NCBI GenBank assembly: GCA_018003015.1
Contig: JAGNEZ010000001.1
Coordinates: forward strand, 78,808-142,807
Reading direction: 5' to 3'
DNA: 64,000 nt
DNA from: Phycisphaerae bacterium
GTDB taxonomy: Bacteria > Planctomycetota > Phycisphaerae > UBA1845 > PWPN01
Part shown: piece by piece, positions 1 to 64,000 of the stretch
Position numbering within the stretch: position 1 is the stretch's first letter
How the letters are laid out: every line of letters begins with the position of its first letter
Made by a program: the position numbers and the translations under genes
Notes under the pieces: model-generated
Database searches by the model: none
Told to the model about the DNA's origin: nothing
The model's input: the letters and a program-made list of their open reading frames with translations, nothing else

Positions 1-1511
1 CCGGCCGCATCTCGGGCGGTGATCGTAATCATGTTGCGTCCCGGTTGCAGAGGAATACCTGCGGCGGACCAATCCGTCGTCCCCACGCATGCTCCGCCAA
101 GCGGCCCGCTGGCCCACTCGACCCACGCCGCGCCGACGTCGTCCAAGGCTGTGCCTGACAAATCCACGGCGGCCAAACCGGTCGTGTATTCCGAGTAGAC
201 CGTCGGGCTGTCGATGGCGACGGTCGGCGAGATCTGATCCCCGCCCGGATCGATCACCGTCAGAACCACGCGAGCCGGCTCGTACGTGAGCGAGTAACTG
301 CCCGGCCCGGTAACTTGGTCAAATTGACCCGAAATGCCGGCCGCACTCACCACAATGTACCGCTCGCCGGCCAGCTGCGGGGCGGTATGGATCACGTTCA
401 GCGTTCCCGCCAGAACGGCCTGGCCGGTCACCACGACTTGGTCGGCCTGCTGCGTCGGATACAGAATCTCCCCATCGCCCTGCAGCAGATGAATTTGGAT
501 CGTGCCATTGCTCCCCTGAGTGAGACTGCCGACAACCAGTCGGCCGATCGAGCTGCCAAACCACCACCCACCGGGGAAGCCGGGGGCAACAATGCCGCCG
601 CTGTTGTTGACATGCCCGGTGATGGGCCCTTCGCCGCAGACCATACCGCCCTGGATATCGAGCGGCTGGAAGTTGCTCAGGCTCGTGGAGTAGCTGGAAC
701 CGTTAACTAGTAGCGTCCCGGCCTTCTGGGTGAAGGTGTTTCGCAAGGTAACGCTGGAGGCCATGCTCCAGAGCGATCCGGCGTTGGTGACCGGCAGATC
801 GGTATCGAAAGACTCCGAATCGATGAAGCCCGCGCCGGAATTCGTCAGGCCCTCGCTTCCAGCCCCGCCGTGCCAGATGCCGCTGATGTACATGCGGCCG
901 GTGTTCTTGATGGATCCGGTGAACGCGATCGCCTCGTCCGGGTTCATGTAACCGTCGAGCTCGCCCTGATTGATGACGGTCGCGTTGAGACTGCATCCTG
1001 CGTAGAGGCTGAGCATGCAGCTGACCGGAACGACCACGGGAGCCGCAACACTCAAGTCGGCGTACACACCCAGGTGACCCTTCCAGCCCATGTCTAGCGT
1101 GGCGATGGAGACGTTGCAGTCTGGATACCCACAACCCCGGTACAGGTTCACGTTGTAGCCGCTCCCCAGGAAAGCCTGATCGGACGGCCCATGGGGGTAC
1201 GGCAGGTACGTGCAGCCGCAACAGCTCCGCTGCCAGTAGTTGGCCTTCGTGTAAATGGAATATCCTTTGGAATCACGCCCGCATGGCCGGTCGGGAAAGC
1301 CATCGACGTAGTCGCCGCCGACCCAGGGGCCCTCGTTATAGGGCTGGACCGCGTTCCAGAAGAAGTCCTCCCCCCGTGCGGGGCCCGCGAGGAGCGAACT
1401 CAGAATCAGAAGACCAACTGCCAATGGCGTGCGAAAGGCAAATCGAGCCCGGCATGCGAAGAGCTTGCCCTCGAACGAATACCCCGCCCTTCCCCCCAAT
1501 GTGCTTCTCAT
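1..1511 (-). CDS. Secreted protein with bacterial Ig-like C-terminal region (3' end outside window)
   Basis: About 503 codons are visible; the C-terminus lies beyond base 1. The ATG at 1511 is chosen because AGGAGAGG sits just upstream. A charged N-terminus is followed by a hydrophobic stretch (LAVGLLILSSLLAG, about residues 30-43), which reads as a signal peptide, so the protein should be exported. A Cys-rich part follows (RSCCGCTY near residue 74). The middle is Gly/Asn/Ser-rich with a GGIVAPGFPGG element, as in beta-solenoid or autotransporter-like passenger regions. The last visible part (VAIDSPTVYSEYTTGLAAVD and onward) resembles Ig-like repeats of secreted bacterial proteins. A TACAAT at 1566-1571 (minus strand) could be a -10 about 55 bases upstream, without a convincing -35. 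Function unknown; perhaps surface-exposed or adhesive. Confidence 0.7.
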   Translation of the reverse strand, partial: MRSTLGGRAGYSFEGKLFACRARFAFRTPLAVGLLILSSLLAGPARGEDFFWNAVQPYNEGPWVGGDYVDGFPDRPCGRDSKGYSIYTKANYWQRSCCGCTYLPYPHGPSDQAFLGSGYNVNLYRGCGYPDCNVSIATLDMGWKGHLGVYADLSVAAPVVVPVSCMLSLYAGCSLNATVINQGELDGYMNPDEAIAFTGSIKNTGRMYISGIWHGGAGSEGLTNSGAGFIDSESFDTDLPVTNAGSLWSMASSVTLRNTFTQKAGTLLVNGSSYSTSLSNFQPLDIQGGMVCGEGPITGHVNNSGGIVAPGFPGGWWFGSSIGRLVVGSLTQGSNGTIQIHLLQGDGEILYPTQQADQVVVTGQAVLAGTLNVIHTAPQLAGERYIVVSAAGISGQFDQVTGPGSYSLTYEPARVVLTVIDPGGDQISPTVAIDSPTVYSEYTTGLAAVDLSGTALDDVGAAWVEWASGPLGGACVGTTDWSAAGIPLQPGRNMITITARDAA

Positions 1512-1783
1512 CGACCTCTCCTGTGCTACACCGCTCGCCCCCCGCGCAAGCGTCCTCTCCCACCTATTGTAGTAATTTCCATAGCGAAAAGAAACAAGCC
1601 CAGGCTTCGACTTCGACCGACCACATGAAGTACGGCATCGGCAAAACGTGCGTCCAGCGACAGCGGGCTGAATGCTAAACACTAGTCGCTGCCCAGCTCA
1701 GCGGAGGCTTCGGAAGAAACGGCTCGACCGGCCGTGGACTGCCGGCACGGTCACGAACTGAGCCGCCATGTTGCCGATCTCGA

Positions 1784-2080
1784 TTACCGAGGCAATGGTG
1801 AAAGGCAGAGCGTGGTGCCGTGTGGGTTTGCAGAACCCTCTATCCTCACGCGAGGTGGCCGAGAACGCAGAAGCCAGACGAGGCCGACTCCCATCACGAG
1901 GCCATACGCGGTTGCATCCTCACCAGAGTTAACGCGGAAGCAGATCCAAGCCGCGTCGGTCAGCATCCATCCCACAACGCTGAGCAAGATCCAGAGGCTT
2001 GCGTGGTGTAGGCGCCGACGGAAAAACCACCACTGCGGCACGCCTATGGACAGCCCGAATCCGCTCAGCCTCACGTTCAC
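1784..2080 (-). CDS. Possible small membrane protein downstream of glycosyltransferases
   Basis: A 98-residue frame starting with GTG at 2080, seven bases after the stop of the upstream glycosyltransferase, so it would be the last gene of that cluster. It contains a basic segment (WWFFRRRLHH), then two hydrophobic stretches that look like membrane helices (ASLWILLSVVGWMLTDAAWI and AYGLVMGVGLVWLL). I do not recognise the family. The ribosome site is weak (CAGGC). The hydrophobic pattern and gene spacing support it; the short length and non-ATG start argue for caution. It could be non-coding. Confidence 0.4.
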   Translation of the reverse strand: MNVRLSGFGLSIGVPQWWFFRRRLHHASLWILLSVVGWMLTDAAWICFRVNSGEDATAYGLVMGVGLVWLLRSRPPRVRIEGSANPHGTTLCLSPLPR

Positions 2081-2087
2081 ACGCCTG

Positions 2088-3005
2088 TCATCTGAAACCG
2101 GCCACCCGCCGCCACATGCGACCGGCAAAGCGCTCGCGCAACGTCGTCTCGTACTTGTCCTGGCGGTACGACTCCGAATCCGGATCGTCCAGCACATACG
2201 GAGCATGCCGCAACGGGAACGCCATCGGTTCGGTCGCCATGTCCGCAAACGGTGACGAGGGATCGGCGGTATGCGTCGATCGGCTGCAGTACCCGATGTT
2301 GCTGATCAGGTTCACATTCGGCACTGCCGAGAGCCCGTTCTGAACCATGCAGCAAAACGACCACTGGTAGTCCCATGTGTGCGGCACCGGTTCTCTGCAC
2401 AGCCGATCCATGTGCTCGGCGAAAACGCCATAGGCCCGCCCGGTACGAAAACAGCTCTCCACCAGCCCCAGCCGGCGCATCTCCGGCCATAGCGAAGGGC
2501 GAAGATCATAGTGCTGCCACGCCCGCTTCCAAGTCGCCCAACCATGGATCCGGATATTCCGCGAGAAGTGATAGCTGTAGTCGCGGCGCCCGCGACCGAA
2601 CTGGTAATTGCTGCCTGCGATCTGCATCACCCGGGAATCGTCGGCGTATCTCGACAAGAGCTCGTCACAGAACGGGAAGAAGGAAGGATCCGGTAGGCAA
2701 TCGTCCTCCAAGATGATCCCCTGCTCGGTGTGGCTGAAGAAGCTCGAGATCGCCCGCCCGATCTTGGGGCCGCATCCGACATTCTCCTCGGCGAAGTCGC
2801 GCACCAGATCGCATTTCCAGTCGATTGCCTCCACGACCTTCCGCGTCTCGCGGCAGGCCTCGGCTTCGCCGGCCACGCCGGCCCTCGGACCATCGGCCGA
2901 GACGCACAGCATCGGCGGGCGGGCGGCGCGGATTCGGTCGAATACCCTCGCCGCCAGATCCGGGCGATTGAAAACCAGGAACAGGACCGGAGTCCGAGTG
3001 GTCAT
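2088..3005 (-). CDS. Glycosyltransferase, GT-A fold, HlpA-like
   Basis: A 305-residue protein. The N-terminus (TPVLFLVFNRPDLAARVFDR) and the central IILEDDCLPDPSFF motif match GT-A glycosyltransferases of the family often annotated as hemolytic protein HlpA-like or nucleotide-diphospho-sugar transferase. EDD is the expected metal/nucleotide-sugar site. The later HGWATWKRAW motif is also typical of this family. ATG at 3005 is preferred over the longer in-frame extension because homology begins exactly there and GGATGAGG lies just upstream. It follows the GT4 gene after 31 bases, so the two are probably co-transcribed for surface glycan or exopolysaccharide synthesis. The donor and acceptor sugars cannot be told from sequence. 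Confidence 0.8.
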   Translation of the reverse strand: MTTRTPVLFLVFNRPDLAARVFDRIRAARPPMLCVSADGPRAGVAGEAEACRETRKVVEAIDWKCDLVRDFAEENVGCGPKIGRAISSFFSHTEQGIILEDDCLPDPSFFPFCDELLSRYADDSRVMQIAGSNYQFGRGRRDYSYHFSRNIRIHGWATWKRAWQHYDLRPSLWPEMRRLGLVESCFRTGRAYGVFAEHMDRLCREPVPHTWDYQWSFCCMVQNGLSAVPNVNLISNIGYCSRSTHTADPSSPFADMATEPMAFPLRHAPYVLDDPDSESYRQDKYETTLRERFAGRMWRRVAGFR

Positions 3006-3036
3006 TGCACACCTCATCCACGAACCACACGGCCGA

Positions 3037-4335
3037 TTACCGGGATGTCGCCCGGCTCGGGTGCTCCGACCGGGACACGACGTCCTCATACCAGCCCAGG
3101 TAGTCACCCACCTGCCGGTCCAGGGAGAACCGTCGCCGGGCATCGGCCACAGCCTCGGACCCCATCCGAAAACGCAGGCTCTCATCGGCGAGCAACCGGC
3201 GCGCCGCCGCGGCCATCGCATCGGCATCACCCGGCGGGGTGAGCAAACCGGTGCGATTCTCGATAATCTGCTCCGGAATCCCGCCGACGGCGGTTGCGGC
3301 GACCGGGGTTCCACAGGCCAAGGCCTCCAGGACGACATTCGGAAAGGTATCGACCTTGGCCGCGTGAAGATACACGTCGGCCGCCTGGTAATAGCAGGCC
3401 ACTCTGGCGGGATCCGACTCAAAAGGCACGAAGCGGATTTCCGCTTGCCCGACCCGGTCGCCGGGTGCCGTCTCACCCAGGGCAACGAACAGAAGGTCTT
3501 CGCCCCGATGCCGTTCGGCGAGGGCGGCGACCGCGGCTCGCATCGTGCGGTAGTCCTTCCACGGGTTGGCCCGGATGCCATTGGCCGCAAACAGCAGCAT
3601 CTTGGCGTCACGTGGCAGGCCGACAGCCGCCCGAGCAGCAGCCCGGTCCGCGGGATGGAAGTGGCGAAGATCCACACCGTTGGGAATGACCCGGGCCTCC
3701 ACGACAGCCGGAGCCAGCATCGAAACCGACACTCTGTCCATCAGCCAGCGGCTCGGCGTCGCCACGTATACATGGCTGCGCCCGTAAATCTCGCGTTTGA
3801 CGGCCCAGTTATGCGCCGTGGCGTCGCGCCGGACCGTCGGGTAGATACTGAGGTCGGGGCACTGCCCGCATCCTGCCTTCCACCGATCACAGGCAAAGGA
3901 ATGGGCACAGTGTCCGGCCAGTAGCCAGGGATCGTGCAACGTCAGAAACGTCGGAACCTGACCGCTCAGCCAGGACAGGGCCCGCAGGTCGAAGTAATAG
4001 CCGTGGAGGTTGTGCAGGTGGAGAATGTCCGGGCGAGCCGGCGGGAGATCGAGCAGCCGCCACGTGGCCGGATGCTCGAAGCTCTCATACCCCCGAGCAT
4101 CGTCCCGGATCGTCCTCGCCCAGCGAATCAGCCGCCGGGCGACCGGCCAGCGCTCCCGGCCGGCACGCGGACCTCCTGACATGGCCAGTACCGACGCGTC
4201 GCCGGTCAACTTGCGGCCGACGGCCAGCCACGCCTCCAGCCCCCGCTGGAGATAGGCCCGGTGCAAATCGAACCCCACCTTCTCGGCACCCCCGACCGAG
4301 TCCGCACTGTTAACCTGCAGTACCCGAAGCGCCAT
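3037..4335 (-). CDS. Glycosyltransferase family 4
   Basis: A 432-residue GT-B enzyme. The N-terminal acceptor domain begins MALRVLQVNSADSVGGAEKV, with the glycine-rich GGAEK loop of GT4 enzymes. The central region has HLHNLHGYYFDLRAL and a Cys-rich segment (CAHSFACDRWKAGCGQCPD) that is common in WcaC-like GT4 proteins. The C-terminal domain carries IPNGVDLRHFHP and the E-x7-E donor-site region (DTFPNVVLEALACGTPV, then GGIPEQI). The start is either ATG 4335 or ATG 4341; sequence upstream in this frame is not protein-like. It sits between a decayed GT2 fragment and the HlpA-like glycosyltransferase, so it belongs to a small glycan-assembly cluster. Confidence 0.85.
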   Translation of the reverse strand: MALRVLQVNSADSVGGAEKVGFDLHRAYLQRGLEAWLAVGRKLTGDASVLAMSGGPRAGRERWPVARRLIRWARTIRDDARGYESFEHPATWRLLDLPPARPDILHLHNLHGYYFDLRALSWLSGQVPTFLTLHDPWLLAGHCAHSFACDRWKAGCGQCPDLSIYPTVRRDATAHNWAVKREIYGRSHVYVATPSRWLMDRVSVSMLAPAVVEARVIPNGVDLRHFHPADRAAARAAVGLPRDAKMLLFAANGIRANPWKDYRTMRAAVAALAERHRGEDLLFVALGETAPGDRVGQAEIRFVPFESDPARVACYYQAADVYLHAAKVDTFPNVVLEALACGTPVAATAVGGIPEQIIENRTGLLTPPGDADAMAAAARRLLADESLRFRMGSEAVADARRRFSLDRQVGDYLGWYEDVVSRSEHPSRATSR

Positions 4336-4373
4336 GCCCATGCCGTCCGGTCTCGTTTCGTCAGCCTCAGACC

Positions 4374-4457
4374 TCAGAAGTACGGGTGCGTCGACCACCG
4401 GAACCGATCGAAGCCATACAGCGGCCCCAGGCCGACCAGCAGGATCGTACGCATCAT
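4374..4457 (-). pseudogene. 27-codon ORF overlapping the GT2 fragment; probable gene remnant
   Basis: ATG at 4457 overlaps the stop of the GT2 fragment in an ATGATG arrangement, and the frame closes after 27 residues. The peptide begins MMRTILLVGLGPLYGFDRF, which looks like the first beta-strand and glycine loop of a nucleotide-binding enzyme, then stops at HPYF. The 4-base overlap suggests an old operon with translational coupling. I read this as the 5' end of a second lost gene, but a functional short peptide is not excluded. Confidence 0.3.
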
Positions 4458-4651
4458 GTCGGTGCACGGAAGGCGAGACGGTCGGTGTACCCGCGAATCA
4501 CGTCGACCGTGCCGTCGGAGGAACCGCCGTCCACGAGAATGGACTCGATTCCAGCCTCGGCCGGATCGAGCCCCGACCGCATCGCCCGCTCAATGGTTCC
4601 CGCGGAGTTGTAGCTCGGCGTCAGCAGGGACATTCGCGGTTCGTCCGTCAT
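4454..4651 (-). pseudogene. Truncated glycosyltransferase family 2 (N-terminal 65 residues)
   Basis: The frame from ATG 4651 gives a textbook GT2 start: MSLLTPSYNSAGTIERAMRS, then ILVDGGSSDGTVDVIRGYTD, the first half of the nucleotide-sugar-binding fold as in WcaA-like enzymes. It stops after DRLAFRAPT, just where family members continue into the DxD region, so no catalytic enzyme can be made. Neither other minus-strand frame continues the family downstream, which points to deletion rather than a simple frameshift. The start codon and a -10-like TATGAT are intact. Confidence 0.6.
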
Positions 4652-4656
4652 CCCTC

Positions 4657-4663
4657 TATCATA
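4657..4663. promoter_or_regulatory. Shared bidirectional -10 element between divergent GT2 genes
   Basis: The TATCATA core reads TATCAT on the plus strand (4657-4662) and TATGAT on the minus strand (4663-4658). Exactly six bases separate each -10 from its ATG (plus ATG 4669, minus ATG 4651). With normal initiation 6-7 bases after the -10, both mRNAs would begin at or next to the start codon and be leaderless. No strong -35 is visible on either side. Confidence 0.45.
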
Positions 4664-4668
4664 CCGGG

Positions 4669-5445
4669 ATGAGTGCCGACGCCAGCCCGCTACCGACCGT
4701 CAGCATCGTCATGGCCACCTACGCCCGCCTCGACCAGCTCAAACAGTGCCTCGGCGCGGTGCACACCAACGTGACCCTTCCCCACGAGACCATCGTGGTC
4801 GGCGGGGCCGCCAACGACGGCACCACCGAGTGGCTCCGCGAGCAGAGCGACGTCCGCTTCATCCCCGAAACAACCCGCGAGGGAGCCACGAAAGCCTACA
4901 ACAAGGGCTTCAGGGCCGCCAGAGGCACCTACGTCATGTGGCTCAACGACGATTCGTACCCCCTTCCCGGCTCGGTCGAGGCCGCAGTGCGAACCATCGA
5001 GCGTCCCGACCTGACCGATGTGGGCATGATCGCCTTCTATCACATCATGGAGCAGCCACCCAACCAGCTGGACGAGGTCCGCCGAGAAGGTGTCGCCTAC
5101 CGCATCTTCCACAGCCGCCTCCTGCCGTACGCCAACTTCGGCCTGCTTCGCCGGTCGTTGCTGGAGAGGGTCGGCTTCCTCGATGAACGATTCTACTTCT
5201 GCGGATGGGATCCCGACCTTTCGCTGACCATCCAACTCCGCGAGGGGCTCCGGGTCGTGGGCTGCCCGGACGCGCTCATCCACCATGAGGAACTCATGGA
5301 CGATCGCAAGAAGGAGGATCTGGCCGTCTTCAAGGAAGACAACAAACGTCTGCATGCCAAGTGGCCGCTATGGCCCTGCCGGATTCGCCGGCGGCGCTGG
5401 CAGTGGAAGTATCGAGGCGGACCGCCGTATTGGAGAGCCTCCTGA
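4669..5445 (+). CDS. Glycosyltransferase family 2
   Basis: A 258-residue inverting-type GT-A glycosyltransferase. It starts with PTVSIVMATYARLDQLKQCL, followed by HETIVVGGAANDGTTEWL and the acceptor/metal motif VMWLNDDSYPLPGS. Later FYFCGWDPDLSLTIQLRE matches the C-terminal part of GT2 rhamnosyl/glycosyl transferases. ATG 4669 is used because the homology starts there; the upstream in-frame extension is not protein-like. It diverges from the truncated GT2 fragment with only 17 bases between the start codons. The tail (RIRRRRWQWKYRGG) is very basic and may contact the membrane. Likely role: surface polysaccharide or glycoprotein glycosylation. Confidence 0.8.
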   Translation: MSADASPLPTVSIVMATYARLDQLKQCLGAVHTNVTLPHETIVVGGAANDGTTEWLREQSDVRFIPETTREGATKAYNKGFRAARGTYVMWLNDDSYPLPGSVEAAVRTIERPDLTDVGMIAFYHIMEQPPNQLDEVRREGVAYRIFHSRLLPYANFGLLRRSLLERVGFLDERFYFCGWDPDLSLTIQLREGLRVVGCPDALIHHEELMDDRKKEDLAVFKEDNKRLHAKWPLWPCRIRRRRWQWKYRGGPPYWRAS

Positions 5446-5521
5446 GCCCGCCACCCGCCCCCGGGCCCCGCCTACCAGCACATCCTGGCAAACCGGGGGC
5501 TGCGGGGAACCAGCATACGAC

Positions 5522-7105
5522 TCAGTTGGCGCAGCTCTCCTGGCTGCAGCTTTCACCGGCCACCCAGCCTCCTCGATAAACGCACTCCGCCGCAGACATC
5601 TCCTCGCACACTTCGTCGCACAGACAGCAGGCCACGAGCTGCTCGAAGACGCAATGGGCTTCGGCACAGGTCGAGCCGGCACCTTGAGGAACACCCTCCA
5701 GCGAAATGCACACCGAAAGCGGCAGCTCAGCGCACTCCCCAAACGTGCTGCAGCAGGCCTGGATATCGCACTCGTCGGGCCGACCGTTGCCGTCCAGATC
5801 CGAGCTCGTCGAGGCCTGAAGATCCTCGCAATCGTGGATGCCATTGCCATTGCAGTCCCGGAACGCGGGGATGGCCTCGCCGCTGAGGTAGCACCAGAAC
5901 AGGGCAAGGTCCGCACCGTCGGTGAAGCCGTTCTGATCAAGGTCGGTCAACAGACAGCTGGGGTACTGCTGGGGCACACTTTCCTGCCCCAGGCAGCTCT
6001 GCAGCTTGGCAAAATCGCTCTGATCCACGTCCCCGTCGCCGTCGAAGTCGGCCTTTACCCGCGGCGTGGAGCATCCGTACTCGTCCACCTGCACGCCGGA
6101 GATGGTGTCCGGACAGTAGTCGACACAGTCGAAGACGCCGTCCCTGTCACTGTCGATGGCCACATCCGGCACACCGCAGCCGCAGACGCCCGGCTCGGTC
6201 TTATAGGGGTCTTCGGGGCAGTAATCGAACTCATCGCAGCCCGGGGTGTCAACCTTGCCACAGCCGCACAGGCCGGGCGAGGTCTTGTTCCGATCGCTCG
6301 GGCATCCGTCATGGCAGTCGCGAACGCCGTCACCATCCGAATCACGATCCGAGACGCCGCAGCCACAACTGCCAGGCGCGGTCTTCTTGGGATCATCCGG
6401 GCAGCCATCCAGGCAATCCAGAGTGCCGTCCCGGTCGCGATCGAGATCTGAAACGCCGCAGCCGCACGCGCCGGGCGCCGTCTTGTCCTTGTCGAGCGGA
6501 CAACCGTCCAGGCAGTCGAGGATGCCGTCCCCGTCGGTGTCGATGTCCGCGAGGCCACAGCCGCAGACGCCAGGCGCCGTCTTGCCCGAGTCCTGCAGAC
6601 ATGCGTCGATGCAGTCGGGAGTCCCATCGGCATCGGTGTCGGTATCGGCCACACCACAGCCGCAGATCCCCGCCTCGCGCTTGTCGGGATCGTCCGGACA
6701 GGTATCGAGCGCATCCGGAATGATGTACTCCTTGACCTGGCCGGACTCGAAATCCCGGCCGGCAAGGAAATCCGCACTCGGCGTCGGACCGCCCTCGACG
6801 TACGATCCTTCGACGGTGATCCGGGTCGCCAGGTCCGGCCCGATGGCCCGCATCGTGGACCGAGCCGGCACACGGAGATCCGTGCGGTGGACCTCGACCG
6901 GGCCGACGAAGAAGAGCACATGCACGTCCGCGTCCACGTAGCTCTCGCTGATGATGGACACGCTGACCGGCGTACCAAGCTCGGGCACGGGCGAGCCCGT
7001 GCTCCAATCGCCGACCGGGTTGGAATCGTCGGGTAGGCTGCCGACACAGCCTGCCCAAGCCGCAACCACCACAACCATTACGCCGACTGTCAAACCAAGC
7101 TTCAT
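5522..7105 (-). CDS. Cys-rich lipoprotein with thrombospondin-3/EF-hand-like calcium repeats
   Basis: A 527-residue predicted lipoprotein: hydrophobic N-terminus and a lipobox ending WAGC (Cys20). Residues about 40-140 form an unassigned beta-rich domain. Then come six copies of a roughly 33-residue unit built on CGCG, an Asp-rich DxDxDG loop, DCxDxCP and KTxPG, resembling thrombospondin type 3 calcium repeats. Dockerin-like EF loops follow (DFDGDGDVDQSDFAKLQSCL and DLDQNGFTDGADLALFWCYL), then a Cys-rich tail with CCSTFGEC and CCLCDEVCEE. The protein is probably anchored in a membrane and stabilised by calcium and disulfides. A TATAAT (7187-7182, minus strand) lies about 75 bases upstream. 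Function unknown; possibly a structural surface protein. Confidence 0.8.
   Translation of the reverse strand: MKLGLTVGVMVVVVAAWAGCVGSLPDDSNPVGDWSTGSPVPELGTPVSVSIISESYVDADVHVLFFVGPVEVHRTDLRVPARSTMRAIGPDLATRITVEGSYVEGGPTPSADFLAGRDFESGQVKEYIIPDALDTCPDDPDKREAGICGCGVADTDTDADGTPDCIDACLQDSGKTAPGVCGCGLADIDTDGDGILDCLDGCPLDKDKTAPGACGCGVSDLDRDRDGTLDCLDGCPDDPKKTAPGSCGCGVSDRDSDGDGVRDCHDGCPSDRNKTSPGLCGCGKVDTPGCDEFDYCPEDPYKTEPGVCGCGVPDVAIDSDRDGVFDCVDYCPDTISGVQVDEYGCSTPRVKADFDGDGDVDQSDFAKLQSCLGQESVPQQYPSCLLTDLDQNGFTDGADLALFWCYLSGEAIPAFRDCNGNGIHDCEDLQASTSSDLDGNGRPDECDIQACCSTFGECAELPLSVCISLEGVPQGAGSTCAEAHCVFEQLVACCLCDEVCEEMSAAECVYRGGWVAGESCSQESCAN
6104..6672 (-). repeat. Six in-frame CGCG/TSP3-like coding repeats
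   Basis: Within the lipoprotein gene, six units of about 33 codons repeat the pattern CGCG, Asp-rich loop, DCxDxCPxDxxKTxPG. Units 1-4 are nearly identical in layout, unit 5 lacks the Asp-rich loop (CGCGKVDTPGCDEFDYCP), and unit 6 has a longer spacer before its loop. The DNA is diverged at third positions, so the array is not very recent. Confidence 0.8.
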
Positions 7106-7317
7106 GTGACTTCAGTCCCCGTTGCTCCCGCCGGGAGCCGATACGCGATCCTCAGACCGTGAAGTCCACCTTGAACACTCCATTATATCGCCAGATCGCC
7201 CGGATAGCGCGTCCATCATCCCACGATCCGAGACTACCGATCCCCGCTGCACTCACCCGCGAGGCAGACCGCCCGCCGCCACTCGCCCGTCCCGGGCCAC
7301 CCGGCCCCGCCGGCGCT

Positions 7318-9012
7318 TCAGAAAAGCCCCATAACCTTGCCGTCCGGATCGACGTCCATGTCCAGGGCGGCCGGATGACGCCCGAAGGCCGGCATGGTCT
7401 GGATCGTCCCGACCAGGGGAGTGAGAAAACCCGCGCCACCGGCCAGACGAATGTCGCGAACCGGCAACGTGAAGCCGGTCGGCCGCCCGTGCAGCAACGG
7501 GTTGTGGGAGAAGGAGTACTGCGTCTTGGCCATGCAGATCGGCAGCTTGGCGAAACCGAGGCGGGTCAGGGACTCGGCGGCCGCGTTCGCCGCCGCTTCA
7601 TAGGAAACGCCGGCCGCTCCGTACACCTCCGTGGCAATGGTCTCAATCTTCTTCTTGATCGGCCACTCCAGGTCGTAGAGGAACCGGAAGCCCTCGGCCA
7701 GGCCGGACTCGGCCGCACGAACCACGCCGTCGGCCAGGGCCTCGCCGCCTGCACCGCCCCGGGTGTGAACCTCGCTGATCGCGACGTCGAAAGCCCCCGC
7801 CGCCCGGGCGGCCTCGGCCACAGCCCTCAGTTCATCCTCCGTGTCGGTCGGAAACCGGTTGATTGCCACCACGCAGGGCAGGCCGAACTTGGACACATTC
7901 TCCAGGTGCTTGAGCAGGTTGGGCAGACCGGACCGGACCGCACCAAGGTCCGGTTGGTGGATCCGCGAGTCGATCGGCCAGCCGGGCACGACCCTGAATT
8001 GCCCGCTGTGGGCCTTGAGAGCCCGCACCGTGACCACCAGGACGGCCGCGTCCGGGCGTCGACCGGAGGTACGACACTTGATGTGGCAGAACTTCTCGAA
8101 GCCCATGTCCGCCCCGAAACCGGCTTCGGTCACCACGTAATCGCAGCAGCGCAGGGCGATTTCGTCCGCCAGAACGGAGCTGTTGCCGTGGGCGATGTTG
8201 GCGAACGGACCCGCGTGCACGAACGCCGGCACACCCTCCAACGTCTGGAGCAGGTTGGGCATCAGCGCTTCCTTGAGCAGGACGGTCATGGCCCCGGCTC
8301 CGCGAATCGCCTCGGCGAAAACCGGCATCTCCTGGTGGGTGTAGCCAATGACGATCCTGCCCAGCCGCTGGCGAAGATCCTTGAGCGAGATGGCCAAGGC
8401 AAGAACGGCCATGACCTCGCTGGCAGAGGTCAGGTCAAAGCCAGTCTCCCGCGGGAAGCCGTGCCCCCCCAGGCCGATCACGATGTCACGCAAGGCGGCG
8501 TCGTTCATGTCCACGCACCGGCGCCAGACGACTTTCATCGGATCGAGCCGGCCGGGGTTGCCCTTGACCATCAGCGTGTCAATCAGGGCGCTGAGCAAGG
8601 CATGAGCGCTGGACACCGCGTGCATGTCGCCGGTCAGGTGGAGGTTGAGATCCTCCATCGGCAGGACCTGCGAGTACCCTCCCCCGGACGCACCCCCCTT
8701 GATGCCGAAAACCGGACCCATCGACGGCTGGCGAATGCAGCACGCCGCCCGCTTGCCGATCCGGGCGAGACCCTGGGACAGCCCCACCGTCGTCACCGTC
8801 TTGCCTTCGCCAAGCGGAGTCGGCGTCATACCGGTCACGACGATGTACCTGCCGAAACAGGCATCGCCGAGGCGCTGGATGGCCTCCAGACGAACCTTGG
8901 CCTTGTGCCTGCCGTGCAGTTCGATCTCGTCAGCCGCAAGCCCCAGCCGATCAGCGATCTCCTGGATGGGCCGCAAGGCCACCTGCTGGGCTATTTGAAG
9001 GTCGGAAAGCAT
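7318..9012 (-). CDS. fhs: Formate--tetrahydrofolate ligase
   Basis: A 564-residue protein, the usual size for this enzyme. It joins formate to tetrahydrofolate using ATP to give 10-formyl-THF in the cytoplasm. The P-loop region TPTPLGEGKTVTTVGLSQGL is diagnostic, and IRQPSMGPVFGIKGGASGGG and TGDMHAVSSAHALLSALIDT are further signature blocks. The C-terminus (FLTPLVGTIQTMPAFGRHPA) is complete. ATG 9012 (MLSDLQIAQQVALRPI) matches the family start better than the in-frame upstream codon at 9039; no clear ribosome site is seen. It serves purine/formyl-Met synthesis or Wood-Ljungdahl-type C1 flow; another folate enzyme (5-formyl-THF cyclo-ligase) is about 20 kb away in the window. Confidence 0.97.
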   Translation of the reverse strand: MLSDLQIAQQVALRPIQEIADRLGLAADEIELHGRHKAKVRLEAIQRLGDACFGRYIVVTGMTPTPLGEGKTVTTVGLSQGLARIGKRAACCIRQPSMGPVFGIKGGASGGGYSQVLPMEDLNLHLTGDMHAVSSAHALLSALIDTLMVKGNPGRLDPMKVVWRRCVDMNDAALRDIVIGLGGHGFPRETGFDLTSASEVMAVLALAISLKDLRQRLGRIVIGYTHQEMPVFAEAIRGAGAMTVLLKEALMPNLLQTLEGVPAFVHAGPFANIAHGNSSVLADEIALRCCDYVVTEAGFGADMGFEKFCHIKCRTSGRRPDAAVLVVTVRALKAHSGQFRVVPGWPIDSRIHQPDLGAVRSGLPNLLKHLENVSKFGLPCVVAINRFPTDTEDELRAVAEAARAAGAFDVAISEVHTRGGAGGEALADGVVRAAESGLAEGFRFLYDLEWPIKKKIETIATEVYGAAGVSYEAAANAAAESLTRLGFAKLPICMAKTQYSFSHNPLLHGRPTGFTLPVRDIRLAGGAGFLTPLVGTIQTMPAFGRHPAALDMDVDPDGKVMGLF

Positions 9013-9161
9013 AGCCACAATCGAAACGCCCAATCGCACACCGAAAGCCGAAACGCTGCTCCGCTACCTTCGGCAACTCAGGTCGGAACCGGCCGAAGCG
9101 AACCCCCCGAGGTCACTTGAGCCGCCCCAGCGGCCGGGCCCTTCGGCACCCTGCCCATGAC

Positions 9162-9848
9162 TCACCCACGGCTCGGTGCCGACACGGTGATCACCTTCGT
9201 CCGGGGCTGGTAGCCGAGCTTGAGCACACGCCAGTACTCGCTGCCGTCGACGCCCTTCTCCCGGGCCATCTCGATAACCAGCGTCACGCTCTGAGCCTTG
9301 GCCGGATCCTCCTCCTGCGAATCGTGAGCCACATCCACATAGACCCTGCCGGTTCGGCCGTCCGCAGCCAGAACCTCGGTCATCTTGGTCATCGCCGCCT
9401 GCTCATCGGCTTCGAAGCTGCGGATGTAGTGCCCGACAATCGGCGCCCAGTGGTCGACGGCATCATAGATGTGGCGGGCTGCGACGTCGGCCTCGCCGCC
9501 CTTCCGGGCGGTCAGGATCGCCGGGTTGTCCATCAGGCGACGGCTCATGGCCTGAAACGCGGCCAGAGCGAAGCTGGTCTGAAAAGCCCGCTTCTTCTTG
9601 GCCTTGTCCCAGGCCTGGGAGGCCTCCACGTCGTCCCGCAACGATCGGAGCAGAACATACACGACCTGCTTCGGCGACGCGGCGGCGTCGAGCTTCACCC
9701 CGTACGCCTCCACCACCTTGACTTCCATCGGCGGAATATCGAGATCGCGGCGGCAACCTCCCAGCATGACAAGGGCCAGACCCACCAGGCCGACCATGCA
9801 GGCTCTCCACGATGGTCCCGCCAGGACGATGATGCCTCCGTAGCTCAT
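9162..9848 (-). CDS. Hypothetical lipoprotein
   Basis: A 228-residue protein with a hydrophobic N-terminal segment ending in a canonical lipobox (LGGC, Cys32), so it is probably exported and lipid-anchored. The mature part is a mixed alpha/beta domain with KKKRAFQTSFALAAFQAMSRR and a C-terminal EYWRVLKLGYQPRTK segment; I do not recognise the family. ATG 9848 fits the divergent promoter at 9860-9888, which leaves a 5' leader of only about 4-5 bases. The longer frame extending toward 10331 is antisense to the HIT gene and is not used. Divergent from the HIT-protein gene. Confidence 0.7.
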   Translation of the reverse strand: MSYGGIIVLAGPSWRACMVGLVGLALVMLGGCRRDLDIPPMEVKVVEAYGVKLDAAASPKQVVYVLLRSLRDDVEASQAWDKAKKKRAFQTSFALAAFQAMSRRLMDNPAILTARKGGEADVAARHIYDAVDHWAPIVGHYIRSFEADEQAAMTKMTEVLAADGRTGRVYVDVAHDSQEEDPAKAQSVTLVIEMAREKGVDGSEYWRVLKLGYQPRTKVITVSAPSRG

Positions 9849-9859
9849 ATGGGCAAAGG

Positions 9860-9888
9860 AGTCTAAAGCACCCAGCCGGTTCGTGCAA
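9860..9888 (-). promoter_or_regulatory. Promoter of the hypothetical lipoprotein gene
   Basis: On the minus strand TTGCAC (9888-9883), a 17-base spacer and TAGACT (9865-9860) lie 11 bases before ATG 9848. Spacing is optimal for a housekeeping sigma-70 factor, and the mRNA would be almost leaderless. Confidence 0.6.
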
Positions 9889-9899
9889 CCGGCGACTGC

Positions 9900-9928
9900 T
9901 TGCCGGGAAACCGACCGGCCAGTAGACT
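9900..9928 (+). promoter_or_regulatory. Promoter of the HIT-family gene
   Basis: TTGCCG (9900-9905), a 17-base spacer and TAGACT (9923-9928) precede ATG 9945, predicting a leader of about 10 bases. It is back-to-back with the lipoprotein promoter, their -35 elements being 11 bases apart. Confidence 0.6.
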
Positions 9929-9944
9929 CCGCGATACAACACCC

Positions 9945-10472
9945 ATGGCAGAAACCAACAAGAACCTGTGGGCACCTTGGCGTATGGTCTACATCCGCAG
10001 CCTGTCCGACCAGGACCAGGGCGGCTGCTTCCTGTGCCGCTACGCCGCCTGCCCCGAACAGGACGCGACCAACCACGTCATCTGGCGCGGCCCGTCCTGC
10101 CTGACCACATTCAACACCTTCCCGTACAGCAGCGGCCATCTCCTGGTCACCCCCCAGACCCATCTGGCCGACATCGATGACCTCGACGAGAGAACCCTCC
10201 ACGAACTGATGGGCCAGGTGAAAGACGCCAAGCGACTGCTCAAGGAAGTCGTCAAGGCCCAGGGTTTCAATATCGGCATGAACTTCGGGCGCTGCGCCGG
10301 TGCCGGCCTGCCCGGCCACCTCCACGTCCACGTCGTGCCCCGATGGGAGGGAGACAACAACTTCATGGCCGTGGTCGGCGACGTCCGGGTCGTCTCCCAG
10401 AGCATCGACGACTTGCGCGCGGAGATGAAGCGAACCGCTGCGGAGCTGGGCCTGCCTGAAATAAGAGGATAA
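9945..10472 (+). CDS. HIT-family nucleotide hydrolase/phosphorylase (Ap4A phosphorylase-like)
   Basis: A 175-residue histidine-triad protein. The catalytic triad is GHLHVHVVPRW (HxHxH). The N-terminal NLWAPWRMVYIRS and the Cys pair in GGCFLCRYAACP are typical of the branch that includes diadenosine tetraphosphate phosphorylases, so it probably acts on Ap4A or related nucleotides in the cytoplasm. ATG 9945 is chosen over 9900 because the family begins there and because the promoter at 9900-9928 overlaps the longer start. There is no Shine-Dalgarno, in keeping with the very short leader. The substrate is inferred from the family only. Confidence 0.9.
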   Translation: MAETNKNLWAPWRMVYIRSLSDQDQGGCFLCRYAACPEQDATNHVIWRGPSCLTTFNTFPYSSGHLLVTPQTHLADIDDLDERTLHELMGQVKDAKRLLKEVVKAQGFNIGMNFGRCAGAGLPGHLHVHVVPRWEGDNNFMAVVGDVRVVSQSIDDLRAEMKRTAAELGLPEIRG

Positions 10473-10616
10473 AAGTGGTATATGCGCGGCGAGCCACGAG
10501 CAAAGGAGGATGGGTGAAGGTGATGAATTGACCGTGCCGGGTGCCCCGTGCAGACGATCCCGGGCCTGCCTCCACCTTTCAGTTCTCCGCGTTCCGGCTT
10601 TCGGCTTGTTCTCCCC

Positions 10617-11744
10617 ATGTCAGCCAGCCAACCCAGTTTGAAGCCCTACGCCACGACGGCAGCCAATTCACGCGGCCGCGAGCACGCCGAGTCCTTCCCC
10701 AGGAACGCCGACCCGTTCGCCATCGACCGGCAACGCGTGCTACACTCCGCGGCCTTTCGCCGGCTGGAGCGCAAGACCCAGGTCTTCGTCACCAGCGAGC
10801 ACGACCACTTCCGGACCCGCCTGACCCACACCCTCGAAGTGGCCAGCATCGCCCGGCGCCTCTGCACCGCCCTGCAGGTCAACGGCAGGGTCGGCGAGCT
10901 CATCGCCCTGACCCACGACCTCGGCCACCCACCCTTCGGCCACGCCGGAGAAAAGGCCCTCGCGGAACTGATGGCCGACCACGGCGGCTTCGAACACAAC
11001 AGCCAGTCCCTCCGGGTCATCGAGTACCTCGAACACCCCTACCCCCCCTTCCGCGGCCTGAACGCCAGTTACGAGGTCCGCGAGTCCCTCGCCAAGCACT
11101 GCACGCTCTATGACCAACCCGGCCGGCACCCGCTGGCAGACGGCACCCACGCACCAATCGAAGGCCAGATCGCCAATCTGGCCGACCGGCTCGCCTACGA
11201 CTGCCACGATCTCGAGGACGCCCTCGGAGCCGGACTCATCGACGAGGACCGGCTGGCCACGGTGACCCTCTGGGCGGAGGCCGCGACCGGACCCCGACAT
11301 CACTATCCCGATCTGCCGCTCGCCGCCATCCGCCGCCCCATCCTGGACAACCTCGAGGGGACCATGCTCGACGACATCGTGGCCTACTCACGCCGCCAGA
11401 TCGCCTCCGGCATCCAGACCCTCGACCAGGTTCGCACTTGCGGCCGGCTCCTGGTCGACTTCTCCCCGGCCATGGAATCACGCGTGGCCGAGCTCGAGGC
11501 GTTCCTCAAGGAACACGTCTACCGCCACCCTCGACTGGTCCGCATGGACCACAAGGCCAAGAGGTTCGTCCACACCCTGTTCGAGGCCTACTTGGCCGAA
11601 CCCAGACTGCTCCCGCCGCGCTTCGTCGACCGGATCGCCGAATCGGGTGCCCACCGCGTGATCTGCGACTATGTGGCCGGTATGACCGACCGGTTCGCCC
11701 AGAACGAGCACAAGCGGCTCTTCGAGCCCTTTGAGCCCGCGTAA
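10617..11744 (+). CDS. dgt: Deoxyguanosinetriphosphate triphosphohydrolase-like HD protein
   Basis: A 375-residue HD-superfamily protein. The dGTPase signature is clear: FRRLERKTQVFVTSEHDHFR, then TRLTHTLEVASIAR (first His), then LTHDLGHPPFGHAGEKALAE (HD pair) and FEHNSQSLRV. These His/Asp residues bind the metal that hydrolyses dNTP to deoxynucleoside and triphosphate. ATG 10617 (MSASQPSLKPYATTAANSRG) fits the family start (NSRGREHAE...RNPFAIDRQR). The length fits the shorter dGTPase-like class rather than the roughly 500-residue E. coli Dgt, so the exact nucleotide specificity is uncertain. Confidence 0.92.
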   Translation: MSASQPSLKPYATTAANSRGREHAESFPRNADPFAIDRQRVLHSAAFRRLERKTQVFVTSEHDHFRTRLTHTLEVASIARRLCTALQVNGRVGELIALTHDLGHPPFGHAGEKALAELMADHGGFEHNSQSLRVIEYLEHPYPPFRGLNASYEVRESLAKHCTLYDQPGRHPLADGTHAPIEGQIANLADRLAYDCHDLEDALGAGLIDEDRLATVTLWAEAATGPRHHYPDLPLAAIRRPILDNLEGTMLDDIVAYSRRQIASGIQTLDQVRTCGRLLVDFSPAMESRVAELEAFLKEHVYRHPRLVRMDHKAKRFVHTLFEAYLAEPRLLPPRFVDRIAESGAHRVICDYVAGMTDRFAQNEHKRLFEPFEPA

Positions 11745-11869
11745 ACCACCGCCCACGGCCACCTTCCCGAAAGTCGCCCTCGAGCGGTCCACCCAGGATC
11801 CCCTGGGGCCTCTTGGCCAAGTGTCGGCGGCGGCGATAAGGTATGCCGTCCGCCCGAGGAGCCAGGAGA

Positions 11870-12922
11870 ATGCCCGGACAGACGCGGCTGAACAGGAGTA
11901 CCCCGCACATGTGCCTGAAGATGGCCTTCGTTGCTCGTCCGGCTCGCGGCTGGCGCCGGCCCGGGAATTGGAAAGGGATTGCCCTCCTGGCAATACTCTA
12001 TGCCTCTTGTTCCCGGCCGGTGAGCAGCCCACCCGTGGCCGAGGATATCCGCGAGCCCTTCACCATCGCAGTCCTGCCGGATACCCAGCATTACAGCCGC
12101 AAGTACCCGGACCGCTTCTACGCCCAGACTGCCTGGATACACGAACACGCCCGAACCGAGAACATCGTCTTCGCGACCCAACTGGGCGACATCGTGAACG
12201 ACGGGGCCAAGGACATGAAGCAGTGGCAGGTGGCCGCCAACGCCATGTCCCTGCTGGACGGCGTCGTACCCTGGGGTGTGGCCATCGGCAATCACGATTT
12301 CGACAAGCCCAGCGATCGGTCCGACGGAGCATCCACCTTCATCAAGCACTTCGGCCCCGACCGGTTCAAGAACGCGCCCTGGTACGTCGGCGCCGCACCC
12401 AGCCAACTCAGCAGCTGCCAACTGTTCAGCGGTGCCGGCCGATCGTTCATCTTCCTACACCTGCAACTCGATGCCCCCAAGAAGGACCTCGCCTGGGCGG
12501 AGGAAATGCTCCGTCGCTACCCGGACCGGCCCGCAATCGTCAGTACCCACTCGTATCTCAAGGGCCGGGACGGCATCGCCCGCAATCCGGAGCCGGTCCT
12601 CAAACACGGCAACTCCGGAGAGGACCTCTGGAACAAGCTCATCCGCAAGAACCCCCAGATCTTCATGGTTCTCTGCGGCCACCAAGGGCGAACCGTACAC
12701 TACCGGCAGATCTCGACCAACGACGCGGGCAAGCCCGTCCTCGAACTGCTGGCCGACTACCAGAGACAGCCTCTGGGAGGAGACGCCACCCTGCGCCTGC
12801 TTCGCTTCGAGCCGACGCGGCAGCGCATCCACGTCCGCACCTACTCGCCATTCCGCAACGCCTACGATCCCGACGACGACAGCGATTTCACCCTGCCCTG
12901 GTCGCCACCCGCCCCGCGATGA
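11870..12922 (+). CDS. Secreted calcineurin-like metallophosphoesterase
   Basis: A 350-residue protein. After a basic N-terminus comes a hydrophobic segment (WKGIALLAILYASC) that could be a signal or lipoprotein signal, though YASC is a weak lipobox. The phosphoesterase core shows the ordered metal-binding blocks: VLPDTQHYSRKYP (D-x-H/Q), ATQLGDIVNDGA (GDxVxxG), VAIGNHDF (GNHD), VSTHSYL and VLCGHQGRTVHYR (GHxH-like). It would hydrolyse phosphoester bonds outside the cytoplasm. ATG 11870 is selected because GAGGAG ends nine bases upstream. The weak motif TTGGCC-N18-TAAGGT at 11813-11842 may be its promoter. Confidence 0.85.
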   Translation: MPGQTRLNRSTPHMCLKMAFVARPARGWRRPGNWKGIALLAILYASCSRPVSSPPVAEDIREPFTIAVLPDTQHYSRKYPDRFYAQTAWIHEHARTENIVFATQLGDIVNDGAKDMKQWQVAANAMSLLDGVVPWGVAIGNHDFDKPSDRSDGASTFIKHFGPDRFKNAPWYVGAAPSQLSSCQLFSGAGRSFIFLHLQLDAPKKDLAWAEEMLRRYPDRPAIVSTHSYLKGRDGIARNPEPVLKHGNSGEDLWNKLIRKNPQIFMVLCGHQGRTVHYRQISTNDAGKPVLELLADYQRQPLGGDATLRLLRFEPTRQRIHVRTYSPFRNAYDPDDDSDFTLPWSPPAPR

Positions 12923-13012
12923 GCAGCCCGCGAGCGCGACCGCCGCCAACCTCGCCGCGGCAACCGATCTCCCGCGCCTCGCCCCACCCCCCCCTCGGCC
13001 GCTGACACCGCA

Positions 13013-13041
13013 TTGCCGCCCTCCGCTGCCAGGCATAGAAT
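13013..13041 (+). promoter_or_regulatory. Promoter of the first GH172 gene
   Basis: TTGCCG (13013-13018), a 17-base spacer and TAGAAT (13036-13041) lie about 50 bases before the ATG at 13090. The -10 is the same TAGAAT seen at 38751. Confidence 0.5.
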
Positions 13042-13089
13042 CACCCCTCGGAATCGACCCCGTACTCGACAAGCGAAAAGGACCCTCGT

Positions 13090-14178
13090 ATGGCGGCATT
13101 CAACGGCCTGGGCATGAACATGGGCACCCTCTCCTGGTGCTCACGGGCTCAAACCCGCTCGATCAGCCCGGAAAACTTCGCCGGCGAGAAGGGCAGAGGC
13201 GGCATGGCTGCCGAAGGCATCGCGGCCAAGGCGGCTCGCGATCTCGGCCGGACCTGGAAGATCTCACCGGCCATCACCATCGCTCCAGGCGAGTGCCGCG
13301 AACTCGCCAATATCTCCGGCCAAGGCGCAATCCAGCAGATCTGGATGACGCCAACCGGACACTGGCGGTTCAGCATCCTGCGGATCTACTGGGACGATCA
13401 GACCACCCCCTCGGTCGAATGCCCGGTGGGCGATTTCTTCGGTTGCGGCTGGAACAAGCACGCCCAGATCAGCTCTCTGCCGGTCTGTGTCAACCCGGGC
13501 AGCGCATTCAACTGCTACTGGGAAATGCCCTTCCGCAAACGCTGCCGGATCACCTTCACCAACATCGCCGAGCAGGAGATGACGCTGTTCTACCAGATCA
13601 ACTACACCCTGACCGAGGTGCCCGAGCAGGCGGCCTACTTCCATGCCCAGTTCCGCCGAACTAACCCCCTGCCCTACAAGCAGGACTTCGTGATCCTCGA
13701 CGGTGTCCGCGGCTGGGGCCAGTATGTCGGCACCTACATGGCCTGGGGTACCAACAACAACGGCTGGTGGGGCGAGGGCGAGATCAAGTTCTTCATGGAT
13801 GGAGACGACGCCTACCCCACCATCTGTGGCACCGGAACCGAAGACTACTTCTGCGGCTCGTATTGCTTCACCGACGGCGAGGGCGGTAAGGGCACTTATC
13901 GCGAATTCACCACCCCTTACTCCGGCCTGCCCCAGGTCATCCGCCCGGACGGCACGTACCTCTCCCAGACCCGCTTCGGCATGTACCGCTGGCACATCGC
14001 TGACCCGATCCGCTTTGAGACCGAACTCCGGGTCACCCTGCAGGCCCTCGGCTGGCGAAGCGGCGGGCGATATCTGCCGTTGCAGGACGACATCGCCTCG
14101 GTAGCCTATTGGTACCAGACGCTGCCCACCACCCCGTTTCCACCACTGCCGGACAAGGACTACCTGGAAGTGATTTAG
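13090..14178 (+). CDS. DUF2961 / GH172-family protein, cytoplasmic form
   Basis: A 362-residue protein without a signal peptide. Diagnostic DUF2961 blocks include SISPENFAGEKGRGGMA, PVGDFFGCGWNKHAQ, YWEMPFRKRCRITFTN, EGEIKFFMDGDDAYPTICGT and GTGTEDYFCGSYCF. DUF2961 is now classified as glycoside hydrolase family 172, whose characterised members act on fructofuranosides and arabinofuranosides; acidic residues around the TED motif are expected to be catalytic. The ATG is preceded by AAAAGGA. This is the short, one-domain form, unlike the 664-residue secreted homologue at 56114-58108. No sugar transporter or regulator is adjacent, so the substrate is unknown. Confidence 0.88.
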   Translation: MAAFNGLGMNMGTLSWCSRAQTRSISPENFAGEKGRGGMAAEGIAAKAARDLGRTWKISPAITIAPGECRELANISGQGAIQQIWMTPTGHWRFSILRIYWDDQTTPSVECPVGDFFGCGWNKHAQISSLPVCVNPGSAFNCYWEMPFRKRCRITFTNIAEQEMTLFYQINYTLTEVPEQAAYFHAQFRRTNPLPYKQDFVILDGVRGWGQYVGTYMAWGTNNNGWWGEGEIKFFMDGDDAYPTICGTGTEDYFCGSYCFTDGEGGKGTYREFTTPYSGLPQVIRPDGTYLSQTRFGMYRWHIADPIRFETELRVTLQALGWRSGGRYLPLQDDIASVAYWYQTLPTTPFPPLPDKDYLEVI

Positions 14179-14351
14179 CGCCCCTCGTCACCCCATCCGT
14201 GTCTTCCGGCGTGGCCCCGGCAAGCACGCCTTGGGCGAGCCCCCCATCGTCGCCGCTTACCGTCCGGCCGGTGGGGGCCGAACGTCTTGCCCGACCTGCC
14301 GGCTCGGACACGAGAGGAGTGGCCGGCAATACCGGAGGACCTCCAATTCCG

Positions 14352-15062
14352 TCAATCGATGATCTTCCGCTCCTTCAACAGCGAGAGGATGACGTCGATC
14401 GCCTCACGACTCGACACCCGCTCGATGTTGATCAGCAAGTCGAACCGGGCGGGATCATTGATCTCCCTGTGGAAGTGCTTCTGGATGAACCTGGCTCTGG
14501 CCCGTTCAATGACGCCCACATCCCTGGCCGCGACCTTCAGGGTCAGTCCGTTCGCTCGTGCGAAGTTGGCGATCCGGTGCTCCAGCGAGGCGACGATCTT
14601 GACCCGCACCCCCTTGGTCGTCGGGAGTATCAGGTCCGAGGCCCGCCCGACAAAGACCGCCGGTCCCTTGCGAGCGAGGAAGAGAATCGTCTCGGTCAGG
14701 CGATGGAAGTAGTCCTCCCGCTTGAGGTCGCTGTGAAGGAAGGACCGCATCGCACTCTCGAACCAGTTCAGGTCCCGCTCGTCCATGGCCTTGTAGAGAC
14801 GCGACCGGAGTTCGTCGTTGCCGGCCATTTCCGTGAGAATGTCGCGGTCGAACAGCGGCCAGTGGAGTCTTTTCGCCAGTTGTGCGGCCAGCTCGCCACC
14901 GCCTCCACCGACATTGTTGGCGACGGTCACGAAGTCGAACACGGTCGCGCCGGAACCGGAGGACCGTAAGGGCTGCTGGGACTGGGTGAGCTCCCAATTG
15001 CGAAGCTGCCGCTCCGCGAGCTTGGCCGCCGCCGGTTTCTGGGACGCAGGTTTCTCGATCAT
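14352..15062 (-). CDS. Cytidylate-kinase-like family protein
   Basis: A 236-residue P-loop-type protein of the cytidylate-kinase-like family (PF13189 type). It shows VTVANNVGGGGGELAAQLA as the nucleotide-binding loop, followed by RLHWPLFDRDILTEMA (the FDRDI motif), GPAVFVGRASDLILP and an Arg-rich lid region (RARARFIQKHF). ATG 15062 is strongly supported by AAGGAGGTCGACC directly upstream; the longer frame is not used. The family is distinct from true Cmk and its substrate is not established. Convergent with the GH172 gene and divergent from the transporter gene. Confidence 0.85.
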   Translation of the reverse strand: MIEKPASQKPAAAKLAERQLRNWELTQSQQPLRSSGSGATVFDFVTVANNVGGGGGELAAQLAKRLHWPLFDRDILTEMAGNDELRSRLYKAMDERDLNWFESAMRSFLHSDLKREDYFHRLTETILFLARKGPAVFVGRASDLILPTTKGVRVKIVASLEHRIANFARANGLTLKVAARDVGVIERARARFIQKHFHREINDPARFDLLINIERVSSREAIDVILSLLKERKIID

Positions 15063-15222
15063 GGTCGACCTCCTTGCTGGAATTGCCGGAAAGAGCCAGT
15101 CCATTGCACCGTCGGATGCTTCGATCGGTCCGCCACGACCCGTCACAGCTTTGCCACGAACGGCACTCTCCATTCTATCACGGCGAGAGGAAACCAGGGA
15201 GTGTGCCCAAAACGCCCGCGAG

Positions 15223-15228
15223 TATAAT
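15223..15228 (+). promoter_or_regulatory. Perfect -10 box for a probably leaderless transporter mRNA
   Basis: A consensus TATAAT lies seven bases before ATG 15236. Initiation at the usual distance would place the first nucleotide at the start codon. No good -35 is seen at 16-18 bases upstream, and no Shine-Dalgarno is present. Confidence 0.45.
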
Positions 15229-15235
15229 CGGCCCG

Positions 15236-16045
15236 ATGGGCTACAACGAGATCATCTTCCTGAGCCATCTGACGGTCGCCGGCGCGGTCCTGCTGGCCGC
15301 AGCCCGACTCGGACGAATGTGGGTCACGGGCCTGATCGTCACCTACACCCTGCTCATGAACATCACCGTGATGAAGAACATGACCATCCTCGGTATGCCC
15401 GTAACCGACGGCAACGTCCAATTCGCCACCGTCTTCCTGGCCAGCAACGTTCTCAACGAACACTACGGCCGGCCGGCCGCCAGGGAAGCAGTCTGGATCG
15501 CATTCTTCTGCGGCTTCGCGGCCGTGGCCATCATGCACTTCGATCTCTGGTACGCACCCAATGCCGACGATACCGCCCAGACGCACCTGGAGTACTTCTT
15601 CAACGTGTGGGCCTTCCCGCGCATCATGATCGTCTCAATGATCAGCTACCTGCTCTCCCAGTTGCTCGATGTCCAACTCTACCATCTTATACGCCGCCGC
15701 ACCGGCCTGAAACTCATGTGGCTGCGTAGCAACGGTTCCACCTGGATCTCCCAGGCCTTTGACACCGTCTTCTTCACCACCGCCGCCCTGGTCGGCACAA
15801 CAATCAACACCTGGCCGGACTGGGCGGGGGCCGTGGTTTTCGCCTACCTGGTCAAAATCCTGACCGCAGCCCTCAACACCCCTTTCCTCTACCTGACCAC
15901 GTGGCGTCCACTCGTGCCCATCGGGTCCCAGCGCTCGCCCACGCCGGGCGGCTTGCCCGATTCACCCCCCGCATCCCTGGTTGTGCCGGTCGAATCGAAG
16001 CGAGCGGCTACCGCATCCGGCCAACCCGACCCGACCCAGCAGTGA
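15236..16045 (+). CDS. yhhQ: Queuosine precursor transporter (YhhQ family)
   Basis: A 269-residue inner-membrane protein with six or so hydrophobic segments (for example VAGAVLLAAARLG, LIVTYTLLMNITVM, AVWIAFFCGFAAVAIM, IMIVSMISYLLSQLLDV, TVFFTTAALVGT, AVVFAYLVKILTAALNTPF). The family signature is visible: VTDGNVQFATVFLASNVLNEHYG, FDTVFFTTAALVG and YLVKILTAALNTPFLYLTT. Members import 7-cyano- or 7-aminomethyl-7-deazaguanine for tRNA queuosine. About 40 hydrophilic residues after the last helix (PTPGGLPDSPPASL and on) are extra. No queuosine biosynthesis gene is seen nearby, consistent with a salvage role. Confidence 0.88.
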   Translation: MGYNEIIFLSHLTVAGAVLLAAARLGRMWVTGLIVTYTLLMNITVMKNMTILGMPVTDGNVQFATVFLASNVLNEHYGRPAAREAVWIAFFCGFAAVAIMHFDLWYAPNADDTAQTHLEYFFNVWAFPRIMIVSMISYLLSQLLDVQLYHLIRRRTGLKLMWLRSNGSTWISQAFDTVFFTTAALVGTTINTWPDWAGAVVFAYLVKILTAALNTPFLYLTTWRPLVPIGSQRSPTPGGLPDSPPASLVVPVESKRAATASGQPDPTQQ

Positions 16046-16253
16046 AGAACCCGCCTGCACCCAAGCCGCAAAACGCCGCGGGGACCAGCGACACACCGCC
16101 CGGTCCAATAACGCTGGTATCAGGATCAAAGCACCATTGACGAATCCCGCCCCCACCAGGCCCATCTCCGCCCCGCACGCACCATCGGGCCACCCGCACA
16201 CATTGGTCCCGAACATCGGGGCAGCCTTTTGTGACGGAAAACCGCCCCTCCGA
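16046..16253 (+). other. Non-coding spacer before the first PEP-CTERM promoter
   Basis: About 200 bases of GC-rich sequence after the transporter stop with no convincing gene or terminator on either strand. Short frames here are not protein-like. Confidence 0.5.
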
Positions 16254-16282
16254 TTGACCGAGCGTATCGAGCGGGATAGTAT
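16254..16282 (+). promoter_or_regulatory. Promoter of the first PEP-CTERM gene
   Basis: TTGACC (16254-16259), a 17-base spacer and TAGTAT (16277-16282). It implies a leader of about 170 bases before ATG 16462, which ends with the ribosome site GAGGAGG. The leader contains no good ORF. Confidence 0.6.
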
Positions 16283-16461
16283 ATGTGACTGAGGGCGAGC
16301 AGGGCATCTGCATATCAATTGGCCTTGTGTCACCTTGCAGTTAGGAGGCGGGGAGGTCCCGTCTTGACGCTACCCAGTTTGGACAAAGCACAGGGGGTGC
16401 GTTTCGGCATAACGAGTCCGATCCGCAACCTGGGGAAGAGTGTTCTTTTGAGGAGGGTCTG

Positions 16462-17175
16462 ATGAAGCGTATCACGGTCTCAATCACCATCGTTTTGGCT
16501 TGCGCCCTGGCAGCCCAGGCGGCGTTCATCGTGGAGCCGGCCGCGGGCGGCAAGGCTACTGCCAATTTCACCGGGACTGCCCGGTTCTCCGACACCAAGG
16601 GCTTGGCTGTGGGTTTGAGCGGGGTCAAATCCGCCTACGGCAGCACGGCAGCCCCACACACCTACGTGGTCTCCTATACCCCAGGCGTGGACGCGGACAA
16701 CACCGTCTTGGCCCCCGGCACGCTGCTGGGTAAGCAGACCCTGGATCCTGCGGCCGCCCCTGCGGTTTCGCCCGTAAACGGAGACCTGCTCGCGTCCGGC
16801 CTGACTGGCGGTCAAACCGGCCTGTACAACGTCTACCTGACCTGGCCAGCCTCGACCAACGTCAGCACAACCGGCACGGCGATCACCGTGACCTACTCCC
16901 CCGCCCTTGATGGCGTTGGCGCGATCACGTTCAATCCCGTGATCCAGAATACCGGCAGCACCGGGACACCCGGCGGCAACGACAGCTGGTTGCTCGTGGC
17001 CTCCAATGTTCCCCTCGACGCGGGTACCAAGTACACGGTCACGCTGGCAGCCAATTCCACGGCCTGGACGTCGCAGCGGCTGGCCGGTGTGATGTGGGAA
17101 GCCGTTCCCGAGCCCGCCACCCTGGCCCTGCTCGGCATCGGCGGACTTGTCCTGCGTCGGCGCCAGACCGCCTGA
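16462..17175 (+). CDS. PEP-CTERM sorting-domain protein
   Basis: A 237-residue secreted protein. It begins with a signal peptide (MKRITVSITIVLACALAAQA) and ends with a canonical PEP-CTERM tail: VPEPATLALLGIGGLVL followed by RRR. Such tails are recognised by an exosortase that anchors or processes the protein at the cell surface, often in exopolysaccharide- or biofilm-forming bacteria. The body is Thr/Ser/Gly/Ala-rich and probably beta-sandwich, with no recognised catalytic domain. GAGGAGG lies five bases upstream. The gene has its own promoter and a strong downstream terminator, so it is monocistronic. No exosortase is in this window. Confidence 0.92.
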   Translation: MKRITVSITIVLACALAAQAAFIVEPAAGGKATANFTGTARFSDTKGLAVGLSGVKSAYGSTAAPHTYVVSYTPGVDADNTVLAPGTLLGKQTLDPAAAPAVSPVNGDLLASGLTGGQTGLYNVYLTWPASTNVSTTGTAITVTYSPALDGVGAITFNPVIQNTGSTGTPGGNDSWLLVASNVPLDAGTKYTVTLAANSTAWTSQRLAGVMWEAVPEPATLALLGIGGLVLRRRQTA

Positions 17176-17253
17176 CGCATTGGATGAGGAGGCCGGCTCG
17201 GCTCCCCGGTCGGCCTGCAATCCTCTTCCAGCTCGTATCGACTCTGCCACCAA

Positions 17254-17290
17254 GCCTCCGGCCTGAATCGGGCCGGAGGCTCTCTTTTTC
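17254..17290 (+). terminator. Rho-independent terminator of the first PEP-CTERM gene
   Basis: A perfect 10-bp stem (GCCTCCGGCC, 17254-17263, with GGCCGGAGGC, 17271-17280), a 7-base loop, and a T-rich tail (TCTCTTTTTC). It lies about 80 bases after the stop codon. Confidence 0.88.
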
Positions 17291-17325
17291 ACCTCCACTG
17301 TACTACCTCCTGGACGAAATGACCA

Positions 17326-17354
17326 TTGACATTTCTCGCCCCTGGACTTATTAT
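17326..17354 (+). promoter_or_regulatory. Strong sigma-70-type promoter of the second PEP-CTERM gene
   Basis: Consensus TTGACA (17326-17331), a 17-base spacer and TATTAT (17349-17354). The predicted start near 17361 gives a leader of about 225 bases. This is the best-matching promoter in the window. Confidence 0.78.
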
Positions 17355-17360
17355 GTAATT

Positions 17361-17586
17361 CGATCGCATCGGAGGAGGACGAGGGAGCCACTTCTGCGGT
17401 TTCCTTCTCTGCGAGCTGGGTGGGGCGCGAAGGATGAGCCTATGACTAGCGGTAACGCCTTTCCTGTTCGATGGGAAAGGCCCACAAGTGCATGTCGAGC
17501 CGGGTGCTGATTCAGTGCAACGGGTTGGTCGGGAAGGTCCTGGCCGCACGAGTCTGCTTGGCTTCAACTCATGAAGGAGTGTGGGA
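17361..17586 (+). ncRNA. Long 5' leader with a strong hairpin upstream of the second PEP-CTERM gene
   Basis: About 225 bases separate the promoter from ATG 17587 without a convincing reading frame. It holds an 8-bp perfect hairpin: GCCTTTCC (17457-17464), 9-base loop, GGAAAGGC (17474-17481). An AAGGAG ribosome site is at 17574-17579. The hairpin lacks a T-tract, so it is not an obvious terminator. I could not match the leader to a known riboswitch class by eye; regulatory function is inference. Confidence 0.4.
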
Positions 17587-18354
17587 ATGAAACGCAAGCT
17601 TCACATTCTGGCGACGGCCGCCGTGGTGCTGGCCATCGCAGGTGTCGTGGCCGACGCCGCCTCACTGAAGGTATCCCTTGGAACGCGGGAAACCAACAAG
17701 CCGGATGTCCCGATCGGCGGGGACGGCGGCGGATCCGGCGGCACCGGCATCGAGTGGGTCGCCCCGGTTGACTCCCTGGACCTGCCGATGGACGGCCAGT
17801 GGCGCCAGTACTCGTTCTCGATGAACGCATTCAACTCAACGTCCTTCACCGGGAACGGCAACGTGGACGGGACCGCCGGAGCGCTCGAGCATCTGCGGTT
17901 TGTCCCGGACGGCGTCTACGCCGGCCCCTACAAGATCTGGATTGACGATGTGGCCGAGACGCTCGCCACCGGCGCCGAGACGGTCATCACCAGCTTCGCC
18001 GGCTCCGCGGACGACGCTCAGGTCATGTTCCGGCAGCCCAGCTTCTCGGGATCGACCTCAGGCAACTTGCTCACACCGCCGAATTTCACCGGCGTGGACA
18101 ACACCGTGGGGCACACGGACAACTCCTCCCTTCGGGTCGAGTTCCAGTTCAAAGGCGCCACGCCGCATGTTCCCGGCGTCGCCGGCGGACATTGGCTGCG
18201 CCTGACGACCAATGGGGCTCCATCGCTGCCGAATCCCAACCTCTATTACGGCGAAGGGAATGTCGTCACGGTATGGATGAAGGCCGTTCCCGAGCCCGCC
18301 ACGCTTTCGCTGCTGGCCCTCGGCGCCCTCTTCATTCGTCGCCGTCGAGCCTGA
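17587..18354 (+). CDS. PEP-CTERM sorting-domain protein
   Basis: A 255-residue secreted protein: signal peptide (KLHILATAAVVLAIAGVVADA), a Gly-rich segment near residue 48 (GGDGGGSGGTG), a beta-rich body with GPYKIWIDDVAETLA, which resembles a carbohydrate-binding or jelly-roll strand order, and a C-terminal VPEPATLSLLALGALFI-RRRRA sorting signal. ATG 17587 is chosen because AAGGAG lies seven bases upstream; a GTG six bases earlier is in frame but too close to the ribosome site. Own promoter, long leader and own terminator show independent regulation. Likely exosortase substrate at the cell surface. Confidence 0.9.
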   Translation: MKRKLHILATAAVVLAIAGVVADAASLKVSLGTRETNKPDVPIGGDGGGSGGTGIEWVAPVDSLDLPMDGQWRQYSFSMNAFNSTSFTGNGNVDGTAGALEHLRFVPDGVYAGPYKIWIDDVAETLATGAETVITSFAGSADDAQVMFRQPSFSGSTSGNLLTPPNFTGVDNTVGHTDNSSLRVEFQFKGATPHVPGVAGGHWLRLTTNGAPSLPNPNLYYGEGNVVTVWMKAVPEPATLSLLALGALFIRRRRA

Positions 18355-18433
18355 GTGCACTCGGCGTTCGACTCGGTCATACACGCAGGTGGCTCGACCC
18401 TCGGGCCGGTCACCTGAAAGTGAGATGTATTCC

Positions 18434-18477
18434 AAGACTCGGCTTACGACGCCATCATGCGCCGTAAGCCGGGTCTT
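18434..18477 (+). terminator. Long hairpin after the second PEP-CTERM gene
   Basis: A 15-bp stem with one T-G pair (AAGACTCGGCTTACG, 18434-18448, with CGTAAGCCGGGTCTT, 18463-18477). The loop contains a further CGC/GCG pairing. Only a weak T-rich tail (GTCTTATC) follows. Its place 80 bases after the stop supports terminator function. Confidence 0.68.
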
Positions 18478-18585
18478 GTCTTATCTGCCTTCCACCCCAT
18501 CATCACATCCGCCCATCGACCGCCGTCATGACTTGGCGCCTCACGTCAGACCTCACCCAAGCGCCGGCGGAAGCCCGTCTACCCT

Positions 18586-18615
18586 TTGACGCACACCCCG
18601 TTGCCCCGATAGAGT
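18586..18615 (+). promoter_or_regulatory. Possible promoter of the YncE/dihaem gene
   Basis: TTGACG (18586-18591), an 18-base spacer and TAGAGT (18610-18615), about 100 bases before ATG 18714. The -10 is only a moderate match. Confidence 0.4.
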
Positions 18616-18713
18616 GGTAAGCGGATAGTCGGTGATCAGTCGCTTGCCGACAACGTGATTTCGTCCCTTGCCCGGGTACCGGCGATGGCCGGCAGCATGC
18701 CAAGGTGGAGATA

Positions 18714-20717
18714 ATGGCGGGGAATCCGGAACGTCTTGCTCTAGCCGTGCTCACCTTCGTCACGCTGCTCAATCTGGCCGGAGCCGTCGAGGCGAGCCCC
18801 GCCGATCTCGCTCCGATCGCACTGACCGCGAACCGCAGCGGCACGTTCTTGTTCGTGGCCGAGGCTAACGCCCGCCAGGTCGCCGTCTTTGACCTGACCG
18901 CTCGGAATGTCCGACAGACCGTCGACACCTCCGGCCAACCCACCGGCCTGACCCTATCCCCGGACGAGCGATGCCTGTACGTCACCTGTGAGGGACCCGA
19001 AGGCATCATCGACGTGATCGATCCGACCACCGGCCGCAAGACTCGGCAGCTTCGCGCCGGCCACACGCCCATGGCCCCGCTCCTTAGCGCCGACGGCAAG
19101 CTGCTCTTTGTGTGCAGCCGTTTCCACAACAGCCTCCAGGTCGTTGATCTGGAGACCGGCCAAATCGCCGCCCAGATTCCCGTCCTGCGCGAGCCCGTCG
19201 CGGCCGTGCTCACCTTGAACGGCACGCGCCTACTGGTCGGCAACCACCTTCCGAATGGCCCGGCCGACGGGGCCTTCATGGCCGCCGCCGTATCGGTGAT
19301 CGACGTCGGAACCCGGAACACCACCGGCCTCATCCAACTCCCCAACGGCAGCATGAGCCTGCGTGGCATGTGCCTCTCGCCGGATGGCAAGCAGGCCTAC
19401 GTGACTCACTTACTGGCCCGCTATCAAGTGCCCACGACCCAGCTTGATCGCGGCTGGATGTCCACCAACGCCCTGAGCATCATCGATGTGGCCGAGGCCC
19501 GGCTGGTCAACACCGTTCTGCTGGATGACATCGACTTGGGAGCGGCCAATCCCTGGGGAGTCACCTGCACCGCCGACGGGCGATACCTCTGTGTCGCCCA
19601 CGCCGGAACCCACGAGATCAGCATCATCGACCGGGCCGGCCTGCTCGATCGACTGGCCAGGCTCGCCGCGGGGGAACGCGTCTCCGAGGTCTCCGTCACC
19701 CCGGCGGATGTACCCGACGATCTCTCCTTCCTCACCGGCCTGCGCCGCCGGTTCCCGCTGGCCGGTAACGGACCGCGGGGCCTGATCGCCGTCGGCACGA
19801 GACTCTACGCCGCCGAGTACTTCAGCGACTCGCTGGGCGAAATCGACGTGAACACCATGGCCAAGGCCGGCTCGGGCGCGCCGCTCCGGAAATCCACGGA
19901 TGCGACTCGAACGCCGCCCGGACCCGCCGATTCGCACCAGGCCGGCGCGCTCCGGGGCCTCTCCCTGGCCCTGAAAGCAACTGACGCGGACGGGCAGGTC
20001 AGGCAGGGTGGCCTGTGGTCGGCAGCCGTCAAGCGACTCGGCCGGAGTGATACGCCGCCGCCCGGGCAGGCCCACAGAGGCGAAATGCTCTTCAACGATG
20101 CCACGCTGAGTTTCCAGCATTGGCAGAGTTGCGCGAGTTGTCATCCCGACGGGCGAGCCGACGGGCCAAATTGGGATCTGCTCAACGACGGGATCGGCAA
20201 TCCGAAGAACACCCGAAGCCTGCTGATGTCCCCCCACACGCCCCCGGTCATGTCCCTGGGTGTCCGCGCAAACACGAAGGTGGCGATCGCGGCCGGATTC
20301 CGCTTCATCCTCTTCACCGACCGCCCCAAGGAGGATGTCGACGCCGTCGACGACTATCTCCGCTCAATGAAGCCGGTCCCGAGTCCCTACCTGGCCGACG
20401 GCCGGCTGAGCCCTGCGGCCGAACGCGGGCGCCAGGTCTTCGCGTCGGCCGGCTGCGCAGATTGCCATCCGTCGCCGCTCTACACCAACAACCGGTCGTA
20501 CAACGTGGGCACCGGCCTCGGGACCCAGAAGGACCGCCTCTTCGACACGCCCACCCTGCTCGAGGTCTGGCGAACCGCTCCGTACCTGCACGACGGGCGA
20601 GCCGCCACCATGGAAGAACTGTTCAAGAAACACAACCCCGACGACCGCCACGGCCGCACGTCGGGCTTGTCGCCCGAAGACCTCGCCGCCATGGTGGAGT
20701 ACGTGCTGTCGTTGTGA
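18714..20717 (+). CDS. Exported YncE-like beta-propeller with C-terminal dihaem cytochrome c domain
   Basis: A 667-residue protein. The N-terminus (LALAVLTFVTLLNLAGAVEA) is a signal peptide. Residues about 30-380 contain YVTN/YncE-type propeller blades (PTGLTLSPDERCLYVTCEG, SVIDVGTRNTTGLIQL, GVTCTADGRYLCVAHAG). The C-terminal 230 residues resemble MauG/cytochrome c peroxidase domains, with two CxxCH haem sites: CASCH near residue 472 and CADCH near 580. So it is probably a periplasmic electron-transfer or peroxidase-like protein. ATG 18714 follows AAGGTGGAG. It converges on the HzsA-like haem gene with a 23-base gap. The electron donor and substrate are unknown. Confidence 0.87.
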   Translation: MAGNPERLALAVLTFVTLLNLAGAVEASPADLAPIALTANRSGTFLFVAEANARQVAVFDLTARNVRQTVDTSGQPTGLTLSPDERCLYVTCEGPEGIIDVIDPTTGRKTRQLRAGHTPMAPLLSADGKLLFVCSRFHNSLQVVDLETGQIAAQIPVLREPVAAVLTLNGTRLLVGNHLPNGPADGAFMAAAVSVIDVGTRNTTGLIQLPNGSMSLRGMCLSPDGKQAYVTHLLARYQVPTTQLDRGWMSTNALSIIDVAEARLVNTVLLDDIDLGAANPWGVTCTADGRYLCVAHAGTHEISIIDRAGLLDRLARLAAGERVSEVSVTPADVPDDLSFLTGLRRRFPLAGNGPRGLIAVGTRLYAAEYFSDSLGEIDVNTMAKAGSGAPLRKSTDATRTPPGPADSHQAGALRGLSLALKATDADGQVRQGGLWSAAVKRLGRSDTPPPGQAHRGEMLFNDATLSFQHWQSCASCHPDGRADGPNWDLLNDGIGNPKNTRSLLMSPHTPPVMSLGVRANTKVAIAAGFRFILFTDRPKEDVDAVDDYLRSMKPVPSPYLADGRLSPAAERGRQVFASAGCADCHPSPLYTNNRSYNVGTGLGTQKDRLFDTPTLLEVWRTAPYLHDGRAATMEELFKKHNPDDRHGRTSGLSPEDLAAMVEYVLSL

Positions 20718-20740
20718 CCGCCCGCGACGCGCCCCCTGGC

Positions 20741-23263
20741 TCACATGCCCCGCATGCCCCCCATGCCTCGGATTCGCCGCTCATCCCGCTGGCGAACGGT
20801 CGGCCGTTCCTGGGCCGCAATCCACTCCGCGATGTTCCGTTGCTCCTCCTCCTGCATGCGCTTCCGCTTGGCCAGAAAGTGCCCGTACTTGGCTACCTCC
20901 TCGTCGGACCAGGCGTTGGCCTCGAGGTAGTCGCCGCAGAAGGGAACCAGCAGGTCGATCCAGCAGGCGATCTTGTCCCGTTCCTCGCGGGACAGCTGCA
21001 CCCCGTTGTGCCCTTCCTCCAGCAGGGTCATCAGCCCGCTCCTGGCGGCTCCGGCCGAGTAAGGCGGCTGCATGGATGGCTCCGACTGGGCGCTGACCCA
21101 GTTCACCAGGTCGCTCGGCTGGCCCGCCCAGGTGTCCGCGCAATCCAGCGTGCTCTGCGGCTTGATCCGGGTCAGGGCCAGGTAAGACTCGGCCCACTTC
21201 CGCTTGGCGGTGGTATCCAGGATCTCGTCGCCACGCAGACTGAAGGCCCGCTTGGCCACGTCATCTGCGGCCGCCGAACCCTCAATGATACCACCTAAAA
21301 CCTCTCCTCGCCAGGGCGACGGCGAGACCAGGTTGTGGCACCGGATGCAGTGACGGTCCAGAATGGGCTGGATCTCCTTGCGGTAACTGAAGCCCCGCGG
21401 CGGTCCATAGAAGCCCGTCAACCGCTCCAGGCCCGCCTTGATCGCCGCCGACGCGCCCGAAGCCCTCGCCCCAGCCACGGAGTTCTTCGACTCGTGGCAA
21501 CCCACGCAGCCCAGCCGCTCGCCCGGCTGAAGCGTTGACCAGCTCCGCATCGTCTGAACCACGTACCCCCGGTCGTCCACCGCCTGAAAGTACACCGGCG
21601 TCCGCGCCGGAACGGCGAACATGGCCGAGCCGTCCTCGTGAACCCGGGCCTCGCCGAGCACCGTCTTGGTATCCCACGAGCCGTTACCGATCGATACCGG
21701 CGTGCAGACCAGCGCTTCGCCCGCCGGGCCCCGATTGCAGTTGTGGGCAATGCCCGCCGCACGGTACTCCAGCCCTACCACCCTCAACTTTTTCACCGTC
21801 CCCCGCGGAATACCGGCCAGACCCTGACCGGCATAAACATCCTGCAGGAAGAAAAAGCCCTCGGGGGCGCGATAATCCACGGCGCTCGGCCGCACGTGCG
21901 GCACCGGCCGAGCGACCAGCGGCACCGGCTGGTTGCAGGAGATCGCCCCATCCCAGGCCAGCAACTCGCGCCGGCCGTCCACGTCGATCCAGTAGATCGC
22001 AAAAGGCACATCCACCCCCGCCGGCTTGAAACCCACCAGGAACTCGGTCTCCCCGAGCGGATAGGGATACTGGAACTGGTCGCCATCCTGGCCATAGCCG
22101 TCCACCCGGACCGCTTCGGTCGCCCGGACCGGGGCGATCAACTGGGCCCCCGCGTTCTCCTGACGCCCCTTGGCCGGATCGAGAATGCCCAGCCAGCCCT
22201 TCTGAAGCGTGTGATGCCCGCTAAAGATGGCCACCATCCGACCGCTACCCTTCGATCCGCCCCCGGCGGCCGAAATCGCCCGGGCATGCAGGATCGAGGT
22301 CGGAAACCACGAGTTGTTCCCGTACACCTCGGTCTGACCCGTCCCGTCCGGATACATCTGGAACAGACCCTGCGGATAGATCTGCCCGCGGTCGTTGTAG
22401 TCCCAGCGGGTGTACAGGATCCGACCGTCCGGCGCAACCGTCGGATAGTTGTCGTGAACCTGGTCGAAGGTCAGCCGGCGGAGATACCGCCCGTCACGAT
22501 CACAGGTGTACAGGTTGCTCACCTCGGTCCACCAGCAATCGACCGTCTGCACCCCGCGCGTCGAATTGAAGATGAGGTCGCCGTTCGGAGCGTAGACGCC
22601 CTCGTAGTCCGCGAAACCCAGCCCGAAGGTGAGCTGCCGGCTCTGGCCCTCGGCCAGATCCATCTCGTAAAGATGGTAGTCATCTTCCCGGTCCGACTTC
22701 TTCCAGGAGAACAGCACGCGGCGGCCGTCCCAGGAGACGTCCGGATCGCGAATGACACCCTCCGGCTCGTCGAGCAGCGTCTCAACCTCACCATATAGCC
22801 CCTTCATGGTGAGCAGGCAGAGACTCGAGCCGGGTACGAACTGCCGCTCGTTCTGGGCGTCCGACTGGCCCTCGGTATAGGCGTAGAAGGAGCCGCCGAG
22901 ATCGCAGTGCTTGGTGAAGATGATCCGCGGCATCACGGCGAGCAGGGTCCTGAGTCGCCCTGAACGCCGCCGGGCACAGGCCTGGAGATAGAGTTCATCC
23001 CATCGCGGATCGCTCGCGGAAGCGCCGGCCAGACCCTCGAGGGCGGCCCGCAATACCGCGCCATCCGATCCGAGCTCGACCAGAACGGCCGCGATGGCCT
23101 CTCGCCGGGAGCGACCCGAATCGATCCCGTCCTGCCGCCGCCAGTCGGCCGCGACCTCGGCAGGCGCCGCCTCCACAGCCAGGGATCCCCGAACCCCGGA
23201 GATCGCCCCGGCCGCCAGCAGGAACACCAAAACCCCAGTGAAACGCCGCCGGATTGAACCCAT
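20741..23263 (-). CDS. HzsA-related exported haem protein with TolB-like propeller
   Basis: An 840-residue protein. After the signal peptide (FTGVLVFLLAAGAISGVRG) comes an N-terminal helical part, then a PD40/TolB-type propeller (DPDVSWDGRRVLFSWKKSD, YPTVAPDGRILYTRWDYN), then blocks typical of hydrazine-synthase-alpha-like proteins (NNSWFPTSILHARAI, FSGHHTLQKGWLGILDP). Two haem c sites are visible: CVGCH near residue 584 and CIRCH near 637. It ends in a Met/Gly-rich tail (RRIRGMGGMRGM). Such HzsA-related proteins are widespread in Planctomycetota outside anammox bacteria; no hydrazine synthase beta/gamma genes are here, so hydrazine synthesis is not implied. ATG 23263 gives the best signal peptide; TTG 23302 is an alternative. 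Confidence 0.82.
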   Translation of the reverse strand: MGSIRRRFTGVLVFLLAAGAISGVRGSLAVEAAPAEVAADWRRQDGIDSGRSRREAIAAVLVELGSDGAVLRAALEGLAGASASDPRWDELYLQACARRRSGRLRTLLAVMPRIIFTKHCDLGGSFYAYTEGQSDAQNERQFVPGSSLCLLTMKGLYGEVETLLDEPEGVIRDPDVSWDGRRVLFSWKKSDREDDYHLYEMDLAEGQSRQLTFGLGFADYEGVYAPNGDLIFNSTRGVQTVDCWWTEVSNLYTCDRDGRYLRRLTFDQVHDNYPTVAPDGRILYTRWDYNDRGQIYPQGLFQMYPDGTGQTEVYGNNSWFPTSILHARAISAAGGGSKGSGRMVAIFSGHHTLQKGWLGILDPAKGRQENAGAQLIAPVRATEAVRVDGYGQDGDQFQYPYPLGETEFLVGFKPAGVDVPFAIYWIDVDGRRELLAWDGAISCNQPVPLVARPVPHVRPSAVDYRAPEGFFFLQDVYAGQGLAGIPRGTVKKLRVVGLEYRAAGIAHNCNRGPAGEALVCTPVSIGNGSWDTKTVLGEARVHEDGSAMFAVPARTPVYFQAVDDRGYVVQTMRSWSTLQPGERLGCVGCHESKNSVAGARASGASAAIKAGLERLTGFYGPPRGFSYRKEIQPILDRHCIRCHNLVSPSPWRGEVLGGIIEGSAAADDVAKRAFSLRGDEILDTTAKRKWAESYLALTRIKPQSTLDCADTWAGQPSDLVNWVSAQSEPSMQPPYSAGAARSGLMTLLEEGHNGVQLSREERDKIACWIDLLVPFCGDYLEANAWSDEEVAKYGHFLAKRKRMQEEEQRNIAEWIAAQERPTVRQRDERRIRGMGGMRGM

Positions 23264-23310
23264 GGATGAACCCGCCAGCCGTGTACCCCTCAGAAAGCTC
23301 AAACACCTCC

Positions 23311-23339
23311 ATCATAACGCCCAACCACTCCTGCGTGAA
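23311..23339 (-). promoter_or_regulatory. Possible promoter of the HzsA-related gene
   Basis: On the minus strand TTCACG (23339-23334), 17 bases, then TATGAT (23316-23311). It leaves a leader of about 40 bases to ATG 23263, or almost none to the alternative TTG 23302. Confidence 0.45.
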
Positions 23340-23403
23340 GCCCCACCTGGAAACGACCACGCTCCAACCTCGCTGACCACGGCCGAGCCGGCCCGAAAGA
23401 GTC

Positions 23404-25401
23404 CTATGCCTCCAGATTGAGCCACATGAGGTCGTCCACGCTCAACTCAATGTCCAGGGCGGGCAACGATGTGCGGGTCTCGGCCAGCGTCCGCGGCCCG
23501 ATCAGGGCGAACGTCGGAAACGGCTGACAGAGCACGTAGGCCAGGGCAACGTTGATCACCGGAACCTTCAGCTTCTCGGCCAGCCGCCGGGCGCGCCTCA
23601 GCCGTTCAAAGTTGTCCTCGCAATACCAGCAGCGAACCAGCTCACGGTCACTAAGGTCCTCGGGCCGGGCGCGATGGAAAAACCCTCTCGCCTGGCTCGA
23701 CCAGGCCATCAGCGGCGTCTGCGTGGCCGAGTGCCAGGTCCTTGCGGCCAGATCCGAGGCCGACAGGCAACCCGGCCAGACCGGCTGCACCATGCGGGCC
23801 AGACTGAACTGGTTGCTGATCACGGAGATGCCGTCCAGGTCTCGATCGTTGGCGTAGTCGTTGGCTGCGTCGACCCGCTCAATCGACCAGTTGGACACGC
23901 CGAAGACCCGGAGGTGCCCGGCAGCCTTGTGCTCGTTCAATACCCCGATGAACTCGTCTACCCCTACATCCGCATTGTCGCGGTGGAGCATGTAGACATC
24001 GATGTAGTCCGTCTGCAGCCGCTCCAGGCTCTCGACGATCTGCCGGCCGATGTCCTTGGGCGTGCACCAGGGAGTGTGGCCACCCTTGTCCAGGATCACC
24101 ACCTCCTCTCGAACGCCGCGATGACGCAGCCAGCAGCCCAGCAGGCGTTCACACATCCCGCCCCCGTAGCCGTGTGCGGTGTCGAAACTGTTGCCGCCCC
24201 GCTCGAAGAAGTCGTCAAACATGACCGCCGCATGAGGCATGGTCGTCTGGTGGTCAACCCCCATGACCAGCCGGGAGACCGGGCCGTCCACACCGGAAAC
24301 GTGCCCGTACTTCATGTTGTGGACCTCGCGGCGCTTCAGCGACCGCCGATGAACCGGATGCTTGCCGGCCTCCGGCTGCTCCGACTGATAGACCAGCCCG
24401 ATCGACGCCCGCCAGCGGTCCAGGGTCTTCATGTTGCCCAGCGTGTCCTCCCAGGTCATGGCCGGGCCGGGCGCCTGGCGACGACGGAGATGCTCCGCCA
24501 CGGTGTCCGCCTCAATGGCATAGAGCCAGCGCGGCGTCTCAACGCGGATCTCCTGCGGGCTCGGCTCACCATCCCGGTGCAGGATTAGACGGGAGGTTCC
24601 ACCCTCTAGACTGATGACCCAGGGCTGGGGCACGAGAATGTGCCCCTCCGAGCCAAAGACCCGAACAACGCTCTCCTGGTTCACCAGGATGCCCGTCGCC
24701 AGGCTGGCCAGAATGCCCCCCGGGAAGCTCAGCGACGCCAACGCCCACGCGTCCGTGCCGGTCTCACACAGATGGCCGGTGCCCTTGACCTCGACCGGCT
24801 CGGCAAAACCCTGCCCGCCGGCCACACCGGCGATCAGGCGGGCCATCGACGTGCAGTAGCAGCCCACGTCGAGAATGCCGCCGCCACCCAGCTCGTTCGC
24901 ACAAATCCGGCCGGTGTCGTCGAAGTCGGCTTTGAAGCTGAAGGTGGCCTGAATCAGGCGGACCTCGCCAATCGCCTCCGAGCGGATCAGTTCGATCAGC
25001 TTGGCGGTCTGCGGATGGCAGCGGTACATGAACGCTTCCATGAGGAAAACATCGTGCTCGCGAGCCGCCTCGATGACCGCCATGGCCTCGGCATGGTTGA
25101 GGGTCAACGGCTTCTCGCAGAGAATGTGCTTGCCCGCTTCGGCGGCCTTGATCGCCCACTCGGCATGCATGGGATGAGGCGTGGCAATGTACACGGCCTG
25201 CACGTCCGGATCGGCCAGCAGGGCCTCGTAACTGCCGTGCCGATGCGGAACATGATGTTGCTCGCCGAAATGCTCGGCCGCGGATGGGGTGCGGCTGCCG
25301 ACGGCGACCAAGACGCCGGTTTCCGAATGAGCCAGGGCCCTGGCAAAGATCCCCGCGATTCGACCGGTGCTGAGGATGCCCCAGGCAAGTCTGTCCGCCA
25401 T
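23404..25401 (-). CDS. Fusion: Gfo/Idh/MocA oxidoreductase and aldo/keto reductase
   Basis: A 665-residue two-enzyme protein. Residues 1-350: NAD(P)-binding start WGILSTGRIAGIFARAL, the sugar-dehydrogenase EKP motif (ILCEKPLTL, residues 96-98) and the C-terminal substrate domain (GGGGILDVGCYCTSMARLIAG). Residues 363-665: a complete aldo/keto reductase with the catalytic tetrad visible in FDTAHGY (Asp407, Tyr412), ILDKGGH (Lys439) and MLHRDN (His473). The frame is open through the linker (residues about 335-362), so one polypeptide is made, although an internal ATG at 24315 with GAGGT upstream could give a separate reductase. ATG 25401 is preceded by GGGAG. It probably performs coupled NAD(P)H oxidation and reduction on a sugar derivative; substrate unknown. 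Confidence 0.9.
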   Translation of the reverse strand: MADRLAWGILSTGRIAGIFARALAHSETGVLVAVGSRTPSAAEHFGEQHHVPHRHGSYEALLADPDVQAVYIATPHPMHAEWAIKAAEAGKHILCEKPLTLNHAEAMAVIEAAREHDVFLMEAFMYRCHPQTAKLIELIRSEAIGEVRLIQATFSFKADFDDTGRICANELGGGGILDVGCYCTSMARLIAGVAGGQGFAEPVEVKGTGHLCETGTDAWALASLSFPGGILASLATGILVNQESVVRVFGSEGHILVPQPWVISLEGGTSRLILHRDGEPSPQEIRVETPRWLYAIEADTVAEHLRRRQAPGPAMTWEDTLGNMKTLDRWRASIGLVYQSEQPEAGKHPVHRRSLKRREVHNMKYGHVSGVDGPVSRLVMGVDHQTTMPHAAVMFDDFFERGGNSFDTAHGYGGGMCERLLGCWLRHRGVREEVVILDKGGHTPWCTPKDIGRQIVESLERLQTDYIDVYMLHRDNADVGVDEFIGVLNEHKAAGHLRVFGVSNWSIERVDAANDYANDRDLDGISVISNQFSLARMVQPVWPGCLSASDLAARTWHSATQTPLMAWSSQARGFFHRARPEDLSDRELVRCWYCEDNFERLRRARRLAEKLKVPVINVALAYVLCQPFPTFALIGPRTLAETRTSLPALDIELSVDDLMWLNLEA

Positions 25402-25756
25402 GATCTCGGCTCCCAACAAAGTCGCCCCCAGACATCCTACCAGGTGGACCATCCGCTGCCAGGGGTCAACTTGGCCCGCGCCCGGCCCCGGCGGAGCGGG
25501 CCCCGCTCGGGCGCCGACCGCGCTACGCCCCAACCTCGCCGCTGACCCGCCCACTCGTGGGTCAGCCACCGCGTTGATCCGGCGGCAACCCCGCGTTACC
25601 ATCAGGGAATCCGACCGCGGCGGTGGATGACTCCGTCTTCCGAGGTCGGCCGTGCCATGAAATTTCCTCGCGGACAGAAGGCTCAAGACCCAAAGTACGC
25701 GGGCGCACGGCAGGCACCGCAGTCTACCGGCCAAAACCGGAGGGGAAGCGACATCC
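25402..25756. other. Divergent intergenic region
   Basis: 355 bases between the oxidoreductase fusion and the sensor kinase. I see no gene. It contains a perfect 8-bp inverted repeat, GCTGACCC (25541-25548) and GGGTCAGC (25559-25566), with a 10-base loop, which could be an operator or a weak hairpin. Promoters are not obvious on either strand. Confidence 0.4.
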
Positions 25757-28030
25757 GTGCCGCCGACTGACGACCAGGAAACCCCCGTGTCTGTGCACAA
25801 ACCGCATAATCAAACCTCAACCACGTTTCGCGGTCGCAAGCCGGCTGTCGACGAGACGACGCTGGCACGGTGGCAAAGACTCGTCGAGTGGGTGGCTGAC
25901 ATTATCCGCATGCCTGCAGCCCTGATCACCCAGGTCAATCCGTCCCGACTGACCATCTGCGCGGCCAACCGCGGCCCGGACAGCCCCTACCAGGTTGGAC
26001 AAGCCGTCGATCCCAACACCGGTCGGTACTGCCAGGCGGTCATGGCCCGACGAGCCCCGCTGTCCGTTCCCGATGCACGGAGAGATCCGGCCTGGGCATC
26101 CACTCCCGGCGCCGACCCGGGAATGGTGTGCTACCTGGGCCTGCCCCTCCAGTGGCCCGACGGCGAACTCTTCGGCACCCTCTGCGTGCTGGACAGACAA
26201 GGGCACCCCGACCTGCTCCGTAACCAGGAACTGCTGGCCCATTTCTCGACCGTCGTCGAAGCCGATCTGAAGCTCCTGCTCGTGGGCGAGCAGTATCGGG
26301 TCGCCAACCGGCGACTCAATCTGATTGCCAAGACGGCGACCGTCGTCGTCGGAGCGGCGCCACTGGCCGAGCAGGCCGAAGAACTGGCCCGGCAAGTCCG
26401 CACCGTTCTGGACGCCGATGCCTGCGTGATCCGGGTGCTCGAGAACCAGGACTTGACCCTGCTGGCCAACGTCGGCGTGCCGGTGGAGGACATCCACCCA
26501 CGCATGGATCCCTCCCTCGGCATTGCGGGCGAAGTCATCGGCCACCGCCGCCAGATCTTCATCCCCGATGTGCGCGCCCACAAAGTGACCGCGCCGGTCG
26601 TGGATCAGCTTCCACACTCCTACCATTTCACGTCCTACGCCGGCGTGCCCCTGCTGGTCGGCAATCGCGCCATCGGTATTCTAGGCCTCTTCTGGAAAAC
26701 GGAATGCCGCCACTTCGGGCCCGACGATCTGAACCACCTCCAGATCCTCGCCGACAACATCGCCGTTTCAATCGCCAATGCCCGCCTCCACGCACAAGTG
26801 GAACATCAGCGCGACCGGCTCGAGGCGGACATCAGCGAACGCACTCGCGTGGAGGCAGCACTCATGGCCTCCGAGGCCAAGTACCGCCGATTACACGAGA
26901 GCATGATGGATGCGTTCGTCAGTGCGCGAATCTCGGGGCGGATCCAGGAATCCAACCGGGCCTTCCGCGAGATGCTCGGATACACCGAACAGGAACTCTC
27001 TCAGCTCACCTCCGCGGATCTGACCCCCACTCGGTGGCACGCCGTCGAGGCTCGAATCGTCCGCGAACAGGTGCTGAAGCGAGGCTTCTCCGACGTCTAT
27101 GAGAAGGAGTATCAAAGGAAGGACGGCACCGTCATCCCCGTCGAGCTCCGCACCTACCTGATCTCGGACGACCGGGGCCGACCCTCCGGAATGTGGGCCA
27201 TCGTCCGCGACATCACCGATCGAAAACGCGCTGAAGAGGAACTCCTTCGCCACCGCGACCGCCTCGCCGAACTGGTCGAAGCCCGGACCCGGGAATTGGA
27301 CCACTCGCGGGCGCAGTTGCGGCGCACCGAACGGCTCGCATCCATCGGCACCCTGGCCGCGGGAATCGCCCACGAAATCAACAACCCCCTGGGCATGATG
27401 ATGCTGAGCGCCGATCTCGCCCTGGGCAAAACCGACCAGCCGGATGTCGTCTGTGAACTGCTGCATCAGCTGAAGAACAACATCACCCGCTGCTCCCAGA
27501 TCGTCCGCGACGTGCTGGAATTCGCCCGCGACCGCTCCCCCCGCAAGGGCCCGGTCGATCTCAACGGGGCAGTCAACAGAGCCCTGGACTTTACCCGGGA
27601 GTACGCCAGGCAGCACGGCGTGGCCATCGACACCCGATTGGGCGAGAACATCGCCCCCCTTCTCTCACAGTCGACCGAGATAGAGCAGCTCGTGGTCAAC
27701 CTGGTCCACAACGCCGTCCAGGCCTGCCGCGGCACAGGGCACGTGACCCTCGAAACCCGCGACAACGGCAACGCGGCCCACCTGACCGTCCGTGATAATG
27801 GCTGCGGCATGGGCCCGGAGGCAATCGAACACGCTTTCGACCCGTTCTTCACTACACGGCTGGGCCAAGGCGGTACCGGGCTGGGACTCAGCATCGTTCA
27901 CGGAATCGTCACCAGCTACGGCGGAACCGTGAGAATCGAAAGCTCCATCGGAAAGGGAACCACGTTCTTCGTCGAACTGCCCCACCAGCTCCCCGCCGAT
28001 CCCGTGAGCACCGATCCCACCCAACCTTGA
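25757..28030 (+). CDS. Soluble sensor histidine kinase, GAF-GAF-PAS-HisKA-HATPase
   Basis: A 757-residue kinase without membrane segments. Residues about 35-175: first GAF domain (YCQAVMARRAPLSVPDARRD, YLGLPLQWPDGELFGTLCVL). About 205-350: second GAF (YAGVPLLVGNRAIGILGLFW). A coiled segment precedes a PAS domain at about 373-490 (ESNRAFREMLGYTEQELSQL, GMWAIVRDITDRKRAEEEL). The phospho-acceptor is His539 in GIAHEINNPLGMMM; N, G1 and G2 boxes are NLVHNAVQACRG, VRDNGCGMG and GGTGLGLSIV. It should sense a cytoplasmic or diffusible signal. No response regulator is adjacent, so it is an orphan. Start GTG 25757 follows AGGGGA; GTG 25787 is an alternative. Confidence 0.9.
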   Translation: MPPTDDQETPVSVHKPHNQTSTTFRGRKPAVDETTLARWQRLVEWVADIIRMPAALITQVNPSRLTICAANRGPDSPYQVGQAVDPNTGRYCQAVMARRAPLSVPDARRDPAWASTPGADPGMVCYLGLPLQWPDGELFGTLCVLDRQGHPDLLRNQELLAHFSTVVEADLKLLLVGEQYRVANRRLNLIAKTATVVVGAAPLAEQAEELARQVRTVLDADACVIRVLENQDLTLLANVGVPVEDIHPRMDPSLGIAGEVIGHRRQIFIPDVRAHKVTAPVVDQLPHSYHFTSYAGVPLLVGNRAIGILGLFWKTECRHFGPDDLNHLQILADNIAVSIANARLHAQVEHQRDRLEADISERTRVEAALMASEAKYRRLHESMMDAFVSARISGRIQESNRAFREMLGYTEQELSQLTSADLTPTRWHAVEARIVREQVLKRGFSDVYEKEYQRKDGTVIPVELRTYLISDDRGRPSGMWAIVRDITDRKRAEEELLRHRDRLAELVEARTRELDHSRAQLRRTERLASIGTLAAGIAHEINNPLGMMMLSADLALGKTDQPDVVCELLHQLKNNITRCSQIVRDVLEFARDRSPRKGPVDLNGAVNRALDFTREYARQHGVAIDTRLGENIAPLLSQSTEIEQLVVNLVHNAVQACRGTGHVTLETRDNGNAAHLTVRDNGCGMGPEAIEHAFDPFFTTRLGQGGTGLGLSIVHGIVTSYGGTVRIESSIGKGTTFFVELPHQLPADPVSTDPTQP

Positions 28031-28278
28031 TCGTCCCCGCAGCCTCTACGTCAGAAGGACATCCAGATCCCCCAGGAACGACTCGAGAACCGAAAACTCA
28101 AACACGCCACAATCAGGCCGGCTCCATCGAAGTGAGTCCAGGCCTCGACGCCCCCGGGTCATCACCGCTCCCCATCTCAAACCGACCTGCCGCCCAGCCG
28201 GCCATCCCCTGTGGCCGAACAGCCTCCCATCGGGTACACTCAGCGGTTGGACCGTGGGGAATGTGACGGCACATCGAT

Positions 28279-29778
28279 ATGGACCTGTTCAGCCAACAGA
28301 GGCAGGCGGCCTTCAACCGGGTGCAACCCTTGCCTGTGCGAATGCGCCCCCGCACCCTGGACGAGTTCCTCGGCCAACAGCATTTCGTCGGCGAGGGCAA
28401 GCTCCTGCGCCGGCTCCTGACGGCCGACCGACTGTCCAGCGCGATCTTCTACGGCCCCCCGGGTACAGGCAAGACCACCCTGGCCCACATCATCGCCCAC
28501 CACACCCAGGCAGCCTTTGAGGAACTGAACGCGGCCGGAGCCAGCGTCAAGGACGTCCGCGAAGTGATCGCCCAGGCCAAGAACCGCTTGGCCGTCACCA
28601 GTCAACGCACCGTCCTGTTCCTGGACGAAATCCATCGGTTCAACCGCGCTCAACAGGACGTCCTGCTCAACGACGTCGAGAATGGCCTGATCATTCTGAT
28701 CGGGGCCACTACCGAAAACCCCTTCTTCAGCGTCAACTCGCCCCTGGTCTCTCGGAGCCAAATCTTCCAGTTCGAACCCCTCAGCACGGCCGACATCAAA
28801 ACCGCGCTGGAACGGGCCGTGACCGACAAGCAGCGCGGTTTGGGCAACCACCCCATCCGAATCACGCCCGACGCGGTCGACCATCTGGCCGTCACCTGCG
28901 ACGGCGACGCCCGGCGAGCGCTCATCGCCCTCGAGGTCGCCGCCCTGTCCCAGCTTGATGCCCAGAAGAACGCCGCCCGCAGGCAAGGCCCCCCCGCCAC
29001 CCCCGTGGCCGCCCCGCCGCTCGAAGAGCCCAAACCGCCCGCGCCCGCCAGCGAGATCCTCATCGATCTGGCCGTGGCCGAAGAGTCCATCCAGCGGAAG
29101 GCCATCGTCTATGACGGGGTCGGCGACGAGCATTACGACGCCGCCAGTGCCTTGATCAAGAGCATGCGGGGCAGCGATCCGGATGCGGCGGTCTACTGGC
29201 TGGCCCGCATGCTCGAGGCTGGCGAGGATCCCCGGTTCATCGCTCGGCGGGTGGCCATCTGTGCGGCCGAGGACGTGGGCAACGCCAACCCTATGGCCTT
29301 GGTAGTTGCCAACGCCGCCGCCGAGGTTACCATGCTGGTGGGAATGCCGGAGTGCCAACTCCCATTGAGCCAGGCAGTGATCTACCTGGCCTGTTCGCCG
29401 AAATCAAACGCCTCGGCCATGGCGATCTGGAACGCGGCGAAGGATGTACGCGAGGGCCGAACGATTCCCGTCCCGCGTCACCTCCGCGACAGCCATTACC
29501 CCGGCGCCGCCCAAATGGGCCACGGCGAGGGCTACAAGTATGCCCATAGCTACGAAGGCGGATTCGTGCAGCAGGATTATCTCGGTGTCGATAAACACTA
29601 CTACGTCCCGACCGATCGAGGACAGGAGGTCCGCTTGGCCGAGTACCTGAGGCAGATCCGCCAGCTCGCCGAGCAGCAGGATCAGCACGCCCCCGGGCCG
29701 CCACCAGAAACGCGTTCAAAGAATGTGCCCAGGGATCGTGCTTCGGGCACTGACAAAGGAGCGGCAAACTCGCGGTGA
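28279..29778 (+). CDS. rarA: Replication-associated recombination protein A (AAA+ ATPase)
   Basis: A 499-residue clamp-loader-like AAA+ protein that acts at stalled replication forks. Walker A is FYGPPGTGKTTLAHIIA, Walker B is VLFLDEIHRFNRAQQD, sensor 1 is IGATTENPFFSVNSPLVSR, and the C-terminal MgsA tetramerisation region is clear (KAIVYDGVGDEHYDAASALI, GSDPDAAVYWLARMLEAGED, QLPLSQAVIYLACSPKSN). A Pro/Ala-rich insert (GPPATPVAAPPLEEPKPP) sits between the ATPase and C-terminal parts, and a hydrophilic tail of about 35 residues follows the family end. It overlaps the next gene by four bases, so the two are translationally coupled. Confidence 0.96.
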   Translation: MDLFSQQRQAAFNRVQPLPVRMRPRTLDEFLGQQHFVGEGKLLRRLLTADRLSSAIFYGPPGTGKTTLAHIIAHHTQAAFEELNAAGASVKDVREVIAQAKNRLAVTSQRTVLFLDEIHRFNRAQQDVLLNDVENGLIILIGATTENPFFSVNSPLVSRSQIFQFEPLSTADIKTALERAVTDKQRGLGNHPIRITPDAVDHLAVTCDGDARRALIALEVAALSQLDAQKNAARRQGPPATPVAAPPLEEPKPPAPASEILIDLAVAEESIQRKAIVYDGVGDEHYDAASALIKSMRGSDPDAAVYWLARMLEAGEDPRFIARRVAICAAEDVGNANPMALVVANAAAEVTMLVGMPECQLPLSQAVIYLACSPKSNASAMAIWNAAKDVREGRTIPVPRHLRDSHYPGAAQMGHGEGYKYAHSYEGGFVQQDYLGVDKHYYVPTDRGQEVRLAEYLRQIRQLAEQQDQHAPGPPPETRSKNVPRDRASGTDKGAANSR

Positions 29779-30347
29779 GCACCAAGAAGGACCTACGCCA
29801 CTATCTCCGAGAAATACTCTCGACCACGAGCCCGGAGGAGTTGCGGGAACGCTCGCTGGCGGCTTGCGCTCGCCTGGCCGAGACCCGCGAATACGCCCGG
29901 GCCGAAATCATCATGGTCTTCCTGTCCCTCCCGACCGAGATCGACACCACCCCACTGGTGTTCCGAGCATGGCGAGACCGCAAACGAGTCCTCGCTCCAA
30001 AAGTGAGCTGGGAACAGCGGCGAATGCTGCCCATGGAGATTCGCTCCCTGTCCGACGATGTCCACGAGTCCACCCTCGGAATCCGCGAGCCGGTCCAGGG
30101 CATGCCCTTCCCGGTCGCCAACATCGACATGGTGATCGTCCCAGGCCTGGGCTTCGACCGGACCGGAAACCGCATCGGGCGCGGACGAGGCTTCTACGAC
30201 CACTTCCTCGCCCACCGCGACTGGAAAGGCGTCGCCTGCGGATTCGCCCTCGATTCCCAACTGGTCGATCAGGTTCCGATAACCGAACACGACATGCAGG
30301 TGGACATGCTCGTCACTGATAAGGAAGTCCTCCGCTTCGGCCCATAA
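29775..30347 (+). CDS. 5-formyltetrahydrofolate cyclo-ligase
   Basis: A 190-residue protein that converts 5-formyl-THF to 5,10-methenyl-THF with ATP. Family motifs: a basic helical N-terminus (MSTKKDLRHYLREILSTTSP), FLSLPTEIDTTPLVFRAW, IVPGLGFDRTGNRIGRGRGF and YDHFLA, where the Gly/Arg-rich loop binds ATP. The start is GTG 29775, overlapping the rarA stop as GTGA, with AAAGGAG upstream inside rarA. Coupling to rarA is probably an operon convenience. Together with fhs in this window it points to active folate C1 metabolism. Confidence 0.93.
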   Translation: MSTKKDLRHYLREILSTTSPEELRERSLAACARLAETREYARAEIIMVFLSLPTEIDTTPLVFRAWRDRKRVLAPKVSWEQRRMLPMEIRSLSDDVHESTLGIREPVQGMPFPVANIDMVIVPGLGFDRTGNRIGRGRGFYDHFLAHRDWKGVACGFALDSQLVDQVPITEHDMQVDMLVTDKEVLRFGP

Positions 30348-30678
30348 CCAACGCCCTTCTTCGCGAAATCAGCCCATCCGCCCACCCCCCGCCGGGCGAA
30401 CCGGCCGCCGAGGCAAATGCGTCAGCATCAACGCGTGACCCGGTATCGACAACCCGCGACCCTCCTTGCTCCGAATCAGACTGTTCGCCGCACGCCCTCA
30501 CGCTCCCGCTCCCTTCTCCGCTGTCAATTCCTCATCCGCGCGTTCCGACTTCGTACTCCAGATTCCGAGCCGCCAACCCCGCATCCTCCACCATGCTCCT
30601 GTACCCGAGTCTCGCAGCTCCGTTGTCAACCTGGATGCCGCCCCCCGCACGCTTCGCACACGCGACTCCCGCGTTCGG
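30348..30678 (+). other. Non-coding spacer upstream of the L,D-transpeptidase
   Basis: About 330 C-rich, low-purine bases with no protein-like frame and no clear hairpin. A terminator for the rarA operon is not visible. Confidence 0.4.
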
Positions 30679-30706
30679 TTGCATTACCCTGCCGGCGCGG
30701 TATCCT
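30679..30706 (+). promoter_or_regulatory. Possible promoter of the L,D-transpeptidase gene
   Basis: TTGCAT (30679-30684), a 16-base spacer and TATCCT (30701-30706). The predicted transcript starts about 20 bases before the TAAGGAG ribosome site and the GTG at 30746. Confidence 0.45.
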
Positions 30707-30745
30707 TGTACCCGCCGTCAACCCACGAGCGTAAGGAGTGTTCTG

Positions 30746-31885
30746 GTGTACTCGATGCGGCGCCGTCGTCGGAACATGCGAAAGGTCGTCGGAGTTCTCC
30801 TCCTCGCCGGAGCAGGAGCCGTGGCATGGAACTGGCCCATGATCCGCGAGAGCGCCCGCCAGGGGTCGCTCAGCCCGCTGGCCGGCCTCGTCGCGTCCAG
30901 CGATCCGCAACCCGCCCTGCGGAAGGTGGACACCCCCGCCAATCCCTCATCACCCCCGAGCCCGCGGCCCACCCTCGAGCCACCCAGACTGTCCATCCCC
31001 TCGACGCTTCCTGCCAAGAAGAGCCCGGACGGCTCCACGGTCAGCAACCCAAGCACCACCCTTCCGCCCTCGACCATCTTCAGGATCACCGCACCCACCA
31101 GCCAGCCCTCGAGCATCCCGCCCCCCGCGATCGATCCCGCCAAGGCCGCGGCCGATTTCCAGGCCGGGATGGAAGCCCTGAAGAGTGAACATATCCTCGA
31201 GGCCCGCGAGCGACTGAACCGGGCCCTGCACGAGGGCCTGACCCTGGCCGACGCCAAGGCTGCCCGCCAGGCCCTGACCGATCTGGCCAACAAGACCGTG
31301 CTCAGCAAGACCGTCGTCAAGGGCGATACCCTCTGCTCCTGGCACAGCGTTAAGGCCGGCGACACCCTCGGCAAACTCGCCCGGCGATGCAAGATCTCGG
31401 AACCACTGCTGGCCGATATCAACACCTTGGGCAACCGCAACCTGATCCGCGAAGGCTCCCGCATCAAGCTCATCGACGGCCCATTCCACGCGAACATCAA
31501 CAAGCGCGATCATGAAATGCACGTCTACCTTCAGGGACTCTACGTGAGGACCATACCCGTCGCCCTGGGCGAAGGCGGGAGCACGCCCGCCGGAACGTGG
31601 AAGGTCGCCAACCAACTGGCCAACCCCGGCTGGACCGACCCGAGAACCGGCAAACGCTGGCACCCGGACGATCCGGCCAATCCGATCGGCGAGTACTGGA
31701 TCGGCCTGCAGGGGATCGACGGCGAGGCCGCCGGTCAGCCCGGCTACGGCATCCACGGCACCATCGAACCCGATACCATCGGAAAGGACGTCTCCATGGG
31801 CTGCATTCGCCTCGGAACGGCAGACGTCGCCTGGACCTACAAGCTCCTGCTACCCAACCAGTCGATCGTCACCATCACCGAGTGA
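30746..31885 (+). CDS. LysM-containing L,D-transpeptidase (YkuD family)
   Basis: A 379-residue envelope protein. A basic N-terminus (MRRRRRNMRKV) precedes one hydrophobic segment (VGVLLLAGAGAVAW), a signal anchor. A Pro/Ser/Thr-rich linker follows, then a helical stretch (AGMEALKSEHILEARERL), a LysM domain (WHSVKAGDTLGKLARRCKIS to GSRIKLI), and the YkuD catalytic domain with GYGIHGTIEPDTIGKDVSMG followed by CIRL, containing the His and nucleophilic Cys. It should crosslink peptidoglycan or attach proteins to it. Start GTG 30746 lies seven bases after AAGGAG; ATG 30755 is an alternative. Presence of the enzyme supports a peptidoglycan wall. Confidence 0.92.
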   Translation: MYSMRRRRRNMRKVVGVLLLAGAGAVAWNWPMIRESARQGSLSPLAGLVASSDPQPALRKVDTPANPSSPPSPRPTLEPPRLSIPSTLPAKKSPDGSTVSNPSTTLPPSTIFRITAPTSQPSSIPPPAIDPAKAAADFQAGMEALKSEHILEARERLNRALHEGLTLADAKAARQALTDLANKTVLSKTVVKGDTLCSWHSVKAGDTLGKLARRCKISEPLLADINTLGNRNLIREGSRIKLIDGPFHANINKRDHEMHVYLQGLYVRTIPVALGEGGSTPAGTWKVANQLANPGWTDPRTGKRWHPDDPANPIGEYWIGLQGIDGEAAGQPGYGIHGTIEPDTIGKDVSMGCIRLGTADVAWTYKLLLPNQSIVTITE

Positions 31886-31990
31886 CGAGGTGAGAAGTGA
31901 GAAGTGACACCGCGACAGGGAATCGCATTGCCGAAACACCCAGAATCTCCCTTCGCCCTCTCCGCTCCCCGGCTCGCCAGGAGGCGTCTC

Positions 31991-32341
31991 TTGCCCACTG
32001 ACGCCGACACCACCGTCGCCGAGCTTCGCAGGCTGATCGCCAACTTCATCCGCGAACGCGACTGGGAGCAGTTCCATGACCCAAAGAATCTTTCAATGGC
32101 AATTGCTACCGAAGCAGCGGAGCTGATGGAGCATTTCCGCTGGGCCAGAAACGAGGCGTCGCGGGAGCAGGTCCGCGATCCCGCCCGCCTGGCACCCGTG
32201 GCCGAAGAAGTGGCCGACATCATGGCCTTCCTGCTGTCGTTCGCCAACGCCGCGGAAATCGACGTGACCACCGCCCTCCAGGCCAAAATGGCCAAGAACG
32301 CCCGCAAGTACCCGGCCGACCAGTACCAGGGACGTTACTGA
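31991..32341 (+). CDS. MazG-like nucleotide pyrophosphohydrolase
   Basis: A 116-residue all-alpha NTP pyrophosphohydrolase. The metal-binding helices are MAIATEAAELMEHFRWA (ExxE) and VAEEVADIMAFLLSFANA (ExxD), as in MazG/dCTPase-type enzymes that remove pyrophosphate from non-canonical or excess nucleotides. I choose TTG 31991 because a perfect AGGAGG (31979-31984) lies six bases upstream and the domain begins right after (TVAELRRLIANFIRERDW). A longer GTG start at 31904 adds 29 residues with no homology-like features. Confidence 0.88.
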   Translation: MPTDADTTVAELRRLIANFIRERDWEQFHDPKNLSMAIATEAAELMEHFRWARNEASREQVRDPARLAPVAEEVADIMAFLLSFANAAEIDVTTALQAKMAKNARKYPADQYQGRY

Positions 32342-32489
32342 GGGCAACCGACGGAAACACGGCCGCGCCCGAAGACCGCGAGCAGGCGGCATGCCTTCGG
32401 CCTCCAGAAGGCACAATGCCATGAAAAAACCACCCGCCGGCGGAAGACCACAAGCAGCCACCGCGGCAGAAACGGAACCCAGGACAACC

Positions 32490-33848
32490 ATGGCGCGGAG
32501 ATTCAATCACCATCGGGACCCCCTCCTTCTCGCCATCATCGCTGCGACCGCCGCATGCTCACCCCAGGCCCGCGCCGCGACCCTCGAAGTCGGGCCCGGC
32601 AAGGCCTTCTTCCGAATCGAGAAGGCGTGCGGGCAGGCCCGAACCGGCGATACCATTCTGGTCTACCCTCTCGCCGGCAACGCAGCCTATGAGCAAGTGG
32701 CCGTGACCGTCCGCGAGAAAGACCTCACCTTCCGCGCGGCGCCCACCGAAAAGGGCAAACACATTCGCCTCTCCGGCCTGGGATTCAACTACACCGGCGA
32801 GGGCAACACACCACGGGCCATCTTCCAGTTCTCACCCGGGGCCGACGGCAGCGTACTCGAAGGCTTTGAATTGACCGGCGCCCACAACAACAGCCACAAC
32901 GGCGCGGCCGTCCGAATCCACCAGGCCAACCACGTCACCATCCGCCGTTGCTCGATCCATCATAACGACATGGGCATCATGTCCAACGGCGACGGCACGC
33001 CCGCAACCGCCGTCGACCAGCGCATCGAGTTCTGCGAAATCCACCACAACGGAGACCCCGCCGAGCCAGGCTATAACCACAACCTCTATCTCGGCGGCAC
33101 CAGCGTCACCCTGAGCTACTGCCAAATCCACCACAGCCTCACCGGCCACAACATCAAAAGCCGAACTCACCACACCCGCGTTCAGTACTGCTATGTCCAC
33201 CACTCTGCCAACCGCGAACTCGACCTGGTCGACTCCGTCGATACCGCCCGACCGGACAGCCACGCCGTGCTCCTCGCCAACATCATCGTCAAGGACCCCC
33301 AGTCCAAGGGCAACCGCGGCGTCATTCACTTCGGACACGACGGCGACCAGCCACGCGACGGCACCCTGTTCCTGACGTTCAACACCATCCTGACGCCGTT
33401 CATCGCCCCGATCGTGGATCTCTCCTCACCCAAGACCCGGGCAAACCTGACCGGCAACCTCATAACCGACGGCGGAGCAAGACAAAACCGCCAGGTCATG
33501 GCCGCCGCCCGCGACGGAGCCCGGCTCGGCAACGTCATCGGCACGCACAACTGGTTCAGCGGCAGCTTCTCTTGCGACGACACCGGTCTCGATGCCAAAA
33601 CCAACCGGTTGAACGACACCATGGCGAACCTGTTCACCAACCCGGCGGCACACGACTTCCACCTCGCCAGATCGGCCCCCCCCAACTTCGCCTCTTCCTT
33701 CTCGATCGACCAGTTGACCCTCCCGTCCGTCCCCGGCATGCCGGACACAGATGCCCAACCCGCACTGAAATGGCAGTATCGCCACCCCGCCGATCGGGAG
33801 GTACGACCCCCCGACAAGGAACTCACCTATGGCGCCCTCGCTCGCTGA
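32490..33848 (+). CDS. Secreted right-handed beta-helix protein (pectate-lyase-like)
   Basis: A 452-residue protein with a signal peptide (PLLLAIIAATAACSPQARA). The body has the regular His/Asn-rich strand pattern of right-handed parallel beta-helices: VTIRRCSIHHNDMGIMSNG, RIEFCEIHHNGD, VTLSYCQIHHSLTGHNIKS, RVQYCYVHHSANRELDLVDS. Such folds occur in polysaccharide lyases, C5-epimerases and host-glycan enzymes; catalytic residues cannot be assigned here. ATG 32490 follows AGGA and gives the best signal peptide; ATG 32421 is in frame upstream. It is followed closely by a pseudopilin-like gene. Confidence 0.82.
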   Translation: MARRFNHHRDPLLLAIIAATAACSPQARAATLEVGPGKAFFRIEKACGQARTGDTILVYPLAGNAAYEQVAVTVREKDLTFRAAPTEKGKHIRLSGLGFNYTGEGNTPRAIFQFSPGADGSVLEGFELTGAHNNSHNGAAVRIHQANHVTIRRCSIHHNDMGIMSNGDGTPATAVDQRIEFCEIHHNGDPAEPGYNHNLYLGGTSVTLSYCQIHHSLTGHNIKSRTHHTRVQYCYVHHSANRELDLVDSVDTARPDSHAVLLANIIVKDPQSKGNRGVIHFGHDGDQPRDGTLFLTFNTILTPFIAPIVDLSSPKTRANLTGNLITDGGARQNRQVMAAARDGARLGNVIGTHNWFSGSFSCDDTGLDAKTNRLNDTMANLFTNPAAHDFHLARSAPPNFASSFSIDQLTLPSVPGMPDTDAQPALKWQYRHPADREVRPPDKELTYGALAR

Positions 33849-33939
33849 CCAGGCAGTCCCCACGCCACCCAACAACGCGGCGGCTCCGCCCACGCCCCAA
33901 AACCCAGACCCTTGGCCATCCGCCTCCAACGCAGGTAAC

Positions 33940-34503
33940 ATGCCGCCCATGCCCAAGGCACTGACCCTCCCTGAAACGCTGATCGCGGGGTCGATCCTCA
34001 GTGCCGTCCTGCTGGCCTTTGCCCTCGGTGTGGCCAATGTCCGTAGCGGCTTGAAGGAACGCCAGGTCAAGGAAGTGCTCGCCTTGCTGAATCAGGCGGT
34101 GGGTGCCTACCACAAGGCGACCGGCACGTGGCCCTCCGACACCAGGCCGCCCACCCACACGCCCACATCCGATCACGACCAGGGCAGCGCCGATAGAGTG
34201 ATCGCCCTCCTGGCGGGCGTGCCCCCCGCCCGTATGCAGCTCGACCGGATCCGGCCGGTCTTCCGCGTACCCCTCAAGCAGCCCCCGCTGCCCGCAACCA
34301 CCGCCCCCGCCTGGGGCACAATCCAGGACGCCTGGGGCCGCCGCCTTCGCTGCTTGACCACCGCCAGCCCGGCACCCAGCGACCAGGAAGCCGTCGCCGC
34401 CAATGCCGGCCGCCCAGTCTTCGTCAGCGCTGGCCCCGACGGCGATTTCGGAACCCTCGACATCGCCGCAACCGCGGACAATATCCGCAGTGATGGACGC
34501 TGA
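33940..34503 (+). CDS. Orphan type II/IV pseudopilin-like protein
   Basis: A 187-residue protein. Near its N-terminus KALTLPETLIAGSILSAVLL resembles a class III prepilin signal (Glu at +5 followed by a hydrophobic helix), but the residue before the cleavage site is not the usual Gly. The rest includes a short soluble domain with AYHKATGTWPSDTRPP and a final VSAGPDGDFGT segment, which is common near the C-terminus of GspG/DUF1559-like pseudopilins. Start ATG 33940 follows AGGT; 33949 is possible. It is far from the gsp operon at 46-56 kb and may be a separate minor pseudopilin. Confidence 0.6.
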   Translation: MPPMPKALTLPETLIAGSILSAVLLAFALGVANVRSGLKERQVKEVLALLNQAVGAYHKATGTWPSDTRPPTHTPTSDHDQGSADRVIALLAGVPPARMQLDRIRPVFRVPLKQPPLPATTAPAWGTIQDAWGRRLRCLTTASPAPSDQEAVAANAGRPVFVSAGPDGDFGTLDIAATADNIRSDGR

Positions 34504-34533
34504 GGCCCCCTTTTCCATTACAATGGTCAGCTG

Positions 34534-36717
34534 ATGGTCGCCGCCCCCAATGACCCCTTCAGCTTCGCCCTGACCGCGATGATCACCGTCGCGGCTCCGA
34601 CGCTCCTCTGGGGAACCCTCGCCGCCGCCGCCCCAATCATCATTCATCTGGTCCTGCGCCAGAAATCACGCCACGCGTGGTTCCCGGCCCTGCGGTTGCT
34701 GACCCCCAAGGCGGCTGCCGGCCGGCAGGCCCAACGACTCCGCTACCTGCTCCTGCTCGCCGCCCGCATCACCATCCTGCTGCTCATCGTCACCCTGCTC
34801 ATGGAAATCCGCTGCCAGCCGAACCAAGTCGCCGGACTGGCCTCGCGAACAACCGGCGAACCCGTCTCCGCAGTCATCTGCGTGGACGATTCGGCCAGCA
34901 TGAGCTACCGATTCCAGGGCCGTACACGCCTCGAAGCGGCCTGCAACCTGGCCCGGACAGTCATCGAAGACCGCGGTCGCTTTGGCCCGGGCTGCGAGTT
35001 CGCCATCGTGACCGGCTCGGAAGAAAACCACGACAAGGAGAACTCGATTAGACAGGTCGCGACAACAGGCCTGTGGACCACCGATCGGGGACGAGCCGCC
35101 CAGACACTCCACCACCTGTCACCCGCGTGGCATGGCCGGGGAGCAGGCACCCTCCTTCAACTCGCCTACCGGCAGCTCGCCCAAGCCCGCAACCCGCGCT
35201 GCGAGGTATACCTGGTTACCGACCTGACCGAACACGCTTGGCGCGGTGCCCTGCCAACGCCTCCCAAAGATCTGTCCGCAGTCTGCGTGCTCGACGCCGG
35301 ACACCAGGAGAACCTCAACCTGACCCTCGGCTGGCCGTCAGCCGGCGAACACGTCCTCCCCGCAGAGGTGAGCAACGCGATCGTCTGCCAACTGCGAACC
35401 GCCGATACGCCCGGGGAAACGTTCCTGGAACTGACTCTGGACGGCCAGCCCCGCGGCCGACAGGCCCTCGGACTACTGGAGGCAAACAGCGAACGGGAAG
35501 TCACCCTGAGCATCCCCCCGCTGCCAAAAGGAACCCACACCATCACCATCGAGCTCAAGCCCGACGATGCCCTGCCCGCCGATAACCACCGCTTCGCCTG
35601 CGTCCTGGCAGGCGATCTGCCGCGCGTGACCGTCCTCGCCGACCGACCCGACAACGAGGTGGCGGCCATGGTCGCAGCCATGATCGCCCCCACTGCCTTG
35701 ACCTCCGTAGAGAGGCGCTATGTGGTGGACGGCATCGGCCCCGAAACCCTGGAAGCCAGCCAACTCGACGGCCGGGTGGCCGTGATCCTGGCCGACGCCG
35801 CACGAACGACAACCCAGGGGTGGATCACCCTCGGCAAGTACCTCGAGACCGGAGGAACGCTCATCATCATCCCGGGACCGAGCACGACACCGTCCGCACT
35901 CGCTCCCGCCACCCGGCTCCTGCCCGCCCCCATCGAGAACATCATCTCCCGCGATCCGCCGGTCCGTGTCGCCGCCACAGAACTCAGCCACCCCTACCTC
36001 CGGCCATTCGCCGATACCGGCATCGACTCCGTCAACGACCGCCCCGTGTTCCGCCACCTGCGTCTGGGACCGCCGGTCGCCGACGCCCAGGTCCTCGCAC
36101 CCTTCTCCGACGGCAGCCCCGCGATCCTCGCTCGGACAGTCGGCAAGGGCCGAGTCCTCCAGATGGCGTTCTCCCCAGCCAGGGAGTGGAGCCTCTTCGG
36201 CTCCCAGGCCGCTCCCATGATCGTCCTCCTCCAGAGCATCCTGGCCGACCTCGCCCCACGCAGCGACCACGTCGCAACCTTCGCTGCCGGCGATACCGTC
36301 CGCCGCTGGCTGGACACGGCCGCCGGTCCGCTCACCCTCATCCAACCCGGTGAAACCCAACCGCGGCCCATGCTCACTCACAGCACGCAAGTCAAACTGC
36401 CAACAGCACTTCCGGGAAACTACCGCGTGCTGTCCGGCCAGGATACCCCACACGCCCTGCTGGACTACAGCGTCAACGTGCCCGAGGCCGAATCCGACAT
36501 GACCCGCACCAGCCCCACCGCCATCACCGCACGGTTTCCGCCCGGCATGGCCACCGTCACCACCGACGTCGAGATCGTGGCCGGCAACCGAACCGGACAG
36601 GCCACCGTCCGCTGGACAGTCCCCGTCGCCCTCGCCCTACTCACCCTGCTGATCGCTGAAAGTCTTTTCGCCAACAGGTTTTACGGATACCGCGAGCCGC
36701 CCCGTGCCGGGCGGTGA
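34534..36717 (+). CDS. BatA/von Willebrand factor A-domain membrane protein
   Basis: A 727-residue protein. The BatA N-terminal region (LLWGTLAAAAPIIIHLVLRQ, then KSRHAWFPALRLL) and a second membrane helix (YLLLLAARITILLLIVTLLM) anchor it, and a last helix lies near the C-terminus (VPVALALLTLLIAESLF). The vWA domain starts at about residue 110 with the MIDAS motif VICVDDSASMSY (DxSxS). A glutamine-amidotransferase-like segment follows (VAVILADAARTTTQGWITLG, GGTLIIIPGP). Members usually sit with MoxR ATPase and DUF58 genes, but none is adjacent here. A TACAAT at 34519-34524, nine bases before ATG, suggests a very short leader. Confidence 0.87.
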   Translation: MVAAPNDPFSFALTAMITVAAPTLLWGTLAAAAPIIIHLVLRQKSRHAWFPALRLLTPKAAAGRQAQRLRYLLLLAARITILLLIVTLLMEIRCQPNQVAGLASRTTGEPVSAVICVDDSASMSYRFQGRTRLEAACNLARTVIEDRGRFGPGCEFAIVTGSEENHDKENSIRQVATTGLWTTDRGRAAQTLHHLSPAWHGRGAGTLLQLAYRQLAQARNPRCEVYLVTDLTEHAWRGALPTPPKDLSAVCVLDAGHQENLNLTLGWPSAGEHVLPAEVSNAIVCQLRTADTPGETFLELTLDGQPRGRQALGLLEANSEREVTLSIPPLPKGTHTITIELKPDDALPADNHRFACVLAGDLPRVTVLADRPDNEVAAMVAAMIAPTALTSVERRYVVDGIGPETLEASQLDGRVAVILADAARTTTQGWITLGKYLETGGTLIIIPGPSTTPSALAPATRLLPAPIENIISRDPPVRVAATELSHPYLRPFADTGIDSVNDRPVFRHLRLGPPVADAQVLAPFSDGSPAILARTVGKGRVLQMAFSPAREWSLFGSQAAPMIVLLQSILADLAPRSDHVATFAAGDTVRRWLDTAAGPLTLIQPGETQPRPMLTHSTQVKLPTALPGNYRVLSGQDTPHALLDYSVNVPEAESDMTRTSPTAITARFPPGMATVTTDVEIVAGNRTGQATVRWTVPVALALLTLLIAESLFANRFYGYREPPRAGR

Positions 36718-36820
36718 GAACCACCTGACATCCCACGCTCGGCCAACGCCCCAGCCCCCCGAGGACTCCGACATCGTACCGCTCCCCCCTCCAAACGCCC
36801 CGAAACCGCGTTTTCTGGCT

Positions 36821-36848
36821 TTGCAAGCAGGGTCGGCTCTGGTACACT
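36821..36848 (+). promoter_or_regulatory. Promoter of the histone-H1-like gene
   Basis: TTGCAA (36821-36826), a 16-base spacer and TACACT (36843-36848), about 95 bases before ATG 36943. Confidence 0.5.
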
Positions 36849-36942
36849 CCCGGACGCGTCGGGCTTGCCAAGATTTTGGAATCTGCATGGCGCGGCAGGA
36901 GTCCTTGAGCCCGACCAACGGAATCACCGGGAGTGAACGAGT

Positions 36943-37119
36943 ATGGAAGAGTACAAGAAGTTGAGAGAATTGGTTGAGGCTGCCGCTGACGATGTGGACA
37001 AGGCCATCGGCGGCAACAAGGCCGCCGGTACCCGCGTCCGCAAGGCGATGCAGGATATCAAGGCCGCCGCCCAAGAGGTACGCAAGAAAATCCTTGAAGC
37101 CCGTTCCGCGCCCCAGTAG
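36943..37119 (+). CDS. Small histone-H1-like (Hc1-type) DNA-binding protein
   Basis: A 58-residue, Lys/Arg/Ala-rich helical protein starting MEEYKKLRELVEAAADDVDK and continuing with GGNKAAGTRVRKAMQDIKA, then AAQEVRKKILEARS. The NKAAGTRxRKAMQxIK block is the signature of short histone-H1-like proteins found across Planctomycetota, Bacteroidota and Chlamydiota. It probably binds DNA and affects nucleoid compaction. GGGAG lies nine bases upstream. It has its own promoter and is followed by a 200-base gap. The N-terminus is acidic, the centre basic. Confidence 0.85.
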   Translation: MEEYKKLRELVEAAADDVDKAIGGNKAAGTRVRKAMQDIKAAAQEVRKKILEARSAPQ

Positions 37120-37321
37120 CCGAAGCCCGATCCTGCCGGCGGACTGGACCGGCCTGCCTTTGTCCTGCCCCCTCGACTTGCATGGTACCGTACCCAGGAG
37201 GAGACGATCGTACATGCGCGGGCACCGGCAACCAGGATCCCGCGGTGCGGCCGGATTACCCCGCTCGGCCAGGACTTCAGCCTCCCCATAGCACCCAGAC
37301 CCGATTGGAGAATCACGTTCA

Positions 37322-37795
37322 ATGGCTGCTCCACCTTTCGTCGATCTCGCCAAATTGGATCCCACCAGACTCCAGGTCACCAGGGAGCAGATCTATCAGC
37401 ACCTGCCCCAGCGTTACGAATTCATGCAGTTGGACGGTATCGTGACCATCGATCTGGAGACCAACGTCGCCGTCGGCCTCCGCCTGGTTCGCGAGGACGA
37501 GTTCTGGGTGAAAGGCCATATCCCGGGCCGGCCCCTCCTGCCCGGCGTCCTCATGCTCGAGTCCGCCGCCCAGATGGCCGCGTACATGTCCCACGTCTTC
37601 CAGCCCGACAACCGCTTCCTCGGCTTTGGCGGACTGGACAACGTCAAATTCCGCGGCACCGTCACCCCGCCCGCCACCATGTTCATCACCCTCAAGCTGG
37701 TCGAGGCTCGCAGCCGACGCACCGTCTGCGACTCCCAAGGTTGGGTCGACAACCGCCTCATCTTCGAAGGCCGATTCACCGGAATGCCCGTCTAA
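37322..37795 (+). CDS. FabZ/FabA-like 3-hydroxyacyl-ACP dehydratase
   Basis: A 157-residue hotdog-fold protein. The catalytic block is VKGHIPGRPLLPGVLMLESA followed by AQMAAY, with the His in GHIPGRP and the Glu in LMLESAAQ in the FabZ positions. The N-terminal RYEFMQLDGIV matches the FabZ RYPFLLVDRV region. It would dehydrate 3-hydroxyacyl-ACP in fatty-acid synthesis or act on a related hydroxyacyl substrate. ATG 37322 follows GGAG. No other fatty-acid genes are adjacent, so it may belong to a secondary pathway rather than the main cycle. Confidence 0.85.
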   Translation: MAAPPFVDLAKLDPTRLQVTREQIYQHLPQRYEFMQLDGIVTIDLETNVAVGLRLVREDEFWVKGHIPGRPLLPGVLMLESAAQMAAYMSHVFQPDNRFLGFGGLDNVKFRGTVTPPATMFITLKLVEARSRRTVCDSQGWVDNRLIFEGRFTGMPV

Positions 37796-37807
37796 ACCGG
37801 TCCACAC

Positions 37808-37936
37808 AATAGACGGGAAAACGGGACAGGTCCATTTATTTCGGAACGGGAAGCGGGACACGAAAAGGGGAAAGGGGGCCTCGTCTATTTCCAAAGCTCG
37901 AAACTCGCAGGACAGGACCCCGTCTATTTCGAAAGC
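37808..37936 (+). repeat. REP-like repeats at the 3' flank of the RAYT gene
   Basis: Inverted copies AATAGACGGG (37808-37817) and CCCGTCTATT (37919-37928), plus a related CCTCGTCTATTTCC at 37879-37892. GGGACAGGTCC (37823-37833) and GGACAGGACCC (37910-37920) form a second imperfect pair. The last copy reaches into the 3' end of the transposase gene. Repeats of this kind are recognised by RAYT transposases, so they are probably its substrate sites. Confidence 0.6.
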
Positions 37937-38631
37937 CTGCTCTCCGCCAAACCGTCATCCTTCTGCTTGCGCGGCCGGCCCCGAGGGCGAAGCGAGCTCT
38001 CCAGGCCCAGCTTTCGCACCGTCCTGGCCATCCAGTCCGGCGTTCCGAACGGCCGGCCACGGGCTATCGATACCCGCAGGCAATCAAGCTCCGACTGCTT
38101 CTCCGCCCGGTTCACCCGCCGGAGCCAGTCATCCGGCCGGTCCACCACCCACTCGCTCAGCAACGACCGGGCTTTCTCGTCACCACGCTCCCGCCGCCAC
38201 AGGCTCGACCACTGCCAATCCTCCGCTCGCCTCGTCAGGCCCGCCCGCAACGCGTTCCGCTCGACGTACCGGCACACCTTCAGGAAATGGGGGCCATCCT
38301 GGACTGGAAACGACTTGTACCGGCCTTGATAGATGTGCCCCGTGCCCACCTCCTGCCGGTGCTCCTGCCGGCAGCGCACGTGGGTGATGGTCAACCGCTG
38401 CATGAATGCGGCCAGTTCCCCGTCCCGCCGCGGCCACAGGACCATGTGCCAGTGGTTCGGCATGACGCAGTAGGCACAAATCCGCATCGGCCGCAGTTCC
38501 AGCGTCTCGGCCAACACCCGCTCGAACGCCTCGTAGTCCCCCGGCTTGTCAAACAGCCGCATCCGTCCAACCCCGCGGTTGAGCACGTGGTAGACCATCC
38601 CGCCCGGAGCTTGTCTCGCCGTTCGTGGCAT
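37924..38631 (-). CDS. REP-associated tyrosine transposase (RAYT, Y1_Tnp family)
   Basis: A 235-residue HUH endonuclease. It starts MPRTARQAPGGMVYHVLNRG, carries the HUH metal motif in CVMPNHWHMVLWP, then QGRYKSFPVQ and YVERNALRAGLTRRAEDWQW, where the Tyr is the expected nucleophile. RAYTs are usually single-copy domesticated relatives of IS200/IS605 transposases that process flanking REP repeats rather than moving themselves. Matching repeats lie at its 3' side. The C-terminal tail is basic (RPRGRPRKQK), as in DNA-binding extensions. ATG 38631 is preferred over 38643 on homology; no clear ribosome site. Confidence 0.9.
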   Translation of the reverse strand: MPRTARQAPGGMVYHVLNRGVGRMRLFDKPGDYEAFERVLAETLELRPMRICAYCVMPNHWHMVLWPRRDGELAAFMQRLTITHVRCRQEHRQEVGTGHIYQGRYKSFPVQDGPHFLKVCRYVERNALRAGLTRRAEDWQWSSLWRRERGDEKARSLLSEWVVDRPDDWLRRVNRAEKQSELDCLRVSIARGRPFGTPDWMARTVRKLGLESSLRPRGRPRKQKDDGLAESRLSK

Positions 38632-38727
38632 GATGGACACCATAGCCCGGTCTCATCGCTCAGTCCACAACACACCCGTGATCCGGCTCCCTCGCGTTCA
38701 GGAACCATCCCATGCCACCCCACGCCC

Positions 38728-38756
38728 TTGACACGCCCCATCCCAACCGCTAGAAT
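38728..38756 (+). promoter_or_regulatory. Promoter of the acyl-CoA dehydratase activase operon
   Basis: Consensus TTGACA (38728-38733), a 17-base spacer and TAGAAT (38751-38756). It implies a leader of about 105 bases before ATG 38868. Confidence 0.75.
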
Positions 38757-38867
38757 CCCACTAAGTTAGTGTTTACTAGTTAAGCACCTCCCAGGACCGG
38801 AGAGCTTGGGGACGTGCCTTGTCAGGGTACAACGCCGGCCGAAGCCCGGCACAAAAGGCCACGAACG

Positions 38868-41800
38868 ATGAGAATCCACTTGGGTTTGGACATCGGCGCC
38901 GTTGGCATCAAGGCGGCCATCCTGGCGGACCGCACCGCGGCAAATGACCTCCCCAGCCCCACCGGGGCGGCCCACCTGCTCCGCTCCGTTGAAGTGCCCC
39001 CAGGGCAGGATACCGCCGTCCTGGTCACCCACTACCGCCGTACCAAGGGACGCCCCTCGGAGGCGGTCCAGTCACTCCTCAAGGACATCCTCAACGACAT
39101 CCCCGCCGACCAGATCGCCGGCCTCATGCTCACCGGATCCGGCAGCGACCTCGTCGCCAAGGCCGCCAGCACCCCACGCTGCAACGAGTTCCAGGCCATC
39201 GCCCGGGCCGTCGACCTGCTCCACCCCGAAGTCCGCACCGTCTTCGAGATGGGCGGCGAGACCAGCAAGTACCTGAAACTGGGACCGGACCCCGCCAGCG
39301 GCACACTCGGCATCATCGACTACAGCACCAACGGTGACTGTGCGGCCGGAACCGGAGCCTTCCTCGATCAACAGGCCAGCCGGCTCAAATTCGCCGTCGA
39401 GGACATCGGCTCCCTCGTCGCTCAGGCCCAGCGGGCCGCCCAGATCGCCGGGCGATGCAGCGTCTTCGCCAAGAGCGACATGATCCACGCCCAGCAGAAG
39501 GGCTTCGCCCCCCCCGAGGTCCTCCGCGGCCTGTGCAAGGCCGTGGCCGTCAACTACAAGGCCGCCGTCGTCAAAGGCCGTGCCCCCGAGGCACCGGTCA
39601 TCCTCATCGGCGGCGTCTCCGCAAACGCGGCCGTGGTCAACGAGCTCCGCGGCGTCTTCGACCTGGACGAAAACACCCTCACCGTCCCCGAGGCGGCCGA
39701 GTCACTCGCCGCGATCGGCGCCGCCGTCATCTCCGCGGCCTCCAATCAAGCCGACACACAAGCGGTCCGCGAACAACTCGCCCGACTGACCGGCAACCAT
39801 CGCGACGCCGCCTGCGACTTCGCGACCTCCCCGCCTCTGACCCTCGACCGAGTCAAGCTGCTCCGCAACCAGGTGAAACCCTACCAAATCCCGGAGAACG
39901 GCTACCTCATCGACGCCTATCTCGGCCTGGACATCGGCTCCGTCGGCACCAAGCTGGTCGTCATCGACGAGCAGGGCGACGTCGTCCATTCAATCTTCAC
40001 CCGCACCGACGGACGACCTATCGAGGTCGTCACCCGCCACATGCGCGAACTCGAACAGGCCGTCGGGGCCAAGGTCCGCATCCTGGCAGTGGGCACCACC
40101 GGCAGCGGCCGCGAGCTCATCGGCGAACTCGTCGGCGCCGACGCCATCACCGACGAGATCACCTGCCACAAGACCGGGGCCACCTTCGTCGGCGATCGGC
40201 TCTTGGGCAAGCGGCCCCAGACCATCTTCGAAATCGGCGGCCAGGACAGCAAGTTCATCAGCCTCGAGTCCGAAGGCGACGGCTCCGGCGACACCATCGT
40301 CGTCGATTTCACGATGAACGAAGCATGCGCCGCGGGCACCGGCAGCTTCCTCGAAGAGCGAGCCGAAGAACTCGGCGTCTCCATCAAGAACGAATTCTCG
40401 GCCGAGGCGTTCAAGTCCAAGGCCCCCATCAAGCTCGGCGAACGCTGCACCGTCTTCATGGAACGCGACGTCAACACCTGCATGCAGCGCGGCGCCAAGC
40501 GCGAGGACGTCATCGCCGGGCTCGCTTACTCCGTGGTCTACAACTACATCAACCGCGTGGTCCGCGGCCGCCCCATAGGCGACTGCGTCTTCTTCCAGGG
40601 CGGCACCGCCTACAACGACGCCGTCGCGGCCGCTTTCAGCGCCGTCACCGGCAAGGAGATCATCGTCCCCCCCCACAACGCCGTGCTCGGAGCCATCGGG
40701 GCCGCCTTGCTCGCCCGCGAGAAAATCGCAACCACCGGCCAGACGACCCGGTTCCGCGGATACCACCTCGACGAGGTCGACTACGCCATCCGCGAATTCA
40801 CCTGCAAGGGCTGCGGCAACCACTGCTCAGTCCAGGAATTCACCGTCGAGGGCGAGAAGACCTTCTGGGGCGACAAGTGCTCCGACCGGTACCGCAAGCG
40901 GGCCAAATCCGACCGCAAGCCGATCATCACCGACCTCGTCGCCCTCCGAAAGGAACTGCTCTACGCCGACGACCGGGGCGACCCAGCCGACGCGACCCTC
41001 ACCGTCGGCGTGCCCCTGGCCATGTACGCCCACGACCTGCTGCCGCTGTACCGCCGGTTCTTCCGCGACTGCGGCTTCAAGTTCGTCCTGTCCGACGAAA
41101 CCAACCGCCAAACGATCCGCATGGGCTACGACTGCGTCGTGGCCGAACCGTGCTTCCCGATCATCGTGGCTCACGGCCACGTCGCCGACCTGATCGAGAA
41201 GAAGGTCGATTACATCTGGCTCCCCAACATCCTCTCCGCCCAGACCAAGTTCGCAGCCCGCGAATCACATGTCTGCGCCTGGGGCCAGACGCTGCCCTTC
41301 GTCATCCGCCAGGCCCCGGCATTCAAAACCTGGCAGGGCCGCATCCTCTGCCCAACGATCCGAATGCAACACGGCCCGGCCGAGATGCGCGAACAAATGG
41401 TCGCAACCGCCGCGGCGCTGGGCGTCAAACGCCGCACCGCCGATAAGGCCTTCAGCACCGGCTGGGCCGCCCTCGAAACCTTCCGCGACAAGTACCTGGA
41501 GGCCGGCCGAGAGGCCCTCGATGTCCTCCGGGATACCGGCGAAAACGGCGTCGTCCTCGTCGGACGCCCATACAACCTCCACGACCCGGGCGTCACCCTG
41601 GCAACCGCCCGAAAGCTCCGCGAACTCTACGGCGTCAATCTCATCCCGATCGACGCACTCCCCCTGGACACCGACATCAGCGACGTGAACGCCAATATGT
41701 ACTGGGAGTACGGCCGCCGCATCCTCGCGGCCGGCAAGCTGATCGCCGACTACCCCAACCTGCACATGATCTACATCACCAACTTCAAGTGCGGGCCAGA

Positions 41801-42095
41801 TTCGTTTGTGAAAACTTTCGTGCGCCCGGCGTCGGGCAAGCCGTTCCTCTCACTCCAGTTCGACGGCCACTCCAACGACGCGGGCATGATGACACGCTGC
41901 GAGGCCTATCTCGACAGCAAGGGGATCCTGCGATGGTGGCGAACCTGCAAAACCGAAATCGCGGCCACAGCCTCGCTGGCCGACGACTCTACATCCCACA
42001 AATGGCTTACGCCGGCTGCCGACTCGTGGCCGCCTGCTTCCGATCGATCGGCATCGACGCCCAGCCGGCACCCGACTCCGACGCCGAAACCCTAG
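38868..42095 (+). CDS. Acyl-CoA dehydratase activase with two ASKHA ATPase domains and DUF2229
   Basis: A 1075-residue protein. It holds two BcrAD/BadFG-type ATPase domains: the first starts IHLGLDIGAVGIKAAILADR, the second near residue 350 as AYLGLDIGSVGTKLVVIDEQ. Each has the Cys ligands of the bridging Fe4S4 cluster (DCAAGTGAFLDQQ with GRCSVF; EACAAGTGSFLEE with ERCTVF). A Cys-rich linker (CKGCGNHCSVQEF) precedes a DUF2229 region (VGVPLAMYAHDLLPLYRRFF, PTIRMQHGPAEM). Such activases use ATP to drive low-potential electrons into 2-hydroxyacyl-CoA dehydratases or benzoyl-CoA-reductase-like enzymes in anaerobes. Family-like sequence ends at EAYLDSKGILRWW; the last 50 residues are Ser/Pro/Thr-rich and only mirror the overlapping gene. 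Confidence 0.92.
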   Translation: MRIHLGLDIGAVGIKAAILADRTAANDLPSPTGAAHLLRSVEVPPGQDTAVLVTHYRRTKGRPSEAVQSLLKDILNDIPADQIAGLMLTGSGSDLVAKAASTPRCNEFQAIARAVDLLHPEVRTVFEMGGETSKYLKLGPDPASGTLGIIDYSTNGDCAAGTGAFLDQQASRLKFAVEDIGSLVAQAQRAAQIAGRCSVFAKSDMIHAQQKGFAPPEVLRGLCKAVAVNYKAAVVKGRAPEAPVILIGGVSANAAVVNELRGVFDLDENTLTVPEAAESLAAIGAAVISAASNQADTQAVREQLARLTGNHRDAACDFATSPPLTLDRVKLLRNQVKPYQIPENGYLIDAYLGLDIGSVGTKLVVIDEQGDVVHSIFTRTDGRPIEVVTRHMRELEQAVGAKVRILAVGTTGSGRELIGELVGADAITDEITCHKTGATFVGDRLLGKRPQTIFEIGGQDSKFISLESEGDGSGDTIVVDFTMNEACAAGTGSFLEERAEELGVSIKNEFSAEAFKSKAPIKLGERCTVFMERDVNTCMQRGAKREDVIAGLAYSVVYNYINRVVRGRPIGDCVFFQGGTAYNDAVAAAFSAVTGKEIIVPPHNAVLGAIGAALLAREKIATTGQTTRFRGYHLDEVDYAIREFTCKGCGNHCSVQEFTVEGEKTFWGDKCSDRYRKRAKSDRKPIITDLVALRKELLYADDRGDPADATLTVGVPLAMYAHDLLPLYRRFFRDCGFKFVLSDETNRQTIRMGYDCVVAEPCFPIIVAHGHVADLIEKKVDYIWLPNILSAQTKFAARESHVCAWGQTLPFVIRQAPAFKTWQGRILCPTIRMQHGPAEMREQMVATAAALGVKRRTADKAFSTGWAALETFRDKYLEAGREALDVLRDTGENGVVLVGRPYNLHDPGVTLATARKLRELYGVNLIPIDALPLDTDISDVNANMYWEYGRRILAAGKLIADYPNLHMIYITNFKCGPDSFVKTFVRPASGKPFLSLQFDGHSNDAGMMTRCEAYLDSKGILRWWRTCKTEIAATASLADDSTSHKWLTPAADSWPPASDRSASTPSRHPTPTPKP

Positions 42096-43228
42096 AACTC
42101 GGCGGCCTCCACGTCAGCGGCGAGGAATGCCTCCCCCATAAGGTCACCGTCGGCGATTTCATGAAGATCTGCCGCCAGCCCGACTTCGAGCCCGCCAAGA
42201 CCGCCTTCATGATGCCCACCGCCCACGGCCCCTGCCGATTCGGGCAGTACGCCCCCTACCTGCGCAACATGCTCGACCAGATGGGCCTCCAGGACGTCAT
42301 GGTCTTCTCCCCAACCAGCGCCGACGGCTACGACGGATTCGGCGAAAACGCCCGCGAACTGACCAAGAACCTGTGGATGGGCGTTATCGTCGGCGACCTG
42401 GCCCTCAAGTTCCTGCTCAAAACCCGCCCCTACGAAACTCAGCCCGGAACCAGCGACCAGGTCTTCCAGGAATCCGTCGCCAGCTTCGCCCAGGTCCTCT
42501 CCACCCCCGGCCTCAAGACCAAAACCCGGCTCAACGAACTGGTCAAACGCATCGGGCAAATGCGCGACCAGTTCCGCGCCGTCCCCGCCAGGTACCTCAA
42601 GGGACGCCCGCTCATCGGCCTGGTCGGCGAGATCTTCTGCCGACTCAACACCTTCAGCAACGACGACGTCGCCCGCCGAATCGAAAAATTCGGCGGCGAA
42701 TGCTGGCTCTCCGACGTCGCCGAGTGGGTCTGGTACGTCAACTGGTACGTCGAGCACAAGCTGGTACGCAACCGGGGACGGCTCAACGCCACCATGCTCA
42801 CCCACAAAATCAAGACCCACCTGCAGCACAAGTACGAGCAGATCCTCCTCGCCCCCGTCCTGGAGGATCTCCGCGGCTACGAAGAACCTCACGACATCCG
42901 CGATGTGCTCCGCCAGGCCGAACCCTATCTGCCCCCCACCGGCTGCATCGGCGAGATGGTCCTCAGCGTCGGCAAGTCCATATACCTCCACGAGAAGGGC
43001 GCAGATGGCATCATCGACATCAGCCCGTTCACCTGCATGAACGGCATCGTCTGCGAGGCGGTCTACCCCGCGGTCAGTAAGGCCCACGAGGACCTGCCCA
43101 TCCGCATCTGCTACTTCGACGGAGTCAACACCCACATCGACCGCGACCTGGAAATCTTCCTCGACCTGGCCAGAGCCTACCAGCGCCGCAAACGCCGGCC
43201 ACGGGTCTACCCGGCGTATTTCGAGTGA
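41933..43228 (+). CDS. 2-hydroxyacyl-CoA dehydratase (HgdB/BcrC)-like protein
   Basis: A 431-residue protein. LAGRRLYIPQMAYAGCRLVA, GGLHVSGEECLPHKVTVGDF, TAHGPCRFGQYAPYLRN and ISPFTCMNGIVCEAVYPAVS are the Cys-containing blocks of the HgdB-like C-terminal module that in many bacteria is fused behind the activase in a single protein of about 1400 residues. Here it is a separate frame, overlapping the activase by 163 bases. ATG 41933 is preceded by AAGGGG eight bases upstream, supporting independent translation; the ORF could also start upstream inside the activase. It is probably an electron-accepting or scaffolding partner of the activase; the CoA substrate is unknown. Confidence 0.88.
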   Translation: MVANLQNRNRGHSLAGRRLYIPQMAYAGCRLVAACFRSIGIDAQPAPDSDAETLELGGLHVSGEECLPHKVTVGDFMKICRQPDFEPAKTAFMMPTAHGPCRFGQYAPYLRNMLDQMGLQDVMVFSPTSADGYDGFGENARELTKNLWMGVIVGDLALKFLLKTRPYETQPGTSDQVFQESVASFAQVLSTPGLKTKTRLNELVKRIGQMRDQFRAVPARYLKGRPLIGLVGEIFCRLNTFSNDDVARRIEKFGGECWLSDVAEWVWYVNWYVEHKLVRNRGRLNATMLTHKIKTHLQHKYEQILLAPVLEDLRGYEEPHDIRDVLRQAEPYLPPTGCIGEMVLSVGKSIYLHEKGADGIIDISPFTCMNGIVCEAVYPAVSKAHEDLPIRICYFDGVNTHIDRDLEIFLDLARAYQRRKRRPRVYPAYFE

Positions 43229-43234
43229 GCCCCC

Positions 43235-45658
43235 TCAACGCACCTTGTCGTATGGCCACATCTCGATCCCGCCGTCCATCACCCGCACTTGGCGGAACCC
43301 GGCATGGCGAAGAATGATCGACGCCTCGTAGGCCCGCAACGAGAGCTTGCTGAAAACCACAATCTCCCGGTCACGCGGCAGCTCGTCGAGGCGGCCGCGA
43401 AGCGCACCCAGCGAAATGAACGTCGAACCCGCCAGGTGAATCTGCTCGTGTTCGCCCGGAGTGCGCACGTCGAGAAAAACAAACTCCCGCTTCTCGTCAA
43501 GCATCCCGCGGACCTCGGCGGGGGAAACGCCCACCATGTGGCCATCAAGCTTGTTCCGGGCCACATTCGCCGCGGTGATCAGGTTGTCCATGACCGACGA
43601 GTAAGGCGGCGCGTAAGTGAGATCCAGGCAGGCAATCTGATCCACGGTCATCCCCCCAATGATCGCCGTCGCCGCCAGATCGATCCGCTTCTCGCCCAGC
43701 CCCGGCCCCACCGCCTGAGCCCCAAGCAGCCGCCGCGTCGCCCGATCCACCACCAGCTTGAGCAGCAGCATCTTCGCGTTGGGCATGAACGGCTCCCGGT
43801 CCGGCCCGGGAACCAGCACGCTGACCACATCGAAACCACATTCACGGGCCAGGTACTCCGAAAGCCCCGTCCGGGCCACGCAGTACTCGAACACCTTGCA
43901 CACCGCGCTCGCCAACACCCCCGGAAAACGATCCGAGCCGCCACACACGTTCACCGCCGCCACCCGCCCCTGCTTGCTGGCCACCGAACCGTACGGCACG
44001 TACCGCGCTTTCCCCGTGATCAGCCCTCGCGTCTCGACGCAGTCGCCGGCCGCGTAAATGTCCGGATCCGACGTCCGCATCATCTCGTCCACCTTGATCG
44101 CCCCCGTCGTCCCAATCACCAGCCCGGCATTCTCGGCCAACTTGACGTTCGGCCGAAACCCGATCGCCAGAATGACCAGATCGGCCGGAAGAAGCCCCCT
44201 GTCGGTCAAAACCTCCCGAACCTTCCCGTCACCCTTGAACGCCTGGACCGCCGTCCTCGTCATCATCCGAACACCCTTGGACTCCAGGTGCTGCTCGACC
44301 AGCGCGGCCATCTCGGCATCCAGGATCGGAAGCGGCTGCGGCCGACGCTCGACAATCGTCACCCGGCACCCCTTCTCCACCAGGTTCTGCGTGATCTCAA
44401 CGCCCAGAATGCCGCCCCCGACAATGACCACGTCCCGAGCCTTGCCCCCGGCCAGCGCCGACTTGATCCGCTCCGCGTTCTTCAGCCCGTGCAGCGTGAC
44501 CACATTGTGCAGATTCGAACCCGGAATGGGCGGAATCGTCGGAACCGAACCCGTGGTCAGAATCAGCTTATCATAAACCAGCGCCGACTCCGCCCCGGAC
44601 ACGCCATCCCGCACCCGAACGGTACGCTCGGCCCGATCAATGGCCAACGCCTCGGTCTGATTCATCACCCGCACGTTCTTGATGCTCTGAAAAAACACCG
44701 GATCCCGAACCGCACCCGCCGGCGTGCTCAGCAGCCCGCGAGGATCACCCACCACCCCGGACATGTAGTACGGAAGCCCGCACCCGGCGCAGGCAAGAAA
44801 CTGGCTCTGCTCCACAATCGTCACCTCGGCGTCAGGCATGAGGCGGATAATCTTGGACGCCGCCTTGGGCCCGGCGACCGAACCGCCGACAATGACCACC
44901 CGCAAACGTGCAGGCATGGGCGTTCCTCCCGCCTGGGCAGCCGGAGCGTGATCCGGCCGCGGCAGGCACAGAACAATGCGCGCCCCCCCAAACTCCGATG
45001 GCTCGGCCCACACCCTCCCGCCAGCCGCTTCCACCACCGACTTCACAAACGCCAGGCCAAGCCCCGTCCCCGACCGGGCCGAACCCGTCGCCCTCGCCGT
45101 GCGATGAAACGGCTCAAACACCTTCTCCCGGTCATCGGCCGCAATCCCCACCCCCGAATCCGACACCGCCAGCAACACCCCACCACCACCTGCATCCGGC
45201 GAAAGACTGACCACCACCCGCCCGTGCTCCGGCGTGTACTTGAAGGCATTGCTCAACAGGGCATCGAGAACCTCAGTCATCGCCGGCTCGTAGCCCCGCA
45301 CCACCGCCAACTCGTCCCCCATGTCCAGCGCTAGGCTCACGTGCGCCCGGCGAGACTCCTCGACATGACGCGGCCAGACCTTCCGAATCAGGGCGGCGAG
45401 ATCGGCCGTGCTCGTCACCGCCAGATGCGAGTCGCTCGCCCGGGCAATGGCCAGCATGCGCTCCGCCGCCCCAAGCGCCTGCTCGCACCGGGCCAGGGCC
45501 TTGCTCACCAGGTCCTTCTGCTGGTCATTGAGCGGGCCGGCAAACTCGCCGAGCAACGTCTTGAGCAACATCGCGGCCGTGGCCACCGGCCCCTTCAACT
45601 GATGGGCAACCAGCGACGCATACTTCAATCGCTCAAACTGACTCTCCTCGGCAGACAT
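43235..45658 (-). CDS. Fusion: histidine kinase, CoA-disulfide reductase-like flavoprotein, rhodanese domain
   Basis: An 807-residue three-part protein. Residues 1-235: histidine kinase with His19 in LVAHQLKGPV, N box LLSNAFKYTPE (Asn137), G boxes SDSGVGIA and SGTGLGL. About 250-690: an FAD/NAD(P)H disulfide reductase of the CoA-disulfide reductase type: VVIVGGSVAG, the redox-active Cys motif CAGCGLPYYMSG (Cys293), VVIVGGGILGVEITQNL and IYAAGDCVETR, ending in the dimerisation region TYAPPYSSVMDNLITAANVA. About 710-807: a rhodanese domain with VFLDVRTPGEHEQIHLAG and DGGIEMW, but the active-site Cys is replaced by Ser770 (IVVFSKLSLRAYEA). It may couple thiol or CoA redox state to signalling. 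Convergent with the activase operon, six bases away. Confidence 0.9.
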   Translation of the reverse strand: MSAEESQFERLKYASLVAHQLKGPVATAAMLLKTLLGEFAGPLNDQQKDLVSKALARCEQALGAAERMLAIARASDSHLAVTSTADLAALIRKVWPRHVEESRRAHVSLALDMGDELAVVRGYEPAMTEVLDALLSNAFKYTPEHGRVVVSLSPDAGGGGVLLAVSDSGVGIAADDREKVFEPFHRTARATGSARSGTGLGLAFVKSVVEAAGGRVWAEPSEFGGARIVLCLPRPDHAPAAQAGGTPMPARLRVVIVGGSVAGPKAASKIIRLMPDAEVTIVEQSQFLACAGCGLPYYMSGVVGDPRGLLSTPAGAVRDPVFFQSIKNVRVMNQTEALAIDRAERTVRVRDGVSGAESALVYDKLILTTGSVPTIPPIPGSNLHNVVTLHGLKNAERIKSALAGGKARDVVIVGGGILGVEITQNLVEKGCRVTIVERRPQPLPILDAEMAALVEQHLESKGVRMMTRTAVQAFKGDGKVREVLTDRGLLPADLVILAIGFRPNVKLAENAGLVIGTTGAIKVDEMMRTSDPDIYAAGDCVETRGLITGKARYVPYGSVASKQGRVAAVNVCGGSDRFPGVLASAVCKVFEYCVARTGLSEYLARECGFDVVSVLVPGPDREPFMPNAKMLLLKLVVDRATRRLLGAQAVGPGLGEKRIDLAATAIIGGMTVDQIACLDLTYAPPYSSVMDNLITAANVARNKLDGHMVGVSPAEVRGMLDEKREFVFLDVRTPGEHEQIHLAGSTFISLGALRGRLDELPRDREIVVFSKLSLRAYEASIILRHAGFRQVRVMDGGIEMWPYDKVR

Positions 45659-45838
45659 GCCCGCCTCTCCTCGGCCGAAAGAACGAGCCCATTGTAGCGG
45701 CCGACGTGAACTGAAGGCAAAAGAGGAAAACGCGGCAATCAGGGATCATAGTTGACTGCTACACGCTCACCCCAGACCCTTGCCCCCCATGCCCAGTCCC
45801 TTGCTTTTCTCCCCCCCTTCCGTTACCAAGATCAGTTT

Positions 45839-45854
45839 TTGAGCTTAGGCTCAA
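45839..45854 (+). promoter_or_regulatory. Hairpin abutting the ribosome site of the PIG-L gene
   Basis: TTGAGC (45839-45844) and GCTCAA (45849-45854) form a perfect 6-bp stem with a TTAG loop, directly followed by GGGAG. It could affect ribosome access; function is inference. Confidence 0.35.
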
Positions 45855-45868
45855 GGGAGTGAAATCGC

Positions 45869-46621
45869 ATGGCCAAAACCGTCCTGGCTTTCATGGCCCA
45901 CCCGGATGACGTCGAATTCAAGTGCGCCGGCACCCTCGCCCGCCTTAAACAGGAGGCCGGCTGCCGAATCGTCATCGCCACCGCGACCAGCGGCGACTGC
46001 GGCTCCGTCCAGTACCCGCCACAAGAAATCGCCCGGATCCGCAACCAGGAGGCCAAACAATCGGCCGCCATCCTCGACGCCGACTACTACTGCGCCGGGT
46101 CGGTCGACCTGCTGATCGTCTACAACGAGAACACCATCCGCCGCTTTACCGAAGTCGTTCGTAAGGCCCAACCGGATATCGTCATCACCGCTCCACCGGC
46201 CGACTACCTCATCGACCACGAAATGACCAGCCACCTGGTCCGCACCGCCTGTTTCGCCGCCCCCGCCCCCAACTTCCTCACCTACGACATCGACCCGGCC
46301 AAGCCCATCCCGGCCGTCCCTCACCTCTACTACTGCGACGCCGTCGATCACAAGGACATCCACGGCCAGCCGTTCCAGAGCACCTTCGTCGTCGATATCA
46401 CCGCCGTGCAGCCAATCAAGGAGAAAATGCTCGCCTGCCACGCCTCCCAGCGCGACTGGCTCCGGGCCCACCATGGAATCGACGAGTATTTGGACATGAT
46501 GCACCGCGCCGACGAAACCAACGGCCGGCTGATCAACCGACCTGCCGGCGAAGCCTTCCGCATGCACGCCGGTCACGGCTACCCGCAGGACAACATCATC
46601 ACCACATTGCTGAAGACGTGA
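45869..46621 (+). CDS. PIG-L/LmbE-family deacetylase
   Basis: A 250-residue zinc-dependent deacetylase of the PIG-L family, which includes GlcNAc-inositol and bacillithiol-pathway deacetylases and catabolic N-acetylglucosamine-derivative enzymes. The metal site is FMAHPDDVEFKCAGT (AHPDD), then ARIRNQEAKQSAAIL (RxxE region) and TAPPADYLIDHEMTSHLVRT with the third metal His. AAGGGAG is about nine bases before ATG 45869. It stands alone between two convergent/divergent neighbours, so its substrate is not indicated. Cytoplasmic; no signal peptide. Confidence 0.9.
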   Translation: MAKTVLAFMAHPDDVEFKCAGTLARLKQEAGCRIVIATATSGDCGSVQYPPQEIARIRNQEAKQSAAILDADYYCAGSVDLLIVYNENTIRRFTEVVRKAQPDIVITAPPADYLIDHEMTSHLVRTACFAAPAPNFLTYDIDPAKPIPAVPHLYYCDAVDHKDIHGQPFQSTFVVDITAVQPIKEKMLACHASQRDWLRAHHGIDEYLDMMHRADETNGRLINRPAGEAFRMHAGHGYPQDNIITTLLKT

Positions 46622-46713
46622 ACAAGAACCGGAGATTGCGGCCAGCAATCAGCAGTCAACACGCGGCAGGCACTCGGCTATCCGCACCTTGCCGACCGCC
46701 TCTCCTCCCCCTC

Positions 46714-49700
46714 TCAGTCGTCCACCGTGTTATAGTACCCGATCGGAGCCGTCTCCGTGATCCGCTCCGGCAAGTCATTGCTGTACAGGCACCGCGTCCG
46801 GTCCACGGTCACCTGCGTCCGGAGCCAGATCGGCTGGCCCGCAGAGGTGTCTCCGATCACCGCGTAGATCGTGAACACGTGGCTCTTCACCGTCGCCCAG
46901 TCCTGAAGCCGAACCAGAGGCGCGATCCACTGCAGGTATCCCAGGTACGTGAACGGCCGCTGAACGCTCGTGGGATCGTCCGTGGTCGTCTCGTACTGGT
47001 AGGAACGGAAGCCCCCCATCGTCAGCGTCTCGTTGGTCCCACCATCCTTCTTGGTACTGACTTCCACCTTGATACTGCTGATCAGATCACACAGCGAGCC
47101 GACGGACGCGAAACCCGGCGCACCACTGCTGTTCGCCACCAGCGTCCGGACGTTGCCATCACCCCATTGCACCGACCGGTTCTCGCGATAGCTGACCATC
47201 GACCGGGCCCATTCCGCCGAAACACTGGGCAGCCCTACCCCGGTCTTCCTGAAAGCCAGCGGGTCAGCCGGCTTGACGGCGTAATGCTCATCAACCAACG
47301 CCCCCATGAACACCGCCCCAGGCCGGCTCTTCAGCTGCTTGAAGCTCGCCGGATCCAGCCGCCAGCTCTCCAACTCGGCCACCGGCAACCCCGAGAGCGG
47401 ACCACCGTCCATATTCGGAATCGCATTGTCCGAAGCCACCGAGGTCGAGAACGAAGGGATGGCGTCCGGCAGAACCGGCAGACCGTCGAGCACCCACCAC
47501 GGGGCCAGGTTCACATTGACCCGCCCGCTGACCTTCGGACCCAGCGGCGAGGCGGCATCCTCCACCGGCTCCACCCGCGGATAGCTGCACCTCAAGACGC
47601 CGGTCGCATCGTACGCCGCAAACGCATAAGCCCCACCGTACGCCGCAGCGTAGTCCAGCGAGTCAACCATCCCCATACTGTCGGCAGCAGCTCCCGTCAG
47701 AGCCTTGGGCAGAGGCCGGACCAACTCCTCCAGGGGCAGCGCCGTGAAGTAGTCGTACACCAGCTGGCCCCACGGCCCGCTGAACCGGCCCTTCTGGCCA
47801 TCAAGATCCATGGCCCTTTGATCAGTGTCAAAAACAGGTAGATGCCCGTTATCGACCTGCACCAGCTGGCCGAAGACCTGACGCCCCGTCCCCGGCGGCG
47901 ACTGCGTGGCCGCCACGGTGGCAGGTGTCTGAATGCCGCTGGCAACGTCCTGCCGGTGCGCATAACGAGTCACCAGCAGCAGCGTGCCCGTGGTCGGGAA
48001 CGCAATGCAGCCACCAGTGTACGGGTCGATGCCGCGATCCGAGGTCACAATCGGGAACGGCGCCAAGGGAGCCTTCGCGGGAAGGTAAACCTTGACCGCG
48101 TTGTCCGGTGGCTTGACGAACGGACTGAAGGCCAGAGCACCGCTCGCACTCGCCTCACCAAGCTGGATGCCCAGCGCCTCACGCCAGGCAAGCCACTGGT
48201 TGTCGCAGACCACCTTCTTCGGCGCCGGACTGTAGGGCAGCGAGTCCCGCTCGCTGAGCTTGGGCAGGAAACCGGCGGCGGACATGGGATGCGAATTCAG
48301 AAGATTGTGCTGCATGCGGCCCTCGCCCACGCCCAGCCGGGTCAGCGGGTCTGCATCATAGTTCAGCGGGAACAAGACCTGGCGCCCCAGCGTGAAATAC
48401 CAGTGTTGCGGCGGCTCCCCCGCGGGCTCCTTCGGACGCTGGAGCGAAGTGTCCAGCACCAGCAGATCACTGGCCCCCGTCGGAGACTTGATCTTCGCGT
48501 CGCTGGTGTCCCACTCACCCGCCCATCGCGTCGCCGGCAGCTGCGGAACCCCGGCAGGGATGACACCCGCTCCCGGATCCGTCGGCATCATCTCGTCGAT
48601 CACGACTCTCAAGCTACCCCCGCCCACCCCGGAAACGTCCACGATCCGCAGCCCGTTGCGAACCAGCTGCACCGGCTGTCCCGCTCCAATCTTGAAGCCG
48701 GTGGCCTGGAACACGTTCTTGTTGACGACCGCGGGAACGGCGAGATTCGGGTCACCGTTGATCGAGTTGATCACCTTCACGGCTTGGTCGGACGCGGTCG
48801 AACTCATGATCACCAGGTAGCTGCGCGGGGCAATCGTCTTGGACGGCGTGGTGACCACGTCAACCAGCTTGATGGCACCGGCTACATCGTTGTTGACCTG
48901 AAGCTCGAGCCCGCTGAGACTGAGCTCCTCGTCATACGGATTGTAAATCTCAACGGCATAGACCGATCTGCCGTCATCCCGGTTCGCGTTCCAGGCCAGG
49001 GGGATCTGCGTCGTGTCCACCGTGATCACCACCCTGGCGTACGCCTCGGTCAGGTATGGCTGCTTCTCAACCCCGAAGACCTTGACCACAGGGGCACCCG
49101 CGGGCCACTCAAAGTAGGTGCTCGCCTGGAGCTTGTAGGCGTAGGGAACCGCGGCACCCGCACCCCACTCACTCACGGCCAGCAACGCGGTGTCATCATC
49201 AGCGAAATCAACCGTGTTCACCGCCAACTGAGCGGCCAAGTGAATCTGCTGCCGCAGCTGGGCCTCCGTCGGATCAACGTGGGTGCCCGGCACCGTGGTG
49301 TGCTGAATCATCGCCAGGTAATAGGCCATCAACTGCTCGACCCGGCGATAGCTCGGAGTCTCAACGAAAGTGGACCCGCTGTAAACCGGAACGAGCACGT
49401 CCCGCAGACTGAAGGCCGTGCGGAGCCCGGCTGTATTGAACTCCAGCGAATTGCCCGGGACGCCGTCCAATACACTCCCAACCCGCCCGACCGCGTTCGC
49501 CGGGAAGTTGACCGCGTTGGCCGGATCCGGGTTCAGAATGTAGTAAAGGCCGCGGTAGAAGTCCCTGTACGTCGGATCAGCGACATTGACCCCCTTCTCG
49601 AATCGCCCTTGCTCATCCCGGTTGGGCCGCAGGATATCATCACTGCTGAAGGCCGTCACCAGATGCCGCCGGTCGTAAGTGTCCTTGCTCGCCGTGTAAG

Positions 49701-50751
49701 TGCTCTCCGCCCGCCCCTCATCCGAGGGCGTCAGCCGCAGCTGGCACCAGTCGCTGTCCGCCGGATCTCCCCCGGCCGGACTGTTGTCCAGAGGCCAGTA
49801 ATGAGGCGTCCGCCCCGTGATGACGCTCGACGCACCACTCGGAGCTTCATACCCCAGAGTCACCGGCAACCAGTGAATCACATTGTTCAACGCCAGCTGG
49901 CTGGGCGTCACATCCGTACCATTCGCGTTCTTGCCCAGGCTCTTCGGCAGCATGAACCGCCTGCGAATCGCGGCTTCGTCCGTCGCCCCGAGAACAACCT
50001 TCTTGTCCAGAAACAGCGAGGATGGGTTCGCACCAAAACCATCCTCCGCGTGGAACACCTGATCCAGCAGCGTCGGAGCGGTCTGCCGGTCCAACAGAAC
50101 CATGCCTCCGTGCGGAAGAACACGAAGATCAGCCTCGTACGAATCACCAAACAACCCGACCGAGTTGACGTCCCCGGTCTTCATCGAGTCCTGGAGACCG
50201 TCCCCGTCCGCGTCCCGCACCGGACCCCGGGTCAGCCCCACGCCAGTGATCTTGTTGGCCCCGGGTCGCAAACCGGAAGTGGCCTGCAGCGTCGCGATGT
50301 CAACGTTGTCAACCGGCCAGGAGGAGGCAAACAGGGCCCAGATCTTGCCGTTGCTGCCAAGCCCCGCCAGATACGGCTCCGCACTGCTCAGCAGAAGATC
50401 ACCTTCACGTACCAGCGTTTGAGCGTTGACCGAAGAACCTGACCACAACCCGGCCAGATCCCCGTAGTCCTCGATCACCGAGGTCTCAGCACCCCAGCCG
50501 CGGTTATAGGGCGTTCCATCCTTGCCGACCACGTCCTCACGAAGCGCCGAAATCGCCGGCTCCAGAATCGTCTTGGCCACCGCATCAATGCTCTTGCCCA
50601 CCTCGGCCGTACGAGCCGTCTGCCGCTCAAACCGGGAAACGATCAACAACGTCGAGCCAACGATGAAGAGCATCGCCAGCACACCCACCACCAGGATCAT
50701 GACTGTCCCGCGTCGCCGCGTTCGCTCAGTTTGTCTTGTTCGGGGCACCAT
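46714..50751 (-). CDS. gspK: Giant GspK-like pseudopilin
   Basis: A 1345-residue protein, about four times the normal GspK length (around 330). The N-terminus RRRGTVMILVVGVLAMLFIV is the prepilin-like hydrophobic helix preceded by basic residues. T2SSK features are recognisable: AVNTVDFADDDTALLAV near residue 515 (compare LxDWIDxDD) and GRVNVNLAPWWVLDGLPVLP near 1075 (compare INLNTAPxxVLxALP). Between them is a lamin-tail-like segment (VYAVEIYNPYDEELSLSGLE, about 596-615). It is the last gene of the gspG-H-I-J-K order. ATG 50751 follows GGAG. It probably caps a pseudopilus; the huge insertions may be surface or cargo-binding domains. Confidence 0.83.
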   Translation of the reverse strand: MVPRTRQTERTRRRGTVMILVVGVLAMLFIVGSTLLIVSRFERQTARTAEVGKSIDAVAKTILEPAISALREDVVGKDGTPYNRGWGAETSVIEDYGDLAGLWSGSSVNAQTLVREGDLLLSSAEPYLAGLGSNGKIWALFASSWPVDNVDIATLQATSGLRPGANKITGVGLTRGPVRDADGDGLQDSMKTGDVNSVGLFGDSYEADLRVLPHGGMVLLDRQTAPTLLDQVFHAEDGFGANPSSLFLDKKVVLGATDEAAIRRRFMLPKSLGKNANGTDVTPSQLALNNVIHWLPVTLGYEAPSGASSVITGRTPHYWPLDNSPAGGDPADSDWCQLRLTPSDEGRAESTYTASKDTYDRRHLVTAFSSDDILRPNRDEQGRFEKGVNVADPTYRDFYRGLYYILNPDPANAVNFPANAVGRVGSVLDGVPGNSLEFNTAGLRTAFSLRDVLVPVYSGSTFVETPSYRRVEQLMAYYLAMIQHTTVPGTHVDPTEAQLRQQIHLAAQLAVNTVDFADDDTALLAVSEWGAGAAVPYAYKLQASTYFEWPAGAPVVKVFGVEKQPYLTEAYARVVITVDTTQIPLAWNANRDDGRSVYAVEIYNPYDEELSLSGLELQVNNDVAGAIKLVDVVTTPSKTIAPRSYLVIMSSTASDQAVKVINSINGDPNLAVPAVVNKNVFQATGFKIGAGQPVQLVRNGLRIVDVSGVGGGSLRVVIDEMMPTDPGAGVIPAGVPQLPATRWAGEWDTSDAKIKSPTGASDLLVLDTSLQRPKEPAGEPPQHWYFTLGRQVLFPLNYDADPLTRLGVGEGRMQHNLLNSHPMSAAGFLPKLSERDSLPYSPAPKKVVCDNQWLAWREALGIQLGEASASGALAFSPFVKPPDNAVKVYLPAKAPLAPFPIVTSDRGIDPYTGGCIAFPTTGTLLLVTRYAHRQDVASGIQTPATVAATQSPPGTGRQVFGQLVQVDNGHLPVFDTDQRAMDLDGQKGRFSGPWGQLVYDYFTALPLEELVRPLPKALTGAAADSMGMVDSLDYAAAYGGAYAFAAYDATGVLRCSYPRVEPVEDAASPLGPKVSGRVNVNLAPWWVLDGLPVLPDAIPSFSTSVASDNAIPNMDGGPLSGLPVAELESWRLDPASFKQLKSRPGAVFMGALVDEHYAVKPADPLAFRKTGVGLPSVSAEWARSMVSYRENRSVQWGDGNVRTLVANSSGAPGFASVGSLCDLISSIKVEVSTKKDGGTNETLTMGGFRSYQYETTTDDPTSVQRPFTYLGYLQWIAPLVRLQDWATVKSHVFTIYAVIGDTSAGQPIWLRTQVTVDRTRCLYSNDLPERITETAPIGYYNTVDD

Positions 50752-50800
50752 GGTCAGGTCTCCATTACTACATCCAACCCCTTTTACGACTGGACCAGGT

Positions 50801-50831
50801 GACAAGTCCAGAAGATAGGGACAAGTCCAGA
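50801..50831 (+). repeat. Two direct repeats upstream of gspK
   Basis: GACAAGTCCAGA occurs at 50801-50812 and 50820-50831, 19 bases apart, in the 223-base gap before gspK. The core resembles the GGGACAGGTCC element beside the RAYT gene. A protein-binding site or REP remnant is possible. Confidence 0.5.
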
Positions 50832-50974
50832 TGGAATCGAACGATCGGCAAACACAGGCCTATCGGCCGGTTCAAGCCAAAACGAGAAATGGTAACCGAA
50901 AACCGAGACGACCGAAACACCACCCGAAACTCACGCCCACCGTCGCTTCAACGCCCCCCCCATCCCCAACCCGC

Positions 50975-52426
50975 CTACTCCCAGGCATGCACGATGGTCT
51001 GAACAACCGGGTCGGTCAGCCGGCGGCTGGCGTCGAAAAGCCGAATGGTGATCCGAACCGCCTTGGGCCAGCGGAAGGGATTGCTCTTGTCGCGAAGATC
51101 GACATCGTTCGTGTTCGCCTCCGGATAGTCACCCGGACTCGTCGATAGCTTCGACCAGACCACCACCTGACCGCTCGGAACGGCCTGCCAGCGAATCGGC
51201 TGCGGCTTGGGGTAATACTCCTCCGCCGTGCCCTTGGCATCCTTGTCCTGATCAAGCCATGTGGCCACGTCCGGTTCGTTGGTGGAGGGGTTCAACGCGA
51301 TCTCCCGCGGATCGTCGTAAGTGTACTCGACCTTGAAGTCGGCACAACCCGGCAGGAAATAAGCCGCTAGCCGCTTCTCCATGCCCAGCGGCGGATTCGG
51401 GTCAATGAAAGAGCGGCTGGAACCGGGGCGGCTCGGATCGTGCACATAGAACCACTGGGGCCAGTACGCCGGCGAACCCGAAGACCCGAAAGTGGGAAAC
51501 ACCGTCGTCGTCGGAACATACGTCGTATACCCCGCGTCCAGCGCACCCTTTCGCCGCCAGATGTTCCCGGCACGGGTATACCACTTCTTGTCCGCCAATA
51601 CGAAAGATCCGCCCGGGCTGAAATACCGGTTGGGATCCCAGAGGAACTTCTCGCCCGCCCCAACAAAAAACGAAAAATCCAGATTGGCCTCATCGTAGTG
51701 GAAGTGGCCCGGCCAGACACCACTATCGAACGCGGACCACGCCTCACGGTAGACGTCCGCGTAGGTGTCCGGGGTGCCGGTCTCGCCGGTGAACGCCACG
51801 CTGGTCAAAGGCCAGACACCAGTGTTGGCCCCCGCGATGCCCAACTTGGTGAAACCAACAATCCGCCGGGCCAGATGCCACTGCGAAGCCGGAATCGCCG
51901 AGGGCGACCCCTCAACCATCCGCGTCGTGCCCGGCAGCCAGCTCCCATTGGTCGGGTTGAGCCGGGCAAGGTTCGCATGACCGTAGACCACTTGCCGGTA
52001 CTGCTCGAAGGTCGGACCCGAAGGACCGGGATCGAAGACAAACGGGTCGAAGTCCTGCTTGTTGAGCAGCATCAGGACATCCGCTTGATGCGGCGCCGGC
52101 GAGACCCCATTGGTCCGGTCATCGGCGGTCAAATGGGCACTCACCGTCACCCCCGCGATCGCCAGGACGCCATCCGTCGGTACCACGGCCTGCAAATCCT
52201 GCTGGATACTGTCCGTGATCTGACGAAGCTGGCGATACAACGCCGTCGTCGCCTGGGCCGTCCCGCTGGCCTTCCCGGCCGTCGAGAAGATCATCCCAAT
52301 CATCGCCATCAAAGCCAGCAGAATCGCCACCGACACGATCAACTCAACCAGGGTAAACGCCCGACGCGTCGATCCCCTCTGACTGACCGCCACCCGCCGA
52401 CCGCTGATCGCTCGGTACTCCGTCAC
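50975..52426 (-). CDS. gspJ: GspJ-like pseudopilin
   Basis: A 483-residue pseudopilin. The start is GTG 52426, overlapping the gspI stop as GTGA, with AAAGGTGG upstream inside gspI. After a basic leader (RAISGRRVAVSQRGSTRR) comes the type II prepilin motif AFTLVELIVSVAILLALMAM with the usual Glu at +5. The GspJ character comes from its place between I and K and from the minor-pseudopilin-like soluble region; a calcium- or strand-rich extension (about residues 150-400) makes it roughly twice the normal length. The longer frame to 52798 antisenses gspI coding and is not used. 223 bases separate it from gspK. Confidence 0.8.
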   Translation of the reverse strand: MTEYRAISGRRVAVSQRGSTRRAFTLVELIVSVAILLALMAMIGMIFSTAGKASGTAQATTALYRQLRQITDSIQQDLQAVVPTDGVLAIAGVTVSAHLTADDRTNGVSPAPHQADVLMLLNKQDFDPFVFDPGPSGPTFEQYRQVVYGHANLARLNPTNGSWLPGTTRMVEGSPSAIPASQWHLARRIVGFTKLGIAGANTGVWPLTSVAFTGETGTPDTYADVYREAWSAFDSGVWPGHFHYDEANLDFSFFVGAGEKFLWDPNRYFSPGGSFVLADKKWYTRAGNIWRRKGALDAGYTTYVPTTTVFPTFGSSGSPAYWPQWFYVHDPSRPGSSRSFIDPNPPLGMEKRLAAYFLPGCADFKVEYTYDDPREIALNPSTNEPDVATWLDQDKDAKGTAEEYYPKPQPIRWQAVPSGQVVVWSKLSTSPGDYPEANTNDVDLRDKSNPFRWPKAVRITIRLFDASRRLTDPVVQTIVHAWE

Positions 52427-53871
52427 GGCGCCACCACCTTTCGCAGGGCGACGCCCACCACCGGCGAGCGGCTCTGGAAGCTCACCCCCGTCGTGCTCCG
52501 CTCCACCGCCGGCGGAATGACCCACGCCAGCACGTCCTGCGCCGACCCCTTGCCTCGGGCCACCGTCAGGCGCGACCAATCGTTCACCGTCGCGGTGTAG
52601 GTGTACTCGTCCCAGGCCTTCGGCGAACTCAGTACCTTGACCTCCGACGCCAGTACCCTCTGAAAAGTCCCCGCCCGGAGCTGCCCCTTCCCTTGGGCAA
52701 TGATGAAATACGATCCCGCAGGCAGCAGCCGGGCAACCTCCGTGGTACAGTACACCTCGCCGCTCTCCAGATTCACCGCCATCAACTTCACCAGCCACGG
52801 AACCGGAAAAACCGAGTCCTCCTCCGCCGCCGGATCGGCCTGCGGCTGCCAGCAGGCATCCAGGTGATCCGCGCTGTTCGATGCGAAGTCAAAATCCACG
52901 TTGTACCCGCCGCCCCCCGCGATGCTCTTCTGCCGGGCAAACCTCGCATTGGCATCCCCACGATACAGCGTCACCACCGTCACCAGCATCTCCGCGTGCT
53001 TGGGATCGGCCAACATCCGGTGGCTGAACGCCAGCCAGGAATACCGCCGCGAGGCCAGGTCCCGAAGAACATCGGTCAGCGTGTTGATGCCCACGTCCTT
53101 GGGACGCCACACCGAGGCCGAGTAAGCCGAGTAACCCGTCGAACTGGACATCCCATACAACTCCGCCGTCGGAAACGGCGGATACACCTGATCAAGCAGG
53201 TGGATGCGAGGCAGTGTCACCACCGGCTGTGGGTGATTGTTGTCCGAGCGAAAGGTCGGCAGAACCATGGTCCTGACCACGGCGTCGATCGTCTTCTCTG
53301 GAGCCTTCTGGGCGACATCGCGGTAGTCGGCCGGCAGGTTCTGGGCCGGAACCACGGAAACGGCATCTTCGGGAGCGAGCTCGCTCGGCCAGCCAGTCTG
53401 CTCGGTGAAGACCCGGCACTTGGCAATGAACTCCGGCACCGTCTGCTGTACCGGAACCAGGCCCGGCCAGTTCTTCGGCGCCCAGACATACGGCGGCCCC
53501 ACCTGAACCCCGTAGCTCGCCTTCAGCGAGCCAACCGATCCCACTAGGAGGTCAATGACCTCCTGCTGCTGCAGACTGATCTGGCCATTGGCACTCATGT
53601 CCGTCCGAAGGATATCCGGAACCAGAACCCGGGCAGCGGCAGGAACGGCAGCCGTGTCCGCAATCTTGTCCAGCTGTTTGTATCCCGGCACCTTGACCGT
53701 CAGCATCGCCATGCCGACATCCGTCACCGCCTGCGAAATGTCCATCTGCACCGTGTCACGGGTCAGGTCCAGACCCACCGGGAAGATCGTCGCCACCATC
53801 ACGATCCCGATCCCCAGGATCATGATCGCGATCATCAGCTCCAGCAGCGAAAAACCCTTGCGTCTGGTCAT
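52423..53871 (-). CDS. gspI: GspI-like pseudopilin
   Basis: A 482-residue pseudopilin. The prepilin signal is RRKGFSLLELMIAIMILGIG, with Gly before the cleavage site and Glu at +5; the GspI/PilV-type GIGIVMVATIF helix follows. The soluble region is far longer than the 100 or so residues of usual GspI proteins and contains several repeats of aromatic/Pro-rich segments (GPPYVWAPKNWPGLVP). ATG 53871 overlaps the gspH stop as ATGA, so translation is coupled, and its stop overlaps the gspJ start. The I assignment rests mainly on gene order. Confidence 0.78.
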   Translation of the reverse strand: MTRRKGFSLLELMIAIMILGIGIVMVATIFPVGLDLTRDTVQMDISQAVTDVGMAMLTVKVPGYKQLDKIADTAAVPAAARVLVPDILRTDMSANGQISLQQQEVIDLLVGSVGSLKASYGVQVGPPYVWAPKNWPGLVPVQQTVPEFIAKCRVFTEQTGWPSELAPEDAVSVVPAQNLPADYRDVAQKAPEKTIDAVVRTMVLPTFRSDNNHPQPVVTLPRIHLLDQVYPPFPTAELYGMSSSTGYSAYSASVWRPKDVGINTLTDVLRDLASRRYSWLAFSHRMLADPKHAEMLVTVVTLYRGDANARFARQKSIAGGGGYNVDFDFASNSADHLDACWQPQADPAAEEDSVFPVPWLVKLMAVNLESGEVYCTTEVARLLPAGSYFIIAQGKGQLRAGTFQRVLASEVKVLSSPKAWDEYTYTATVNDWSRLTVARGKGSAQDVLAWVIPPAVERSTTGVSFQSRSPVVGVALRKVVAP

Positions 53872-54719
53872 GGCTGGGCACCCTCCACCAGGGTCCCCGT
53901 CGCCCGATTGACGAACAGGACCCGGGCGCTGTCTCGCAGGAACGCCACCCGCGCCTGGCTGTCCTCGGACGGAATGCTCTCCCATTTCTTGCGGTCGTAC
54001 AACAACAGACTACGGGCGGATTCCATCGGATGAGTCACATACCGAGCCCAGATGTAGCCGGTACCTGCTTCTATGTAGGGCTGGGTCATGTCGGCGTAGG
54101 AGTTGTCACTGGCCTTGAACCGCGTCAGCTCGCCATTGGAGCCGATGACCACAAAAAACGTCTCAATGGAATTGTAGGGCACCGGCGGGCTCGGCGCCCC
54201 CAACGCCGCCGGTATATAACTCAGCTTGCTCCCGGCCAGCGAGACCAGACTCAGGGCACTGGACGGAGCAACCCAGAACCCGCGAGGCAGGTTGAAAACC
54301 TTCGATTGCGGATCGTGCCGGAAGGCCGCATCCTTGAGCGGAGCGTAGGTGAGAATCCTGGCTCGCTGGTGGTCCAGCCATACCACCCCCTGGAAACCCG
54401 AGTTCGTTCGATCCTGCCCGGCCACGTCAACCATCAGCCCATGGTCGTTGACCTTGTAGGCCCGCTCAAACCGGATCGCCACCGGCAAGCCCGTGGCCTG
54501 GGCCGTGGCCTGGGCCGCAGTCAGCAAACCGTTGATCGTGCTCACCGCCTGCGATTCCTCGTTCGACGACAGCATCGGCCCGATCGCCGGACCCGTCAGC
54601 GAAACCAGCAATACGATGATGCCAACCACAACCATCAGCTCGATGAGCGTGAAACCACCCCTCATCGCTGACCCCTGACCGCCGATCGCTGACCGCTGAA
54701 AGCTACTCTTCATCATCAC
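53868..54719 (-). CDS. gspH: GspH-like pseudopilin
   Basis: A 283-residue pseudopilin with the prepilin motif MRGGFTLIELMVVVGIIVLL (Gly before the cut, Glu at +5). The first 20 residues (MMMKSSFQRSAIGGQGSAMR) form the leader. The start is GTG 54719 or the adjacent ATG 54716, overlapping the gspG stop as GTGATG, with AAGGG upstream. The C-terminal half holds beta-strand-like segments (SIETFFVVIGSNGELTRF) and ends ARVLFVNRATGTLVEG, like the GspH soluble domain. The assignment uses both the H-like C-terminus and the gene order. Confidence 0.8.
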   Translation of the reverse strand: MMMKSSFQRSAIGGQGSAMRGGFTLIELMVVVGIIVLLVSLTGPAIGPMLSSNEESQAVSTINGLLTAAQATAQATGLPVAIRFERAYKVNDHGLMVDVAGQDRTNSGFQGVVWLDHQRARILTYAPLKDAAFRHDPQSKVFNLPRGFWVAPSSALSLVSLAGSKLSYIPAALGAPSPPVPYNSIETFFVVIGSNGELTRFKASDNSYADMTQPYIEAGTGYIWARYVTHPMESARSLLLYDRKKWESIPSEDSQARVAFLRDSARVLFVNRATGTLVEGAQP

Positions 54720-55750
54720 GGACCCTTCAGGATCACATCATCACTGACATCCTCGGACGAAAACGGACCGGCGAACACGCCATCCGGCCCCGCCGACCGC
54801 AACTCCCACGAGGCCTGGTACGCGTACTTGTCCGCAATCGGATCCCACCCCACAGGCTCCTTCACCGAGTAACGCAGCGGACGCTTCCAGGCATCGATGA
54901 TCTCAGTCAGGTCCACCATCTTCTCGGTCCTCTCCGGAACAATGACCCCACCAGCACCATACGACACGTCGGGAAGATGGGCTTTCCCGTTGATCGTGTT
55001 CTCGAAGGCAATGTCCTTGTCTTCGTTGGCCTTCGACGCGGCCGGCAACTGGTTGAGGATCAACCTGGATTCCGCACACAGTTCGTTGAGGCAGAACACC
55101 AGGCACTCAATGCTGGCCGCGTCTCTGCCAGGATCGGGAGCCACCCAGGCCCAGCTCCCAGGGTTGGTCGGATCCCGCCGCAGGTGCTCCCAGGGACCAT
55201 TCTTGACCGCCCCCAGCAGAAAGCCATACTTCACCACCGTCTCCCCTGTCGTCTCCCCCGTCCAGATCTCCGAGCTGCTCCACGCCGGAAGCACGACCCT
55301 GAGATCAACCGGATCCAAACGAGGATCCAGAATCCTGCCCGTCGGCGTCGGGGGCAACGTGCCGAAAACATCGGACAGCCGCTCCGCCCTCCAGTCGTTG
55401 GGCGCAGGCTGCCCGGTGGGACGCAAACGCACATAACCCGACCTCGCCAGCGGCCGAGCGTTCGAGAACGCCGTAATCCCCTGCTCCAGCACCTTCATCG
55501 TCGCCAACGTCTGGCTCCGTTTGTTGCGTTCCAGCAAACTCGCAGTCACCGGGGCAATGATCGCGATTAATAAGGCGAGGATGCCAACAACGACCATCAT
55601 CTCGATCAACGTGAAACCCACACGCAACCACAAATGCTGCGCGCTCACCGCCGATCGCCCCCGCCGCCCGGTCGAATGGCCAACGGCGCACCACTCCCGT
55701 CCAACCCGCGATGTATGCAAGGTTTTCATGACGCCATCCATTCTCGCCAT
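54716..55750 (-). CDS. gspG: GspG-like major pseudopilin
   Basis: About 344 residues, first gene of the pseudopilin operon. The prepilin motif is LRVGFTLIEMMVVVGILALL (Gly before the cut, Glu at +5). A GspG-type C-terminus is visible: IDAWKRPLRYSVKEP and SAGPDGVFAGPFSSEDVSDD, where Asp residues resemble the calcium site of GspG. The leader before the motif is unusually long (about 45 residues from ATG 55750); ATG 55741 or 55729 would shorten it. Its promoter is at 55812-55840. Downstream genes H, I, J and K follow in canonical order with 4-base overlaps up to J. Confidence 0.82.
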   Translation of the reverse strand: MARMDGVMKTLHTSRVGREWCAVGHSTGRRGRSAVSAQHLWLRVGFTLIEMMVVVGILALLIAIIAPVTASLLERNKRSQTLATMKVLEQGITAFSNARPLARSGYVRLRPTGQPAPNDWRAERLSDVFGTLPPTPTGRILDPRLDPVDLRVVLPAWSSSEIWTGETTGETVVKYGFLLGAVKNGPWEHLRRDPTNPGSWAWVAPDPGRDAASIECLVFCLNELCAESRLILNQLPAASKANEDKDIAFENTINGKAHLPDVSYGAGGVIVPERTEKMVDLTEIIDAWKRPLRYSVKEPVGWDPIADKYAYQASWELRSAGPDGVFAGPFSSEDVSDDVILKGP

Positions 55751-55811
55751 CCCCAGGTGTCGAGCCCTCCGCCACGATCGACCCACCCACACCCAGCCCG
55801 ACTTTAACGTC

Positions 55812-55840
55812 AGTATAGAGGATGACTTACGATCTGTCGA
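55812..55840 (-). promoter_or_regulatory. Promoter of the gspG-H-I-J-K operon
   Basis: On the minus strand TCGACA (55840-55835), a 17-base spacer and TATACT (55817-55812). The transcript would start near 55805, about 55 bases before ATG 55750. Confidence 0.7.
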
Positions 55841-55921
55841 GATGAAAGACCGCCTTCCGCGTTCAACCTCAGCATTCACCCCTCATCCCCCCCCCCACGA
55901 GCCAGGAGAACACGCCAACCC

Positions 55922-56067
55922 TTGGCTTCGTTTGGCGCTCAGCCTTCTCCCGGCAATCGACACCCCCAACCCGGCACAACCCCCATTGGCTTCGTTTGGC
56001 GCCCGACATTCTCCCAAAACCAACACGCCAGCCCCCGACCACGACCCCCATTGGCTTCGTTTGGCGC
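55922..56067 (+). repeat. Three direct repeats with 64-65 base period
   Basis: TTGGCTTCGTTTGGCGC occurs at 55922-55938, 55986-56002 and 56051-56067. The sequence between is C-rich and not conserved. Two copies are preceded by CCCCCA. On the minus strand the motif gives peptide echoes such as PNEANG and RQTKPMG in different frames, but no credible gene uses it. It lies between the gsp operon promoter and the 3' end of the GH172 gene. Similar peptide echoes recur in small hypothetical ORFs of planctomycetes, as I recall. Confidence 0.75.
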
Positions 56068-56113
56068 TCCACCGTCACCTCGACCGGCCACCCCATCCGC
56101 CCTCCCCTCGGCG

Positions 56114-58108
56114 TCAGTCCTTCCGCTCGCACACAATGCTCACCAGATCGATTCCCAATCCCGTGGAACTGGAGTTATTACCAACCAGCTTCATCATCAG
56201 GTCGTTGTTCCCTTCGACCAGATCCATGACCCCCAGCGGGATCACCTCGCTCTTGACCCGGCTCTCCGCGTACATGTCCACCGGCTCGCCCACCGGGGCT
56301 TCGTTGTCAAACAACTGCACCTTCGCCTGGGCGGGCCCTTTCACCACCTCGACCGAGACCGCGTACCGACCCGTGGCCGGCAAATCAACCGTCAGGCACA
56401 GGAACGGCGGGCCGAACCAGTCATGCTCCTTGGCCGCCTGCAGCGAGGTGAACCGCACGTCGTGGCCACCCACCTTCTCGCCCTTCTTGGTCAGCGTCGC
56501 CCCGTCAAAGGAGAACCCCTTCACCGGAATGTTCCACCCCGCGGCAAACGTGATCCGCTTGGGATCCACCACCACCCGCCGACCCGCTTCCGGAACCGTG
56601 CCGCAACCGGCTGGCGTGTTCTCCGAGTAGAGCAAGGTCAGGCCCGCGTAGTCGCCCTGCTCGCTGTTCTTGTCCCCGCCATGCTCGATGCACTGGCGAA
56701 GGCTCTTCCGGTAGGCGTAGGCGTCGGTGAGCATGAAACGATAGGCCCCGGTCCGCCCGAGGTGCTTCATATAGTCCAGGCAACCACTCAACGGGAACGA
56801 TCGCCGCTGATCCCACCGGCCGGGTACGTCATACCACCCGCCGTTGAAAAAGTCCTCCGAGCCGGTCCCGTGGATGGTCAGCTCACCGTCGAGCCAGGTC
56901 TGGTCGTCTCCTTCGAAGAACAGCGTCCCCCCCGGCCGCTCACCCTGGGCCTGGATCAGGCAGGCAACCAGGTGACCCCGGCCCGGTGTGTCGATGAAGG
57001 TGAACGGCTCACCCCGGGTCGTCGGGTTCTCACGCCGCCACAGGGCGTAGAATCGGCCCTCGTCGGCCGCCCGCGCGACGGCCGAAACCACCACCTGCCC
57101 GGTCACGCCAATGGCCCCGCCGTCCTTCCGCTCGGAGACCAGCTCAAGCTTCGCCGACTTCTCGAACGGCATGGGGAAGTAACAGTAGCCCTCGTCATTC
57201 CTGGTACCGAGCATCAGCCCGGTCATGGCCGGCCGACCCCACGCCGAGCCGAAGAAATCCCCCACCGGGCAGAGGATCGCTGGCCCCGAAGCCCCATCCC
57301 AGGTCACCTTGAGCAGCACGTCGCGGGCCTTGCCGCCCAGTTGACTCATCGGCCCGATCCGCAAACCGACAATCCGGCCACCCTGGTCGGTCTCGAACAG
57401 GGTCGCGCTCGCCCCCGGCTTGAGCACCGCGGAAACGGCATGGTCCGCCGCGACCGCCCCCGCCGGACTGCCGAACGGGCTGATGTCTCGACCGCTCGAG
57501 CCGAACAGCCTGCAGGCCTTCTCCTGGTGGGCGAGATACTCCGGCGACGACTGGGGATCGAAGCTCTTGATCGGCGCATCGTCCGGGTAGGTGGCGTAGT
57601 TGATCTGGTAAAACTGGATCTTCTGAGCCTTGGCCAGCACCTTGAGCGACTTCTGGTACGGCAGGGGCACGTAGCAGTAGAACCCTCCCGCCCCGAATCC
57701 GACCAGCGGCGAGACAAACGGAGCCTGTTTGCCCATGAAGATCTCCCGGAACTTCACCTCGATCCGCGGAACCTCCTCGCCGTCGAAGTAGAACCCGAAA
57801 ACGTCGTCGGTGGGCGTGGGCGTCCACAGACGGTACACGATCCCCGGCCCTTTCAGGTCCGCCAGGACCAGGCCGTCCGCCTCCTTGCGCACAAAAGAGT
57901 ACTTGCCGGAGAAACCGTCGTCGTTGCCGCCGCTGCGGTCGTAGCTCGAGATCGACGCCACCTTGACCGAGTCCTTGAACATCGGCAGCCGATCAAGCCG
58001 GTACAGCTCCTCGATGCCCAGAACCCACCGGTCCGGCGCGGCCGACGCCGGGGCCGCAATCCCGGCCAACATCGCCACCGCGAACAAGGCATAGCCCGCA
58101 CCATGCAT
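56114..58108 (-). CDS. Secreted two-domain DUF2961 / GH172 protein
   Basis: A 664-residue exported protein. The signal peptide is MHGAGYALFAVAMLAGIAAP followed by ASA. DUF2961 blocks match the short paralogue: CPVGDFFGSAWGRPAMTG, YCYFPMPFEKSAKLELVSE, GGTLFFEGDDQTWLDGELTI and HGTGSEDFFNGGWYDVPGRW with the TED/SED acidic motif. A C-terminal beta-sandwich (about 520-664, GGHDVRFTSLQAAKEHDWFG, CLTVDLPATGRYAVSVEVVK) may bind sugars. It should act outside the cytoplasm on fructan- or arabinan-like glycosides, by family analogy. GAAGGAG before ATG 58108 is strong. The preceding DUF5009 gene may be in the same operon. Confidence 0.88.
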   Translation of the reverse strand: MHGAGYALFAVAMLAGIAAPASAAPDRWVLGIEELYRLDRLPMFKDSVKVASISSYDRSGGNDDGFSGKYSFVRKEADGLVLADLKGPGIVYRLWTPTPTDDVFGFYFDGEEVPRIEVKFREIFMGKQAPFVSPLVGFGAGGFYCYVPLPYQKSLKVLAKAQKIQFYQINYATYPDDAPIKSFDPQSSPEYLAHQEKACRLFGSSGRDISPFGSPAGAVAADHAVSAVLKPGASATLFETDQGGRIVGLRIGPMSQLGGKARDVLLKVTWDGASGPAILCPVGDFFGSAWGRPAMTGLMLGTRNDEGYCYFPMPFEKSAKLELVSERKDGGAIGVTGQVVVSAVARAADEGRFYALWRRENPTTRGEPFTFIDTPGRGHLVACLIQAQGERPGGTLFFEGDDQTWLDGELTIHGTGSEDFFNGGWYDVPGRWDQRRSFPLSGCLDYMKHLGRTGAYRFMLTDAYAYRKSLRQCIEHGGDKNSEQGDYAGLTLLYSENTPAGCGTVPEAGRRVVVDPKRITFAAGWNIPVKGFSFDGATLTKKGEKVGGHDVRFTSLQAAKEHDWFGPPFLCLTVDLPATGRYAVSVEVVKGPAQAKVQLFDNEAPVGEPVDMYAESRVKSEVIPLGVMDLVEGNNDLMMKLVGNNSSSTGLGIDLVSIVCERKD

Positions 58109-58240
58109 GACCACTCTCCTTCGAAACGGCAAAACCGCCTTCCGGCGGTCGAACGCATCCACCGGCCGGCACCCTTCTCCACGCCCCACGCCCCATCCTC
58201 AACTCCCCGAGCCGCGGCCCCGCCGCAACGCCGGGTCCGC

Positions 58241-59578
58241 TCAAACCTTCAGGAAGACCTTCTTGCGATACAGGAAATACAGGAACAGCCAGACCAGCAG
58301 GAACTCGCCGGCCTGCATCAGCACCGGCCAGGCAGCCTCCGCCGCCCAGCGATGAACCGCCCCCTGAAAAAAGAAATCCGCCGCCGCCCGGAAATCAATG
58401 AACCGCTGCCCCACGTAAATGGTGATCGGATTGAGCCCGATGACGATGAACACAAACGACCACCGCCACAACCCGATCACGTCGATCACCAGGTAGAAGA
58501 GCCCTAGCAGTAAAAGGCTCCATCCGCCGGCATAAAGAACGAACGAGCTGCTCCAGAGGTTCTTGTTGATCGGGAACAGCGGCTTCCACTGCCGGCAAAA
58601 CTCGGGCAGCCCGGCCATCGCCTGCCGCCAGGACTCGGGCAGACCGCTGAACAGGCCACCCCAAAACTCGGTCAGCCCCGGCAGGTCCCCGCCACCAATC
58701 ACCAGACCCAGCAACAGACTCACCAGCCCCGCCGCCAACAGCCCCAACGCCTTGACCACCCCTCCGGGCCACGCCCCCCGCAGCCAACGCCCGGCCATCG
58801 CCCCCAGCAACGCCGTCGAAACCGCCGGAACCGTCGACAGCAGCCCTTCAGGATCGTGGTCCCCCCGGTAAAGCGCACCCGGAACCAGAAGCCGATCCAC
58901 ATACCCCGCCAGGCAGGTGGACTGGTCGTCCCATTGGCCCGCACCAACCCCAGGCACCGGGATGTACCTCAGGGCCGCCCAGTACGCCACCAGCAACCCA
59001 ACGAATGACAGCAGCTGAACGCGAACCCCCGCGTTGATCACGATCACCGCCGCCAGGCCATACGCCAGGCCGATCCGACCCAGTACGCTGCAGTACCGCT
59101 GATGGGCGAAATCACACTTGAACAGGCCGTTCACCACCATCCCCAGGAACACCAGCAGCACGACCCGACGCGCGATTCGCCAGTAAAGACCCCCTTTGCC
59201 CTCGCCCCGCTCGAGCCGGGATACCAGGGCGAACGGCATGGTCACCCCGGAGATGAACAGGAACAGCGGGAAGATCAGATCCTCGAACTGGAAGCCGTGC
59301 CACTTCACATGCTCCAGCTGGCTGGTCACCGCCTTGAGACCCGGCGTCGACCAGTACCCGGCGATCGCCTCGATCAACGCCCCCCCGCCGATGATCCAGA
59401 ACATGTCAAACCCGCGAAGAGCATCCAGCGACCGCAGCCGCGGCGACCGGCCCGCGGCCAACGCCGGAACCGGCGGCTTGACCCCCGCGACCGAGCCTCC
59501 AGACACGCCCTCCAGCGGAACGCTCGCCGTGATATCCTCTGGGTGCATCGCCAGAGACCCGGATGGATCAGTCGACAT
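58241..59578 (-). CDS. DUF5009/NagX-type membrane acyltransferase
   Basis: A 445-residue polytopic membrane protein. After a hydrophilic N-terminal region of about 45 residues, RLRSLDALRGFDMFWIIGGG is the family start, with the RG-F-D motif of heparan-alpha-glucosaminide N-acetyltransferase-like and DUF5009 proteins. Next are DLIFPLFLFISGVTMPFALV, RRVVLLVFLGMVVNGLF and roughly eight further hydrophobic helices, ending WPVLMQAGEFLLVWLFLYFL. A cytoplasm-side or periplasmic insert (about 300-345, GLPESWRQAMAGLPEFCRQW) is extra. Likely function: transfer of acetyl groups to glycans across the membrane. ATG 59578 has a strong TAGGAGG upstream. Confidence 0.87.
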   Translation of the reverse strand: MSTDPSGSLAMHPEDITASVPLEGVSGGSVAGVKPPVPALAAGRSPRLRSLDALRGFDMFWIIGGGALIEAIAGYWSTPGLKAVTSQLEHVKWHGFQFEDLIFPLFLFISGVTMPFALVSRLERGEGKGGLYWRIARRVVLLVFLGMVVNGLFKCDFAHQRYCSVLGRIGLAYGLAAVIVINAGVRVQLLSFVGLLVAYWAALRYIPVPGVGAGQWDDQSTCLAGYVDRLLVPGALYRGDHDPEGLLSTVPAVSTALLGAMAGRWLRGAWPGGVVKALGLLAAGLVSLLLGLVIGGGDLPGLTEFWGGLFSGLPESWRQAMAGLPEFCRQWKPLFPINKNLWSSSFVLYAGGWSLLLLGLFYLVIDVIGLWRWSFVFIVIGLNPITIYVGQRFIDFRAAADFFFQGAVHRWAAEAAWPVLMQAGEFLLVWLFLYFLYRKKVFLKV

Positions 59579-59679
59579 CGTCCCTCCTATCGGGAAAAGG
59601 CAACGGGCGCCGCAAACGGATGACCAAAGTCCGCCCGCGGCGCCCGCTACCATAGGAGAGACAGGCTCCCAAGTCCACC

Positions 59680-62600
59680 TCAAGGGGCGGTCACGATCAC
59701 GTTGTCGTACACCACATAGCTCGCCGCCTGCGAGATGGAGGTGAACATGTCCATGTACCCGATCAGAATCTTGCCGCTGGGATACGAGGACGCGGCCCGA
59801 GCGGCAAGGATCGTGTCGTTGATCCGCCAGGTGACCAGCCCCCCCGCGTGAACAACATCAACCCGAGCCCAACCCCAACCGTTGCCCCCAGTGTTGCCCG
59901 GCGACCCCGCAATGAAAGACCTCGGGGCCGGGAACAACGCCGTGTACAACGCCGCCGCGGAATCCTGGCTCCCGCTGGCCGCCTGGAAACCGGCCGCCGT
60001 GGCGATCAGCTCAGTCACCCCATCATAAGCCCGGTAGTCCCGCACCGTGCCCCCGTCACCGGTCACCGCGAAAAGGTAGCCGGCCAACGTCGGCCCGGTC
60101 CCCGCTACCGCCGGGGGACCGTTCACACCCAGCGTCGGTACCACGATCGAACTGCCGTCACCGTTGATGCCGAACACCGCAAACTCGGTCGTGTTCCCCG
60201 TGCCATAATTGAGCCACAGGTCGAACGACAGCGTGTAGTCGCCGCTCAAGTCGGCGGAATCGGCATAGGCGATCGCCGCCTCGGTCGTCCCCGTGCCGTC
60301 GTCATTCACCGACATGAACACGCCCTTCCTGGATCCGCTCATGCTCCGCGGGGCCGAGGGAATCCCAAGCCCGCCATAGTCGAAGTCGAAGTTGACGGTG
60401 CTGTCGGCACTGGTCGTCTTCAGCGTCCACCGACCGGCCGACGCGCCGCTGTCAAAGTCGTCCCGGTAGAGAACGTGGGCCCCGCATACCGCGTCGGCGG
60501 GAACGTCCGGCCCGCTGCCGTCCGCACAGGCCACGAACAGGGCCAGGTCGCCATGGTCGATGTTGCCGTTCCTGTCCCGATCGAAGCAGCCGCAGGCTTC
60601 GGCGTCGTAGCCGCCTTCGGCACCCGTGTAGCAGAGCTGGAAGGCGCCAAAATCGACCTGATCGACATCGCCGTCGTCGTCGCCATCCGCCCACGGGAAG
60701 TTGCACAACTTGGGCAGAATGTTGAGCGTGATCGTGTCGCTGGTCGTGGTGTTGCCGCACCAATCTGTGACCTCGCACAGATACTGGACGCCGTGGTCCG
60801 CCGCCTTCGCCGTCCCCAGCTCAAGGGTGGGCGAGTCCGTGCCCACCGGCGTCGTGGTCCCGTTGAAAACCCTCTTCCACTGGTAACTGAGCACCGGGTC
60901 CGTCGTCACGCCGCTGGCCGCGACCAGAGTGAGCGGAACAATGGCGTCCCCCGCGCGATACCCGGCGCCCAGCGGTTGGGTGCTGATCGTCGGAACCCCG
61001 AAAATGGTCAGGACCGCCGGCTGACTGACAGTCACGCCGTTGTCGTCACAGACGTTCACGGTGATCTGGGCGTTGTGGTCGCTCGCAGTCACGCCGGTCA
61101 GCGCCAGGGTGGGCGAACCGTTCCCGCTCTGACCGGGAAGCTCCGTGCCATTCTTGTTCCAGCGGTACTTGAGCGTGCCAGAGCCGGTGGCACTCACGGC
61201 GAACGAGGCGCTGCCGTTCGAGCAAATGCTGACGCCGGCCGGCTGCTGATGGATGGTCGGCCCGCCGGCCCCGGCACCGGACAGCCGGAACACCGGGGAG
61301 GTGGTGGTGAAGCTGTGGACCCCCGTGGGCGGCGACCAGACGCGGACACGCTCCTTGCTGCGGTTGGCCACGTAGACGTTCCCGGCGGCGTCGAAAGCAG
61401 AGTCGGTGTTGGTGGTGGAGGAGGCGGTATCAAAGAAGAACGAGGCCTCAATGCTCCGGGAATCGGTGTTGAAGATGATGATCAGACCCTGAGCCGCGGT
61501 CGGCGTGGTCTGGGCCCGGTTGGTGGCCAGAACCAGTCGGCGGGCCGCCGGGTCGAACGCGATGCTCTGCGTTCCACGCAGCGGATCGGTCAGCGAGTCC
61601 GCAGCCAGTTCGGGCACGGAACTCCAGAGAATGGCCCCGCTGGCATCCAACTGCATGAGACTGGGATAGAGCTCCCCGGCAATGCCGGAACGATACTGAC
61701 TGACCCAGAAGGTGCCGTCAGCGGCTTTCACCAGCGCCGCGGTGTAGTTCACGATCCTGTTCTGGGCAACCTCGTCATCGTAGAATACCGTGGGGGGTGT
61801 GGAAGTCATGGCCGCCGTGCCGATCGGGTACATCCAGATGCTCCCGGCTCGATCGGCCGTGCCTCCGCCCAGGAAGTCCTCGTCGATCGTGTAGATCACC
61901 CGCTCGGCCCCCGTCCCCAACACGATCATGTCCGAGATGCTGCCGTGAACACCATTCAGCCCGGTACTGCTCCGATCCGTACTGTCCAGGACCTCCGTCG
62001 CCACGATGACGTCCGGGTCGGCCACCCACAACCCGGCGTGGGCATCGGACCAGTCGCCGATGTACAGCCGGTCCTCACCGTCCAGGGCCAGTCGGAGCGG
62101 GCTGTTCGACGAGCTCGTACCCCAGTCAACCCCGCCGGTCAACGCGGTATCCCCCTGCCCCACGGCATCAGAGAAGTCGGCGTTCATCACGTAGACGCCG
62201 TCGTTCATGGGCCGCAGGGCGACCGTCTTGGTGGCGTTGCCCTGCGATACGTAAATCCGTCCATAGTACGGACTCGCCGGGTTGGTGTTGACCGCCACAC
62301 CCATCGGGACACCAAAGTTGTTCTGCACCGAATCCGTGCTGATCAGCGTCCACGCGGCGTAGCCGTCGTCCGCGGTGACAATGTCGACCTTGTAGTCGCC
62401 GTCCGGCACCAGCTGGCCGAGATCATCCTTCTTGTCCCAGATGAAAACCTGCATGCCCTTGGCCTGGCTGACAATGGCCACGGTTCGCACCACCGTGCCG
62501 TCACCCGCCCGGCGAATCTTGACGGTCACACCGGGGTTGACCCCGTCGCCGTCGGCGTTCTCGTTGAGCACGTAGCGGATGGCCACCGGATCGCAGGTCA

Positions 62601-62733
62601 AAATGTTGAGATCGTCGTCCAGGACCTTGAGCCCGGACGGATAAACGTTGGCCCGGGCGGGCGCCGAAACCATGGCCGCACAGAGGGCTAAAACCATTGA
62701 AAACAGGTATAAAGCTCTATAAAGAGTTACCAC
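59680..62733 (-). CDS. Large modular secreted protein: propeller, Ig-like and dockerin-like domains
   Basis: A 1017-residue exported protein. Signal peptide: LYLFSMVLALCAAMVSAPARA. Residues about 30-120 form a FlgD-like Ig fold (VLNENADGDGVNPGVTVKIR, FIWDKKDDLGQLVPDGDYKV). About 130-470 read as a six- or seven-bladed NHL/SBBP-like propeller (GVPMGVAVNTNPASPYYGRI, LRLALDGEDRLYIGDWSDA). Two Ig-like domains follow (QQPAGVSICSNGSASFAVSA; STQPLGAGYRAGDAIVPLTL). A dockerin-like pair of EF loops (DGDDDGDVDQVDFGAFQLCY; DRDRNGNIDHGDLALFVACA) lies at about 685-735, then a concanavalin-like C-terminal domain. Start GTG 62733 has AAAGGAG seven bases upstream. Probably a surface or extracellular binding protein. 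Confidence 0.85.
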   Translation of the reverse strand: MVTLYRALYLFSMVLALCAAMVSAPARANVYPSGLKVLDDDLNILTCDPVAIRYVLNENADGDGVNPGVTVKIRRAGDGTVVRTVAIVSQAKGMQVFIWDKKDDLGQLVPDGDYKVDIVTADDGYAAWTLISTDSVQNNFGVPMGVAVNTNPASPYYGRIYVSQGNATKTVALRPMNDGVYVMNADFSDAVGQGDTALTGGVDWGTSSSNSPLRLALDGEDRLYIGDWSDAHAGLWVADPDVIVATEVLDSTDRSSTGLNGVHGSISDMIVLGTGAERVIYTIDEDFLGGGTADRAGSIWMYPIGTAAMTSTPPTVFYDDEVAQNRIVNYTAALVKAADGTFWVSQYRSGIAGELYPSLMQLDASGAILWSSVPELAADSLTDPLRGTQSIAFDPAARRLVLATNRAQTTPTAAQGLIIIFNTDSRSIEASFFFDTASSTTNTDSAFDAAGNVYVANRSKERVRVWSPPTGVHSFTTTSPVFRLSGAGAGGPTIHQQPAGVSICSNGSASFAVSATGSGTLKYRWNKNGTELPGQSGNGSPTLALTGVTASDHNAQITVNVCDDNGVTVSQPAVLTIFGVPTISTQPLGAGYRAGDAIVPLTLVAASGVTTDPVLSYQWKRVFNGTTTPVGTDSPTLELGTAKAADHGVQYLCEVTDWCGNTTTSDTITLNILPKLCNFPWADGDDDGDVDQVDFGAFQLCYTGAEGGYDAEACGCFDRDRNGNIDHGDLALFVACADGSGPDVPADAVCGAHVLYRDDFDSGASAGRWTLKTTSADSTVNFDFDYGGLGIPSAPRSMSGSRKGVFMSVNDDGTGTTEAAIAYADSADLSGDYTLSFDLWLNYGTGNTTEFAVFGINGDGSSIVVPTLGVNGPPAVAGTGPTLAGYLFAVTGDGGTVRDYRAYDGVTELIATAAGFQAASGSQDSAAALYTALFPAPRSFIAGSPGNTGGNGWGWARVDVVHAGGLVTWRINDTILAARAASSYPSGKILIGYMDMFTSISQAASYVVYDNVIVTAP

Positions 62734-62837
62734 GGCGGTGCTCCTTTCCAGCTCGAGAGATGCCCGGATGTGTCCACACGGTGGGCACGGCCGGCTTCCC
62801 TCGAAGCCTCCCGACCACGGGTCGATCCGGTCCCTTC

Positions 62838-62866
62838 AGTGTAGTGGGACCGGCGCGGCGGGTCAA
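62838..62866 (-). promoter_or_regulatory. Promoter of the large modular secreted protein
   Basis: On the minus strand TTGACC (62866-62861), a 17-base spacer and TACACT (62843-62838), giving a leader of about 100 bases to GTG 62733. Confidence 0.65.
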
Positions 62867-62942
62867 CGCAAAACGCCCGCCCCGCGCCCGGAAGAACGCG
62901 TCCCCGGGAAACCGCATCCCGGCCTTGCCCCCCGGCAACGGC

Positions 62943-64000
62943 TCAGGCCGGGACGCCCGCCGACTGGTTGTCCACGAACACGTTGATCTCCCGCGGAGTG
63001 ACGAAGACCGTCTGGCTGACCGCCAAGCCGAGTTCCCGGTAGCGGTCGTGGGGAAGCTCGACATGAACGCTCTGGCCGGTGTCGGAGAGGAGTTCGATCT
63101 TGACCTGCGGGGCGGCGGCGTTGATATGCAGGATAGTGGCTCGGAAGCCGGGCTTGCCTCCGGCCTCCAGGGCGAGGTCGAAATGATAGGGCCGAACCAG
63201 ACCTCGTGCCGGCAGAACAACGTCGGTCGGGCTGTCGGAGTACTCCACCTCCAGCGGCCCGAAAATGGCCTTGTCGCCCTCGATCCGACCGTGAAAGATG
63301 TTGACGTGACCGAGAAACTCAATGACGAACTCGCTGCACGGGCGGTGAAAGACCTCTTCCGGTGTACCGGTCTGTTCGATGCGGCCCTCGTTCATGATCA
63401 CCACGCGATCGGCAACCTCGAGGGCCTCCTCCTGGTCGTGAGTGACGAACACACTGGTCACATGCAACTCGTCGTGCAGGCGGCGCAGCCAGCGGCGGAG
63501 TTCCTCCCGGATCCGGGCGTCCAGAGCCCCGAACGGCTCGTCCAGCAGCAGGAGCTTGGGCTCGATGGCCAGGGCCCGGGCCAGGGCGACTCGCTGGCGC
63601 TGGCCGCCGGACAACTGCCCGGGGTATCGGTCGGCCAACCAATCGAGCTGCACCAGCCTGAGCAGCCGCATCACCCGCTGGCGAATCTCAGTCTTGCTCG
63701 GCCGCTGCCGGGCAGGTCGAACCCGCAGCCCAAAGGCCACGTTCTCGAAGACCGTCATGTGCCGGAAGAGGGCATAGTGCTGGAACACGAAGCCGACCTG
63801 CCGCGAACCCGCGTGACTGACGGTCACATCCTCGCCGTTGAGCAGGATCAGCCCCTCGCCGGGATCGGGAACTTCGAGACCGGCGATGATTCTCAGCAGC
63901 GTGGTCTTGCCCGAGCCGGACGGCCCGAGCAAGGCGACCAGTTCGCCGGTCCTGACTTCCAGGCTGACATGCTTGAGCGCCCCGAAGTCACCGAAGTGCT
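62943..64000 (-). CDS. cysA: Sulfate/thiosulfate-type ABC transporter ATP-binding protein (5' end outside window)
   Basis: About 352 codons are visible; the N-terminal few residues lie beyond base 64000. Readable upstream of the Walker A is [20 protein letters not shown], the CysA-type start. Walker A is [21 protein letters not shown]-loop [20 protein letters not shown], signature [15 protein letters not shown], Walker [14 protein letters not shown]-loop [20 protein letters not shown]-type C-terminal domain ([32 protein letters not shown]) fits CysA proteins. It should energise import of sulfate, thiosulfate or a related anion at the inner membrane. Permease genes, if adjacent, are beyond the right edge. 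No terminator is evident before the neighbouring promoter at 62838-62866. Confidence 0.9.

Follow-up and report, generated by a model that had tools for sequence, protein, structure and literature searches.

Whether a bacterial histidine kinase can take an entire sulfur-handling enzyme as its input is the question raised by one gene of a Phycisphaerae bacterium in the phylum Planctomycetota. The gene lies in the window, the whole 64,000-nucleotide stretch of DNA that was analyzed, and forms a single unbroken minus-strand frame of 807 codons from ATG to stop (43235-45658). Its product fuses a histidine kinase core, a persulfide-reductase-like flavoprotein and a rhodanese domain (Table 1). A sequence-only reading had described the same frame and had placed His19, the N and G boxes, Cys293 and Ser770 where they are found here. 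It had further proposed that the protein is a CoA-disulfide reductase whose redox state is read out as phosphorylation, acting as a switch for a neighboring acyl-CoA pathway.

Table 1. Features of the kinase–reductase–rhodanese fusion gene (positions in the window unless residues are given).
Feature	Position	Strand	Basis or remark
Whole gene, kinase–persulfide-reductase-like–rhodanese fusion	43235..45658	-	807 aa; kept in 29 further genes
Primary start ATG 45656-45658 with upstream Shine-Dalgarno GAGGAGAG	45656..45672	-	Shine-Dalgarno energy -8.4
DHp / HisKA helical hairpin	45437..45619	-	Pfam, motif table, AlphaFold model
Phospho-acceptor His19	45602-45604	-	H box HQLKGPV
HATPase_c ATP-binding domain, N/G1/F/G2 boxes	44954..45289	-	Pfam, motif table
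Internal Shine-Dalgarno GGGAGG (44925-44930) and in-frame ATG (44915-44917, Met248)	44915..44930	-	Candidate second translation start
FAD/NAD(P)H persulfide-reductase-like domain, Pyr_redox_2 and dimerization	43559..44902	-	Pfam, PDB match
Redox Cys293	44780-44782	-	Within reductase domain
Npsr-type loop STPAGAVR	residues 311-318	-	Within reductase domain
Rhodanese domain	43256..43525	-	Pfam
Ser770 at the rhodanese catalytic Cys position	43349-43351	-	Alignment, motif table

The window protein matches the Pfam domains HATPase_c (85.3 bits against a cut-off of 26.4), Pyr_redox_2 (219.3 bits), Pyr_redox_dim (53 bits) and Rhodanese (46 bits against 22.2). Its HisKA match is weak (22.3 bits against 26.9), and homologues exceed that cut-off (34.8 bits in L043, 28.2 in L041). 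An AlphaFold model built with 27 fused homologues (mean pLDDT 81) contains a helical hairpin bearing His19, an ATPase fold, a disordered linker at residues 238-248, and the reductase and rhodanese folds. The kinase part is predicted to fold as a kinase. The model has no sensor or membrane domain N-terminal to the kinase core, and its first helix begins at residue 3.

The fusion is conserved in related genomes, with 29 further fused genes that are 50-95% identical to the window protein; one of the 30 genes in total ends at a contig edge. Most belong to the window's class of Planctomycetota, where some records are labeled Phycisphaerae, and one (G701) is found elsewhere in the phylum. The same phylum holds stand-alone reductase–rhodanese relatives, 41 in the set with two of them cut by contig ends. 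In a tree of the reductase–rhodanese part, made by a quick method, the fused genes group in a single clade (SH-aLRT 95) that excludes G701, suggesting that the fusion event happened once or twice. A scan covering 84,980 species, made with patterns specific to the window and reaching close relatives only, yielded no fusions outside Planctomycetota. The reductases of G350 and G242b, both cut by contig ends, were not counted as stand-alone. A further candidate N-terminal fusion, in G016 (44%), was rejected; its upstream open frame carries no Pfam domain and is probably open by chance, in DNA that is rich in GC.

The genome assembly comprises 144 contigs and the junction carries a Shine-Dalgarno sequence and an ATG, as two separate genes would, yet an artificial joining of two genes by assembly or sequencing has a negligible probability. 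The same unbroken frame occurs in 29 other genes from other assemblies, which excludes the assembly join in the linker about which the sequence-only reading had worried, and in G006 the fusion is unbroken on a single 4.28-Mb contig. Homologues separated near residue 245, the other ground for doubt raised earlier, do exist as stand-alone reductases of sister lineages with no kinase upstream, but their existence does not overturn the fusion, which is genuine, old and conserved within its lineage. No description of a kinase–reductase–rhodanese architecture was found in the literature searched, as had been supposed; the papers on kinases, persulfides and rhodaneses, as judged by title and abstract, concern ordinary two-component systems only. 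The architecture is thus undescribed in that literature, and its kinds of component, histidine kinase and NADH-dependent persulfide reductase (Npsr), are known.

The assignment of the reductase as a CoA-disulfide reductase (CoADR) is not supported. The window protein falls short of both CoADR equivalogs in NCBIfam, TIGR03385 (378.7 vs 578.8) and PRK09564 (347.5 vs 458). Its best PDB match is the Npsr of A. fulgidus (NoxA-3, 6pfz), which aligns with residues 253-801 at an E value of 2e-149. Both proteins have an extra loop over the CoA pocket, TTYGAVR in 6pfz and STPAGAVR in the window protein. The position of redox Cys293 is a Cys in all copies tabulated, and the Pyr_redox_2, dimerization and C-terminal rhodanese domains expected of the family are present. 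By these comparisons the reductase is closest to Npsr rather than to CoADR. The A. fulgidus enzyme carries out NADH-dependent persulfide and polysulfide reduction and has no detectable activity on CoA-disulfide (PMC7969121).

The kinase half retains its conserved motifs. The window protein has N box NAFKYTP (137), G1 box DSGVGI (167), an F box (180) and G2 box GTGLGL (197), and the H, N, G1, F and G2 boxes are present in every fused protein that reaches that far. Across 27 aligned fused proteins, A18-H19-Q20 and P24 are nearly invariant, while N137, D167-S168-G169, G171, G197, G199, G201 and C293 are invariant. The residue after the phospho-acceptor histidine is usually Glu or Asp; the Gln found at this position across the fused family could lower kinase activity. 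Similar H boxes occur in some known kinases. The weak HisKA score of the window copy, and the stand-alone sisters that manage without a kinase, might suggest that the kinase half is a decayed passenger with no signaling role, in a gene kept because the reductase is needed. Such decay is quite unlikely, since His19 and the ATP-binding boxes are kept across proteins that are only 50-65% identical, and response-regulator receivers adjoin the fusion in five lineages, as described below.

The junction between kinase and reductase carries a candidate second translation start, with GGGAGG seven bases upstream of the in-frame ATG 248 in the window gene. Its product would be a 560-aa reductase–rhodanese, and stand-alone relatives begin at the same codon position. 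Over all 30 fused genes, which form the unbiased test, 16 have a start codon at the junction position and the remaining 14 lack it. Every one of those 16 copies has a Shine-Dalgarno energy of -6 kcal/mol or lower, a level reached by 12% of in-frame ATG/GTG codons in the same genes. Among rows chosen for having a Shine-Dalgarno sequence, GGAG and ATG are strongly conserved within a variable linker, and the Gly of GGAG is coded by GGA, which makes up 4-31% of Gly codons in those genes. This pattern is best explained by retention of the downstream gene's own start after fusion, and is most simply read as a predicted internal start that is still used. Because the Shine-Dalgarno sequence and start codon sit between kinase and reductase in these copies, the fusion gene may also yield the reductase alone.

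In this class of enzyme, the rhodanese Cys accepts sulfur, and bound CoA serves as its carrier to the redox Cys; in E. faecalis CoAPR, turnover requires both Cys residues (PMC9405070). The window copy lacks the catalytic Cys of Npsr and CoADR–rhodanese enzymes and probably turns over little or no persulfide, because its sulfur-accepting Cys is replaced by Ser770. An inactive rhodanese, which the sequence-only reading had made a defining part of the protein, is not typical of the family, as the catalytic Cys is present in 21 of 30 fused copies. Ser replaces it in the window's genus and in G159, and Gly in six other fused copies. At least five losses are seen on the tree, all inside the fused clade, which accounts for 31% of the total branch length (for five losses all falling there, a rough P of 0.003). 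The stand-alone sequences show no Cys loss except in G350, truncated at a contig end and placed inside the fused clade. Loss of the sulfur acceptor therefore appears, from the tree, to be recurrent after fusion; no association with loss of the internal start was seen among the fused copies. Alignments with structures of S. loihica Npsr have Ser at the same position in 3ntd and Cys in 3nta. The window's genome also encodes an intact stand-alone CoADR–rhodanese paralogue on contig C8 (G000). Phe at a conserved Tyr position (residue 624) was rejected as a sign of decay, because Phe is common in stand-alone relatives too.

These features bear on whether the protein is mainly a persulfide reductase, with the kinase either regulating the enzyme or only tying the two in equal amounts. 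The invariant redox Cys, the rhodanese Cys kept in most fused copies and an internal start that would give free reductase fit such an arrangement. The confinement of rhodanese Cys losses to the fused clade does not, as it is what would be expected if catalysis matters less once fused, and the protein has no other domain that could serve as a kinase input. A mainly enzymatic role is a possible but doubtful alternative.

The neighborhood of the gene was the basis for the proposed redox switch, in which a CoA-disulfide reductase with a dead rhodanese as binding domain would act on the adjacent 2-hydroxyacyl-CoA dehydratase activase system. A convergent activase pair does adjoin the fusion in both species of the window's genus, and CoA binding is expected from the family. 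The pair adjoins the fusion in this genus only, however, and is absent from the neighborhoods of six other fused copies examined; being convergent, it is not co-transcribed with the fusion. The closest enzyme shows no detectable activity on CoA-disulfide, and the rhodanese Cys is usually present, all of which makes an activase switch very unlikely. No shared pattern of neighbors is found in G006, G008, G012, G002, L043 and L044, where photolyase, PrmC, MnmA, amylase and other genes flank the fusion.

Several other features of this neighborhood are recorded here in their own right. The activase protein (38814-43228, plus strand) is split between frames: the ORF at 38814-42095 ends in a Pro-rich tail that is apparently out of frame, and conservation continues downstream in another frame, probably from an ATG at 41933 preceded by a Shine-Dalgarno-like AAGGGGA. 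The same arrangement, with the same switch of constraint between frames, is found in G001, so overlapping genes, or a frameshift that is itself conserved, explain the split better than an error does. Divergent from the fusion is a PIG-L type deacetylase (45869-46621, plus strand) related to BshB1, with 99.7 bits, below the equivalog cut-off of 182.5; its adjacency is kept in G001. A run of large proteins beside the fusion (46714-54719, minus strand), several with pilin-like N-termini (FTLVELI, FSLLELM, FTLIELM), is conserved in G001 in the part tested.

Single-domain receivers of about 125-130 aa directly adjoin the fusion in five lineages. They lie upstream on the same strand in G259 and G130, downstream on the same strand in G194 and G208, and downstream on the opposite strand in G078. 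These adjacent receivers are mutually similar (E about 1e-8 or better). These are five cases, two belonging to a single family, among the roughly 27 loci whose flanks could be used, and the chance of such adjacency, here and for the redox operons below, was estimated by hand over few lineages. The fusions of the window's own genus, and most fused copies overall, have no receiver next to them. The phosphorylation readout proposed earlier remains a reasonable inference because CheY-like receivers adjoin the fusion in five lineages; the CoA-disulfide part of that proposal is not supported.

Rex and/or [NiFe]-hydrogenase operons also occur near the fusion in G159, G194, G259, G279 and G078. In the first four, a few kilobases at most separate the fusion from a hydrogenase-type operon encoding HydB-like, HydG-like, NuoH, NuoC, Mrp-like and NuoD-like subunits, the sharing of this operon by G259 and G279 being based on BLAST clustering of the first two genes. 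The NuoD-like subunit carries the [NiFe]-hydrogenase nickel motifs CGIC and DPCYSC, as read in G159 and G194, and a Rex repressor lies within a few kilobases of the fusion in G159, G259 and G279. In G078, the fusion is convergent with a row of NuoEF/[NiFe]-hydrogenase genes whose last member is the adjoining receiver. The same receiver subfamily is found beside [NiFe]-hydrogenase genes in the window's genome, G008 and G211, and the best subfamily receiver of the window's genome sits in a hydrogenase operon with its own GAF kinase alongside.

Two observations concern the hydrogenase loci themselves. On contig C13 of G000 (L147:6941-13788), a NuoEF fusion, [NiFe] small and large subunits, a single-domain receiver and a GAF histidine kinase stand in a row that is likely a two-component-controlled hydrogenase. 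The operons of L095 (G194), L100 (G159), L102 (G259) and L115 (G279) are membrane [NiFe]-hydrogenase-like with an unusual mix of subunits, their HydB/HydG subunits being sulfhydrogenase or AsrA/AsrB-like.

The favored reading, to which we assign a probability of about 0.5, is a soluble histidine kinase with a C-terminal Npsr dimer as its input, reporting persulfide/NADH state to a CheY-like receiver. The fusion, its conservation, the intact motifs, the repeated Cys loss, the internal start signal and the neighbors are observed; kinase activity and signaling, the sensed ligand, the receiver partner and its targets are what we infer as follows. The Npsr module would bind FAD, NADH and CoA and take up sulfane sulfur. 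Since kinase and reductase are each homodimer modules, a single symmetric dimer could accommodate the two halves, and the redox or ligand state of Npsr (reduced flavin, CoA persulfide, NADH supply) would reach the kinase through this shared homodimer. The kinase would pass phosphate to a single-domain CheY-like receiver, which would match hydrogen/NADH energy metabolism to the sulfur load. The copy in the window's genus would act mainly as a sensor, and the C8 CoADR–rhodanese paralogue could supply catalysis.

It is unusual for a sensor module to follow the kinase core on its C-terminal side, and this position counts against a sensor kinase, as do the sub-threshold HisKA score of the window copy and Gln after the histidine. 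So do the absence of an adjoining receiver in the window's genus and in most fused copies, and the GAF kinase that already accompanies the hydrogenase-operon receiver of the window's genome. Receivers near kinase genes, and hydrogenases near redox genes, are also not very rare. A more elaborate version of the sensor-kinase reading is offered only tentatively, as an enzyme turned sensor. One gene would give both full-length kinase–Npsr and free Npsr, perhaps in mixed dimers that set kinase output, and the repeated Cys losses would mark lineages in which the module now serves purely as a persulfide/NADH sensor that controls hydrogenase and energy metabolism.

Cells usually sense persulfide and NADH state through small transcription factors, CstR and Rex among them. 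If the sensor-kinase reading is true, this would be a histidine kinase for which an entire persulfide reductase is the sole possible input, and a sulfur-handling enzyme would feed directly into phosphosignaling. Through the fusion, these anaerobes may sense their sulfur/NADH state directly by way of a metabolic enzyme, and it offers a candidate connection from sulfur stress to the hydrogen metabolism of anaerobic Planctomycetota. Orthologues differ naturally in whether they have the sulfur-accepting Cys and the internal start, so comparing them can test the model.

Among known systems, A. fulgidus Npsr (NoxA-3, 6PFZ; PMC7969121) is closest to the enzyme half. The C-terminal 550 residues of the window protein align with it end to end, and the two share a single redox Cys, a CoA-covering loop and a C-terminal rhodanese; Npsr, however, stands alone without a kinase and keeps its rhodanese Cys519. 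E. faecalis CoAPR (8A56; PMC9405070) and B. anthracis CoADR–rhodanese (3ICR) are likewise two-domain enzymes in which CoA bridges the rhodanese and redox Cys, but neither has a kinase, and CoAPR requires both Cys residues where the window protein has Ser at the second. REC–thioredoxin reductase fusions (PMC5847659) also join a two-component domain to a flavin disulfide reductase, although the domain is a receiver rather than a kinase and the enzyme is thioredoxin reductase rather than Npsr. In the kinase half, the window protein shares its core and boxes with HisKA/HATPase_c kinases of the WalK/VicK type. It differs from these in its Gln after the phospho-acceptor histidine and in lacking an N-terminal sensor or membrane part, with a C-terminal enzyme in the sensor's place.
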